From the NCBI GenBank assembly GCA_025917655.1, contig CP084611.1:3286001-3350000 (forward strand): a DNA stretch of 64,000 bases, read 5' to 3'. Below the pieces are notes generated by a model that saw nothing but the letters and a program-made list of their open reading frames with translations, made no database searches and was not told where the DNA came from. The stretch's first letter is position 1. Each line of letters begins with the position of its first letter. Origin of the DNA: Chlorella sorokiniana. Its lineage: Eukaryota > Chlorophyta > Trebouxiophyceae > Chlorellales > Chlorellaceae. The position numbers were made by a program, and so were the translations under genes. Positions 1 to 64,000 of the stretch are shown piece by piece.

Positions 1-3000
1 TGCTCAAGGCGCTGCTGACGGCAGTCACCTCCACCTCGCTGGCGGTGCACGGCCAGGCGCTGCTGCTGGTGGTGCGCGCCTGCTACAACATCTTCCTCAC
101 CTCCCGCTCCGACGTCAACCAGGCCACCGCCAAGGCCACGCTCACGCAGGTGCGGCGCGGGCGGCGGCAGCGCGCTCGTCGATGGCCGCTCTCGTCGATG
201 GTCGCTGCTGCGGTCACGCCCCGTCCCCACCAACCGTTGGTGCCTGAACCCCGTGCCTGAACCCCCTTCCCCGCTGCGCAGATGCTCAACGTGGTGTTCC
301 AGCGCATGGAGGCGGGTTCGTGCCACGTGGTGGTGCCCCCATCGTGGTGTCCGACCTGCTGGGCCTGCCCCCGCCGACGCCTCCAACATGAGCGCCTTTG
401 TGCAGCAGTTCCTGGCCGACGTCATCGCCACGGTGGACCCCTTTGGCACCGTGGCGCAGGACATACAGCAGGTGGGGCGCCGCGCGGGGCAGCGGCCACC
501 GCCGCCGCGCCGCCTGCCAGCCCAGCTGCGCATGCAGTGCAAGGCTGGTGCGTGACGCCGGTCCCGCCCCCGGGGCCTGCCTGCTGCAGGGCCTGGACGA
601 GGCGTTTGTGAGCCCCAGGGCGGTGCTGGGCGAGGGCGACTTGGCTGACGACGACCTGCTGGACCCGTCGGACCCCACCGACCGCCAGCAGATCCAGTGG
701 CGCCAGTCGCACCAGGGCGCCGCCAACGGGGCTGCCGCGGAGCACGGCGGCGAGCAGCAGCAGCAGCAGCAGCAGCAGCAGGCAGCGTTAGACGGCACGC
801 AAGGTGCAGGGCCGGCTGCGGCTGCCGCCGCTCAGGCCGGTGCGTCGCCCGCACTGTCCAGCGCGGCGCCTGGGGATGCCGGGCGCGCCGCCAGCGCCAC
901 GTCAGACGTCACCTCCGCCACCGCGGCGCTGGCGCTGTCGGAGCACCGCGGCGGCCACGGCAGCGAGAGCGGCGGCAGCGGCAAGCAGCTGAGCATGCCG
1001 GCGCAGCTGCAGAAGGACGCCTTCCTCGTCTTCCGCGCCCTCTGCAAGCTGTCCATCCGCTCCACGGAGACCGCACCCGGCAGCGAGATCACCACCGTGC
1101 GCGGCAAGGTGGGCGCCCCGGGGGCCACGCGGGCGGCAGACACGCGTGGCGGCGGGAACCGCTGTTGGAACCTGCGTCCACTCAACAACCCCCTGGCTCA
1201 GCCTCAGGCTCATGCCCCCAACCCCCACCCCGCTGCTGCCCGCCCGCCGCCGCAGGTGCTGGCGCTGGAGCTGCTGAAGATCCTGCTGGAGAACAGCGGC
1301 CCGCTGTTCCGCTCCACCGAGCGCTTTGTGTCGGCCATCAAGCAGTACCTGTGCCTGTCGCTGCTGAAGAACTGCCAGTCGGCGGTGCCCGCGGCGCTGC
1401 GCCTCTGCTGCTCCATCTTCCTCACCCTCATGACCAAGTTCCGCAAGAACCTGAAGGCCGAGATCGGCGTATTCTTCCCCATGATCCTGCTGCGCCCCAT
1501 CGAGCCCGCAGTCACGGGGCCACGCCCAACGCGGGAGGTGAGCGGGCACCGCGGCGGGCCAGGCTGCCCCCGGCCCGCGCCTTCCCACTCGCATCAACCG
1601 CCGTGTCGGCCTCTTGGTCTGTGCTTGGGCGACTGACGTGCTGCACCCTGCGTGCCCTGCCCTGCAGGCGCGGGCGCGCGCCCCCGCCCCCGTGGACATC
1701 GCGCACAAGGCGGTGGTGCTGCGCTGCCTGCAGGCTCAGTGCGAGGACGGCCAGCTGCTGGTGGACCTGTTTGTCAACTACGACTGCGACCTGGAGGGGG
1801 CCAACCTGTTTGAGCGCATGGCCACCGCGCTGGTGCGCATCGCGCAGGGCAGCCTGGCACACGATCCCGCCGCCGTGCAGACGCCGCTGGAGGAGCAGGC
1901 CATCCGATACGAGGTGGGCAGGGGTGGGGGGTGGCCGGGGTCCGGGCAGACGTGACGTGTGTGGCAAGGCACGGCGGCCACCGCAGGCCAGCGCTCGCGG
2001 CCTCACTCTGCTGTGCCGCTCCTGCGCAGGCGCTGCGCTGCCTGGTCAGCCTGCTGAAGTCGATGTCTGCCTGGCACGCCAGCACCACGTCCGCGGCGGC
2101 GGCAGCGCCCGTGGCGGAGGGCAGCACGGCGCCCAGCGCCGCTGCAGCCGCCGCAGCCGGCGTCGAGGCGTCTGGCCCCGCCCCCACCGCCACCACGGGG
2201 AGGAGGCGGGGGCCGACGACAGCGTGCTCAAGTCAGGGTGGGAGGCGCGCGTGGCGGAGAGCGGGCTGGGCTCGGCGGCGGGCGACGGCGAGCAGCGGCA
2301 GGCGGCGCTGCTGGAGAGCTGGAAGGGCTACAAGCGCCAGTTCCAGCAGGGTGTGGCCCTGTTCAACCAGAAGCCCAAGAAGGGCATCGGCTACATGCAG
2401 GAGCAGGGGCTGGTGGGGCCGGCGCCCGACGACGTGGCGCAGTTCCTGGCCAAGTCGCAGGGCCTCAAGTGAGGGGGGCCGGGATGTGGGGATGTGGGGG
2501 CCGAAAGGGGCGGTGCCATCCGCGGATGATGGATAAGCAGCCCCAGGCTGCGGCCCTCGAAGTCCGGCCAGCTTGCTGGCATGTGCTGCTCCCTGCAACC
2601 GCGGCTCCCTGCTGGCCGTGCCCCGCAGCAAGACGCTGATCGGCGACTACTTGGGGGAGCGGGACGACTTCAACCTGCGCGTCATGCACGCCTACGTCGA
2701 CGCCCTGGACTTTGCTGGCATGGAGTTTGACGGGGCCATCAGGTGGGGCTGGCCACGCCCACACGCCTGCAGCAAGCACACACTCGGGCAGCGGTGGCTG
2801 CGCTGCAGCGCTTCCAAACACACACGCACCTTGCACCGAGTCTGCCTGCGAGTCTGCCCCGCGCCGCGCCGTCTGCAGGAAGTTCCTGTCGGGCTTCCGC
2901 CTGCCGGGGGAGGCCCAGAAGATTGACCGCCTGATGGAGAAGTTTGCGGAGCGCTTCCTGTCCTGCAACCCCGACTCCTTCAAATCTGCCGACGTGGCCT

Positions 3001-6000
3001 ACGTGCTGGCCTACTCCGTCATCATGCTCAACACCGACGCCCACAACTCGCAGGCGCGTGCATGCATAGGCGGGGGGGATTGCTGGCCCTGCAGGCACCG
3101 CCCCGCCCATGCACCCGCAGCACGGCCTGCTTGGCTTCACCTCCTGCCCTGCTTCCGCCCTGCAGGTGAAGAACAAGATGAGCAAGGCGGACTTCCTGCG
3201 CAACAACCGCGGCATCAACGATGGCGGCGACCTGCCCGTGGAGTTCATGGAGTCGCTGTACGACCGCATCGTGCACAACGAGATCAAGATGAAGGACGAG
3301 GCGGGGCTGGCGGGGGCGCCGCCGCGGACGCCGAGGCGCACAAGGCGGCTGCGGGCTCGGGCTGGCTGGACACGATCATGAACCTGATCCCGGGCGGGCC
3401 AAGGCGGCCTCAGCGGAGCCCAACGACGAGGCTATCCGCCGCACGCACGACTATCTGAGGTGTGTGTGGCGGGGGGTGCTGTGTGCCGCGGTTGCAGCAG
3501 GGGCGCCTGCCCGCCTGCCTGCCTGCCTGCTTGTATATGCTGCAGTGCACACGCTCGGTTATCAAAGGGACGCTGCCAGCCGCCCCATGGCTGAACGGCG
3601 TGGGAACAACTCCGAGCAGAGCAGAGCCCAGGGCGCGCTAATCCGGCTGGCGGCGACTCGCCATGAACCGCCGGTCACAATGCGCGCCCACACTTCAGCG
3701 CTCGGCTGCCGCGCGGGCGGGCCGGCTGGTCTGCCGCCGCTGAGCCGCCTGCCTGCGGCCGCTGAGCCGCCTGCCTGCGGCCGTTGAGCCTCCTGGCCCC
3801 GCTGCGCAGCCTGCCGCCGCTGAGCCGCCTGCCTGCCGCCGCCTGCGCGCAGGGAGAAGGCCAAGGGCGTGACGTTCTTCGAGGCGCGCGCCGGCGAGGC
3901 CATCCGCCCCATGCTGGACGTGGCATGGGCGCCGCTGCTGGGCGCCTTCAGCGTGCTGTTTGAGGAGTACGACGACGAGTACTTTGTGGGGCTGTGCCTG
4001 GAGGGGTTCATCAGGTGGAGGGGGACGCTGGAGCCGCGGCGCTGTTGGCCACGCTGGGGGCTGCTCTGTAGGCCAGCAGCTAGCCGGTGCAGCCAACCAG
4101 CTGCGTGGCGGGCGCCACAGTCGCCAGGCACTGCATGCTGTGCCCAGCCCCTGCCCGCTACACAACCGCCCAACCACCCCCCTCCCCACCCATGCCCCCC
4201 CCAGCTCCGTGTGGCTGACCTCCCTGTTGGATGTGGAGATGCTGCGCAACACCTTTGTCACCTCCCTCGCGCGCTTCACCATGCTGCACTCCCCGCATCC
4301 ATGAAGCTCAAGCACGCCCGCGCCTTCAGGTGTGTAGGAGGTGCTCAGCGCAGGTGCTGCCAGGCGCTGCTGGGCACAAGCCGCGGGCACAACCCGCCTG
4401 CACCCTCACCTGCTCGCCGCACCTGTGCTTCTCGTGAACAGGGCGCTGCTGGTGGTGGCGGAGCAGAACGGCAACCACCTGCGCGAGTGCTGGACGGAGG
4501 TGCTGCGCTGCGTGTCTCGCTTCGAGCTGCTGCAGCAGATGTCGGCGGGGTGCCCACCGACGCGCTGCTCTTCGCCATGCCCGACAAGGCGGGCGCGGCA
4601 GACAAGCTGAAGCGGCGCATCATGCCGCGGCGCAAGGGCGCGGGCGAGGAGGAGGGCGGCCTGGCCCGCGACTCGGCCTCCTCCATCCAAAACATGGGCC
4701 TGCACGCAAGTGAGCATGCGGGCATGGGGGAAGCGCGCAGCTGCCCCACCGCTGGCTGGCTTCGCCGCTCACCGCACCAAGGAGGCCCGCGAGCGCCAGG
4801 CCACTCCCTGTCCGGCATGCATGCGTGTGTTTGTGCCTGCATGACGCCGACGCTGCGGGCCCCTCGTGTCCCGCTGCAGGCACGCGCGAGGTGGACAAGA
4901 AGCAGCTGCCCCCCGCCGACGTGATGGCCAGCGTGGATGTGCAGGAGCTGAACCGCCTGTTTGTAAACAGCGGGCGGCTGGACAGCGAGGCCATCGTGCA
5001 GTTTGTGAAGACGCTTGGGGCGGTGGCGCAGGAGGAGCTGCGCCCCGTGGCCTGCCCCCGCGTCTTCTCCCTCAACAAGATCGTGGAGATTGCGCACTTC
5101 AACATGGGCCGCATCAGGTGGGTGGGTGTGGGGGAGGGTGGGGGCCAGGGTCGGGGTGCGCAGGGCGGAGCGCTTACCAGTGGAGGCAACAGGCCAGCTG
5201 CCCAGCAGCAGCGCCACCCCATCCCCGCCATGCCTTGCTTGCCACCCCCTCTCCCCCTGCCGGCGCCGCGCAGGCTGGTGTGGAGCCGCATCTGGGCGGT
5301 GCTGGCCGACTTCTTCATCGAGGTGGGGTGCCACGCCAACCTGGCGGTGGCCATGTACGCGGTGGACTCGCTGCGCCAGCTGGCCATGAAGTTCCTGGAG
5401 CGCGACGAGCTGGCCAACTTCTCCTTCCAGGTGCGGGACCGCCCGGCAGCCGGCCGTTCGCGCTCCCGCCTGCAAGCCCCGCCCCGCCGTATGCCCTCAC
5501 CGCCGCCCCCCCGCCGCGCAGAACGACTTCCTGCGCCCCTTTGTGGTGGTGATGCGGCACAGCCGCGCGGTGGAGATCCGGGAGCTCATCATCCGCTGCG
5601 TCAGCCAGATGGTGCTGGCGCGGGTGGCCAACGTGAAGAGCGGGTGGAAGAGCATGTTCATGGTGAGGGGGCGGCTGGTGGGGGCCGGCGGCTGCACCCA
5701 TGTGCGCCCGCTGCTCAGCAGGCGGCGCCACGCCTCCCCTCCCCTCCCTGCCCCTGTGCCCAGGTGTTCACCACCGCTGCCAGCGACGAGAGCCCCCAGA
5801 TCGTGCGCCTGGCGTTCGACACGGTGGAGAAGATTGTGAGGGAGCACTTCCACTACATCACAGGTGCGCGGCGCCGCCCCTGCTCTCGAGAGAGCGCGCG
5901 CTCCCGGGTCCAGTCCAGCGTCCAGCGTCGTGCTGTGCAGCTGGGCACCCGCCTCGGCCTCACACCCTGCTTGTTTCCCACCCGCCCCCTTCCCTCTCAC

Positions 6001-8698
6001 CCCCTTACCGCAGAGACGGAGACCACCACCTTCACCGACTGCGTCAACTGCCTCATCGCCTTCACCAACAACCCGCACTCCCTGGACGTCTCCCTCAACG
6101 CCATCGCCTTCTTGCGCTTCTGCGCGCTGGCGCTGGCCCAGGGCGACATCGGCGACGTGGAGGAGCTGCCGGAGGGCAGCCTGGAGGCGGCGGGGCGCCA
6201 CATGGACCCCAACGCCTACCGCATCAGGTGGGCGGGAGGGCGGGGCCTTGGGGGCGTTGAGATGGGAGGTGGTTGCTGGCGCTGCGCGGCGCCCAGCCGG
6301 ACACTGGCAAGCTACAGCGAGCCGGTGCGCAGCCACGGTCGGCTGCTGTGCTGCTGGTGCTGGCTGCGCTGCTCATCACAAGTGCCTGCCGTCCCCGCCC
6401 CCTCCCCGCCGCCCCGCAGGCCGAGGGGCCAGGACGTGGCCTCCCCAGTGCGCGGCAACTCGCAGGACGCGGCGCGCCCCCAGCCTCTCCCCGGGGTCAA
6501 CGGCGGCGGCGCCGCCAGCGCGCGCGGCGGCCGCATCCGCTTCACCGACAAGGAGGAGCACATGTACTTCTGGTTCCCGCTGCTGGCGGGGCTGTCGGAG
6601 CTCACATTCGACCCGCGCCCAGAGATACGGTGTGTGTGTGACGGGGAAGGGCCAGCCCAGCGTGGGGACACCAGCAGCGCCGCAGCGCCAGGCCCAGCGG
6701 CTGCGCAGCGGACATTGCGCTTGGCTGACTCCCTCCCCGCCCGCTGCCCCCCTTCCTTCCAGGTACTCTGCGCTGGAGGTTTTGTTTGACATCCTCAAGT
6801 ACCACGGCTCCTCCTTCTCCCCCAGTTCTGGCTGCGCGTCTTCGACTCCGTGCTGCTGCCCATCTTTGACCACGTGCGCGCCGAGGTGACCGACACCACC
6901 ACCTTCACCGACGACAAGCGCCGCGCCGAGGTGGACTCCTGGCTCTACGACACCTGCACCCGCACCCTGCAGCACATCGTGGACATCGTGGTGCAGTACT
7001 ATGCAGCCGTCACGGGTGGGGCGGCGCCGCGCGCGCGCGATGCAACAGGCAGCTTGCAGACACTGCCGGTGTCGATTGGGGATGGAGCAGGAAAGGGCGT
7101 ATGCTGCACTCGCGCTCAGCCCCACCCGCTCACCAGCCCCTCCCTCCCTCCCCCTCCCCCTTTGCTCAGCCCTGCTGGAGCGCATCCTGGAGCTGCTGCT
7201 GGGCTTTGTGGGGCGCACGCACCAGGCGCTGGCGGGGGTGGGGGTGGCGGCGCTGGTGCGCCTCATCGTGGCGGCGGGGCCGCAGCTGGACGAGGAGCGG
7301 TGGATGATGGTGAGGGCGGGCGCTGAGAGGGCGCCATGCAGCGCTGAAGGGCGCTGCGCACTTGCGCCGCCTGTGTGCCTGTCCGCCCTGCCCGCCCGCC
7401 CTGCCCTGGGCATCGCCCGGGCATTCCCCCTTTCCCCGACCCTGCTGCACCACGCTGCCCTGCGCAGATGCTGCAAGCGCTGTCCACCGCCACAGGCGAC
7501 ACGCTGCCCAACGTGACTGAGCTGATCCAGCACCGCATGACGCGGCGCACGACGGACGCAGAGGCGGGGGTGGCGGGGCAGGGCGGCGGCGGCGGCGGCG
7601 CCGACGAGGCGCTGCGGGAGCAGTACGGCGTGCAGAGCCCGGCGGCAGCGGCAGCGGCGGCAGCGGCGCGCAGCGAGTCTGGCACTCCCGGCAGCAGCCC
7701 GCGCTGCTTCGACCGGCGGCACAGCCTGTTTTCCTTGGGGCAGGGGGCGGGGGCGCGGCGCCTGGCGGAGGTGCACGTGCGCGCCTCCATCCAGCTGCTG
7801 CTGGTGCAGGCGTGCAGCGAGGTGTACACGCAGCACTCGCGGGTCATGCCCGCCCCGCCGCCGTGCTGCTGCTGGACACGCTGAAGAGCATCGCCAGCCA
7901 CGCGGCGGCGGTGGACGCCGATGCGGGCCTCAGGCACTCGCTGCTGCTGGCGCAGGCCGCCGACAAGGTGTGGGCCGGGGGCGGGCAGGGCAGGCTGGCA
8001 GGGCAAGCTGCGCGTGCGCTTGCCGGCCCACGTCTCCCCCGCCGCGATCGCTGCTGGTCATGCACATTGGATGTGTGACAACGTGGGCCCCTCCCCCCTG
8101 TGTGCTCCCCACGCAGGTCCCTCCTGAGCGCGCGCTGCCCGACCCGCCGCTGCTGCGCCTGGAGGCTGAGGCGAGCCAGGCGTACCTGTCGGTGCTGCTG
8201 CACGTGCAGGCGGCGGCGCCGGAGGGCGTGCAGGCGGCGTGCACGCTGGAGGCGCGCCTCACCCAGCTCTGCCTGCGCAACCTGGAGCGCTTTGAGCAGC
8301 AGGAGGCGGCGGCGGAGCTGCAGGACGCGCGTGGGGGCGCAGGTGGGGCAGGCGCTGCGCCGACCCCGCATGTCCACCCCACCACTGCGTGGCAGGGCCG
8401 CCGCTCCCAGCCTGAGCCACAACTGCAGCTGACCCGCCTGACCCTGTGCTCCTGACGCGCAGGCGACAGCGGCGTCGCCGTGCCGGCGCACAGCGAGGAG
8501 AACCGTGCGTTGGCGCCGCTGGCGGTGGCCACGCTGCGGGCGCTGCTGGCCTTCAGCCCGCAGGCCTTCCGCGCCCACCTCAAGGACTTCTTCCCCCTGC
8601 TCACCGCCCTCATATCCTGCGAGTACGCGCCGCCCGAGGTGCAGCGCGCCCTCAGCGAGCTGTTTGCCAAGCGCATCGGCCCCATGCTGGCCGCGTGA
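1..8698 (+). CDS. BIG: Sec7-domain ARF guanine-nucleotide exchange factor, BIG family (5' partial)
   Basis: Large ARF-GEF that loads GTP on ARF GTPases at the trans-Golgi/endosome to start coat assembly. The window opens inside the N-terminal DCB domain ([12 protein letters not shown], then [10 protein letters not shown] from 282). The HUS domain follows ([14 protein letters not shown] near 1015; [18 protein letters not shown] near 1262). The Sec7 domain covers about 2240-3300, with the glutamate-finger segment [12 protein letters not shown] near 2895-2930 and [12 protein letters not shown] near 3012-3050. C-terminal HDS repeats run to 8698 ([20 protein letters not shown] near 5520; [19 protein letters not shown] near 6826). 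At least 25 exons are separated by short GT-AG introns. A polyQ run lies near 755-781. The frame slips by one base near 377 in a C run. The order DCB-HUS-Sec7-HDS and the length fit BIG1-BIG5 rather than the shorter GNOM type. The first part of the gene lies left of the window. Stop TGA at 8696-8698. Confidence 0.95.
754..781 (+). repeat. CAG microsatellite coding polyglutamine in the ARF-GEF
   Basis: About nine CAG/GCAG units in frame encode a glutamine run in the linker between the DCB and HUS domains. The units are pure, so length variation is likely. Confidence 0.85.
3731..3843 (+). repeat. Intronic minisatellite, about 22-nt unit
   Basis: Four to five imperfect copies of a unit like CCGCCGCTGAGCCGCCTGCC lie directly before the acceptor of the exon that starts [12 protein letters not shown] near 3852. 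The array fills the 3' part of an intron and contributes its pyrimidine-rich tract. Confidence 0.75.
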
Positions 8699-9016
8699 GC
8701 GCCGCGCGTGCCACACAGCTCCTTTTGCCTCATCTTGCTCCGCCCCTGAACTCGAATTTAATCAAGTGACCATTGTATGGAGGAGAGCAAGGAAGGCAGA
8801 ACAGCCCTGCAGGATGCGCTTCGGTGCACCCCTAGTCCCCACACCTGTCCTTTCAAGCCACCAGCGAGCCCAGTAGAGAGAAACAGGTCCTCATCTTCAG
8901 GCTGAGTGCGGAACTCACATGAATAGCAAGCAGCGACAACTATGAGCAGGGATGCAGAGCAGGGCAACAGTTTGAGCCCGAGGCGTTGCTGCATATGCTT
9001 CGGTACAACTGCGCCT
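8699..9016. other. Convergent intergenic stretch (3' ends)
   Basis: About 320 bp between the stop of the ARF-GEF gene and the tail-to-tail end of the small membrane-protein gene. GC drops compared with the flanking exons. It should hold both 3' UTRs. An ATTGTA-like motif lies near 8773. No coding exon is supported. Confidence 0.5.
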
Positions 9017-9892
9017 TCAGAACTTGACCCCCGCCACATTGCGCTCGTCGCGCTCCGCAGACAGCACCAACAGCATGCCCGCAAAGGGAACCAGGCTCAG
9101 TGCGAATCCAATGTACTGCAGCAGGGGGAGCAGGCAGCAGGAGCTCATCAGCACTGCTCCGCCGCTCTGTCCAGCCGACAGTGGCAGCCGCACCGGGCCA
9201 GCACCCCACCTTCTTCACCCCCAGGCCCGCAGGTTGCCCTCCCGCTCCTTCATGTCCAGCGTGGCCCCCGTGCTCTCAATGACCGTCTTGGCGGGGGCCA
9301 GCACCTGTGGGAAGCAGGGCAGCCGGGTCGGGAGGCGTGCGTCTGGGTTTCCGACACAAAAGCAGGATTGAATCCAGCATGACTGATGTGCCCTTCCCTT
9401 CCAACAGTGTCCCCTTACCAGCATGCTGTACACAATCGGCAGCCCTGCCAGCATGGCCGCTGTGAGCCACGCAGGGTCTCGGTTGGCATCATCTGCATTG
9501 GCACTCGCTTCCTCTGTGTCATGTCTTGCTCACGGCTTGCACAGGTACGAGTGCATGCCATGCTGCACTGCGATACATAGAGGACGAAAGCCGCCCACAA
9601 CTCACTCTCGGAGAAGTATGCTGCCAGGCTGGCGCCGGTAGCGATTGCGGAGAGCGTGGAGCAGGCGGTGGCGGAGGCAGTTGACAGCTTGGGGAACACT
9701 GCAGGCATCACCGAGGCCTTGGACCTGGCAGCTGAACAGGAGCACAGGAGCTGCCGCCGCACGCTGCACGCACAGCCCACCTGCCGTGTACTCTGGGACC
9801 CCTGTTTCAATCAGCGCATTGTGCTTCAGGATGCCAGCCAGGCCGTGGCCCGCCTCCAGGCCAGCGGCTGCAGTTGCGATCAGGGCCCACAT
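9017..9892 (-). CDS. Small multi-pass membrane protein, unknown function
   Basis: Five exons can be chained by phase. Exon 9892-9781 begins MWALIATAAAGLEAGHGL. Exon 9698-9606 contains VFPKLSTASATACSTLSAIA. Then NDANRDPAWLTAAMLAGLPI, then VLAPAKTVIESTGATLDMKE, then YIGFALSLVPFAGMLLVLSA and a charged tail ending at the TGA at 9017. Junctions 1-2, 2-3 and 3-4 keep frame with good GT-AG sites. The 4-5 junction (near 9220 to 9117) is out of phase by one, possibly through a base error in the five-C run there. The product is about 155 residues with roughly four hydrophobic helices and a polar loop before the last one. The layout (LAP, then an Arg/Trp loop) faintly recalls DUF1772-type four-helix proteins, but I do not claim membership. 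An alternative upstream in-frame start lies near 9982. Confidence 0.7.
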
Positions 9893-10330
9893 GGATGCCC
9901 GCCAACAGTGGGGGTAGACTGCAGCGGCACGAGTGCGCCGGCGTTGGCCTTGGTCAGGTGGGGGTGTGCGACAAGTCTGCACACCTCCTGCGGTGGGGCA
10001 GTGGACCAGAGTGTGTGCAGGGAATGGCAGCCTGTCAGGGCCCCTCCACAGAGCAAGTCCACAGAGGTCGCTCAGAGAGGTTGAAGACGGGGGCGCAGCT
10101 CACCGAAAATTTCCCTTGGATTGAAGCAACAGAGTTCAATTTAGAGTCAGCAACAAGTTTGGAAGGCCAGGCTTTAGGGTCTCAAGGATCCTTGTCAGCG
10201 CGGCTTCACGCCAACTGGCATGCCGCGGGTGTACAGAAGGGGCAGGCAACGACAGCTCTGTCCACCATGCACGCTGCTCTCTTATTGCCACTTGCACGTC
10301 CAGCTCATCAGTCGTTCAGCACAAGCGATG

Positions 10331-10387
10331 GCAGGTTTTCAGCTTCGCCCTGTTGTATAGCAGGCTTTCAGCTTCGCCCTGTTGCAT
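10331..10387. repeat. Two-copy 28-bp direct repeat, period 29
   Basis: Copy 1 at 10331-10358 and copy 2 at 10360-10387 match at 26 of 28 positions around a CAGCTTCGCCCTGTTG core. It lies about 180-230 bp upstream of the exostosin-family start codon. Confidence 0.8.
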
Positions 10388-10493
10388 GCGGCGGGCGGGA
10401 GTACATCAGGTATCGCCGTACTCCTGCGATGGTGCCCCGAGTCCGCTTGCTAATCGCTGACAATTACTTGTGAGGAGGATTGTATGAACGGTG

Positions 10494-10508
10494 CTCAACC
10501 CGGTTGAG
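10494..10508. promoter_or_regulatory. Palindrome CTCAACC-C-GGTTGAG
   Basis: Perfect 7-bp arms around one base, followed at once by GTTGCTCAAC, which repeats part of an arm. It lies about 55 bp upstream of the exostosin-family ATG, so it could be a dimeric factor site or a small 5'-UTR hairpin. The role is inference. Confidence 0.4.
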
Positions 10509-10563
10509 GTTGCTCAACTGATGAACACGGCAATGCCTGGGCTCGACTAATACGCCGATTAGA

Positions 10564-13500
10564 ATGTCGACTCGTTTTAGAACGAACGCTGCGGGCCAGG
10601 CGGCCTACCGTCGCAACGGCAAAGTGCTTGTGCTAGTTTTGTCCTTGCTGGTCGTAGCCCTATTGCTATACAATTACGCCGCCTCTGCAGCCTCAATTGT
10701 GGTGCCTATCTCGAACAATCAGCAGCGTTCGCGTGCTTCCCTTTCTGCCCTACTTGTGACGAGCACCGCAGCCGACGGCGGCAGTGGTGGGCCCCTTGGC
10801 GGCGTCGGCAGCAGCGGCAGCAACAGCAGGAGTAGGGCTGCAGGCAGTTCTGCAGCCCACCCGCTCAAGGAAATACTGCAACGTCCCATTGCCAAGCCAG
10901 ACCCAGCCGTGGTAAAGCAGCGGTGTGGCGCCGCGCTCGGCGACTGGTGCGGGCGGTACGAGGCGCAGACGCCTGTCCCCGCGCTGCCGCCACCCATAGG
11001 CACCAAGGAGTGCTTGTGGGGCTGCAATTTCGTGGGTGAGCCCGGCCCGGCATGTAACCTTTCAGTTTGGCAGCCCTGGCACATGCGAGGAAAGCTGGCA
11101 GGTGCCAGCGGAGGTCTGCAATGCTGCCGCCTGGCTGGTCGAAAGCGGGCGCCCAGCGCACTTGTTGTGTTGCAGGGGTGTGCGATGCCGCCAAAGGCTG
11201 GTGTAGGTGCCCAGCCGGCTGGACGGGGACGACTGCTCCACGCGCCAGAAGGTGGGTGCTGCATGCAGCACCACCCTCCTCGCCTGCGCAGCTGCACGCT
11301 GACCACGCTGCCACGACGCTGCGGCGCTGCAGCGGCCTTGCAGCCAGAGGCTGCGCGAGCGTGGCTTCGAGCCTTACAACGAGCCGGTCGACCTGGAGGC
11401 GGGGCGGGCACCACGATGGCCTGCGCCGACTTGTGCGACGAGGACGTTGGTGAGCCTGGGTGGGTGGGGGTGGGGGTGGGGGTGGGGGCTGAGCCATGCG
11501 TGCGCGTGTTCCTTTTGAGTTTTTTTTCCTCTGTCTTTTTTGTTGCTGTAGTACTTCACAGTTGTTCACAGCAACCGCACTGTCATTCTTCATTTCTTTG
11601 TTTATGGTTTAAAGGGAGGGCAAAGGAATGTGGGGTCGGTGCCGGCTCAGCAGCGCGGGCCCTGCTGGCCCCATGCAGGCCAGTGCTTCTGCAATAGCAC
11701 TTACAAGCACGGGCGGGTGCCAGCAGACCCAGACCTGCCGCCGGGCATGCCGCCGCGCCGCCGCGGCCGCCCCATCAACTACCTGTGCCGCCGCAGCAAG
11801 CCTGGTCCCTGGGGCAATGTGGACCCAGAGCTGCTGTATGGGAAGGAGGGCTGGTGCGAGGTGAGGGGGGCAGTAGGAGAGCTGCTGGTGAGTTTGCGTG
11901 CCTGCCGCAGTCGCGGGTGGCCTGCGGCAGAGGAACCGTGTGCGAGCGCTGCTGCGCGCTGAGCCCCCTCCCGGCTGCCCGCACGTGTGCTGCGCAGGCC
12001 GACAGCCCTAGCTTTCAGTGCGGCTGCATCCTGGATGGGCATGGGGGCCCCACCTGCGACGCGTATGTGGAGATGTTCTGCCCCAACCAGTGCAACGGTG
12101 GGGGTGCGCCGTCGGAGGGGTGGCATGTTGCGGCCACGACAGCCGCGTGTGTGTGCGCCTGATGCTTGCCCCCCCTGCGTGCAGGCCATGGGGAGTGCAA
12201 CCGCGGCTTCTGCAAGTGTCACGAGGGGTGGTGGGGCCACGACTGCGCCCACCGCACCGCCGGCACACCCTGGACGCCAGGTGGCGAGGGGGGCGCACGG
12301 GGGGGGCCACGTGTTGAGGCTCGCTTGCGGAGCGCGGTCCCCCAGCAGCCCCGGGCATCAGCCAGCGCCCGCGCCCGCATGCAGGCATGGAGGAGGACGA
12401 GCGGCCCTGGCTGCGGCAGCTGGTGCACACGCCTGCGGCGCAGGACCCGCCAGCGGGGGCCACCCGCAAGCGACCGCTCATTTACGTGTGAGCCCCGCCG
12501 CTGGCTGCCTGCAGGGAGCTGGCAGCGGCCGCCGTCTGCTCGCGCCTGCGGCATCGTCGTCTAGCGAGCCGTACCCCTTCCAAGCCTCGCCCCATCGCTT
12601 TGCATGTCGCAGGTACGAGCTTCCGTCCATGTACAACGCCAACATGCTGTCGGTGGGTGGGGTGGCGGGAGTGGTGGGCATGGTTGTGTGCGTGGTGGGG
12701 CTGGGTGTTGAGTGGGGGGCCAGCATGTGCTGCCACAGCAGGGTTAGATCGACCACGCTCGCCTGCAGCCCAAGCCCCCTCCCCTTCCAAAAACACACAG
12801 TACCGTGTCGGCAAGGGCGACTGTGTCCACCGCATCTTCACTGACGACAACACCACCACAGGCAATGAAGGGTGGCTCTACGGCCCCGAGACGGGTGAGG
12901 CTGGGGCGATGGCGCGGGAGTGAAGGAGTGCGCGCCAGGTGGCCGGCGGCGGCGCTGAGCCCCCTCCTGCCGGCGCTGGCAGGCCTCCACGAGATGCTGC
13001 TGCAGAGCGAGCATCGCACCTTGGACCCCGAGGAGGCCGACTACTTCTATCTGCCGGTGAGAGGTCAAAGGGGGAAAAGGGAAAAGGAACCCGCCTCCTG
13101 CCATCCTATCACATCTTCCAGGCAGCAATGACACCCCCAACCCCCCCCACCCCACCTCGCCAGGTTTACGTTGCTTGCTTCATCAATCCAATCCTTGGGT
13201 CAAACGACTTCCCTTACTTCCACGGCGGCCCTGTGGCCTGGCGCACACACGCGGCGGCAAACATGTGAGCGCAGGGCCCTCCCCGCGCCCATGCCGGCCT
13301 GTCGGCCCCCTGCGTGTTCCGCGCGTCCGCCGCGCTGCCTGCTGGCGCCGGCCGAGCCCCGCCTGCCGGCGCCGGCCGAGCCCCGCCTGCCCCCGCAGGT
13401 TCATTGAGGTGTTCCACTGGGTGCGGTCTCACTACCCCTACTGGGACCGCAACGGCGGCAGGGACCACATAGTTGTGAGGCGCTGCGCGGCGGACCGCTG

Positions 13501-15361
13501 CCGCTGCACAAGCGGTGCACTAGACGGGGATGCTGGGCAGCGGGTGCTTGGAGGAGAGGGCCGCAGCTGTTGCTCCGCGACTGCGCGCTGCTCGTTGAGG
13601 CGCATTCAGCGCGCGCCCCAACCCCGCAGGTGTCGGCGCATGACGAGGGCTCCTGCTGGGTTCCCGCCGTGCTGCGCCCGCCATCATCCTCAGCCACTGG
13701 GGCCGCACCGAGTTCCCGCACGTCAGCGGCACCGGGTGCGCTCCCGCCTGCGGGGATGCGGGCCGCCTGCTGCGCCGGGGGCACGGCTGGTCGCCCTCTG
13801 CCTGCTGCCACTGCCCGCGCCTACTGCCCGCGCCCACCCGCCCTTCCCCTGGGCGACGCCCCCTCCCCACCAACAGCTTCTGGCCCGACAACTACACCGC
13901 CAACTCGCGCCACGACGTGTATCAGCCGGAGGGCCACGTGGGCAAGCTGGGCGACTTCCCCTGCTACGACCCCAAGAAGGTGGGCGGGCGCGGGTCGCCG
14001 CGCTGATGGCCGGAGCGCGAGGTGTGGCAGCATGCTGCTGCCTGCCGACGTCTCCCAAAGTCATACAGGCCTCCACACCACACCACATGCGCCCCCAGCA
14101 GGACATGGTGATCCCGCCCATGTCGGCGCCGCAGAAGCACCACGCCTCGCCGCTGCTGGGGCGCCCACCCGCAAGCGCCACGTGCTGGCCTTCTTTAAGG
14201 GTGGGGGCCTGTGGGGGCGGAGGGCGGCACCTGGCTCGCGATGCATGTGGGCGGTGGGCGCGGGCCAGCATCACCTGCTTCCTCCCACCCACCCCACCCC
14301 ACCCCCACCAACCCTGCAGGCCGCATCCAGCCCGAAAACAAGGCTTACAGCCGTGGCACACGCCAGTTCCTGGCCAAGACCGCAAGTGCGGAAGGGGGGT
14401 CGGGGGAGGGAGACGTATGCAGGCAGCAGCATTGCCAGCACAGCGCTGTGGCCGCGCTGCCGTGCGAGCTGCGCCGTCGTCAACCATGCCTGCCCTTCTG
14501 GCCCTGCAGAGGAGGAGGACTGGTGGGGCAAGCACCGCGTCTGGATCGGGAGGGGGCCCCCGAGGAGGGGCTGCGCGGCTACAGCGAGGCCCTCGCCTCC
14601 TCCGTCTTCTGCCTCGCCCTCATGGGCGACGGCTTCTCCAGCCGCTTCGACGACGGCGTGCTGCACGGGTGGGCGGATAGGCGGGCGGGGCTGCTGCACA
14701 CCCGGCGTGCAGCGCTGCAAGACGGGCAGGCCCGCGCGGTGTTGACTGATTCCTGCCCCCCACCCACCCACCCACACGGGGTGCGCCCGCTGCAGCTGCA
14801 TCCCCGTCATCGTGCAGGACGGCTTGGAGATGAGCTGGGCGTCCATCCTGGATGTGGACAGCTACAGCGTGCGGGTGGCGCAGAAGGACATGGCCCGCTT
14901 ACCCGACATACTCGGGCGGTGAGCCAGGCGGACGTGGCACGCATGCAGGCCAACCTGGCCAAGGTGTGGCGCCGGCACCTGTGGTCCGGCTACCGACCCC
15001 ACGCCGACGCCGTGCGGCGCATGCTGGAGCAGCGGCGCAACGCCACGGCGGCGGCGGAAGTGCTGAGCCAGCCGCCGCCGCTGACCGACTACAACCCCGG
15101 GAGGACGACGTGCTGGCCACGCTGATGCAGTGGCTCTACTCGCGCCTGGACGAGGTGGGGCGCACGCGCCGCGCAGGGCGGCGGCGGCATAGCGGCGCAC
15201 CCACAGCCTCGCCCCTCGCGCTGGCCTTGCACCGATCCTGCAGCGCTGCGCCTCGTGATGAACAGCGCTACAGTTGTAGTTGCACTGGTGCAGTCGTGGC
15301 TCGTGTGCATTATAAGCAGTCAAGAGGACAGATGGGAAGGAATAGGAACAGGTTCCAATGA
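10564..15361 (+). CDS. Exostosin-family (GT47) glycosyltransferase with EGF-like repeats
   Basis: Predicted type II Golgi membrane glycosyltransferase. A short basic cytosolic tail (MSTRFRTNAAGQAAYRR) precedes one membrane anchor (VLVLVLSLLVVALLLYNYAA, residues about 21-42) and a Ser/Gly-rich stem. Cys-rich EGF-like segments follow: CDAAKGWCRCPAGWTGT near 11184, QCGCILDGHGGPTCD near 12018, and CNGHGECNRGFCKCHEGWW near 12100-12235, split by an intron. The exostosin domain starts at RPLIYVYELPSMYNANML (12470-12650). It continues with LDPEEADYFYLPVY, SAHDEGSCW, KRHVLAFFKGRI near 14175-14330, and FCLALMGDGFSSRFDDGVLHGCIPVIV near 14610-14815, which is the conserved GT47 nucleotide-sugar region (shown here in two pieces: FCLALMGDGFSSRFDD and GVLHGCIPVIV). 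About five single-base slips in C/G runs disturb conserved stretches (near 13680, 14162, 14550, 14925 and 15100). The last residues before the TGA at 15359-15361 look poorly conserved, so the true 3' end may be spliced. Substrate unknown. Confidence 0.9.
13341..13388 (+). repeat. Intronic tandem duplication, 24-nt unit
   Basis: Two copies of a unit containing GCGCCGGCCGAGCCCCGCCT lie in the intron just before the exon FIEVFHWVRSHYPYWDRN of the exostosin-family gene. Confidence 0.7.
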
Positions 15362-15459
15362 AATGACAGAGTCTCCTGTTTGTCAGGCAGGCGTCGTTTG
15401 TTCAAAACTGCCAGCAGCAGGCCCGCCAGGGCCTGCCGCACGCTTCCTCCCGCTCCGCG
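15362..15459. other. Short convergent gap between exostosin-family gene and REV3
   Basis: Only 98 bp separate the two stop codons. The 3' UTRs of the two genes must be very short or overlap. No further motif is seen. Confidence 0.6.
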
Positions 15460-18400
15460 TCAGCCCCCTGCAGCCTGCGGGGAGTCCAGCAGCTGCAGCC
15501 CCGCGCGCGCCAGCGCCGTCACCGCGCCCAGCTCCTGCCACAGTTTGCGCCGCTCAAAGTACACGCCGCAGTCCAGCGAGTCGCAGGCGATGCCGCCTGT
15601 GTTGACGACGGGGGGGGCGGGGGGAGCATTCGGTCGGGTGAGAGAGCCAGTCACGGGGAGCCAAGCCCTTTGTGCTGAAGGGAGCGCTCGTGGAGCTGCA
15701 GCCGGACAGGTCGACACGGCCCCTGCCCCCGCCCTCGCACCTTCGTGCGGCCGGCTGCGCGCCCCTCCGCCGCCGCAGTGCAGGCAGAGGCGCACCAGCT
15801 GCGCGTACTGGCGCTCCAGCCGGCTCCAGCGCGCCGACAGCACCGCCGCCGCCAGCTGCGGCTGCTCCATGCAGCGCTCGCACAGCGGCTTGGTGGCGTG
15901 GGTGAGGCTGTCGCACACGGCGCAGTGGCGGGAGAGGAAGTAGCTGCGGAGGAGTGTGTGAATGTGTGTGTGTGGATGCAGGGCATGCGGGAAGCAAGCC
16001 CGAGGCAGCAGCCGACGTCGCTCGATGCAAGCGGCCGACCCTGCCGATGGCAAAGCGCCCGGTGCTCACCGGTCAATGGTGCGGGGCGTGCCGCTGGCTG
16101 CGCGAAGCCTGGACCCCTCCCAGCGCGCGCTGCCGCTGCCAGGGGCAGCGCGGTGGTGGGTCGTTTCTGGGGCAGCATGCGCGAGGGGCGCGGCATTTCG
16201 GCAAACCACGCCTGTGATTGGGGGGGGGGGCGAATGCCGGGCACAGCCACTGTTGGTGAGCTGGGCACACGTGATGTCGCCCAGCACATGCTGCTGGACC
16301 CGGCAGGGCTGGCTCGGGATCAGGCCCAACACCTGGACTTCACCGCCGCACTCTGCTTCAAAACAGAGGCTGGCCTGTGTGACCGCGCGCCGCGGCACCT
16401 CCCCAACATATTCACACATACACCCGCATGCGCTCGCCACCACCACGCGGCCCCCACTTCCACCCAACCGCAGCCCCCCACCTTGCAGTCTGCCCCCACC
16501 AGGGACAGTATGCGGTCCAGTGCCGGCAGGATGGCCTTGGCGATGTAGTAGAGCGCGTTGAGGCGGGCGCCCCCGGCCCTCCTCCACCAGCGCGGGGCGG
16601 CACCACGCAGTCGTACAGGCGCGCCCCCGGCTCCCCGCACACCACCACGTAGGGCACGCGCTCCCCAAACCGGGGCTCGGCCCTGCGCACAGGGAAGGAG
16701 GGTGTTGAACAAGGGGAACTGAATGGAGGGCAGCGAGGTGATGGGCGCCACGGCGGACGCTGCCTCGTCCCCAAGTGCGGTGCATGCGGAGCGGGGACCT
16801 CCTCCCCTCCCCTCAGTGGGCAGCCATCTGCCAGGCCTGGGGCTTCCACCACAGCTTCTTGCCTGGGGTCTGCCGCCATGGCGCGCGTGGCCACCAGGGC
16901 GGCGGGCGGCACGTGGGGCGCAGCCGCAGAGTAGGTGCCCAGCCGCACCTGCGGCGCCGGGGGTGAGCAGGCGGCGCGTGAGGGCGCAGCGGCGCGCAGG
17001 CACAGCCCCGCAGCCTGCTGCCGCGTGCTTTGCCCAGCAGCGGGCGCTGCTCGCAGCCGCTCACCTCCTTGGCAAACACAAAGTCGGCCACCGACACGCG
17101 CCCCGCCAGGATCTTGCTCCACTGTCGCTCGCAGTAATCGCGCACCTGGTGAGTGTGAGCATAAATAAAGGGGGCTCAGAATGAGCACCTGGCGACCCCA
17201 CACGTGCAAGCACCGCTCCCCGTGGCCCAGCGTGCCTGCAGCCAGCCGCGCGCCCCCTCCTTCAATGCAGCCCCCAGGGGCCCCCACCTGCGACAGGTCC
17301 TGCGTGGCAAACAGCAGGCGCAGCACCCCCTCCACCATCTTGGCCACCGCGGGGCACTGGTCACGCCGCACTGTCTCGATGCCCTTGGCGTCAAAGGCGG
17401 GTGTGGCCTGGGGGGGGGTAGGGGGCGCGCACGCGTGGTCGGGTGCAGCTGGAGGCGAGCAGCCGCCTGTTGGTGCTGGCAAGAACCCGAGCGCTGCGCT
17501 GCGTGCGCCTGCCCCCAAGGGTGCGCGCCCCACCTGGGCGGGCGACTCGTAGGCGAAGCCCACGTATCTCTTCTTGCTCATCAGCACGCAGGGGTGGTAC
17601 ACCTTCTCCAGCTTCAGCTCCACGGGGGCGGGTTGGCGGCGGTGACGGCCGCAGCAATCTCGGCGCCGATGCGGAAGGCCTCGGCCCGGAGCGGCCAGGC
17701 AGCAGCACAAACATGCTGTCTGCGCGGAGCGGGAGGAAGGTGTAGGGTGGGGGAGGCTGGGTGAGCGGCATTGGCGTGTGCTGGAGCGACGCCAGGGGGC
17801 ACGATGCGCACCAGGCTGCAGGCATGCTGCCCCCAAACGCTCCAGGACTCCCGGCCCCCTCCATACACACATGCGCCCCCACCCACCACCCACCCGTGTC
17901 TCCGTACACCACCTGCGCCCGCCACTGCGGCTGCGCTCCACCAGGCGGATGGCCCCCTCCAGCGTCTCCCGCCCGCTCTGCACGATGGCGTCCGCCAGCT
18001 CAGCCATGGGCATGCGCCCTGCCGGGGTGGGTGGGTTGGGGGGGGCAAGGTCGGTGCGTGGCAGGGGCGGGGCATGGGCCAGGTTGGCTGGCAGGCGCGG
18101 AGGCGCCAGGTTCGCCCGGGCGGGGTGGGGTGGGGTGGGGGCATGGCGTAGGGGGCCGGGCAGGCAGGCTTGCGCCGCCGCCCCAGCGCCGCAGCGCCCA
18201 CCCACCCGAGAAGCCCGCCGCCGTGTATCCGTAGGTGACGTTGGCGATGAGCTTCAGCCCAAACTGGCGGGCGTTGAGGCAGCGCAGCAGCACCTTGGCG
18301 GCCTTGGGGGCGCGCTTCATGGCGCCCTTCACCTGCGGGCAGCGCGTGTGTGTGGGGAGGGGCATGGCCGTGGAGCAGCGCCACACCTGCACGATACAGC

Positions 18401-21400
18401 AGTGCAGCTATGGCGCGAGCGCACCCCCACCCCCAGCGGGCCCTCCTGCACCCGCGCGGCCGCACCCCCCCACACGCCGACACCCACACACCATGATGCG
18501 GGTGTTGAGGATCTCCGACAGCAGGCGCGGCAGCACCCGGGCCGCGCCTCCCTGGGCGCAAAGGCCACCCCGTTGGGCGCCACCACCAGCCGGTCGGGGC
18601 ACAGGGCCCCCGCCAGCGTGCCCGGCGGCAGCCCGTAGTCGACGATGCCCAGGCGCGGCAGGGGGCCGCCGGCGGCTGCCGCCGCGGCCGCGCCCGCCGC
18701 CGCGTGGGCGGGCCTGCCCAGGCAGGTTGAGAAGCAGAGGTTGTAGGCGATGATCATGGAAGGGTAGAGGGACTGTGTGGGTGTGGGTGTGTTGGGCGGG
18801 GGCGAAAGACATGGTGCGTCAGGTGACTGTTTTCTTTTGGGGAGGGTGAGGGGGCAGGTGCACAAGAATGGCTAGCAGGGTTGCCACAAGCCCTGCCTGT
18901 CACAGCAGCTAGCAGCAGCCACTGTCCCGGCCCCCGATCCCCCATACACCAGTGCACCCCCCCACACCTGGAAGTCCAGCACCACCAGCGGGTCGGTGTA
19001 GAGGCGGGAGCGCGGCTCCATGACCAGCGGCAGCGCCTCCATGGCGGGCTGGCGCGCCACCGCCTCGCGCCCCGCCGACACCAGCAGGTAGCCCTGGGTG
19101 TGGGCCAGCCGCGCCATCATGCTCTCCACCCGGTACTGGCTGCCGCGAGACAGAACTGCAAGTAGGGGGACCGCGGCGGTGAAGGTGAATGCACGGGTGT
19201 GAATGCCCGCTGGCAGGGCTGCCGGCGTGACCGGTCCCCAGGCTTGCGCCGAGCACTGACAGCCTGCAAGCGGGTCGGGAAGTGCCCCCCGTCCCTCCCC
19301 ACACCCAACGGCCTCAGGCGCCCCCACAACAACCATATTCACCCGAGTAGAAGTCGATGCCAAAGGTGCGCGCCATCTCCCCGTGCGCCCCGCCACGTCC
19401 AGCTGGTCCAGCAGGGCCAGGGTGAGGCGGGCGCGGCGCACCCAGTGGGCCAGGCAGCGCCAGCGCCCGCCCCCGGCCCCCCGCAAACCACTCGTGGAGC
19501 TGGCGCTGGGGCACGTGCGGCACGCGCAGCTGCAGCACCGCCGCCACGCACGACTCGAAGCTGTAGCTGGTCAGCTTGAGCTCTGAAGAGGGAAGGATAG
19601 GGTGTGTGTGGGGGCGGGCTTAGGGACTGCCACGGCGACCGGCGAGCGACGACTGGCAATACGCGCACGCAAAATGACCCCATCTCCCCCCACACACACA
19701 CACACACCACCGCACCCACCCACCCATCTTCATGAGGCGCCACACGTTGAGGACGATGCGCCCCGCGCAGCGCAGCCCGCTGGCCGTCTGCGCCTCAAAC
19801 TCGTCGGCCGGGTTGTGCGAGCCGTGCGCCGCCACCTCCTCGCGCTCGCCAGACGTCTGCGCCCGCAACCAGGGGAGTGCGAGTGTGTGGGAGGCACCCT
19901 GGGCTCGGTGCTCCCCCTGCAAGCATGCCCACGTGGGCACGCGCTGCTCCGCCCCTCCTCCCTCGCACTCACCCAGCCTGCCAGCCACTGAGCTCCACCG
20001 GGCTCCCCGCAAGGGCATCCCCCTGCCCCCAACACAAACCCCCTTCAGCTCACGCGCGGCAGTCGCGACATGGCGCGCAGCAGGCTGGGCAGGCCCAGCG
20101 CGCTGCGGCGCGCTCCACGGCGTAGCCCAGCGAGCTGCGCTGCACCTCGTAGCCCAGCAGCACGTCGGGGTCGGCAGCCGCCACAGCGCCACCCAGCGCA
20201 CCCAGCAGCGCCGCCTCGCTGGAGTACAGGTCCACCTGGGGGCAAACAGGGCGAGCATGAGCGCATGCTGCCCGCGCTGCACAGTTCATGGGAGCAGCGG
20301 CTTGAGCGGCTCCTGCCGCTGGGCTGGTTGGGCCAGGAAGCCGGCCGGCCGCGCACCTGAACGTCGCCATCCAGCCCGTCGACGGCGGCAGGGTTGCGCA
20401 GCCCGGGAGCGACGCGGTTGAGCAGGGAGGGCCGAGAGGCGGGGGAGAGGGAGACCCGGGCAGCCCGCCTGCCGGGCTGCCGCCCGCCGTCAGCTGCACC
20501 ATGGCTTCCTCGGCGGTGCTGGCTGCGGGCAGCAGCACGGGGATCTCGGGCTCGGGCAGCCCCCAGCAGGCTGTCGCCAGGCGGGGCAGGCTGCGCAGGG
20601 CTGGGCGCCGGCGCAGCGTGCGCAGCGGCCTGCTGAGCGCTGTTCGGCTGAGCGGCGGGCAGGGCCTGCGTCCGTGGTCCGGGAGTCAGGCCAGCGGGAG
20701 GCTGGGCAGCCGCAGGCTCGGGGCCTCCCGCCTGCTGCTGCTGCTGTGCCTGCTGTGCCTGCTGCGGTGAGGCGAGCGTCTCGTCGTATATCAGCACTCG
20801 GGTGGTGTACTTGGCTGCAGGAGCGGCACGACAACCGCTCAGCGGGGCGGCTGTTATTGGAAAGCACATGCAGCAGCCCAGGGTTTGCGCGGCCAGCTGG
20901 CGCCACCCACCATCCGGCACCTCCTCGTCGTCATCAGCCACAGCGAGGACCACAGCGCGCACAGCGTCCTGCCGCGGATCCGGCAGCAGAGAGCCCCTGC
21001 ACCCCGGTGGTGGCCTCGCGCAGCGTGTGAGCAAGGGGCAAGCAGCAGCGTGCAGCCGGGCAGCGCCGGCCGAGGCTGCCCAGTCAAGCAGCGCGCAACA
21101 ACAGGGCGGCCCACCTGCTGTCGGCGTGCAGCTCAAACGACAGCAGCGTCAGCTGCTGGCCCTTGCCCGCCACGCAGCGCCGCTGCTTGAACCCCGCCTG
21201 GCTCAGGGGGTGGCGCTGCGCCCGCCCCCACCACGCGCGGGGGGAGGGCGGCGTGATCTGGCTCACGGCCGGCCCGCACGCTCACGACGCCAGCCGTGGG
21301 TCCTGCGGTGCCTGTGGCCACCAGCGGGGAGGGGCCCGCCTGGGCGGTGCGCTGGCCGGGCATGGTGGCGGCGCCGAGGGGAGCCTGCTGCTGCTGCTGC

Positions 21401-24400
21401 TGCTGTTGCTGCTGCTGGCGGCCGGGCTCAAAGGAGAGCCGGCTGGGCGTGCGGCCCAGGCTGCCGCCCTCACCGCCCGCTACGTCGGCGCCCGCAAAGC
21501 TTACGCGCTTGGAGCTGCCGGCGCTGCCCTCTGAGGCCTGGGAGCCCCGCTGCGCCTGCTGCGCCTGCTGCGCCTGCTCCTGGCTGCCAGCGGGGCTGCG
21601 GCGGCTGCCAGCTGGCGCGCCGCCCTTCAGCGCACTTCTCAGCACCGATTTGAGCAGGCCGCTGCCGGCGCGCTGCGCCTGCTGCGCACCGCCAGGCATG
21701 CTGCCGGGCTGGGACCCCTTGCCTGCCTGCTGCTGCCGCTGCTCCAGATCCTCATCCTCCTGCCAAGCCATGCCCTCGGGTGCACGCTGCTCCTGCTGCT
21801 GCTGGGAACCTGCATCCTCGGCCCCATGCAGCAGCCGCTGCGGTGTGGCCGCCAGCGACGCTGAGGCGGGCTGCTGCCGCCGCGCGCTGCGCGGAGCGCG
21901 GCCGCTGGGCGAGGCGCAGGGTGGGGAAGGGGTTGGAGAAGAAGAAGGTGCGCTCGTCGTATTTGGGGCTGGCGGGCTGCACGGGCTCACCCCCTCCTCC
22001 TCCTCCCCCTCGCTCGAGCTGCTGCCGCTGAGCCTGCTGGCTGGGCCAGGGGCTGCCGCCCTGCCACGCCCGGTCGGTGGAGCGGCGGCCCCCGTGCTTG
22101 CGCGGGGCGCTGGGGCTGGGGTCTGTGTGGCGAGGCTGGCGGGGGAGGCGCGGCCGCTGCCCTGGGTGCAGAGGGAGGGGTGGCCAGCAGGTCGGCGCCA
22201 CCCAGCAGGGCCGACCGGGGCTGCCGCCGCCGTCCCCCGCCGCGCCCTCCGCCGCGCCCGGCCGCTGCCGCCGCGGCGCAGCAGTGGCGCCGCCCGCCGG
22301 CAGCAGGCGGCCCGTGTTTGGGTCCATGGCCCAGGTGGGCCCGCTGCCGCCGCTGCCCTGGCCGCGGCGCCTGCCGCGCCGCCGCCGCCCGCGCATCCAG
22401 CCACGCGTCGGTGGCGGCGCGGCTGGGCGGCGGCCTGGCCGGCACGAAAGCCAGCAGGTTGCGCCGCAGAGGCTGCTGCTGCTGTGGCTGCGGCAGGGGC
22501 TCTGGCTGGCGCTGGAGGCGCTGCAGGCGGTGCAGGGCGCGGGGGCGGCTCCCGCGGCGAATGCCGGCAGCTCCGACACAGCAGAGGTGGGCACCCTGCA
22601 GAGAGAGCCAGGGCGGCAGCGGTGGGCGGCAACGAGGGCCTGGCATCTGCACAGCACAGGCATGAGTGCGGTCGGGGCCCTCCCCCACCTGAACTCCCTG
22701 CCGGCAAACACGGTCATGTGTGTGGGCGCGTGGCGCGGCTGGCCGTAGTGGGCCTGCGGCGCCACCACGGGCGGCACACCCAGGCGCCAGCAGCTGGCCT
22801 CCAGCTCAGCCTGGGTGGGCGCCACGCGGGCAAAGCGCCAGGCCACGGCCCCGCCGCCACCCGCGCCATCATCCCCTGCTCCCTCCGCTGCTGCTTCTGC
22901 CTGGCTGCCCTGGGGGGCCGGCGCGGGTTGGGCCAGGTGGGGCAGGTGCAGGGGGTCGTCCCCGCCAAAGCCACCCCACTCATCCCACCCGCCGCCCTCT
23001 GCCCAGCCATCATCGTCCGGCAGGGGCACCTGCAGGCAGGCGGCGGGCGAGGGTGTGTGGGGGGAGCAGCCTGCTGATCAACGTGGCGGCCAGTTTGGCC
23101 GACAGACGGGAGCGCCTCAGGAGAGCGGCGCACCTGGGAGGCGTCGGGGTCCCAGCCGCCGTCCCCAGCTGCCAGCCGTCGGCAGGCGCCCAGCCTGCTC
23201 CCCACCCGCCGTCTCCGCCGTCATCGGCCCCCGGCTGGCTCCGCACCCTCGGCGCCGCCATCAGGGCCAGCCATGGCAACATCGGCTGGCTCCGCACCCT
23301 CGGCGCCGCCATCAGTGCCAGCCATGCCGGCATCGGCTGGCTCTGCACCCTCCGCGCCGCCATCAGGGCCAGCCATGCCGGCATTGGCAGGCTCTGCAAC
23401 CTCGGCGCCGCTGTCAGTGCCAGCCATGGCGGCATCGGCTGGCTCTGCTCCCCCAACGCCGCCATCAGCGCCAGCCATGGCGGCATCAGCTGCCTGCTGG
23501 GGCTGCTGCCCCGTCGCGCCTCCCTTCACGCCAGCCGGCTGGCCGACATGCTCACGATCCACAAGCAGCTCAGCCCCTGCCCCTCTTCAACGCCGCCTTT
23601 GCCCTCACCCGCCCAGCCCTGAGAGGCCGCCAACCGTGCAGCTGGCGTCGGCAAGCTTCCCGCCGTGGTGTCAGGCACGGCAGGGTCGGCGCCGGTGCCC
23701 GGCTGCTGGGACCAGCGCAGGGGGTGGTGAAGCCGCTGAGCTCAATGACGAAGCCGCTGGTGCTGCCGCCGGGCGCCGGCGAGGCCGCCTGCCCTGAGCC
23801 AGCCCCCTGGTCCGCTGCGCTGGCCGCTGCCGGCTGGTGGGGCTGCCCGGGCTCGCTGCAGCCGGGTCAGCAGCGGCAGCCGCCTGCTCGCCCCCTCCTG
23901 CTGGCCGCCTGCCGCGCCGTCACCCCCACGTGGCAGCACGGCCCCGTGCCCCTGTTTGGCGGCCTGCGCGGGCAGCTGCGGCCGCCTCCTGGGCCGCTTG
24001 AGGGGGTGGGGGTGGGCTGGCTGTCGGGGATGACGAGCCACCCCTCCCCCTTGCCCTCGCCTGCACCCAGCGCCGGCGCCAAGTCCACCTCAGCAGCAGC
24101 CGCCCACGGATCAGACGGCCATGCGGGTCGCCCGCCAGAGCCATCCGCTGCCCCCTGTGGCTGTAAGGGCGACTGCAGCTGCCCCGACAGCGCCGGAGCT
24201 GCTGCCTCATGTTGCCCGCTGCTGCCGGCAGGCTGGGCTGGGCTGCTGTCAAGACTGTGCCCCTGCGCCGCTCCGGCAGCAGAGGAGGCAGGGGAGGAGG
24301 GAGACGCCTCGTCCCCCTCTGAGCTTCCACCCTCCGCCCCGCCGCCCAGCAGCGACAGCACCTCCCCAGCGACTGGCTGCCCTGCTTCACGCGCTCCCGG

Positions 24401-26205
24401 CACACATGCGGCGACTGCTGCGACCGCGCTCCGCCCATTCCCTGGCTGCTGCTGGTCCCAGACATGCTGCTGCTGCTGCCGCTGTCATCCGGTGAGGAGG
24501 GGGACTGCTGCAGAGCCGCCAACACCTGCGCCAACGCCTGGCTGCCCTCCCTGACCCGCTGGGACGGCACGTGTGCCACGCCGCTGCCGCCGGTTGCAGG
24601 CGGGGCTGCCGCCGCTGCAGGCAGAAGTGGACTGGGAGGGCTGCCGGGTGGCTGGCTGTGCAGGGGCGCGTCGCGGGGTGGTGAGGTGGCGGCCCGGGCA
24701 TCTGCAGGGAGGCTCTGTGCCCCAGCCCCTCCAAGGCCCTCATCCTGCTCCCCCTGCTGCTCCTGTTCACCCCCTTGCTGCTGCTGCTGCTGCTGTGTGC
24801 GCAAGGCTTTGCCGGCGTGCCTACGCCCGCCCGCCCGCTGCTGCGCCCGACTGCCTGAGGCTGTCTCTTCCCCAGCTCCTGCCGCTGCTGGCTCCCCTCC
24901 GGCTGCCGCACTGCTGCTGCCTGCCTGGTCGTCTGCCAGCCCGCCACCGCCGCCGCTGCCGATTGCATCGGTGTGGGCATCTGCCGGCAGCGGAGCCTGT
25001 GGCTGCGAAGCAACCGGCGCTAGGGGCAGGGCCGGCGGGTGAGCCCGCTGCTGCTGTGGGGGTCGCCGCCGCCGCAGGCCAGGCACGTTGTACTGGGCCA
25101 CGAGGAGCTGCTGCTGCTTGCCGCCGCCAGCCAGCAGGCGGGCGGACGAGGGCCGCTTGCCCAGCAGGGGCCGAGGTGAGGTTGCTGCGGGAAAGCTGCG
25201 CCCCCTGCAGCACTCTGCTCTGCCGTGAACGCCTGCCGCTCCTCCTGCCCGCGACCAGCCAGCTGCTGGCCCTCATGCTGTTTGACGGGGACGGCGCCAG
25301 CTGCAGGGCGCCAAAACGTGGCTGTGACGGCCCAGGCGACGCCTGCTGGCTCCCGCCGCGTGCCTGCCGCCTTCTGCCCGGCTGCTGGGACGCCGGCGAT
25401 GCCTGGGACAGGCGCTGCAGCGAGAGGCAGCCAACGGCTGTGTGACGCGTGCATGGCATGGCGGCGCACCTTTGCAGCAGTTGGGCAGGGCATAGCGTGG
25501 CACGCACCTTGTTGGGCTGAGGGGTGTGGCTGGGTCCCTGGCTGGGCTCAGACAGACTGCTGCTTGACGAGCAGTCGTCAGCGCCGTCAACCTGAGGGAT
25601 GCCACGCCCGGCTGGTCACGCTGCTGCTGCTGGTGCTGGTGCTCAGCGCCTGGCTGGGCTGCCTGCACCGGCTCAGCCTCCTGCTGGGCAGACACGCCCC
25701 GCTGCTGCTGCTGCTGCTGCTGCTGCTCAAACAGGCTCATCGCCCGCAAGTACACAGCGTCCTCCTCCTCCTCCGCTGCTGTCGCTGCTGCGCCTGCTGA
25801 GGACACAGCGGGCGCCGCCGCCTGGGCTGTGCCTCCAGGTCCTCAATGTCGGGCCCCCACTGCCGGCCGCCCTGGCAAGGGGCTGGGCTGCCCCGCTGCC
25901 CAGGTGCTGCCCTCCACGCCTGACCACAGCGTGCTGCTGCGCGGCTGCTGCTGCCCTGCCCCCAGCCTGGCTCGCCGCTCTGCAGCCACTGATCCGGAGG
26001 CCCTCCCTGCGCGGCAGCCCGCCGCTCCTCCTCCTCATGAGCCATCTGGCTGGCAGCCAGGATGTCCTCACACTCCTGCCGCCTGCTGGCCGCTGCCTGC
26101 TGCAGCGCAGACTGCGCCCGCGCCAGCGCCGCCTCCTGCTGGCTGCCCGCCGGGCTGCCGGCCGCCTGGCTGGCGCTGCCGGCTGGGGCCACAGCAGGGA
26201 GGCTG

Positions 26206-26240
<35 letters not shown>

Positions 26241-28920
26241 CTGGGGGCCAGGCTGATGGGCGTGCCGAATGCGTCGGCGTGGTCTGCCAGCGCCGCCAGC
26301 AGGGCCTCCTCCTCCTCCTCGCTGCTGCTGGCGCCGCCGTTGGCATGGTCAGCGGGGTGCCCTCCGCTCGCATCTGCGCCGCAGTTCAAGGAACCCAAAG
26401 GGAGGCAGCGGCCGTGAGTGGTCCGTTTCAGCGCAGCGGGTTGGTCAACGGCCCGCCCCCAGGGCTCGGCCCGCAAGTCAGCCCACCTGCAGCCATGCCC
26501 AGGCCTCAGCGTCCAGCTGCAGCTGCGGGGCAGCCGCCGGCGCCGCCTCCCCCTGCTGCGCCTGCTGCGTCAGCGGCCGGCGCTGCTGGCGCCGCTGCGC
26601 CGCCTGCGTCAGCTGGCTCATCAGCAGCTGCTCGTCCAGCAGAGGGGCGTGCACCCCCGCCCCCATCCAGTCTGCTGCGGCTGCTGCCAGCGCTGCTGCA
26701 GGAGGGCCGCGGCCGGCGTGACGGGCGTCTGCTGCGCGGCAGCAGGCGGCGCTGGCGGCGCACATGGCCGGCCAGGCTGCAGCTCAGCAGCTTCCGCGCC
26801 TGCTGGAGCAAGCGCCTGCGGCAGGGGGTTGGCCCCACGTCTTCATGCGACTCTGGGATAAGCACCCTGTTGGCTGGCTGCGTCAGCGCCAGCAGCGGCG
26901 TCGCATGCGCCCAGGGGCTGAGGGGCTTGGGCGAGCCAGGGCTGCCGGCTGCCGCGCTGGCTGCCGCTGGATGTGGGCCCGGCGTGGCTGCCGGGTGCTC
27001 TGCCGGCGCCGCCTGCAGTGCTGCCAGCTGCTGCGCCTGCTGCGCCTGCTCGGCCGCGATGGCCTCGAACTGCTGCCGCACGGCGTGCACAGCGTGGCTC
27101 AGCGGGCGCGGGGTGCGCGGCGGCGCGGGCGGCGGGTCGGGGATGCCGCTGGGGCCACACCGGCCCGCCTCCTCCACCCATGGGGGCCAAGCTCTCTACC
27201 ATGCGCACCTCGGGCCCCGCTTCGGCCAGCGGCAGGCGCACCAGCTGCAGCAGGGACGGCGGCATCAAGCATGGTCTGCTGGCAGCGGAAGCAGCGTGTC
27301 ATATCGGGCGCTCCCTTCCCGGGGGCGGCGGTGCAGCCCCTTGCCTGCTGCCGGTTCAGGATGTGCTCCGCGGCGGCATCCAGCTCCAGCTGGCAGCTGC
27401 TCTGCCGCGGGGGCGCCTTGACGGGGCGCCCGCCGGTGGCCCTGGCCGGCCCGCCGCTGCCGCCTGCAGCCCACAGCCAGGCGCTGGGCGTGTTGGCGGC
27501 GGTCCACAGCCGCTGGCTCTGGCTGGCGCTGCTGCCTGGCGTGCCGGCCTGCCCTGCGCCCTGAGGCAGCAGGCTGTCTGCCCCCGGCTCGCTTTCCACC
27601 ACCAGCTGGCGGGTGGCCCAGCCGCGGCGCTGGCGTGTGAAGGCCGGAGGCAGGGGCGCCCTGCACAGCAGCAGGGGCGCGACACAGTGTGAAAGCCAGG
27701 TGCTGCCGCACCGAGGCGGGGCAAGCCAGAGGTGTTGCCCGCCCGGGCGCCCGCTCTCGCCTGAAGCGGGCGTGGGCCAGGCGCAGCCGGGCCATGCCCG
27801 ACAGGTTGAAGTCGATCTTGAGCTGGAGCAGGTAGGGCAGGTGGCTCTCGTGGGGCTCCCACACGCGGCTCATCACCGCGCCGCCCTGCACCAGGGGCGC
27901 AGGCAACGGGAGGGGCGGCTGGGCCAGCTGGAGGCGTGGGAGGTCTGGCGGCGCCCAGGATGGGGGCATGCAGGGCGCCCACCCTGAGAAGGTCGGCGGC
28001 GCGCCCCACATCCCGGGGTTGTACAGCAGCACCTTGGCCCACACGCGCTCCCCTGCAGCAGGCCAGGCAAGGGGGCCGTCGACGCGCTGCCTGGAGGCAC
28101 GCGGGGCTGCAGGCGCAGGCACGCCCATGGGGCTCAGGCAGGCTGGGGGCGCGGCGGCAGCAGGGGGCGGCAGCAGGGGCGCACCGCGTGGTAGCCGTAG
28201 AAGGGGGTGCCGCGTACGAGGGTGACGCTGAAGACGCGCTGGCGCCCGCCGGGGGCATTGCTGCTGGGGCTGGCAGGCTGGTGGTGCGGCTGCTGGGGAG
28301 GGGCGCCCGCCGCGCCTGGCGGCTGCTGCCGCTGCTGCTGCTGCTGGTAGGAGGAGGCGGTGTTCAGGGCTGTCTCCAGCGCAAAGGCCAGCCGGTTCAA
28401 CACCCAGTGAGCTGCGCCAAGGGGGCAAGGAGCAGGATTGGTGGGGGCGGGCAGCGCTGCGGCAGACGGCCGCCGCGGCGGCGCCTCACCCTCTGCCGCG
28501 TCCTGCGGAAGGTCGTCTGGGTACGGCACGTAAAAGTAGGGGAACACCTGCGGTGAGGGGACACCGGCCTAGGGTTGGGGGTCTGCAGGCTCAATGCCAG
28601 CAGCATGCTCCTGCGGATCAAGCACCAGGGCGGCCCACCTTGTGCAGGTGCAGGCAGCACTTTTGGCCGGCGGGGGTGCTGCCAAAGATGCGCACCACCG
28701 GCACCTCCTGGATGGCACACCCCGCCAGCTGCGACCAGCACGCATCCATGCCAGGCAGGGGCGGGGCCATGTAGTGCTCCAGCTGGACGATGCGCATGAC
28801 AAACTCGTCAGCTGGCAGCGGCGTGGCGGCGGGGGTGGCGGCAGCGGCGCCAGCGGCGGCAGCGCTGCCGGGCTGGTTGCCCGCAGCCTGCCTCCCTCCA
28901 AGGCCCTCCATCCCGATCAT
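15460..28920 (-). CDS. REV3: DNA polymerase zeta catalytic subunit REV3
   Basis: Family B translesion polymerase that extends from mismatched or damaged primer ends. The N-terminus is typical: EFVMRIVQLEHYMAPPLPGM, VPVVRIFGSTPAGQKCCLHL, FPYFYVPYPDDLP and LLQLKIDFNLSGM (28920 down to about 27780). A long Gln/Ala/Pro-rich linker with several polyQ runs follows (about 27700 to 21000). Next come the exonuclease-like region (DPDVLLGYEVQ near 20165; FGIDFYSVLSRGSQYRVESM near 19350-19120), polymerase motif A split by an intron (LDFQ near 18980, SLYPSMIIAYNLCFSTCLG near 18770), motif B (LNARQFGLKLIANVTYGYTA near 18280), and motif C YGDT-DSMFV split between 17905 and 17720. KVYHPCVLMSKKRYVGFAYE follows. 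The C-terminus has the cysteine pairs CAVC/CERC and CLHC/CDSLDC (15930-15560), which bind Zn and the 4Fe-4S cluster. ATG at 28918-28920, TGA at 15460-15462. Small frame slips occur, for example near 20090. It runs divergent from the SET gene. Confidence 0.96.
21385..21418 (-). repeat. CAG/CTG microsatellite, polyQ in REV3 linker
   Basis: About eleven CTG-type units (one TTG) on the plus strand read as a glutamine run in the coding frame of REV3, between the polymerase core and the N-terminal domain. Confidence 0.85.
23233..23487 (-). repeat. 51-bp coding minisatellite, five copies, in REV3
   Basis: Five adjacent copies of exactly 51 bp encode a 17-residue unit of the form MAG-T/P/A-DGGAEGAEPADA. 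Copies start at 23233, 23284, 23335, 23386 and 23437 and differ by a few bases each. Because 51 is a multiple of three, copy-number change would not break the frame. The repeat lies in the acidic part of the disordered linker. Confidence 0.9.
24776..24796 (-). repeat. CAG/CTG microsatellite, polyQ in REV3 linker
   Basis: Seven TGC/CTG units on the plus strand give a short glutamine run in the REV3 frame. Confidence 0.75.
25701..25727 (-). repeat. CAG/CTG microsatellite, polyQ in REV3 linker
   Basis: Nine uninterrupted GCT units on the plus strand encode a glutamine run (context LFEQQQ...) in REV3. Confidence 0.8.
26207..26239 (-). repeat. CAG/CTG microsatellite, polyQ in REV3 linker
   Basis: About ten to eleven CTG-type units, the longest pure run in the gene, encode glutamines in the REV3 frame (context PSQQQ...QQAA). 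Confidence 0.85.
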
Positions 28921-29666
28921 CTCATTCGTTGTCGGTCAATTAGGGGTCAGGAGGTGGCCACGACAAGCCAAAGCCTTCTGAGCGGGTCGAATACCGCTCT
29001 GGCCGGTTTGGCATGGCTGCCTGAGCCACCTGGTGATGCATAAATGAAGAAAGGAGCTTAAATGATACGCGTCTCGCGAGCCTCAACGAGTTAACGTGGC
29101 ATGCTTTGCCTGAGGCCGGCGTGGCGCCCAAATGGTGAATCGTGGCGGCTGTTCGTTTGCAACAGCTATTGACTGCGCCTCCTTGCCACAACAGAGAAAC
29201 ATCGACATCAGCTAACGAAGGGACGCAACGAGCACGCGCGCCTCTCGACTCTCAGGTTTGGAGCGTGCCCCCAGCGCTGCTGCTGCTGGAGAGCCACGGT
29301 ATAAGTTTCTCATGGGATTTCAGGGGCAGCGACTCCTAGGATAGCTGGCAGAGGGCGCTGAGCAGGGGGCGCCAAGCAATGAGAGTGCTGCCTGGCAGCA
29401 CTTTTTGGCGCCTCGCTGCCTTTTTCGCAACCCAACAGCTGCATGCAATGTGGTGATGCCGCATGAGGCGCTCGTTCCCTCGATCGGGGGCCGCTCTGCC
29501 CATCAAGCCGCCGTCCCTGAGCGCAGACAGCGTGCGAGCACCATCTGCTTGCACCTGGCTGCAGGAATCCTGGCGCCGCGGACCGCAAACCCGGCCAAGA
29601 GCCGTTGGCAGCAGCGGCGGCAGCAGTGGCGGCAGGCGGCGGCGGCAGGGGCACCAGCCGCCCGCC
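28921..29666. promoter_or_regulatory. Divergent promoter region between REV3 and the SET-domain gene
   Basis: 746 bp between the two start codons, clearly less GC-rich than the flanking genes. It contains an AT-rich island near 29036-29080 (ATGCATAAATGAAG, CTTAAATGATAC) and a TATA-like GGTATAAG at 29300-29307. An in-frame upstream ATG for the SET gene lies at 29463. Upstream of the REV3 ATG, a two-codon minimal ORF (ATG AGA TGA) overlaps the start context. Confidence 0.6.
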
Positions 29667-32600
29667 ATGCCCACGGCAGACTATGAGGCAGTCTGCGCCC
29701 AGCTCTCAACACCAGAGCTGGGCGCAGTGGCACAGAGTGAAAACATAGTGTGGGGTCAGCTGAAGGGCTACCCTTACTGGCCGGTGAGTTTGCATTGCAG
29801 CCGAGCTGCGCGCGGTCCCTGCAGCGCGGCGGCGTGCAGCCATTTTGCTGGCCAGGCAGGCGCCCCTCGCAACAGGCCCCTGCTGCTCAGCGTTGCATGG
29901 ATCTGATCAAGCGGCAGCCCTGATGTCGCTGCTGCCGTTGCACCGCTGCGCAGGCCCAGGTCATGGCCCCCAGCGTGGCTGCACGGGGACGAGCAGCTGC
30001 AGAGCTTCAAGAAGGGCAACGCGCACAGAGCGGTGCAGTTTTTTGGCGACACGAGCAAGAGCTGGTGGGTGCGCCCGGTTGCGTCTGTCATGGGTTCCTG
30101 CGCAGCCTGCCTCGCCCGCAGGCGCCGTGACCACGCCGCCCCCCTGCTGCCCACGCAGGCTGACCGACAACAACGTCGTGCCCTGGTTGGAGGGCTGCCG
30201 CAAGGGCATGCTGCACACCAAGAGCAAGGGCCTGCACTCCGCCGTGCTGGACGTCCATGCCTTTTTGCAGACGGGCGTGCTGCCGCTCGGCTGGTGGCAG
30301 AAGGCGCACAAGCTGTCGCCTGTGAAGAAGGCGGCGGCGGCGGCCCAGGCCGAGCTGGCCGCGCCCAAGGCCGCGCCCAAGAAGGCGCAGCCCAGGAAGA
30401 AAGCGCCCAGCAAGGCTGCCAGCACATCGGCGGCCACCGCTGCGGCCGCGGAGAGCGACGTGGAGATGCAGGAGGTTGAGGCGGCGGCCCAGCCCGACGT
30501 GCCAGCTCAGCGTGCAGTGCTAGCCACGGAGGCGGCACTCCCAGAGGCTGCCACGGAGTCCGCGCAAGTTGCTGCACCGCAGGCGGTTGGGGGCGCCACA
30601 CCCACGGGGCCGGCGACGGCGCCGCCGCAGCTGCAGCGCACGCTTCTGCGCAGCCGCCTGCTGCCAGCAACGGCGGCGGCAGCCTGGGCGGCGCCGCGCG
30701 GCCGGCGGGCAGCGGCTCCACCTCCACCCGCGACATGCTGCGCAGCGTGTTCAACCGCATCAAGCTGCTGCACCCAGCGGCGGCGCGCCTGGAGACCCCC
30801 AACTCGGTGGTGGACCTGCTGGCGGCGCTGCGCAAGCACTTTGGGCCCGCCATGGCCCTGGCCACGGAGCAGCTGGTGGGGGAGAGGGCTGCGGGGCGGG
30901 GTGGTGGTGCAGGCAGCTGGGTTGCCCTGGTGTTGTTGGCGGGCTCTGCTGCGACCCTTCTGCTGGTGGCTGGCTGCCCAGCACCAGCGCCGCACCCACC
31001 GCCCCCCCCCCCCCCCATCGCAGCGCGGCAAGGACGCCAACGACCTGCTGGCCGCGCTGTTCAGCTGGGCCGCGAGGCGGGCCATTGCCCCCGAGGACGT
31101 GGAGCGCTGCTTCCCGCTGGTGCCGCACGGCAAGGTGCTGATGCCCTACGCGCTGTGGGACCGCATCGCCGACCTGGGTGAGCCGGGCTGCTGCTGCTCT
31201 TCCTGTGGGAGCTCGTCGCAGGAGCGCCGCAACACATGCGCGGCGCACCTGGCAGGTTGTTGGTGCTGCTGCCCGCAGCGAACGCGGCCTCACTGTGCAC
31301 CAGGCTCAGCACGTGTGCTGCCCTGGTCGAGCTGCCCGCCGACCAGCCCACGCCTGCCCCTCCCTGCCAGGCCTGTACCCGCTGCACTGGCAGCTGCCGC
31401 TGACCAGGGACCAGGTGGAGCAGGGGCAGCGCGACGGCGCCGCGGGCAACCCGCACCCCACGCCGCCCCCGCCTGCCGCGTGGCGGCGCCTGGCGCGGCG
31501 GCCGTGCCTGCGGGCGCTGCGCCGCCCAAGAAGAAGCGGCCGGTGGAGGCAAGGAGCCTGAGCGAGCCGCGGGCGGCGCGAGGCGCGCAGCGGCAGCAGG
31601 GTGCGTGGCTTGTCTGTGGCGGCGCCGTGTCTGGGAGGGCGCCTGCCGCCCGTGTGGCTCGGCCCGGCCCGCCGCGCCCTCGCCACCAGCGCTGCCCCCC
31701 CCGGCCCCCCCCCCCCGCAGACCTGGATGCTGATTACGAGCCGGCTCAGCGCCCCGTGCGGCGCCACTCCACTCTGGCAGTCCCCTCCCGCTTTGCGCTG
31801 GAAAGCGCCGCCACCTGCGCCGCCGCCGACCGCCCGTCCAGCCCCTCGCTGACGGCGGAGGAGGAGGCGGCAGCGCGCGGGCGGTGGCGGCGGGGCGTGG
31901 CCCAGGCTTGGCGGTGTTGGATGGGCGCATCGTGAAGCCGCGCCCGGCAGCAGCTGGCCCGGCCCCAGCCCCGAGGGCTGGGAGGGGCGCGAGGCCCCGG
32001 CGCTGGAGGGGCGCAACGCGCTGCCCTCCTACCTCCACATCCGCCAGAACGTGTGGGTGTCCCGCCCCCGACCCAAGTGAGCGGGGGCCGCCGCCTCGCT
32101 GCCCAACCAGGCCGGCCACACCCACCAGCTTGATGCCCGCCCTGCGCTGTGGCTGCCCGCCTGACCGCCTGCTCTCGTTGGCGCCCCCTCCCCCTCGCAG
32201 GCGTCTGCAGCGCGACGACATCCCGGTGTGCAACTGCCATGCCCGGCGGGGCCGTCCGTCAGCAGCCGCAGGCAGGCGCTGGAGCAGGCGGCGGCGCAGC
32301 GGCAGCAGGCGGCCTGGGAGCAGCAGGCGGCCGCCGCCGAGCAGCAGCGGCTGGCGGCGCCGGCCCCCCGCCAGCTGCAGCGGCTGCGAGCTCCGCGCCG
32401 CTCACGCCCGCGCCCGAGGTGCAGCCAGCGCCCAGGCTGCGCCGCAGCAGGTGCCGGTGTGGGCGGATGCGGAGCCGGCCCCGCCCTCGCGCTCCCCCGA
32501 CGGCGGCAGCAGCGCAAGAAGCGCGTGCGGCGCACGGACTGGGAGGGGCGCAAGTGCGACTGGTGCGGCGTGACGGAGACCTCCAACTGGCGGCGCCACC

Positions 32601-35600
32601 CCGACAACCGCGACATGCTGCTGTGCAACCAGTGCGGCGGCTACGTGCGCAAGCACGGCAAGCTCAGCCAAGAGCGGCGCGACCGCGTGGCGGCGCAGCA
32701 GGTGGCGGTGGCCATGGCCACGGCGGCGGCGCCGCCGCCAGGCGCGGCGCCGCTGCACGCCGCCAACGGCCTGGGCGGGGCCGGGGCCGCCGGCGCCGCC
32801 TTCTCCCTGCCCAATGGCACCATGCCGCCGCTCTTCCAGGCAGCGCCGGTGACCATGCCGCCGCTGGGCACGCTGCCGCCCATGCCGCCGCCGGAGCTGC
32901 ACGCGGAGGGCATGGAGGTGGACGAGAAGGAGGAGGGGGAGGGGGCAGCGCAGCACGAGGCGCCGCCTATTGAGAACGCAGCGGCGTCGGAGTGCCTGCC
33001 GGGTGGCGCGGCCGAGCTGGCGGGCTTGGCACCCGTGGCAGCGCAGGCGCAGGTGCAGCAGCAGCAGCGGCAGCAGCAGGCAGGGATGGAGGCGGAGGAT
33101 GATGCGGCAGTGGCTGCCCTCCTCGCGGCGGCGTTTGCGCCGTGGCAGGCCCAGTTGACGGCGCTGCGCGAGCAGCGGCAGGCGGCGGCGGCGGTTGCGG
33201 CGGCGGCATGCGCGCCGTTTCAGGCGCAGCAGCCGGCCCCGATTGAGGTAAAGCTGGAGCCGCAGGCAGGTGGCCCCGCTGCCCCGCCCCCTGCGGCGAT
33301 GGCACCCAAGCTGGAGCAGCTGCCGGCAATGGCTGCCTGCTTGGAGGCTGCGGCACCAGCCGCGCAGCGCCGCATCTCAGCTGCCGCCGCGCCGCCGCTG
33401 CCGCCCCGACCCTCACCCGCACCGGCAGCGGCAGCCTGCGGCGAGCTGCGGCGGCGGGGCGGCGGCCGCGGCCCAGCCCCAGGTTGGCTGCGGCGACAGC
33501 TGCCTCAACCGCCTCAGCTTCATCCACTGCGACCGCTCCACCTGCCCCTGCGGCGAGCGCTGCACCAACCGCCCGTTTGTGGAGCTGGCCTCCCCCGCCA
33601 TGGAGGTCTTCCTCACCCCCGACAAGGGGTGGGGGTGCGCGCCTCCGCCTTCATCCCCCGCGGCTCGTTTGTGGTGGAGTACGCGGGGGAGGTGATTGAC
33701 GACCGGGAGTGCAGCCGGCGCGCGGAGGAGGCAAAGGCGCGCAACGAGCCCCACTTCTACATGATGGAGATGGCGCCCGGTGGGTGGGGGAGGCCAGCCA
33801 GGGGCTGCGCCCCACCGCTGGCGGCACTGGCAGGGGAGAGCAGCCTGGCGGGCCATCCCGTGCGGGCATAACAGCATAACAACCCAGCTGCCCAGCACCG
33901 CCGCTGCCCTCCCATACCACCACCCCCTTTGTCGCTTTGCTGCTGCCCAGGCCTCATCATCGACGCGCGCAGCAAGGGCAACGTGGCGCGCCTGCTCAAC
34001 AGCAGCTGCGACCCAAACTGCGAGACGCAGAAGTGGCACGACGCGGGCAACAGCGAGGTGGGGCGGGCAGCCGGGCTGGGCCAGCCCCAGGGCGCTGCAC
34101 CCACATGCACAGGGGCCCTGCCTCCCCCTGCGCCTGGGCGTCGCGTGGCTGCTGCACACCCGCTGAGGCAGCCACCCCCGTATGACACCCACAACCTCCC
34201 CCTCCACCCCCTCCACCCACCCACACACACACCCACCCACACACACGCACATGCTCAGGTTCGCGTGGGCATCTTCACGCTGCGCGATGTGCTGCCGGGG
34301 GAGGAGCTGACCTACGACTACCAGTTCCAGCACTTTGGGCTGGCGGCGGCGGCGGGGGCGTACCGCTGCAAGTGCGGCGCCCCCAACTGCCGCGGCACCA
34401 TGGACACCCACCCCGAGCGCACGCGGGTGGGCGCCCGCGGGGCTGGCTGCGGGGCTGGCTGCGGGGCTGTGGCTGCGGGGTGGAGCCGACGGGCCTGCTG
34501 GTAGGGCCTGATGGAAGCTGAGGGCTGCTGCCCACACGCACACCCCCACACGCGCCCCCTCCTCACCCAAGCGGGCCCTCAACCTCAGGGCCCCCCCCGC
34601 GCCTTCCCACATAACACCCCCTCCACACACACACACACACTCCCAACCCGCACCCCCTGGCAGGACTTTGGGCGCCGCCTGGACGTGTGGTGGCCCGCGG
34701 AGCGCCGCTACTTCCGGGGCACCATCACCGGGTACAACGCGGCGCAGCAGCGGCACACCGTCAAGTACGACGACGGCGACAGCGGGCGCCTGTTCCTGCC
34801 AGCAGAGAAGTACAGGTACGTGTACAGCGGGGACGGGAGGCACGCCAGGCTTGGGCGCTGCGAGGTTGGTTGCAGGACGGCCGGTGCCTAAACACCCCCG
34901 CAACGTGCCTCCTGCCCAGGTGGGTGGATGAGCACGGCCACGTGGTGGGCGACACACACGAGCCGCAGGCGGGGGCGGCGGCAGCCTTGCGCGCCAAGAA
35001 GCGCGGGGCGGCCGGCGCCTCCGACGGCAGCAGCGGCAGCGGCGGCGCCAAGCGCCAGAAGCGGGCCGCCCCCGATCCGCTGGGCGGCGTCGGCAGCAGC
35101 GGCAGCGACCTGCAGTCAGCGGGGGCCGCGCCTCCCGCTGCTCAGGCCCCAGGCGGCGACGCGGCCATGCCGCAGGCCGGCGACGAGCCGGCGCCGCCGC
35201 TGCAGCAGGGCGCGGTTGCGGCTGCGGCGGCCGCCCTCCCCGTCAGCCCTCGCGCGCAAATGGGCGCTGCCCCGCGCCGCTGCCCTTCCAGCAGGCCTCT
35301 CCCAACAAGGTGCTGGACACCTACACCGCCTTCAACCTGGCGGCGCAGCTGCCCGGCGCCGTGCCCGCGTCGGCCGCCGCCTGGGCGCTGCCGCCGCCGG
35401 TGGCGCTGCCGGCGGGGCGGCTGGACATCCCGGGGCTGCGCGTCCACGCCATGCCCAGCAGCCTGCTGCCGCCGCCCGCGCAGGCACGTGGGGGCGCGCA
35501 CAGGCCTTCCTTCACCTGTGCACTGCAGCCGGGTGTTCATGCACGCAGCCTGCGCGGCTTGCTGGTTGGGTTGTCCATCCGCGCGCGCTGCCCTCCCTCT

Positions 35601-36670
35601 GCCCCCCGCAGGCTGCCACGCTGCCGGAGGTGCCCCCTGGACACCACCAGCCCGCTGGCGGCGTCGGCCGTCGCCCCCTCCTTCGACTCCTTCTCCAGCC
35701 TGAAGCACCTGGCCGGGCTGACCCAGGAGCAGCAGGAGTTTGTGTGCCAGCTGTCGCAGTCCATGAGCAGCCCGCGGGCCAGGCGGCGCAGGCGCAGCTC
35801 AACGGCGGCTCGACCACGGTGAAGCAGGAGGCAGCTGCGGGGCTGGGGCCAGCGGCGCCGGCGCCACCCGCGTTTGAGCTGCCGCCAGGTGTTCCGCTGC
35901 AGGCGGGGCTTGTGGCCGGCAGCGCTGCGGCAGCATTGGCCGGGAGGCGCCGCGGCTGCAGCTGCGCGACCCTGCGCTGCAGCCTGTGGCGGGCACGCTT
36001 GGGCAGCGCCGCCTGCGCGACCCCTCCCTCAAGCCCGTCAGCGGCACCATCGGCCATCGGCGGGGCGGGCGCGGCGGGCCGCAGCCGGTGCTGGCGGAGG
36101 GGGAGGTGGCGCGGCCCAAGCGCACCGTGCGCCGCCCCGCCCGCCGCTTTGACGACGACTTTGAGGCGCCCGAAGCTGACTCGGACGAGGTGCGCGGGGT
36201 TGGCCGGCCCCCTCCCGCCTGCCTGCTGAAGCTGCGGGACTCAAGGGGTCCTGGCGGCAGCTCATCATGTGCCCTCAGTTCAGCTGCTTACCCTGCGGCT
36301 CCCCTCCTCCCCCCCTCTAACACCCATTCAGGACTACGTGCCGAGCGAGCGAGAGGAGCCGGCCTCGCCGCCGCGTGGCCACGCGAGGCCGCGGCCGGCG
36401 GTGGCCACCCTGCTGAGCCCCACCACGCAGGCGGCGGTCACCATGGCCAGCCTGCTGGGCCCGCAGGGCGGCATGCCGCAGGTGCTGCCGGGCGTGCGGG
36501 CGCCCAAGAAGGAGGGCAGCCCCGCCGGCGACGACGACGACCCCATCAAGGACCCAGACGTCACCCCGGAGGGGCTGTCCACCAGGTCCACCCAGCGGCG
36601 CGCTCCCATAGGTGGGCAGGGGGAGCCAGCAGCTGTGCGGCATGGTGGGTGCCTGGCCCCAGGACGCTAG
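29667..36670 (+). CDS. PWWP / GATA-finger / AWS-SET-postSET / Tudor-like histone lysine methyltransferase
   Basis: Chromatin regulator of the SET2/ASH1 class. An N-terminal PWWP domain ([15 protein letters not shown], intron, AQVMAPS..., [13 protein letters not shown]; 29667-30300) should bind methylated nucleosomes. A helical region follows ([20 protein letters not shown] near 30735). AWS starts at [19 protein letters not shown] and CNC (32030-32240), is interrupted by a GATA-type finger ([15 protein letters not shown]...[14 protein letters not shown], 32556-32660) and a Gln/Ala-rich stretch, and resumes at [20 protein letters not shown] near 33488. [23 protein letters not shown], then [15 protein letters not shown] near 33993, then [12 protein letters not shown] near 34291. 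Post-[16 protein letters not shown] near 34368. A Tudor-like segment follows ([20 protein letters not shown], 34682-34815). The catalytic NSSCDPN and ELTYDY motifs are intact. Downstream to 36670 it is low-complexity with acidic and basic patches. The end is uncertain: TAG at 36668-36670, or splicing into the B3 region. An alternative in-frame ATG lies at 29463. Confidence 0.88.
34439..34480 (+). repeat. Intronic tandem repeat, 12-nt unit
   Basis: About three copies of GGGGCTGGCTGC just after the donor that follows the post-SET exon. Confidence 0.6.
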
Positions 36671-36914
36671 CGTCCCTAAGCCGGCGGCGCCATGCTGGAC
36701 ATGTCAGAGGCGGCCTGCTTTCTGCGGTGGCGAGGGCCCGGGTCCAGCCCATTGTATCCGGCAGCGCATCGACGTGGTTCTAGGCAATGCGCACTGCCCG
36801 GGCCGGCGAATCAGCCCCCAGCCGCCATCGTTCTGGTCACGATTGTAGCCGGGGTTGCGGCCTGGCCTATGAAATCAATGCGTAGAAAACCATCGTCCTT
36901 CCGTTTCCGTGCAG

Positions 36915-39900
36915 CGCCGCTTCCCGTGCACGTCCCGGCCACGGCTGCTGTGCCTGCCGGCGCCCGCGCGTAGGCGGCAACCGCCGCAATGCTCCCACCC
37001 CCGCCTCCACCGGCCTGCCTGCTCGGACCATCCTGGTGGCCAAGAGGCTGACAAATAGGTGAGACTGGTGTCTTTGGTAGCTCCTGAGCCTTTGTCTCGT
37101 TTCCTGGTCGGCCTTGCCTCCTGCTCGGTCCTTGCCTCTGTCTGGTCCCCCAGCCAGCCCGGCCGCCGCTCCTCCGCTCAGCATGCCCCCGGTGCCTGCC
37201 GCCGCTGCAGCGATGTGAGCAAGGGGCGCATCCTGCTGCCGCGCGCCGCGGTGGAGGCCAACCTGTCTTTCGCCATCGGCAAGGCGCACAGCCTGATTGC
37301 GCGGGACCACCAGCAGCAGACTTGGGAGTTCACGCTGCAGTCGTGGGCCAATGGTGAGCGCCGCGCTCGCTGCGCCCCTGCCGCAGCCCACACCCCTGCC
37401 CCTGCCCGCCGCCCCGCCTCACATGCCCGCCTGCCGCTGATGACGCGCGGCTGGCTGTCAGTGCGGGCCAGCACTCCAGCCCTCGCCGCACAACCCTCCC
37501 CCTCCCCCTTCCCGCCCCAGGCTCCCGTGCCGGCATGGAGTCGCGGCGGGTGTATGTGCTGGAGCACGCGGGCGACTTTGTGCGCAACCACGCACTGAAG
37601 CCCGACGACGTCATTGGCCTGTCCACCTCGGACGTGAGGCGCTGGGGGGTGCACGGCGTGGCCCTGCCTGATCCGCCGCCGCACCTGGCAGCCGGCGCGG
37701 TGCTCGCCTGCCTGGGTGCCCAGCTGCTGCTGTGCGTGCCCCCAGCATGCTTGTACCTGAGGCCACACGCCTGCCCTTCCCCCATTGCAGGACGGCACCT
37801 TTTTGGTGGAGTACAACACGGAGGAGGTGCTGGCAGCCAGCGAGAACCTGGCGGGGGCGCGGTTTGGCCAGTCGGCGCCCATGCCCGCCGCCGGCTCCGT
37901 GCGCCCGCGGCCAACATGCTGATCCAGCAGAACGCGGGCGCTGCATGCGCAGCGAGCACTGCACCAAGCCGGCGGGGCACCCGGCTTCTGCGTGCGCACG
38001 CATGCGGCGGCAGCCGCGGCGGCCGCGCGCAAGGCGCGGCAGGCCAACGCGGCCGCTGCCGCCGCCGCCGCTGCCGCCGCCGCCGTCATCTCCTCCCCCG
38101 AGACCTCGCTGGCCCCCGCCCCGCCCGCGGAGAACGGCGGGCCCGCTCGCGCGGCCGCCATCGTGGGGTCTGGCCGCGCCGCGCGCGCCGCGCGTGCTGG
38201 GCGGAGGCGCCAGCCTGGCGCTGGCTGGCGAGCTGGGCGTCAAGCGCATCATGGACCCCCACCTGTATGACACCGACGGGGAGGGCAGGCCCAAGCGCGC
38301 GCGCAAGCCCACGGAGAAGGCCACCGCGCTGGAGGGTGGGTGGCGGCGCAGGGAGGCCGGCGGGAGGAGGGGCCTGCGCCTGCGCCTGCGGCGACGACAG
38401 CTGTGCCGCAGCAGCTTGGCTCGCCCGCAGCAGCACGCGCGCCTGCCATACTGGGCACCACCCCACTGACCCAGGCTGCAACCCCTCCCCGCAACCATCA
38501 GATGACAGCGACGACGACTACCTGGCGGCCGCGGCGGCCACCGCCGACGCTCTCGCCGAGGCGGCGGCGGACAGCGACGCGGGTCCCAGCGACGACGACG
38601 CGGAGCCGCCGCTGATGCACCCCACCTTCTTCCAGCTCAAGGCCAAGCCGCGCCCGGCGGCGGCGGGGCGCTGCTGCCGCCGGCGCCGCCCATGCTGGGC
38701 CCCGGCGTGCCGCCCATCTTTGTGATGGCGCCCGACCCTCGGCGCACCACCACCACCACACCCCCTCTCAAGTGGTGAGGGCCCGGCCGCCCTGCACCCG
38801 GCTCGACGGCGCTGCTCCTTGACGCTGGGGGCGCGCTCCCCTGCTGCTGAGGCTGTTTGTTGGCGGGCGTGCCACCGCAGCAGCCAACCAAACCGTCTCC
38901 CCCGCCCCTCCCCCTCCCCCGCAGCTGCGCCGCCGCTGCGGCCCAGCCTGTCGCTGAAGCACGCGGGGTCGCTGCCGCACCTGGGCAGCATGCACTCGAC
39001 GGGGTCGCTGCCGCTGCCGCTGCACCACGCCAACTCGGCCCCCGTGCACCTCAGCGCCCCCTGCACCCACACCACCACCACGCGCACCCTCCCCACCACT
39101 ACCCAGAGGCGTCGGCGCCCGCCACCTCAGCACCACCCGCCAGCCTGGCGCTGGCGTCCGGCCTGGGGCGCCGGTGGCGCCGCCGACCTCCCTGCCGCAG
39201 GCGCTGCCGCTGTCCATGCCAGACAGGCTGCAGCCCGCAGCGAACGGGGTGCATCAGCAGCAGCAGCAGCAGGCGGCGGGCGACTCGCCGGACGCTGCCA
39301 GGGGGCGGCGCCAAGTGAGGGGCAGCAGCAGCAGCAGCAGCAGGCGCACATGGCAGCGGCGCAGGCTGGGCAGCAGGGTCCGCGGCCCTCGCCGCCCCCG
39401 GCCAGCAGCAGCCGCGGCCCTCGCCGCCCCCGGGGCAGCAGGCTGTGCGGCCCGGTGGCCCGGGCCAGCACCCGATGAGGCCGCCTCCAGCAGGGCAGGC
39501 AGGCCCGCGGCCAGGGCAGCCCATGCGGCCGCTGCCAGGCATGCGGCCAGCAGGCCCCGCGCAGCCACGGCCCATGCCAATGCCTGGCATGCACGCCATG
39601 CGGCCCGGCATGCAGCCGCCGCGGCCAGGCATGCCGCTCCCCGGCCGGGCATGCAGCCACCGCGGCCGCTGCCAGGGGGCATGATGCCGCGGCCGCTGCC
39701 CGGGGGGCCATGCCGCGGCCGCTGCCAGGAGCGCCGATGCCTCGGCCGATGGGGGCGTGCCACGTCCTCCGGTCGCACCCAGGCCGCTGCCAGGCGCGCC
39801 GCTGCTGCGGCCCGGCGCCGGCCCGCCACGGCCGGGCATGCCCATGCCTGGTCAGCCCCAGGCACGGCCGGCGGCCCCGGGTGCAGCGCGGCCGCCGCCC

Positions 39901-40153
39901 CCGCCACGACAGCCGGGCGAAGTTGCCAGGCGCTCCCAGCCAACAGCTGCCCCTCCCCACAGCCGCCCACTACCCGCCAGCGCGCCCTTCCAGCGCCCGC
40001 CGCCGCTCTTCGGCGGGGCGCTCCAGCGGTGGCCCCGGTGTGGGCATGCCGGCGCACGTGCCGCACCACCACAACCACCACCCGCCACAGCTGCCGCCGC
40101 CCCCGCCGCAGCCAGACTTTGATGTGAGCGCCTTCCTGTCCTCAGCTGACTGA
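36915..40153 (+). CDS. B3 DNA-binding domain protein with Cys/His motif and Pro-rich tail (5' end unresolved)
   Basis: Plant-type B3 domain, likely sequence-specific DNA binding in the nucleus. An exon ending at 37058 reads RTILVAKRLTNS. It joins in phase, through a strong AG|GTGAGA donor and the acceptor before 37211, to DVSKGRILLPRAAVEANLSF. The domain continues WEFTLQSWANG, RRVYVLEHAGDFVRNHALKP, DDVIGLSTSD and DGTFLVEYNTEEV (to about 37835). The L-x-x-SDV...GRI-x-LP pattern is that of VAL/LEC2-type B3. A compact CMRSEHC-TKPAGHPGFC motif follows near 37945-37990. Then come an Ala-rich helix, an acidic DDSDDDYLAAAA segment, and a Pro/Arg/Met-rich tail with PRPLPG-like repeats (39440-39900) ending DFDVSAFLSSAD, TGA at 40151-40153. 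Single-base slips occur near 37905, 37945 and 37975. The first exon is unresolved: it may have its own start near 36690-36900, or it may be the 3' half of the SET gene. Confidence 0.72.
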
Positions 40154-40873
40154 CGCGTCAGCCTGCCGCCACCCACCCAGCTGCCTCTGAGCGAGGGCGC
40201 TCTCCACCCTTCCTCCCTGCCCTCCTGCAATCACTTCCTTCTCTCTTGACTGGCCAATCGTTCCTCTGGCAGCCGGGTGCCCAGCAGCGAGCGCCCTGAC
40301 CCACCAATCAACCGACCGCCCCAACCACACCAACTAGGCTGCTCCGACGAGCGCCGTGGCGACCATGCCAGACCCCACAAATCTTTTGACCTCTGCTCCT
40401 TTGTGTAATCACTGCATACATATACATTCCACTCAAGTGGGGGAACCTGGTTTCTGAAGGCATGTTCAGTCAAGCAGCCTGCCAACCATCGACCGCTGCG
40501 CATGCGGCATGCTGCCACTGTGGCAGGCTGGAGTGCCTTCCCATCTGCCTCGACTACGTGGCTCAACGCGCAGCCCTCGTCTTCGCTTCTCGACAGCAAA
40601 ATCATCTGGCGCGCCGGAAGCGACGCGCCCGTGTCGTCAGAAACCTTGGAATTGGAGAAGCAAGACGCAAGCTGCGAGGTAAGCAAGCTCACCATACTGC
40701 CTTAATAAACATGTTCAGGGCAGCTTTCTCGTCGTGATGGTGAGACGCCAAACGTTCCCCGGCAACCTTGCTCTCTCCCGATACTGCAGGCATTTGAGTC
40801 CATGCTCAGCAGATGAGTGGTTTAAACTGAGGCTCAGGAGCGCAAGCTCTTTTTCGACAGCAGGAACCCGCTC
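40154..40873. other. Intergenic: 3' UTR of B3 gene and promoter of F-box gene
   Basis: About 720 bp with lowered GC. A TGTAA motif, the usual green-algal polyadenylation signal, lies near 40405, roughly 250 bp after the B3 stop. No convincing exon; the remainder probably holds the F-box promoter. Confidence 0.55.
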
Positions 40874-43066
40874 ATGGCCATCCTCAGGCCGCCAGGCAGC
40901 GGCAAAAGGAGGTCACCAGCGGCCAGGCCATCGACGATCGATTGTCTCTCTGATGGCTTGCTTGCGGAGATATTTATGTGCTTTCTGACTCTGCAAGAGA
41001 GGTGAACAAGCATTGGCTGTGGGTTCGCCGTCTCCTGTGTGGTGCCTGCCCACCTCTCGCCCCCTGCTGCAGGCATCGCGCTGGCGTGGTCTGCCAGCAC
41101 TGGAGGCGTGTGCTTGCCAGCCAGGAGGTTGTGGGCGGCCTTGTGCTGCACACCAATCGGGGCCGCGTGCCGGGTTGCGTGGCGCAGGCCTGCCAGTTCC
41201 TGCGCTGGGCTGCACATCAGGCCGACAGCTGTGCATCGCACCTTGTTCTGGACTGCTGCCACCACTCGGCGGCCTACTCAGTCACTGCAGCAGGCAGCAG
41301 CGACGCAAGGGAGGGCCACCAACGCTGGCAGGCGGAGCTGGAGGGAGGTCTGGCAGCGGCAGCCACCGCCATGGCTGCCTCCCTGACCTCCCTCAGCCTG
41401 CGCACAGCCCACATGTCTCTCAGAATCGGCCCCGCATGGCTGCAGCCTCTGGCCAGCAGGCTGCAGGAGCTGGAGGTGCTTGCCTTTGAGCAGCGGCGCT
41501 GGCACGAGACGGCGCTGGTGGTCTGCGCGCCGCTGCACTGCTTCACAGCGCTGCGCTCGCTGAGCCTCCAGGCGCATGCGCTGCACTGGGCGGAGGATGC
41601 GCTGCTGCCAAGCAGCCTCACGCGCCTGGTTTTGGGCAGTGGTCGGGACCCCAGCTGGGAGCAGGCGGGATTCGTCGTTCCTGGCCTCCCGCTCATGGTG
41701 AGCGGCGCCACGAACTCACAAAGCCCGACAGGAAAGATCAGGCGGTGGAGCACCACCCGTCCCACTGGCTCGCGTTCTGCTTCCACCCAATGCAGCTGGC
41801 TCCCCTCACCAACCTGCGCCACCTCAGCCTGCGTGGGCTCAGCAACAAGGGCTGCGCCCTGCACCTGCTGACCAGTCTGGAGAGGCTGGCGCTGCGGGAC
41901 TGCGGCCCGCCGCCTGCCGCCCTCTCTCGCCTGACCTCGCTGGCAAGCCTGAGGTGGGATGGCTGCCCTCACACAGCACCCTCCCAGCCACGTCCAAGCC
42001 TGAGCCCCCAGCTACTGCCGTGAATGCAGCTGGGAGAACACATGCGCAACTGGATCGCCCCCAGACCTGCGGGCCTCGGTTCTGCATCCCGCGCTGCAAA
42101 GCCTCACGCGCCTCACCAGCCTCCAGCTCCAGTCCCCCGGAACCACCCCCTCCCCGCCGCTCTGGCTGGCATGCAGCGCCTGCAGCGGCTGGTGCTCAAG
42201 TGTGTGCCCAGCGCGGGCCTCCCCTACGGCTTCTACCTGGCTTCCCTGTGCTCCATCGCCCTGCCCCCGACGTGGCGGCGGCCAGCCTGGGGCCCCTGTC
42301 GCAGGCGGTGCTGCTGCGGGAGCTGTGCCTGGTCTCCATGCCGGACGCGCTGGCCCTGGAGGGGTACCCCTGGGCAGGCCGTGCGGCGCCCACCCAGGCA
42401 GAGGCCCTGGCAGCGGAGCTGAAAGTGATCGAATGGGCGGGACGACAGCCACAGCTGCGCCGCGTGGCCATCGCACGCGGCGGCCCGGGCTGGAGACGCC
42501 AGCAGGCACATGCCGCGCCGTTTGCGGCCGCAATCCAGCGCGCCAGGCTGGCCAACCCGATGCTGAGCGTAGAGCTCTTCGACTTCAGCCTGTATCGGGA
42601 GCTGGCAGCAGGAGCTGCGGGGAGGCTGGCAACGCCCGTCCTGACCAGCGCACACCACAGATCACCCACTTGTTCAGCAGAATTGCCTTACAGAAACTGG
42701 CGTGCAGTGGGGTTGGCTATCATTTATTGCACTGTGGAAGCTCAATGTGCATTAGAATTCGTTTGGCGAGTGGACGACTTCGTGCAGGAGCATCATGTGC
42801 AACAGCTCCGCTGTCACAGCACGGTGGACAGCTATAAAAAGCCAAAGAAGACATCAGGCCCAATCTCTCCAGACGCAGCCCCACCAAAGAAGCGTGGGAA
42901 GAGCGCAGCTTCCCAGGTGGCGAGACATGTTCATGCTGAGAGGGGAATCCCTCCCCGGCAGCAAGTCCTCCAGGGCTACTGCCAGGCCTCATCCGCTGAG
43001 GGGCAAGGCGGGGTGGGCGGCGCAGCCTGCACAACAAGCAGTCAGCAGTTTGCCTCCAAACCCTGA
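40874..43066 (+). CDS. F-box / leucine-rich-repeat protein
   Basis: Probable substrate receptor of an SCF ubiquitin ligase. Exon 1 (40874-41001) encodes a basic N-terminus and the first half of an F-box ([20 protein letters not shown]). It splices in phase 2 to 41073 ([20 protein letters not shown]), which restores the classic F-box with its Trp-Arg end. Leucine-rich stretches follow: [106 protein letters not shown]. Frame slips occur near 42062 and 42262. The C-terminal part ([37 protein letters not shown]) is clear to about 42600. After that the coding signal fades. The stop at 43064-43066 is only the end of the open frame and would overlap the antisense reductase gene, so the real end may be nearer 42640-42840. 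Confidence 0.75.
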
Positions 43067-45197
43067 CGGGAAAGCCGGCAGGGTGCGAGGCGACCAGCCC
43101 ACAGAGCTCGCCCTGCGCCCTCCTCCCACCTGGTCGCCCTCGCAGGCTTGCCGCTCGGCACGCACACGGTGCACCCAGGCGGCGTTGAGGTCTTGAGCGC
43201 CCAGGACGGCGCTGGCGGAGGGAGCAGAGTCTTGCCGCGACTGTAGGAAGTGCTGAGCCTCAATGGCAGCTACGCAGCCTGCGGCGGCAGGGGGTGGGGG
43301 CGTGGCTGGAGGGCAAGAGAGAGGGTGGGGGGGCGCGCGTGGCGGAACATGCAGTGGCAGCAGAGCTGTGGGCAATCGTGCGGGCGGCACAGCGGCGTGG
43401 AGGGTGGTAAGGAGCGCGCACCCGCCCCTGCCGAGGTGACTGCCTGCCGCCACTTGCGGTCCATGACGTCCCCCCGCCGCAAACACGCCGGGCAGCGAGG
43501 TGGCGGTGCTGTCAGGGGCGGTGACGATGTAGCCGCCGCCGTCCAGCTCCAGCTGGCCCTCCAGGAAGGCGGTGGCGGGGGCGTGGCCTGGCGAACGGGC
43601 AGGCAGGGTGGGTGGGGGGAACGGAGGGTGGAAGGAGGCCTGGATTGGCAGCAAGCTGTGTACAGCCTGGCTCGCAGCACGGAGGCAGCAGCCAGCAGGG
43701 TACCAAGCGTGCAGCCGCGCCCACCTATGGCAAAGAAGAGGCCGTTCACAGGCAGGTCAGACAGGTGCCCGGTGTGGCGGTCCCGGATGCGGATGCCGGC
43801 TGCGCGGAGGGAAGGGGCAGGGCATATGCTGTTGCCCAGCAGTCGCAGCAACTGGGGCAAGGGCAGGACCAACAACGCTGCTGCTGCCCGAGCGAGGGAG
43901 GTGCGCCCTGGCAGCCAGGCGGCGCAGCGCACCCAGCGTGCCGTCCTCCCCGCCGTACGCCTCCACGCACTCGCGCTCCCACAGCACGTTGATTCTGGGG
44001 TGGCACACGGCGCGTCGCGCCATCACAGCAGACGCCTGCACGCCCAGGAAAGGGGGTGGCAAGAAAGGGGCGAAGCATGAGAGGGGTCCAGTGCAGCAAG
44101 ACCTCTGCGCACCACAATCTCCCCTCGCTGCCCTGCATCGCGCCACCACCTCATACGCCCCTGCCCCACCTCCAGGTAGTCGTATCGGTGGACGATGTGT
44201 ACCGCAGACGCGTACCGCGCCAGGAACAGCGCCTCCTCCATCGCCACGTCGCCGCCGCCGATGACCGCCGCGGGCGGCCCCGGAAGAGCGGCGACGAGCC
44301 GTCGCACACGGCGCAGGCGGAGATGCCGTTGTTCCAGTACTGCTGCAGCCCGCCGATGCGCAGCTTCTTGGCAGCTGCCCCCGTGGCCACGATGACTGCC
44401 TCCGCCTCCACCACCCGCGCCTCCGTCTCCAGCAGGAAGGGCGGCCCCCGCCAGGCGCACGCGGGCCACCGTCTCGGTGAGTATGCGGGTGCCGTAGCGG
44501 GCCGACTGCGCGCGGAAGGCGTCGCACAGGTCGGCGCCCGAGATGGGCTCCGGGAAGCCGGGAAGTTCTCCACGTACCTGCGTGCGGGGGTGGAAAGGGG
44601 TGCCTGTGTTTCTGTCGTGGGGGGGGGGGGGATGGGGGAGGTGCAGGAATGCTGCGGACCGGGCCAAGGCGCCGATTGCAGAAGCCCAGTGGCGACCCGT
44701 GGCTCAGCCAAGGCGCCGGAGCTCGCCATGCAGCCACCCCCTCCAGCCGCTCACGTGGTGGTTGTGAGCTGGCCGCCGGGAGCCAGCCCGTTGGCCATCC
44801 ACCCCTCAAACAGCACGGGGCCATCTCGGCGCGCGCCAGGTAGATGGCGGCGGTGTGGGCGGCGGGGCCGCCCCAATGATGGCCACGCTCACTTTTTCGC
44901 GCTGCAACGTTGACAATTAGGAGGAACACAGGGCCGTGAGCAGGGGATGGTGGGCTAAAGGTAATAATGAGAGTGGGCAGGGGGCAAGGGCGGGGCAGGG
45001 AGGTGAGCATACAGCGCACTGCCGAGGCTCAAGGAACAGCTCCGAGGACAGCTCGCATGCCAAGCAGCCTACATCAGCTGCCCAAATGCTCACTGGTCGC
45101 TTGTCCTGAGGCTCAGGCCTGTCATCCTCCAAGTAGGCCACCACCAGCCGGCGACAGCGCTTGGCGGCACCGCCCGGCAGTGCTGGCAAGGGGGAGG
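42989..45197 (-). CDS. Thioredoxin reductase (plant NTR type) with divergent NADPH-binding loop
   Basis: Flavoprotein disulfide reductase that would reduce thioredoxin. Starting at 44901: [11 protein letters not shown]...[16 protein letters not shown] (FAD-binding GxGxxG region), then [32 protein letters not shown], and the redox-active centre [14 protein letters not shown] (CAVC codons at 44303-44314). Next [20 protein letters not shown] (second nucleotide-binding fold), [29 protein letters not shown]-type loop, [20 protein letters not shown], and [20 protein letters not shown] with [15 protein letters not shown]. The HRRxxxR NADPH motif is replaced by HRYDYLE. No thioredoxin domain follows, so it is not NTRC. 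Two single-base slips in G/C runs lie near 44860-44880. An upstream exon 45197-45013 (ending LFLEPRQCA) is phase-compatible but has no clear ATG. The 3' end (TGA side at 42989) is approximate and overlaps the F-box gene tail. Confidence 0.85.
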
Positions 45198-45828
45198 CTG
45201 CAGACAATCGTCGTTGACGTGCTGAAGGATAGGGGGCATAATAAACAGCATCAGAACCCTAAGCCAGCGAAGCACGGCACCCGGGCGACTCTCACGGAAG
45301 CCCGTGCAGCGCTAGTGATCTCACCGTGTGCTGTAGCAGACGCAAGCTGTGCAGATTTGTATATCCGACACCGGGGAGCGATTGCTGGCAGGGTACAAGG
45401 CCCACGGACATTCTGTTCTCTTTCGCAATACAGCAAAATGGAAACCCAACGGCGGGCACTTAGGAAAAGCCAGGGATGGAGCAGTAACCAGAAGTGACGT
45501 TTGTTTTGGTCATCAGCGACGGGTGGTGAGCTCGGCAGGCCGGTAACCCTGCAGCAGGTGCGCGGTGCAGCGCAGCGTGGCAGCATGTTGGCCGGCTGTC
45601 ACTGTTTCAGGTCTAAATGTGGTTGCTGGAGAATTCTCGATTCCCACCAAGTTGATGACATGTGCTTGCACTCTTAAAAGATGGACAAGCGCGGTTTGTG
45701 CATGTACACACAAACCATGTTCAGACTGCTGACGATGGGTTGCAGCTTCATCGCTTAGGTAAGCAGGTGGGTCTGGGCGCCATGTTGCCCACTCTTCCTG
45801 TTCGGTAACTTCCTGTTCGTTGCTGCAG
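45198..45828. other. Lower-GC intergenic stretch
   Basis: About 630 bp near 50-55% GC. Possible 5' exon and promoter of the reductase gene (-) and 5' UTR/first exon of the orphan gene (+). An AG|GTAAGC donor at about 45756 could end a 5' UTR exon of the latter. An antisense frame of about 114 codons (45513-45857, -) is open, but nothing else supports it. Confidence 0.4.
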
Positions 45829-47058
45829 ACACGCTTTGGGGCTCTCGATGCCACCATAGAGGTGCCTCAGACGCGCTCACAACCAGCCCCCAAACCAACC
45901 CATGGTGGTGCGGCAGGATGGGCCGAGTTGATAAAGCTGCAAAGAATTGCTAGGTGGGACATTGGATAGTGGCATGGAATGCACGCTTAGCTGTGTCAGG
46001 TGTGCAGGTTGGGCCCAGTGGCATTGTGGATGAGATGCCTCGCGACGGCGCACCTGGGGGCGTGCATGGGAAAGCGGTGAGCCCTGGGCTTGGGCTGCTG
46101 GATCTGCGAGCAGCACCTGGGATGATCACGCCTGCCCAAGTAACAGGCTAAGATGGAGATGCACCATGGTGCCCTGTAACGAACTGGTCCCAAATCAAGC
46201 ACGTCAGCCGGCCTGCACCCCATGCAACTGTACCTGCAGTACAGCAATCGCTGCTTGAAGCTCGGGGGTTGGGCAGGTTGTGGTCAGGTTATTGCATGAT
46301 CTGGTGCTGGCCTGCTGCATACGGAATTGAAAGTTACTTTGAAACTCCTGGCAAGCTGCCAACCAAAACCACCAACGGCATGTTGCTCTCGTCCGTCCGC
46401 CCGGCAAGCTTTGGATGCGCCCATCGGGCCATGCGTGATCAGCCGACACGGATGACGCGTTCCGGAGTGGTCATTAGCGCCAGTGCGTCTTGGGAGCCCT
46501 CATCGTGAGCGCCACCGCTCCACTCCGAAATACTCTCCGAACGAACAATGGCGAAGTGCCGATGCTCAGTTTCCTCATGGAAACCAAAACCCACAGCTGA
46601 TAATTACCAGGTGTGCCCCGCCTGCCGCCCTCCCGCAGGTCCCAGCTGCGCAACGCCAGGGACGTCATCGCGCAGTTGGCTGACAGCGGACCAGATCCTG
46701 CTTTTGGTGACAAGGGCACTCACAATGGGTAAGCAGCATCGCTGTGCCCTGATGCTGCACGAGCACCAGTCTGTGGCGCGTTTGTGGACGGCTCTGCACG
46801 CGGGCGCACATGTACCAGGAGGGGATGCAAGCGCTGGGCTGCGCCCGCCATGCAGGTCCCCTGCCAGCAGCATTGACAGCACACCAAAGCAGGATTTGGC
46901 CGCATCTGCACCTAACAACAATACCAAGAAAGACGCCAAGCCTGCCTACGTGCACTGGCTCTACAAGGTGCGCGGTGAAGGTTCCTGCATGCATGCTTAC
47001 ATGCATGTTGCTGTCCACTGCTGCAACACTGTTCTGCTTGGCGTTGCAGGGCATCTGA
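45829..47058 (+). CDS. Intron-rich orphan gene, unknown function (start unresolved)
   Basis: Built from splice sites and phases. Candidate exons are 45829-45861 (TRFGALDATIE) and 46008-46076 (VGPSGIVDEMPRDGAPGGVH...), both phase 0. A likely exon near 46316-46390 reads AYGIESYFETPGKLPTKTTN. Then an exon of about 46463-46610 (STPKYSPNEQWRSADAQFPH..., ending NPQLIITR), 46639-46728 (SQLRNARDVIAQLADSGPDP...), 46856-46967 (SSIDSTPKQDLAASAPNNNT...KPAYVHWLYK), and 47050-47058 (G I stop). The last four join without phase error at canonical GT-AG sites, so the 3' half is firm. The 5' half and start codon are not. The product is polar, without membrane segments. GC is clearly lower than in the neighbouring genes. 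I do not recognise the family. Confidence 0.5.
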
Positions 47059-47523
47059 CTGTGGCTTGTTGGCGTGTTCTTCGTTCACACGGTTCCAAAT
47101 GTTCGGCCACCTGCTCCGGCAGGTGGCGCAACCCTGTTTTTGATCCAGCCCCCAGAATTTTTATCCGTTTCTGTCACATGTGTGGGATCGCAAGCAAGCA
47201 TGGTTTCATGGAAAGCTCCTTCCCAGCTTAAGTTTTCTGAGCATTGCCATCTGATTCTACAAGGGTCAATTTTGTCTGAAGCTGTTCCCACTCCCCTGAT
47301 CTTCTTCTGCAACTGGCAGACCCCACTTTCCACCTGCTGGTATGTCCCCTTGACCAATTCGCAGCATCACTGCACCCGCTTGATTTCTCAGACTTCCTTG
47401 GGTTGAAATGAAAACGTCCGGCGATGATGTGGAGATGCAACACAAGCACCGAGTGTTTTTTTTATTGCAATGTGACAATGAAAGAGGGCAACAACCACAC
47501 AACGCAAAAGGGACACACTGGAT
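47059..47523. other. Convergent intergenic stretch
   Basis: About 465 bp of low-GC DNA between the orphan gene stop and the tail-to-tail end of the POLQ gene. It includes a T-rich run near 47455-47465. No exon is supported. Confidence 0.5.
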
Positions 47524-50500
47524 TTAGCTGCCCGCGGCAGCATGCTCGTCCTGGGCCGCGCCTGGCTGCAGCTCCCGCAGCTCCCCCAGCTGGGCCCGCT
47601 GCTGAGCCGCACGCGCAGCGGCACCGTGATGCCCAGCCGCGCGGGTGCCTCCTCCTCCATGGCCGCCCGCACCAGGGCTGCCGCCTGCGGCACACGCGGC
47701 AACCAGGGGCAGCGCTGGCACTGAAACGCTTCACTGGAGCGAACCCTTCCATGCTCCTCTGCAGAGCAGATCGCCCCGCCTGCACACAAGGTTGTGCATG
47801 CGCGCTGGCATGGCCTTCCCCTGGACCCGGCACGCGCCCCGCCCACCTGCTCCAGCCTGCCCTGCTCCACCTCCAGCACCAGCTCGTCGTGCACCATGAG
47901 CAGCAGCTCGGCGGCGCCAGGCCCCAGCTCCGCCAGCCGCTCGTGGATGCACAGCATGGCGGTCTTGGCCAGATCGGCAGCAGAGCCCTGCAGGGCAGCG
48001 GGGCGGGGCACAGCTACATCGCGCCAGGCTGACAGGCCGACAGCGGGTGACAGGCCGCTGGGTAGACTCGGCTGGCAAGCGAGCGCACCTGCATGGGCGT
48101 GTTGACGGCCTTGCGCTCGGCCTCGCCGCGCGTGCGCCAGTCGGGGCTGGCTATGCCGGGCAGGGGGCAGCGGCGGCCGGCCAGCGTCTCCACATAGCCT
48201 GCCAGGCGCGGGGCGGGGCACAGTACGGACAGGGTGGAAGGTGTATTGCCGATGTGGCGCAACAGCACCCACCCCACTCCTGTGCAGCCCTGGCGAGCAG
48301 GGGCGGCTGGCCCCCACCAGCCTGCCCTGCACCCACCAGAGGCGCGACAGCCCTCCCTCAGCTGCTCCAGCAGCGCCGCGACACCAGGGAAGGAGGCCAG
48401 GAACTCGTCCCGCCGCTGGGCAGCCTCGCCGGCGCTGGTGCCCATCTCCTCGCCCAGGCGGCTGCTGCCTGCGGGAGGCGACCGGGCACGGTGCACGGAA
48501 CGGGTACGCTGTGCAGCGGGATGAGCAGCAGCCGGCAGCGGCTCGCCACCACTTTGTGCAGGCCCCGCTCACCCATCCCGTACAGCAGGCCGCCGTAGGT
48601 GAGGTGCTTGGTGTGTGTCCGCTCCTGGCTGGAAACCTGCGGCACCAGATGATGCTGTCAGCGGGCGCTAGTGCTCCACCCGGAGTCCCCACGCGCATCA
48701 GCACCCAGCCACTGGCAGCACCCAGCCGCAGCACGAGCAGCCAGGCGCGCCGCCGCCGCCCCTCTCTCGCCTGGTGCGGCTGCAGGCCGTGCTTGGACCA
48801 CTGAGCCGCCAGCAGCCTGAAGGGGTCCTGCCGCCCGTCCTCAAACGCTCGCAAGAGGGCCTCGTCCCGACTGTGGGCCGGGGGGGGAGGTTGGTCTCAA
48901 GCACAAGCAAAGGGGAGGGGGGCACCGAGAGCAGCAACGGGGCTGTGGAGGCACCGCCCACAGCCCGCCCCTCCTTGCCTGAGGTGCGCCAGGATGCGCA
49001 GCTCCACCTGGCGGTAGTCGGCCGACAGCAGGGTGAAGCCCGGCGCTGCCACAAGCGCACGGCGCACGCTGGCCTCCTGCGGCCTGCGGAACAGCAGCGC
49101 GGTGCGCTGAGCACGCTGCGCTGCACAGGGTAGCGTGTGCCTGGACGGGCGAGTTGCTGCCACAAGCCACAAATAAGCGGCCACAAATAAGCGGCTCCTG
49201 GCAAACCCACCCGCTTTGCAGCTGCAGCGTGTGAGCCTTGGGCATGCACTGGAGGCTGGGATTTTCCATGGTCAGCCGCCCTGCAGGCCCACACAGCACC
49301 GCTCTCTGTTCTCCACCCGGGGCAAACATGCCGCTTGAGCGCGGCAGCAGCAGCACAGACCGCGCCCATAGGCTCACCCGTGTCGGTGTTGGTTTGATGC
49401 AGGGCTGTCCATAGGCGCGGGCCCTGCCCGGCTCTGCCCTGCCGCAGGCAGGCCGCTGCGGCTGTTGCGTCGCCTTCCGTGGCGGCAGCAGCGCTGCCGG
49501 CGGCGCGCGTCCCCTGCCCGCAGGGCCGCCTGCACCTGCCCCACAAACTCGAGGGTCTTGCCGGCCTTGCGCCACTCCAGGATGAGCGGCAGCACCGGGT
49601 GGGGCTGCGCCGCGCCAGCACCTTGATGGCGTCCTTCTGCAGTTTCGGCGAGCAAGGAGAGGATGGTGGAGGGCAGGGCGGCCTGCTGAAAGTGGCTGCC
49701 AAGGGCTGTCCATGAGGCAGTAGCGACCGCCGCCACCGCCGCCCCCTCCGCTCGCCCCCACATTGCAGCTGTAGCCTCCACTCTTGAGCGGCTGTGCTCC
49801 AGGTGGCGGCTGCAGGCGAAGCTCCTCGTACAGCAGCCTGGAGACCTGCGGTAGCGGCGGCGGCAGCAGCGGCGGTGGTGACGCGACACACGGGCGTGCA
49901 TGCGTAGTTGGGGGGCACACGCCTGGAGGGCAGATCGCCTTCCGACACTTGTGGCCGGCCAAGGTGGCAGCAAGGCGGCAGCAAGGCGGCAGCAAGGAAT
50001 GCCGGCCCCACAGCCCACCCACATCTGCGGGGCGGTTCATGTCCACCCGCCTGCCCGCCAGCTGGCAGATCTGCAGCGCCGCCTCCCCATGCGCAGCTCC
50101 AGCAGGGAGCGCACTGGGAGAGGGGGGCACAAGAGGGAGCAGGATCGGGGGGGCAGCCATCGGCGCATTACAGCATGCAAACGCCAAGCGGGAGGGGCAC
50201 AGCTGTGTAGCCCGCGCTCACACTTGGTCAGGCGCGCCGCGTGCACCCCCACCCCCGCCGCCTCCATGCGCGCCAGCACCGCCACCAGCGGCATCTCCTG
50301 CTCCACCAGCACACGCAGCGCCCACCCCCGCCCGCCCCCAGCCGCGGCAGCAGCAGCAGCCAGGCGGCGCAGGAGGCGGCGGCCACCGCACACGCGTCGC
50401 GCCAGCCAGCGGCCAACGCCTGCTGCCCTTGCTGCGCGGCAGGCACCGGTGCAAAGTCGGCGCACGACTCAAACGCAGCATCGCTGCCCGTCAGCTGCCT

Positions 50501-53500
50501 CAGCAGCCGCCCGCGCAGCTGCCAGCTTGCTGCACGAGGTGAGCGCGTGCAGTAGCGGGGCGCCCGGGTGCAGCAGCCAGGCCGCGATGCGAGCGTCCAC
50601 CCAGCTGGGCGGCATGAAGACCCGGCAGTGTGCTGGCGCCAGCTGGCGCAGCGCCGGCACCTGCCGCTGCAGCGCCGTGGTGGCAAGGAAGCGCAGCGGG
50701 ACGGGCGCGGCTGCACCCAGGCTGGGCTGGGCAGGGGTGGCGGCAGAAGCGGTGGCTGCCTGGCTGCCGCCCGTGCCGCCCTCGCACAGCAGGGCGACCA
50801 GCTCAGCGGCCACGCTGCCCCGCGCTGAGCCCTGCCAGCGGCACGCACGCACAGGCGCCGCTGGCCCAGCTGACAGCCAGGCCCAGCAGCGCGCCGGGAG
50901 GCGGGGGCACCCCTGCCCCAGCCGCCCCGCTTGCGCTTGCGGCTGGGGGCGGGGGCACAGCCTGCTGCACCGCCAGGTCAGCCACCCTGCTGCCCGGGCG
51001 ACGTGCAGGGCAAAGCCCAGGCACGTCGTGCTTGAGGCCCGCAGCTGGCGGCACAGGCGAAGCACATCCTGCTCCTCGCGCACAATGTGCAGGCCGGGCG
51101 GGGCAGGCCCAGCGCGGCCAGCTGGCTGCTGCTGCCGGGGCCAGGCGGCAAGGCCCCCTCTGCCGCCGTGCCTGCCGGGAGCAGATGCGCCGCCGTTGCT
51201 GGCTGCTGCTGCTTCTGTCGTCCCATTGCCGGCTCGCGCTGCAGCTCAGGCACAGTGGGTCCAGGCTCCCGCTGTCCCCGCTGCTGCTCCTGTTGCCAAA
51301 CCTCGCCCGCCGCCTGGCCGCTGGCACAGCCGGCCCCGCCCTCACTGCTGGCTGGCTCGGTGAGGTCCTCGTCCATCGACTCACCACCACCGCTGTGCCG
51401 CTCCCTGCCGCCGCCGGACTCGTCGTCGCTGCTGCCAGCCAGCGCGCTGTCGCTGCTGCTGCCGTGAGCGTGCGCAACGGCGACCAGCTGCCGCTCCTTG
51501 GCTGTCGGGGCAAGAGCACGCGCGCCATGCCCCCCGCTTGCGTTTGGTGCGGCCACCCGGTGCTGCGCCGTCGTCCGCGCTGCCGCGCAGCACACCCCGC
51601 AGCGGGTCTGCCTGCGTCTTGGCTGCAGCTGCCTTTATTTTGCGGGCCAGCTTCCTGCGCTTGGCCTCCACCCTCTCAGCAGGGACGCCCCTGCAGGGTG
51701 GGCAGCAGCGGGCTTGGCTGTGCTTGATGGAGGCTGGGAGGGGGGCAGCAGCGGAGGGCGTGCGCCTGTGCAGCACAGGTCCCGCCTCCCCGCGCAGCGC
51801 AGCGCTCCCCACCTGGGCGTCGGCGCGTGCCGCAGGGCCGCCACCAGCTCCTCCTCGCCCGCCTCCGCCACAGCCTCCAGCGTGGTGAGCCCTGCACCGG
51901 CACATTGACAGCACGGACGACATGTTTGAACCTTCCGAGCCAGCACCTGCAGCAGTGCCTCCCCCTGTCACACCACCCACCCGCGTTGTGCAGCAGGCGC
52001 GCGGTGGGCGTGTCCACGCAGCCCAGCGCCAGCAGCGGCACCACCTCCAGGGTGCAGCCGTGGCGCAGGTGCAGCTGGAACTGGCGCAGCACGGCGGCCA
52101 GCAGGGGCCAACCGCGCCGCGCGGCAAACGCGGCGGCGCGCCCGGCAAAGTGGATGCTCTGCTCCTGCAGGGGGCCGGCACAGCCGCGAAGCAGCGTGCC
52201 ACAACGTCACAGTGCGGGAAACACTCGCAGCGTCTGCCAATCAAGCGCACACAAGCACGCACTACCGATACACGCCCTGGCCACCCACCCGCAGCTCCTC
52301 CAGGTTGGCCAGCTCAAGGCGGGCGGCCACCAACCCAGGCGGCTCCTGCGCCACACCACACAACGAGAGGGCAGGGTTGGCAGCAGAGCAGCCCGGCGCT
52401 GCGCGGGCGTTGCCCGCCCTACGGCAAGCAGGCTGAGCGCCCCACCACCCGCCGCCCCACCTCTCTCAGCAGCTCCTGCAGCGCAAGCGCCGTGAACAGC
52501 CGGCTGCACAGCCGCTCGTGCCGCCGGTCCGCCTGGCCCTGGGGGCCGGGCGCCAGCGGCGGCATGTGCGGGTTGCTGGAGCCAGCCACGGCCCGCGCCT
52601 CGCGCTCCCGCCGGTGGGCAAAGGCCAGCGCCGCGGAGCCGGGTGCAAAGCCCAGCGTGCGCAGCGCGTCCTCGGCCTCCTCGTCCTGCTGCCAGGGAGG
52701 GAGGGGTGGTCGGCGCGGGGCTGCAGCCCTCCAGCAGGCCAGGAAATGTGGGGAACCCAGCAGTAGCAAGAACCACGGGACAACCATTGTTTTGGCAAGC
52801 AGTGCGTGCCCAATGCACAGAAGTGCAGGCAGCGGGTGTTGGCCTGCCCACCCGTGCCTCGCTGGCCAGCAGCTGACTCAACAGCAGCCAGTGGCGGGCA
52901 CGCAGCTGCTGCGTGGAGTGGGGCGACACGCTGAGGAAGCAGAGCTGTAGGTGGCACAGCAGGCTCAGACGCCGACTCAGCCGCTTCATGTCAGCCTGCA
53001 GCAGGGTGGGGGCTTGGGTCAGGAGGAGCGCAGTTGGGATGGCGGTGCACTGGGCTGCTTGACGTCGATGGCAGAACATTCTTTCCTCCTCCTCCCTCCC
53101 CTGGCCCCGGGCGCGGCCCCCCGCTTACGTGCAGCGCCAGCGCTTCTTCCACCGGCAGCGCCGAGGCGGCGGCGCGGCCCAGCGGGGTGGCCAGGTAGCG
53201 GCGCAGCTCTCGGTCGTAAAGGATGAGGGCCAGGCCTGCTCAATGTTGTTTGTTGGATCAGGGCGGGCTCTTGGTGTGCACAGCGAGCAGGCGCATGGGC
53301 TGGGGAGAGTTCTGCTGCCGACGGCACAACGGCTGCGCGCCCGAGCAACTGCCCCCCCACCCACCCACCACCACCACCAGCGCCGCACCTTTGTCGCCGT
53401 CGGGCCTGCCCAGCCAGGCGAGCGCGTCCCTTGCCGCCTCTTGCACAGCCTGCGCCGCAGCCTCAGCGCACATTCACAAAACTTGCCCCCTCGGCCAAGG

Positions 53501-56500
53501 CGCACAGATGGGGCAGTTCGCCAAGCTGTGCTGCCCGGTGCCGCCCACCTGCGGGTCCTGTGCGGCGGACGCTGACAGCATGCAGCGCAGGAAGCGGAGG
53601 ATGTCTGCCGAGGTGCGCGCCCGGCACCCCGTCACCGCCTCCAGCAGCGCGGCGCGCAGGCCGGCTGCAGGGGTGGAGGCCCAGGAAAACAGGCAGGCCC
53701 GGTTTGGGCGCTGCGTGTCGGCCAGCGGGCGGGGCGGGGAGCAGCAGGCAGGCGGCCGAGGAGCTGCCCAGGCCGCACCTGTCTGCGGCTCATGCGCGGG
53801 CTCATCCGCGTCGGCCTGGCCGTGCGCGGCGCTGCCACTGGGTGTGGCGGCCCGCAGCACCGCCTCCAGGTGGCGCAGGGGGCGGCGCCGCCGGGTCATG
53901 CACCAGGAAGGAGCGCCCGCTGCGGCCAGGCCCTTGCGACCCGCACGCCCGACATCTGCCGGTACCTGCGGCGGGCAGCCGGGCAGCAGCAGGTTGCCAA
54001 CAGGGAGCAGCCTGGGTGGCAGGCGCAGGCATGCGTGGCGGGGCAGAGACGCTTGGCGGCCGGGCCAAGCCACGAAGCGGCGGCGTGTGCATGCTGCAGC
54101 GCTCACCCCTGCAGCGCCAGCCAGCCCGCCGGCTCGCGGGTGCCGACGTAGGCCTGGCGGAAGATGCAGGCGCCCGCCGGCAGGTTCACCGACGTCTTCA
54201 GGGCGGTGGTGGTACAGCTGCAGGGGGTGGTGGGGGCCAAGTGAAGAAGGCCCTTGCGCCGGAGCGCCTGCAAAGCACGCCCCCGCCCCGCCCTCCCAGC
54301 ATGCGCAGCGTGCAGCCCGGCTCACAGCGCCGCCACGGCTCCGCGCTGGTACGCCGCCTGCACCAGCTGCCTGGCGGGCCTGGGCACGTCTGCGGGGAGG
54401 GGAGGGGGCACCAAGCCCATCCTCGGTACTATTACCGGCGGCGCCGGGGGCCCCAAACGCCGTGGCGATGCGCGACACGCCGACGAGGCTTCTGGCGGTG
54501 CCACCCGCTGACAAGGCACCCCCGGGTTCAGACCTGAGTGATGGTACGCGGTGCCGCCCTGCACCAGCCCCGCCAGCGCCAGCGCATGTCGCTCCCCAGC
54601 TCCTGCAGGCGAGCAGCAAAGTAGGCGCGCCCCTGCCGCTGCTGCTGCGGGCTGCTGGCAGGGCTGCGCGTGGAGCCACCCGCCTGCGCCTCCACGGCGG
54701 CCCCGGGGGTGGGCGGGGCCGGCTGCACGGGGGGTCGGGAGGTGCAGCAGGGCTGCCAGGCGGCGCGCCTCCACCTCGCAAGCCTTCTTTGTGGCGCAGA
54801 ACACGAGCACTGCGGGGGCGGGGCAGCACGGCGCCCTGGCAGCTGTCAGCGCTCCCTGCAGCCACCAAGATACATGCAGGGCGGATCCCTGGTGGCCAGG
54901 CAGGCGGGGTGCTGACGGCGGGGCTGGGGCCTCACCCTGCTGCCCTCCCTCCACCTCCTGCTGGACCAGCCTGCCGATGCACAGCTCGTCCTGCAATGTG
55001 AATTGAGCATCAACAAAAAAAAAAAGACACTTTGAAGGGAACCGGGTTGAAGGAAGTTGGAGCGCGAGGGGAGGGGCCCCGCCAGCAGCTTGAACCGGGC
55101 AGGAATGTTCACCGTGCGGCCGTTGCGCGGCGGCAGCGGCTCCAGCACGCGCAGAGTCCGCAGCTCCGCGTCCTTCACCGCCCTCGCCCCCGCCTGCAGG
55201 GCATGCACAGCGCCTGGCTGGACACACGGTGGTTCAGTGGCAAAGCAGGCAGGCAGGCAGGCAGGCAGGCAAGCAGGCAGGAGAAGGCCAGCCACGCGCT
55301 GCTCGCTCACCTGCCCCGCCAGGCCGGCCACAAGGAAGTGGTCCAGCTGTACGGGGCGGTACTCGGTGCGGAACAGGCGTGCCCCCAGGCAGCGCGCCAG
55401 GGCATGGGGCCGCGCCAGCGTCGCAGACATGGCCACTACCTGCATGCGCTCGGGCGGCGGCGCGCCCTACCCTGCCGCCGCTGCCTGCCACCTGCTCCTC
55501 AGGCTCTGCCCGGCTGCCTGGCTCCTCCGTCGCCCGCTCCTCCGCCTCCAGCTGTGCATACCTGCGGTCAGGCAGGGTAACGACAGTGGGGCAGCGTCGC
55601 TGACACGACACAACGTGTGCCGCTGAGCTCCGCCCTGCGCTGCCCCCACCTCAGCTTGGCCAGCAGGCGTTCGTAGGCGGGGGCCCCGCCCCCTTCCTCC
55701 TCCTCCGCCATGTGCGCCTCGTCCACCACCGCCACCGAGAACTCGCGGGCGGGGCTGATACCCGCGTCCAGTAGCCGGTTGAGGCTGGGCGCAGCGGGAG
55801 GAGGGGGGAGGGAGCGGCAGTTGAGCGTTGCGGCAAACAGTGCCGGTGGAGGCTCAAATGGCAGGCAGCGCCTGGCGAGCCTGACCAGCCGCCATCAAGC
55901 TGGCAAGGGGGCTGGGTGTAGCGTCAGCAGGCGGGCAGGCAGCTGGCTCACAGCGTGTTGGCGCTCTCGGGCGTGCACACCACCACCCCCGCCTGGCGGC
56001 CCAGCAGCGCGGCGTCGTAGGCGCCGCCGTAGGAGCGCTTCACCTGTGTGTGTGTGGGGGAAATGCTGGGCCAACCTGTGAGCTACTCTGCAGCTGGCAA
56101 GGGTGAGCCGCTGGGCGGGCAGATCCTACAAAGCAAGGGCAATGCGTGAGGGCTGCATGCAGGCTGCCCTCTGTGTTGGGGGGGCACCCTGACGGCACGC
56201 GGGGTCAGTGCCGCCAGCCCACCAGCTTCCCGTCCAGCTGCGCCACGATGGGCGCCAGCGTGTCGGCCTGCTCCTCACAGGCCTGCCTGAAGGGGAGCAC
56301 CTGCGCAGGCAACAGGCAGCGCAGCAGTGGACGGGGAGCGGCTGCACACACACGGCGCTGCACCCTGCCCGGCGGATGCCCCACCCACCAGGAGGCCCTT
56401 GCGGCTTCCGTCCTGTCGCAGCGCACGCAGCAGCAGCACGTACGCCACGTTGCTCTTGCCGGAGCCGGTGGGGGCTGCAGGGGGCGGGGCGCGGGGCAGG

Positions 56501-57890
56501 CGCATCGGCGGCTGTGCTTGCAGGCCGGCAGCGGGGCTGCCCAGCCAGGCGTGCACCCACGCACCGCCCACCTTGAAGGACGAGGTTGGCGCCGGGCCCG
56601 CCCTGCTCCATCACCCCGGGCAGGCACAGGCACTCGGCCTGCCAGGGGAAGAGCTGCCGCATGCGGCACGCGCTGCAGCACGGGAGGGAAGCAGGGCGGC
56701 GCGGCTGGCAGCCCGCAGAGCAGGCAGCCCGACTGTGCCGCCTGGCTGGCAAGCGTCCCGCACCAGGCACCAGCCGCCGGCCGACACGGCAACCCAACCA
56801 GGCCAGCCAGCAGGCGTGGGCTCACCCCTGCATGGCGGCCGCCAGATCAGCCGGCAGGTAGGCCTCAAGGTCCAGGGGGCCGGCGTGGCCAGCGCGGCAC
56901 CGCCACCGCTTCCTGCCTTCTCGCCGCCGCCGCTCCCAGGCACAGCAGCGCCGCTGCTTTGGCTTGGAGCGTGACCTGGCTGCGCGTTTGCCACCGCTCC
57001 ACCTGCCGCTCCATCTGCTGCTGCTGGCTGGGGTGACGTTGCTGGGTGTGCAGCAAGCGGCAGCGTTCCCAGGCCCGTAGCAACAGCTGCCTGGGGAGCA
57101 TCCGCTGGTGGCACCGCAGGCACGGCCTGTTGGTGCGGCCCCAGGCTGAGGCTGAGCATGGGCTGCTGCCGCCGCTGCTGCTGCAGCACCGTGGTTGGCG
57201 GGCCCAGCAGCCCACGTGGCTGGCGAGGCTGCACCGGCGCCTGCTTCTGCGGCTGCTCCCGTTGCTGCTGCGCGGCCGTGCGCGAGGGTGGCGGCGGCTG
57301 GGCGCACGCCGCTGCTGGCGCAGCTGTTGAAAGCTGAAGTAACGCCCGCACGAGGCTGCCAGCGACGCTTCCTCCGCCTCGACTTCCTGCGCCGCCTGCT
57401 GCTCAGCCCATCCTGGCTGGCCATCGGCAGCGGCAGCGCTCCTTGCTGGTGCTGCCATGAGCCCGGGCAGCGCTTCCGGGGCCTCCGGCTGCTGCATGCT
57501 GCTGGCAGCGATCCAAGCGCAGCCAAGGCTCCCGGCCTCAGGGGGTCCAGGTTGCTGCAGCAGCATGCCGCCAAACAGCGACTGGAACATGGAGGCGCTG
57601 TGCGCCGGCGCTGCAGTGCTCGGCTGCTGCACAAGGCTGCACGCAGCTGCCGCCAGCGGAGCCGTGTGAGGCGCCACGGGCTGCGACCGTTGCAGCTGCA
57701 GGCACATCTTCCTGCCAAGCGAGCCTGCTGACGGCTGCGGTGCATGATTCTCGTGCATCGTGTGCGCAGGACGCGGCTCCACAGCTGCTGCGACCTCCGA
57801 CGAGGCAGCAAGGTTGCCGGCCGCTGGTGGTGGCAGCCCCACACGCTGCATTGCCTCAGGCCGCTCTCTAGCATCTTGGCTGCGCCACAT
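47524..57890 (-). CDS. POLQ: DNA polymerase theta (helicase-polymerase, TEBICHI type)
   Basis: Enzyme of microhomology-mediated end joining. A Gln/Ala/Pro-rich N-terminus begins MWRSQDARERPEAM (ATG 57888-57890). The helicase region has LFPWQAECLCLPGVME, Walker A APTGSGKSNVAYVLLLRAL (56475-56415, joined in phase to NLVLQ upstream), the DEAH box VAVVDEAHMAEEEEGG (55740-55690), and SATLARPHALARCLGARLF (55435-55370) with YRPVQLDHFLV. The helicase C-terminal part contains LFTALALQELLRE near 52490-52455 and RRGWPLLAAVLRQFQLHLRH near 52110. The family A polymerase has GRLTMENPSLQ near 49280, motif A LLSADYRQVELRILAHL (49035-48985), finger helix TKHLTYGGLLYGMGERGLHK near 48620-48555, and motif C LLMVHDELVLEVEQ (47910-47865). 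TAA at 47524-47526. Many short introns. Domain order and the polymerase motifs separate it from HELQ (helicase only) and organellar POP polymerases. Confidence 0.95.
55245..55280 (-). repeat. GGCA microsatellite in a POLQ intron
   Basis: About nine AGGC units on the plus strand, one with AAGC, next to the exon SATLARPHALA of POLQ. Confidence 0.85.
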
Positions 57891-58528
57891 GCTGTCAAGC
57901 CCTGGCTCAAGCTAGCCCCTGTGACGGGCGGGCGAAGCGGCAACGTGCAGGAGCGGCAGCCATCATGCGGGGCATTTGGAGCGCCCTGCGGCCCGGAATC
58001 GCCATCAATGAAGGTATCAAGGATCAAGGGGCGATTAATTTGTCCGCTCAGGCAAGCCAACCTCGCGGCGACAACCGAGCAAATTGACACCCCGTTGCGG
58101 CTCCCTTGGCATCCCAAACAGTACTTTATGATTGTATAAGTACTGCGACAGCTTTGAAATGAGCTGAAGTTACAGCAGAACGCAGCTTCTGGCCGCAGCA
58201 TGACACAGCATGCATCCGAGGGCGCGAAACCGCCATTCAGTCGAGCGGTCCACCCCTCCCCTCTACCCTGCCTAACGATAGTCATCACTAACGTCGGTCA
58301 CGTACGCCCGCGAACCCCCGCTAGGCCTGCTCAGGCTGCCATCTGGCGGCGCGCCGCTGCTTGCCCGGCGCCGTGCCCACTGATGGCCCTCTCTCGTGGC
58401 GTGCCTCCCTTTGCATATAGCGGAGCACCAAGGCGCAGGCAGGGTCTTTGTCTGCATTACAGGCGTCAGGTCGTCCAACCTCACTGCTGCGCGCTGCTGG
58501 CGGACTTTGTTGAGCGCCTGCGGCGGCC
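57891..58528. promoter_or_regulatory. Promoter of POLQ and 3' UTR of the GYF-domain gene
   Basis: 638 bp between two genes on the minus strand. TGTAA (plus-strand TTACA near 58463) lies about 65 bp after the GYF-gene stop and fits the algal polyadenylation signal. A TATA-like element (TTATACA on the minus strand, about 58131-58138) lies some 240 bp upstream of the POLQ ATG. The middle part is AT-richer than the genes. Confidence 0.5.
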
Positions 58529-61500
58529 TCACGCCGGCTTCTCCAGCAGGTCGTAGTTGGTGCCGCTGGCAAAGCCCAGCAGCGAGGCCTCCAGCTTCTT
58601 CCCCTTCTTCTTCTTGCCAGCGGTCTTCGGGACCTGCAGGTGGGCAGGGCAGGCAAGGCGGGTGAGGGGCGGGGGCGTGTGGCGTGCGTGCCGGGCCCGG
58701 CAGGTACCATGCCCGCAGTGGTATGCAGCGGCCGGCATGCCCCTGCCCCCGGCTCAGCGGCAGCAGGGCCACCTTCTCCCAGTCAGCGTCCTTCTTGGCG
58801 GGCGCCGGGGCGGCGGCCGCGCCCAGCGCAGGGAATGCGTTGGGCGGCGCAGCGTAGCCGGGGTCCCGCGGCGGCGGGCGCGGCGCGGCAGCGGGTGCGG
58901 GAGGTGCGGCGGCCGCAGCGGCGGCCTTGCCCTTGTTCTTGCGCGACTTGCTGCTCTTGGCGGCGGCTGCTGCCTCTGCCAGCTTGCGCTTCATGAACTC
59001 GGCAGCAAAGCGGGCCACCTGCGCGGGAGGGGTGGGTGGGGCGGCGTGGGGCCACAGGGTGGCTGCAGTAGCGAGCGCCGTCCCGCACCCGGGCCCACTA
59101 GCCCTCTGTTCTGGGGGAGCGGGAAGCGGCCCCCTGCAGCCCTCGCCGCATGCCAGTGTCCAACATGCACGCAGCCGCCAAGCCCCCCTCATGCACACAC
59201 ACCAGGCACCCGCCACCACCACGACCCCCCCCCACCCACCCACCCACCGCGGGCGTGCTGCCCAGGTAGAGGGTGCAGTACTCAGCCAGCTCGCTGTTGG
59301 ACTCCACGGTGAGCAGGAACTCGGGCAGGGAGACGTCGGGGGAGCCGGTCAGCTCGCGCATGCGCTCGGCACACCAGGCGCGGAAGGCGCCTGCGGCGGG
59401 GCGGGGCAGGAGGGCGCCAGCCTTCTGGGCCGCTGAGCAGCAGATGGGCTGATGCAGCCCCCATGGCACTGCCGGTTGATGCCAAGCAGCTGCTGCCAAG
59501 CATGTGCTGGCAAGCAGCTGCCCCAGCTTCACTCCCCCAGCCCCCTCACCTTGCAACGCGCTGCTGCCGTCGCTGAGAGCGGCGCTGATGGCGGCGGCAT
59601 CCGCAGGGTCCAGCGACGACGTCCGCTGCGCCGCGGGCTGGGCAGGCGGCAGCGGGACGGCGGCCCTAACGGCGGGCGCGGCAAGTGGACGCGGCGGCGG
59701 TGCGGGAGGCGCGGCGAGGTGGGGTGCCGCTGTGGTGGCGGCCACCGTTGAGGCCCAGCCGCCGGGCTTGGCTGCTGGCGCCGCCGGCTTGCGCGGCGCG
59801 GCGGCGACCGCTGCTCTGGCTGGGGGTGGCGGCGCGCGCCGAGCTGCCGCCCTGCACGCCATAGTCCCAGAACAGGCCGCCGTCGTCGTCGTCTGCCGCC
59901 GGCCCAGGCCCCTCGCTGGCTGACTGCGCCTGCGCTGCAGAAGCGGCCAGGGCTGCCGCCAGCGCTGCCGCCTCCTCCTGCTCCTGGATCTCCCGTAGGG
60001 ACAGCATGCTGCTGCGGCAGGGCGGGGAGGGGAGGCATGCAGGTGGATGCAGCAGGCAGGCCCACAGCTGGCGTCAGAGGCCAGGCACAGCTGCAAGCAC
60101 ACCGACCGCGCGACGCACGGGCGAGCGACCCACCCAGCCCCAGCTCACCTTCCGCCGCTCAAGTTGCCGCGGGCGGCCTTGGCCCAGCCGCCGCGGGCGG
60201 CGCGGGGCGGCGGCCGCCGCCGCCGCCTCCTCCGCCGCCAGGCGCGCCGCCCGCTCCGCCTCCTCCTGCTGGATCTCCAGCAGTGTCTTGGCTGGGGGCG
60301 GGAGGGGGGGAGAGGGGCAGAGGGGGAGCATGTTGGGGCGGTGGGCAGCCAGCAGGCGGCGCGGGCGCCATGGCTTGCTCGGCGGGGGTGGCAGGGGGTG
60401 AGGCAGCACCCCCTTCCCAGGCAGCCTGCGGCAGCGCCCGCACCGCTCTTCTTCTTGGGGGCGGCAGCGGCCCAGGGTGCGGTCCTGGTCTCGGGCGGGC
60501 GCCTGCGCCTGCTGGCCGGCGCCGCGGGGGGGGGGCGGGGCGGGGCGCCGCCTCCTGCGCCTCGTCGTGCGGCGCGGCAGCAGCGGCCTCGACAGCGCGC
60601 CGCCGCTCCTCATCGGCAGCCCTGGCAGCCGCTTCTGCCTGCTGGCGCCGCGCCGCCTCCTGCTGCGCCTGCTCCCGCTGGATGTCCAGCAGGGAGGGGC
60701 GGGGCGGCGCAGCGGGCGCAGCGGGCACAGCGGGCGCCTGGCGAGGCGCCGCGGCCGGTTCCAGGGCGGGCTGCGGCGGCGCGGGCGCCGTCGCCGGCGC
60801 CGTCAGCCAGGAGGGCAGCTCCTGCCGTGCCGCATGCTGCACCTGCTGCGCCCGATGCTATCCAGCCGCGCAAACTGCGGCTGCGGCTGCGGCGCCAGGT
60901 GATGCGGCGCGGGGCGGGCGGCAGGTGCTGCTGCGGCGGCAGCGCCTGCTGCTGGGCCCCCAGGAAGGGGTCCTGCTGCGGCAGCAGGCCAAAGTGGCCC
61001 GTCGCCGCCGCCAGCGCCCCCGACCCCAGCGCGTGCAGCTGCGCCAGCGGGCCCCCAGCGGCAGCGCCGGCAGCGAGGCCTGGCCGCCCAGCGGCTGCAC
61101 GGGGCGGCCGCCTGGGCCTGCAGCAGCTGCGAGGAAGCTGAGCGCCGCACCAGGGAGGGGTCCACAATCGGGTCCTCGGGGGCCACCCAGGGCGCGGCGG
61201 CGGCGGCGGCGGGGGCGGCCGCAGGCGCCAGGTGCAGCCCCCAAACGACGCCGCCAGCAGGTCCTCGGCCTCCGGCAGCGCCAGCGGCGCAGGCTCAGCC
61301 GCCACCTCCGGCGCGGGGGCAAACGGAGTGGCGGCCGGCTCGGGCTCTGGCGCGGCGGTGGGGGCCTGCGGCTCCGGCTCCAGCTCCGAGGCGGGCGCGG
61401 CGGCGGCGGCCGGGCGGGCCCACCGCCTTGTTCCACGCGCGCAGCAGGGCCGCCAGGGGCTTGAAGGGCGCGTCCGGCGGCTCCCCCGCCCCCGCACCTC

Positions 61501-63590
61501 CAGCTCCAGCGGGAAGTAGCCCGCCTCGTACCTGGGTGTGTGTGTGTGTGTGTGTGTGTGTGGGGGGGGGTGCATCGTATGTTTAGGGGGTGGAGGGGTT
61601 CCAGGTGTGTGCGGGTCCAGCGAGGCGGCAGACTTTGCCGAAGCGGAGGCCTGTGCCCACTGGGAGCCGGCCCCCCCCCGCGCTGCCCAACCCAGCCGCC
61701 AGCCGCCAGGCGCGCCCACCAGTCGATGATGTCCTGCCGCGCAAAGGGGCCCTGCACCACGCCCTGGGGGTCCTTGTAGCAGTACTCGTCAGGAGGGGGC
61801 GCCGGCGCCCCGCATCCTGCACCCCCGCCGCCGCCGCCGCGCCCGCGCCCGCGCCCGCCTCGCTGCCCTCCGCCACCAGCGCGCTGTGCGCCCGCTGCGG
61901 CTGCGCGGCGCCCTCCTCCGCGCCGCGTTCGCCGGGCCCCAGCGGGCGGTGGGAGGAGAAGGCGCGCATCATGCTGTAGTGGTCTGCGTGTGGTGGCGGT
62001 TCATGTGGGAGGGGGTAAGGAGGAGGGCCATTCGGGTTGCTGGCTGCCGTGCGGCAGCGCAGCAGGCGCCCGCCAGGCATGCGGCGAGCCGGCAGGCCGC
62101 GCCAGTGCCCCCTGCCAGTGCCCCATGCGCGCACCCGCAAAGGCCTGCGCCGCCGCCGCCGGGTCCACCCCCATCAGCTGCTCCACCACGTCCACAAACT
62201 CAGAGTCGGCCAGGAACAGCAGCGGGTCGTCGCGCTCCACACCCGCAGGCAGGCGCAGCCTGGTTGGGGGAGGGGCAGGGGGCGCGCGCACGTCGGGGGC
62301 GTTACGCGCGTTCTGAATGAGGAGAAACCCCGCCCCACGTCCAACCCTGCCCCCCCACCACCACCAAGCATCCCACACACACACGTCTCTCCCACCCCCA
62401 TCCCCACCCACCTCCCCGAGTACAGCATGCGCTTGTAGAGGCGCGCCAGCTGGTCGGTGGTGTAGCGGCTGGAGGCGGAGCTGGGGCCCCAGCGCATGCG
62501 CCCGCCCACCCGCCGCCAGCGCCAAACGAGCGGAAGGAGCCCGCGGTGGCGCCTCCGCGCTCAGCCGCGCCAATGCCCCCAATCAGACCGCCGCCGCCGC
62601 CGGCCCCCGCCCACGGCCCCGCCCCATGCCAAACCCGCGGCTGCCGTCAAGGCTGGGCTCCGCGGGGCCAAAGCGAGAGGGCGCGCGGCGGCGCTGCCGG
62701 TGCGCCAGCTGTCATTGCGAGGCGCACCTGCATGGTGGCAGCGCTGGGTGCGGTCAGGGCGAGTGTGGAGGGTGCGCATGCCGCCCAACAGCTGCGGATG
62801 CCGCGCGCAGGCATGCAGCCACGCGAGCCCTTCACTCGCAACACCCTGCAGATGCTGTGGGTGAGTCAAGGCATTTTGAACCAGTCCATTCAGCACTGCT
62901 CATCACCTGGTGCGCCGCCGCCAGCACCCCAGCGCTCGTTGCGCCAGCTGCCGCCGCCGCCGCCCATGCCGCCGACGTCGCTGCCGCTGCGCCACTCGCC
63001 GCCGTCCCGCTCCCGCGCCTTCCAGCTGTCCACCTCGGAACCCCTGCCCCTGCCTCTGGCTGGCACGTCCGTCCAGGCGGGGTTGTGAGGCTCGGCAAAC
63101 TGCCTCCCGCCTCCTCCCGCCTCGCCACCATCACCCCACCGTCCGTTGTCACGCCGCGGCACCGGCTCACGCTCCTCCTCGCCACCGGTTGCCCCCAATG
63201 CTTGTGTCGAAGCGGGAGCCGGTCAGCTTGGAAGGTTCACCACGCGAGGTGCCACTGCGCCAAGGGCCTGCTGCTGCAGCGCCTGCAGCCGCTGGGCGCC
63301 CACCATCCTGCAGCGGCAGGCGGCAGCACCATTACAAAAGCGAGCGAGCCACGAATTTCGCTCGGCCGTTGCGTCGCATGCCTTCCATTGCCGGTCATAT
63401 TGTCAACCGGCGCAGGGCAGAATTGGCGGCAGCGCGTGCATGTAGTGATTGCTGCCCACCAGCCAGGCGCTCTGAGGCTTCAGCAGAGCCTCCGTGTCCT
63501 TGTCATTGCCTGCAACAACAGAAAGTGCACGCTTAAAACTCCAATCGCACCCCATACAGGCGAAACAGAGGGGACAAGCTCACCGCTCAT
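58529..63590 (-). CDS. GYF-domain protein, GIGYF-like
   Basis: Adaptor that binds proline-rich motifs; GIGYF/EXA1 relatives act in translational repression and mRNA decay in the cytosol. Exon 1 is only 7 nt (63590-63584, ATGAGCG). It joins in phase to an exon NDKDTEALLKPQSAWLVGSN near 63511. An Arg/Gly/Trp-rich region follows (REPVPRRDNGRWGDGGE), then the conserved DDPLLFLADSEFVDVVEQLM (62230-62170). The GYF domain is YKDPQGVVQGPFARQDIIDW (61780-61720), then GYFPLELEVRG (61530-61495). Three helical charged segments of the type SLLDIQREQAQQEAARRQ, KTLLEIQQEEAERAARLAAE and LREIQEQEEAAALAAALAAS follow (60700-59930). Then comes a GIGYF C-terminal block: FRAWCAERMRELTGSPDVSL, EFLLTVESNSELAEYCTLYL and VARFAAEFMKRKL (59390-58980). 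It ends GKKKKGKKLEASLLGFASG...EKPA with TGA at 58529-58531. Some exon junctions are disturbed by base slips (near 63170 and 61800). Confidence 0.9.
61535..61562. repeat. GT dinucleotide microsatellite in intron
   Basis: About 13 GT units followed by a G run, inside the intron that splits the GYF domain coding sequence, directly beside the splice site of the GYFPLELEVRG exon. Confidence 0.9.
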
Positions 63591-63845
63591 TGTGGCTAGG
63601 AGCCAGTGGTTCTAGGAACAGGAAGATGTCTGAAGTCACGTAGTACGATTTGATTAACCGGCATTGATGGGCATGCCGCCTAACCGGGGGAACGCGTGCT
63701 GTGCTGCGCTCTACAGCCTTTGCAGGGAGATAGTTCAAGCACACGCGGCAGTCAAATTGCTTGTGCTCGACAATAAGCCAGCATTGCGGATGTCTGCTGC
63801 AACGTGCATCTCCCGCGATCAGAGCTGATTACTGCACACTTGCAG
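63591..63845. promoter_or_regulatory. Promoter/5' UTR of the GYF-domain gene
   Basis: About 255 bp of moderate GC between the GYF-gene start and the stop of the next gene on the same strand. It must hold the GYF-gene promoter. No clear TATA box seen. Confidence 0.4.
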
Positions 63846-64000
63846 TCAACCATCGGCCGCACGTTGCTCTGCCACGTCTTGTTCCCTTGCGAGAAGGTCT
63901 ACCGGGTGTGTCAACACACGAGGGACCAGGCCCTGGTTACAGGCCGCTTCAGCTGCCTCCCTCACCGCCGCCTCTCCCTCGCTGTTCCGCGTGTTGTGCT
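63846..64000 (-). CDS. C-terminal fragment of an unidentified gene (runs off the right edge)
   Basis: A minus-strand frame stays open from the window edge for about 50 codons to TGA at 63846-63848. It includes EAAVREAAEAACNQGL, VPRVLTHPVDLLAREQDVAE and a final QRAADG. Composition (Ala/Glu/Arg/Leu-rich, heptad-like) and codon use resemble the other genes. No start, splice site or family is visible, so a chance frame cannot be excluded. Confidence 0.35.
   Translation of the reverse strand, partial: HNTRNSEGEAAVREAAEAACNQGLVPRVLTHPVDLLAREQDVAEQRAADG

Follow-up and report, generated by a model that had tools for sequence, protein, structure and literature searches.

Methyltransferases of the ASH1-like kind in which a PWWP domain is followed by AWS and SET domains have been described for green algae, e.g. 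XP_001701055 and XP_002951402 of Chlamydomonas and Volvox (PMC3457860), and in the table of PMC5725981 the combination of PWWP, AWS and SET with a Tudor domain, class III-2D, is given for Chlamydomonas only. The animal enzymes NSD1, NSD2 and NSD3 show a related succession, i.e. a PWWP domain before AWS, SET and post-SET (PMC3457860 and, in part, general background). The AWS is described as a zinc module in which seven cysteines hold two zincs (PMC8593083), and the word GATA occurs in the main text of neither PMC5725981 nor PMC3457860. The gene considered here, which lies in a window of 64,000 nucleotides from Chlorella sorokiniana (the whole stretch of DNA that was analysed), resembles the Chlamydomonas and Volvox proteins in being algal, in having the same order of PWWP, AWS and SET and perhaps, as in PMC5725981, in having a Tudor-type extra domain. 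In addition, a GATA-type zinc finger is encoded between two parts of its AWS cysteine cluster.

All features of the gene lie on the forward strand. The N-terminal exons (29667..30475, with coding pieces 29667-29783, 29954-30064 and from 30159 on) encode a PWWP domain that reaches 53.5 bits on the joined exons (E 3.6e-14; Pfam cut-off 25.6) and 15.6 bits, i.e. below that cut-off, on the first exon alone; the start codon of this region was picked by eye, its end is approximate, and the joined conceptual protein carries an X at one frame change. The domain is N-terminal to AWS-SET, as in the algal subclass III-2D. The SET and post-SET domains follow at 33627..34426 (exon pieces to 33779, 33951-34057 and 34259-34426). 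On the joined exons SET scores 85.6 bits (E 3.8e-24; Pfam cut-off 22.4), and by exon piece it scores 21.4 bits on the first, just under the cut-off, and 46.3 on the next. The piece from 34259 contains ELTYDYQF and the post-SET CKCGAPNC, so that the Tyr of TYDY and the CxCxxxxC pattern are both present; within a ten-residue SET segment NSSC stands where NHSC is expected, and the conserved KGWG/R is interrupted by a frame change at about 33627. Downstream of the post-SET a Tudor-like segment (34664..34815) matches PTM_DIR17_Tudor at 24.2 bits, below the Pfam cut-off of 27.2, whereas PWWP (on the joined exons only), GATA, AWS and SET all exceed theirs. The best PDB match to the AWS-SET part is SETD2 (E 4.5e-51). 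Judged by these domains the gene is an ASH1/NSD-type methyltransferase gene of the algal kind, PWWP-AWS-SET-postSET-(Tudor-like), and the predicted target of such an enzyme is most likely H3K36.

The AWS cysteines are found in two places. A pre-AWS segment of 16 residues closes an exon (32027..32076); its last codon is split by an intron and joins in phase to 13 further residues. Cys-Asn-Cys (CNC; 32229..32237, frame 0, Cys codons 32229 and 32235) provides AWS zinc ligands 1 and 2. The AWS core (33486..33563) provides, by alignment, ligands 3-7 (Cys codons 33489, 33501, 33528, 33543 and 33561, with one additional Cys codon at 33549), and begins with GCGDSCLNR at 33486. From CNC to the first Cys of that motif we count 1251 bases or 417 codons, where a short, non-defining loop is usual. 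The preliminary description had placed about 1.2 kb of coding sequence between two AWS parts, and the measured distance, the stop-free frame and the mostly positive coding scores agree with it. Its further claim that the insertion lies inside the AWS needs a distinction: the domain search gave an unbroken match to Pfam AWS PF17907 (47.3 bits, cut-off 23.3, E 2.1e-12), in which the second half alone covers positions 3-36 of 39, because the model starts downstream of CNC. In terms of the predicted ligands, the insertion separates the second from the third of the seven cysteines and lies within the cluster, though just outside the Pfam model. All seven cysteines are accounted for by sequence and alignments, provided that CNC belongs to the same protein. 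The upstream half does contribute to the homology. It outscores one reversed control in all 35 PDB rows, by 0.8-12.9 bits (188.0 versus 181.3 for SETD2, 7ea8; 179.4 versus 166.7 for 6kqq, presumably NSD1; 169.0 versus 159.2 for ASH1L, 4ype). The pre-AWS segment aligns with SETD2 once it is joined to the AWS-SET part; by itself the short upstream peptide found no match in the PDB.

Between the two parts lies the finger (32555..32662, frame 2), with the spacing C-x2-C-x19-C-x2-C, a basic tail and a match to Pfam PF00320 of 37.8 bits (cut-off 26.8, E 1.4e-9), or 42.6 bits in a profile scan of the genome. The motif is thus as first described, with its Cys codons now at 32555, 32564, 32624 and 32633, i.e. 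32555-32633 instead of 32556-32640. GATA-3 and GATA-1 are its sequence matches in the PDB, next to a weak one to MTA1 (E 0.17). The finger reads TSNWRR and CNQCGG where GATA-3 has TPLWRR and CNACGL. Asn, Gln and Gly thereby replace the Leu before WRR, the Ala of CNAC and the Leu of CGL, three positions that we take to be base contacts in GATA-1. Gln at the Ala position occurs in 0 of the 17 other pattern rows (20 loci of the 37 GATA-like matches scanned). The structure predicted for the finger has a low confidence, with a mean pLDDT of 64.1; at E <= 0.001 a fold search with this model against the PDB gave no match, and the best 50 of 192 rows include no GATA entry. The preliminary description had also proposed a coupling of DNA recognition by the finger to catalysis; none of the results supports that part, and the presumed base-contact positions are altered. 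The finger may couple base-specific DNA reading directly to catalysis, but this is not its likeliest function.

The finger is flanked by two linkers. Linker 1 (32238..32554, about 105 codons) is rich in Ala, Gln, Arg and Pro and shows several apparent one-base frame changes; linker 2 (32663..33485, about 275 codons) shifts from frame 2 to frame 0 near its end and consists of 31% Ala, 15% Pro and 9% Gln (256 codons from 32672). The Gln/Ala/Pro-rich character noted earlier is borne out, and the linkers are mostly of low complexity and probably disordered. A psi-K-x-E motif (VKLEP) is present in linker 2 near 33248.

Such a composition fits with ordinary loop expansion, in which a tolerant loop has grown by GC-rich low-complexity sequence and the finger is a functionless leftover, and so do the changed base-contact positions. 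This reading agrees with the nesting and competes only with the role proposed below. The finger has nevertheless kept its four zinc cysteines, WRR and the basic tail and scores well against Pfam, which suggests selection, and we regard a functionless finger as doubtful, though as an alternative to be taken seriously.

The proposed single large exon (32201..33779), which would carry CNC, linker 1, the finger, linker 2, the AWS core and the start of SET, has mostly positive codon scores. In windows of 120 bases, frame 2 is positive over 32220-32399 and 32460-33299, and frame 0 over 33360-33659, after which frame 2 takes over; the windows 32340-32519 and about 33240-33359 are negative in all three frames, and no frame scores higher than +0.06 in any window within the gene's introns. 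No stop interrupts frame 2 from the finger to the first part of SET. However, when the stretch was replaced by order-1 Markov copies, some forward frame was likewise open in 249 of 2000, so that openness is weak evidence and was dropped as a stand-alone argument. The codon signal is the stronger support, with its two failing stretches. The frames of CNC, the finger, GCG and SET are 0, 2, 0 and 2, and one exon therefore requires frame changes: the gene model needs three to six for an unbroken exon. These one-base changes are most likely assembly errors.

Changes at conserved sites, e.g. in KGWG/R at 33627, indicate small errors and could also hint at a larger artefact, a misjoin or polishing error that put the GATA sequence into a SET gene. 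Against this, the GC content passes without a jump, and a search of the 38.8 Mb genome, with simple repeats skipped, revealed no duplicate of the stretch (the 46 other matches span 33-148 bases at 70-97% identity). We hold such an artefact to be extremely improbable. The frame differences bear as well on the idea of a separate or overlapping gene, in which the finger would belong to its own transcript between or across the SET exons. The finger is not in the frame of CNC and GCG, the genome holds many GATA-like matches (37 at E up to 1, that of the window included), and a frame 1 ATG adjoins CNC at 32239. On the other hand, no ATG occurs in frame 2 from the preceding stop up to the finger, this frame runs open on the same strand into SET, and a SET protein lacking the upstream exon would have lost two of its seven AWS zinc ligands and kept five of the seven aligned positions. 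The need for three to six frame changes weakens the argument from the missing ATG, given the one at 32239; even so, a separate gene appears very improbable.

Upstream of the large exon the intron 32077..32200 has good splice sites, with donor and acceptor at 8.8 and 14.4 in a first model and at 8.9 and 10.8 in a second, self-trained on 82 introns. Only two GTs occur from CNC to 32419; as donors they score -1.6 and -1.7, whereas the 2% point of the 82 training introns is 1.5. A usable donor is thus absent for 180 bases downstream of CNC, and this is the only splice-site claim that we retain. The broader argument from 12 hand-picked sites (internal donors below 7.8, acceptors below 9.5) was weakened by the 82-intron model and by leave-one-out, in which the thresholds fell to 4.8 for donors and 2.7 for acceptors; the stretch has donors up to 7.7 and acceptors up to 8.9, and some of these may be genuine splice sites. 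Leaving the stretch out cost 70.5-80.5 bits relative to a free gene model in all four settings and 47 to 64 bits relative to one unbroken exon, which itself was 6.6-24.1 bits under the free model. In every one of the four settings the latter favoured a 50-base pseudo-intron (32226-32275), which would delete CNC, as well as weak introns over 33248-33380; in three of them it added a weak intron at 32419-32509.

These numbers bear on a cassette or alternative exon, i.e. on the coding GATA stretch being present in some transcripts only, and on a main enzyme whose AWS loop is shorter. Skipping would be allowed by donors of moderate strength (5.9-6.6) in the range 32419-32457 together with the acceptors 33381 (score 6.3) and 33483 (3.8), and because CNC and GCG share a frame, it could preserve that frame. 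Yet the nearest usable donor is more than 180 bases past CNC, which means that roughly 60 or more extra residues would stay in a skipped form. Moreover, the score of the acceptor adjoining GCG corresponds to the 7% point of the training introns, and omission carries the cost given above. Skipping seems unlikely to us.

The claimed nested order of ligands 1-2, linker and GATA finger, ligands 3-7 and SET is, by contrast, supported by the coding signal, the lack of a donor near CNC, the lack of a frame 2 ATG and the homology of the upstream half. On balance we consider it probable that the gene encodes an algal ASH1/NSD-like enzyme of the H3K36 type, in which the finger and about 400 residues are looped out between AWS ligands 2 and 3 and the finger helps placement. 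One transcript would carry CNC, the finger, the AWS core and SET; the two AWS parts would still fold jointly around zinc, with the insertion looped out; and the tethered finger may provide an extra contact with the nucleosome, DNA or a partner protein that, beside PWWP and Tudor, helps to position the enzyme. A loop insertion can also act as a passive tether. A more active variant, in which the finger is in every transcript and its binding to DNA or nucleosomes strains or steadies the split AWS, thereby switching or aiming the H3K36 methyltransferase as an allosteric insert that senses sequence or nucleosomes from inside the catalytic module, we judge quite unlikely.

If looping out is correct, a complete second zinc finger and about 400 residues can be accommodated between two ligand pairs of the AWS zinc cluster, and the protein could serve as a natural scaffold to probe how the cluster folds. 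The gene would then also provide a natural example of an H3K36 methyltransferase whose catalytic unit encloses, instead of adjoining, a module that may bind DNA or nucleosomes, and point to a possible non-animal recruitment route for these enzymes.

No relative with the same nested arrangement was found among the viral, bacterial and archaeal contigs searched. In the viral contigs the GATA piece gave eight pattern stretches and the AWS-SET part two, none confirmed; in the genome contigs, 22 of the 61 pattern stretches for the AWS-SET part were bacterial or archaeal SET loci, none of which had a GATA-like pattern in the DNA retrieved with it. The titles and abstract openings among the literature matches listed name no AWS-SET protein with a GATA finger, which does not prove its absence from print, and those about conserved algal domains that carry insertions held nothing useful.

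Compared with known systems, the enzyme has AWS-SET-postSET in common with SETD2/Set2 and ASH1L, but in SETD2 14 residues separate CEC from the next Cys in the alignment, against 417 codons here. The second AWS enzyme of the same genome (L063, C7:506068-507455) also combines AWS and SET, and there CQC is followed after 11 residues by GCG, a gap of 12 residues. The resemblance to NSD1 extends to the sequence (E 1.5e-47 to 6kqq, presumably NSD1); the animal NSD enzymes have PHD fingers and a compact AWS. We know of no GATA finger in NSD1/2/3, SETD2/Set2 or ASH1L. A GATA finger in a multidomain chromatin protein, as opposed to a classic transcription factor, does have precedents: MTA1 is organized as BAH-ELM2-SANT-GATA. 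In Chlamydomonas, Cre08.g358532 is tabled as GATA//BAH (PMC8320531). Both share this setting with the enzyme described here. To our knowledge neither has a SET domain, nor is its finger nested in another zinc module. A GATA finger within a methyltransferase is thus unusual, not revolutionary: the PWWP-AWS-SET architecture is already in print for Chlamydomonas, and the new element is, as far as we know, the GATA insertion only.

The PWWP-AWS-SET histone methyltransferase gene of the window, which is intron-rich and extends on the forward strand from approximately 29667 to at least 36600, likely encodes a nested architecture, i.e. a GATA finger that lies within a split AWS cysteine cluster. The surrounding genome comprises 38.8 Mb on 15 contigs, and the GC content of the window is 60-78% per 2 kb. 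Base composition, together with the domain architecture of the gene, points to a green alga as the source. In order, and all on the + strand, the gene encodes a PWWP domain (Pfam, 53.5 bits, joined exons), the GATA finger (32555-32662; Pfam, 37.8 bits), the AWS core (first Cys at 33489; Pfam, 47.3 bits, and 43.3 bits within the joined protein), a SET domain (Pfam, 85.6 bits, joined exons), a post-SET segment and finally a Tudor-like piece that scores under the Pfam cut-off. A PDB search returned SETD2, NSD1-3 and ASH1L as the solved structures nearest in sequence to the catalytic part. The SET motif NHSC reads NSSC at 33998-34009, an uncommon change near the cofactor site, and the enzyme is presumed to be active. 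The translated linkers of the methyltransferase contain two psi-K-x-E motifs, VKLEP at ~33248 and VKQE at ~35819, which are possible SUMO sites. A SET protein is also encoded on a contig of a Myxococcales metagenome-assembled genome (L041, 1325-1750). Its best segment shares 40% identity with the AWS-SET query over query residues 36-182, and the protein may be a rather close relative from bacteria or else a contaminant.

An AWS cluster consists of two zincs and seven cysteines, as described in PMC8593083. In the methyltransferase all seven cysteines are present, two of them upstream of the insertion, in the CNC motif (32229-32237), and five downstream, from GCGDSC onward. The preliminary description had reported a GATA finger between two AWS halves some 1.2 kb apart; we measured 1251 bases from the last Cys of CNC to the first Cys of GCGDSC, and both the split cluster and the finger were recovered, with boundaries and frames corrected. 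The seven-cysteine set is split by the insertion, though the Pfam AWS match itself is unbroken, because the Pfam model begins downstream of CNC. When a joined query that included the upstream half was compared with a single reversed control, it had the higher score in all 35 PDB rows, with margins of 0.8-12.9 bits (SETD2 6.7, NSD1 (6kqq) 12.7 and ASH1L 9.8, for example); judged by its sequence, the upstream half is AWS-related. A search of the genome for AWS genes yielded four matches in two places, and in the second AWS gene only 11 residues separate CQC from GCG, so that a long loop is no general feature of the AWS genes found here.

The coding signal of the insertion was assessed with codon scores trained on 5482 codons from outside the methyltransferase gene. 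Positive scores were obtained for frame 2 in the windows 32220-32399 and 32460-33299, and for frame 0 in 33360-33659; in the overlapping windows starting at 32340, 32400, 33240 and 33300 all frames were negative, and windows inside the introns of the gene were negative or near zero. Omission of the insertion from the gene model cost 70.5-80.5 bits in all four settings. Evidence in the other direction came from the unconstrained model, which placed a 50-base pseudo-intron over the CNC region, again in all four settings, and below which a single exon scored by 6.6-24.1 bits. We read the pseudo-intron as the model absorbing frame changes, since a frame change at 33627 interrupts the conserved KGWG/R of SET and thereby shows that such changes occur even within a conserved motif. 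Further frame changes, mostly minus-one, were modelled within coding stretches at 32238-32510, ~33350-33480 and ~35763. Over the whole gene the ratio of minus-one to plus-one changes was 5:1, 7:4, 3:1 and 8:1 in the four settings, an excess of the kind expected from the loss of bases in the assembly, which suggests that the recurrent frame changes have that origin.

If the insertion were spliced out directly behind CNC, a donor would be needed there; between CNC and 32419 we found no usable one, since this interval has just two GTs and each scores under the 2% point defined by the 82 self-trained introns. Farther into the insertion moderate splice sites are present, so that the GATA stretch might be lost in part or by alternative splicing. 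As for a separate start, no ATG was found in frame 2 ahead of the finger, a point that is weakened by the frame changes.

The finger of the nested architecture has the spacing C-x2-C-x19-C-x2-C and matches GATA-3 (E 1.1e-8) and GATA-1 (E 1.3e-8; molecule named Erythroid transcription factor) in the PDB. In the PDB alignment it reads TSNWRR and CNQCGG, whereas GATA-3 reads TPLWRR and CNACGL, and the differing positions are presumably those that contact bases. The Gln at the CNQC position recurs in none of 17 other pattern rows from 20 scanned GATA loci, one row of which (L028) looks false. Because of these deviations and the lack of a parallel for the Gln in those rows, we favour a role in nucleosome or protein contact, or a changed DNA preference, over the reading of classic GATA sites. 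Elsewhere in the genome, 15 of the 37 GATA-like matches are clustered at G000:C6:2208043-2240150 (L068-L071), in what looks like a local expansion; most rows examined from it share a CSHC...LC pattern and x19 loops, many with WRRHPAT or a close variant.

The domain order PWWP-AWS-SET is shared with known algal proteins: a table in PMC5725981 lists it, with an extra Tudor, for Chlamydomonas, and PMC3457860 gives it for ASH1-like proteins of Chlamydomonas and Volvox. The word GATA is absent from the main texts of both papers; as far as searches of open-access text extend, we therefore take the GATA insertion to be a new element on a known PWWP-AWS-SET architecture.
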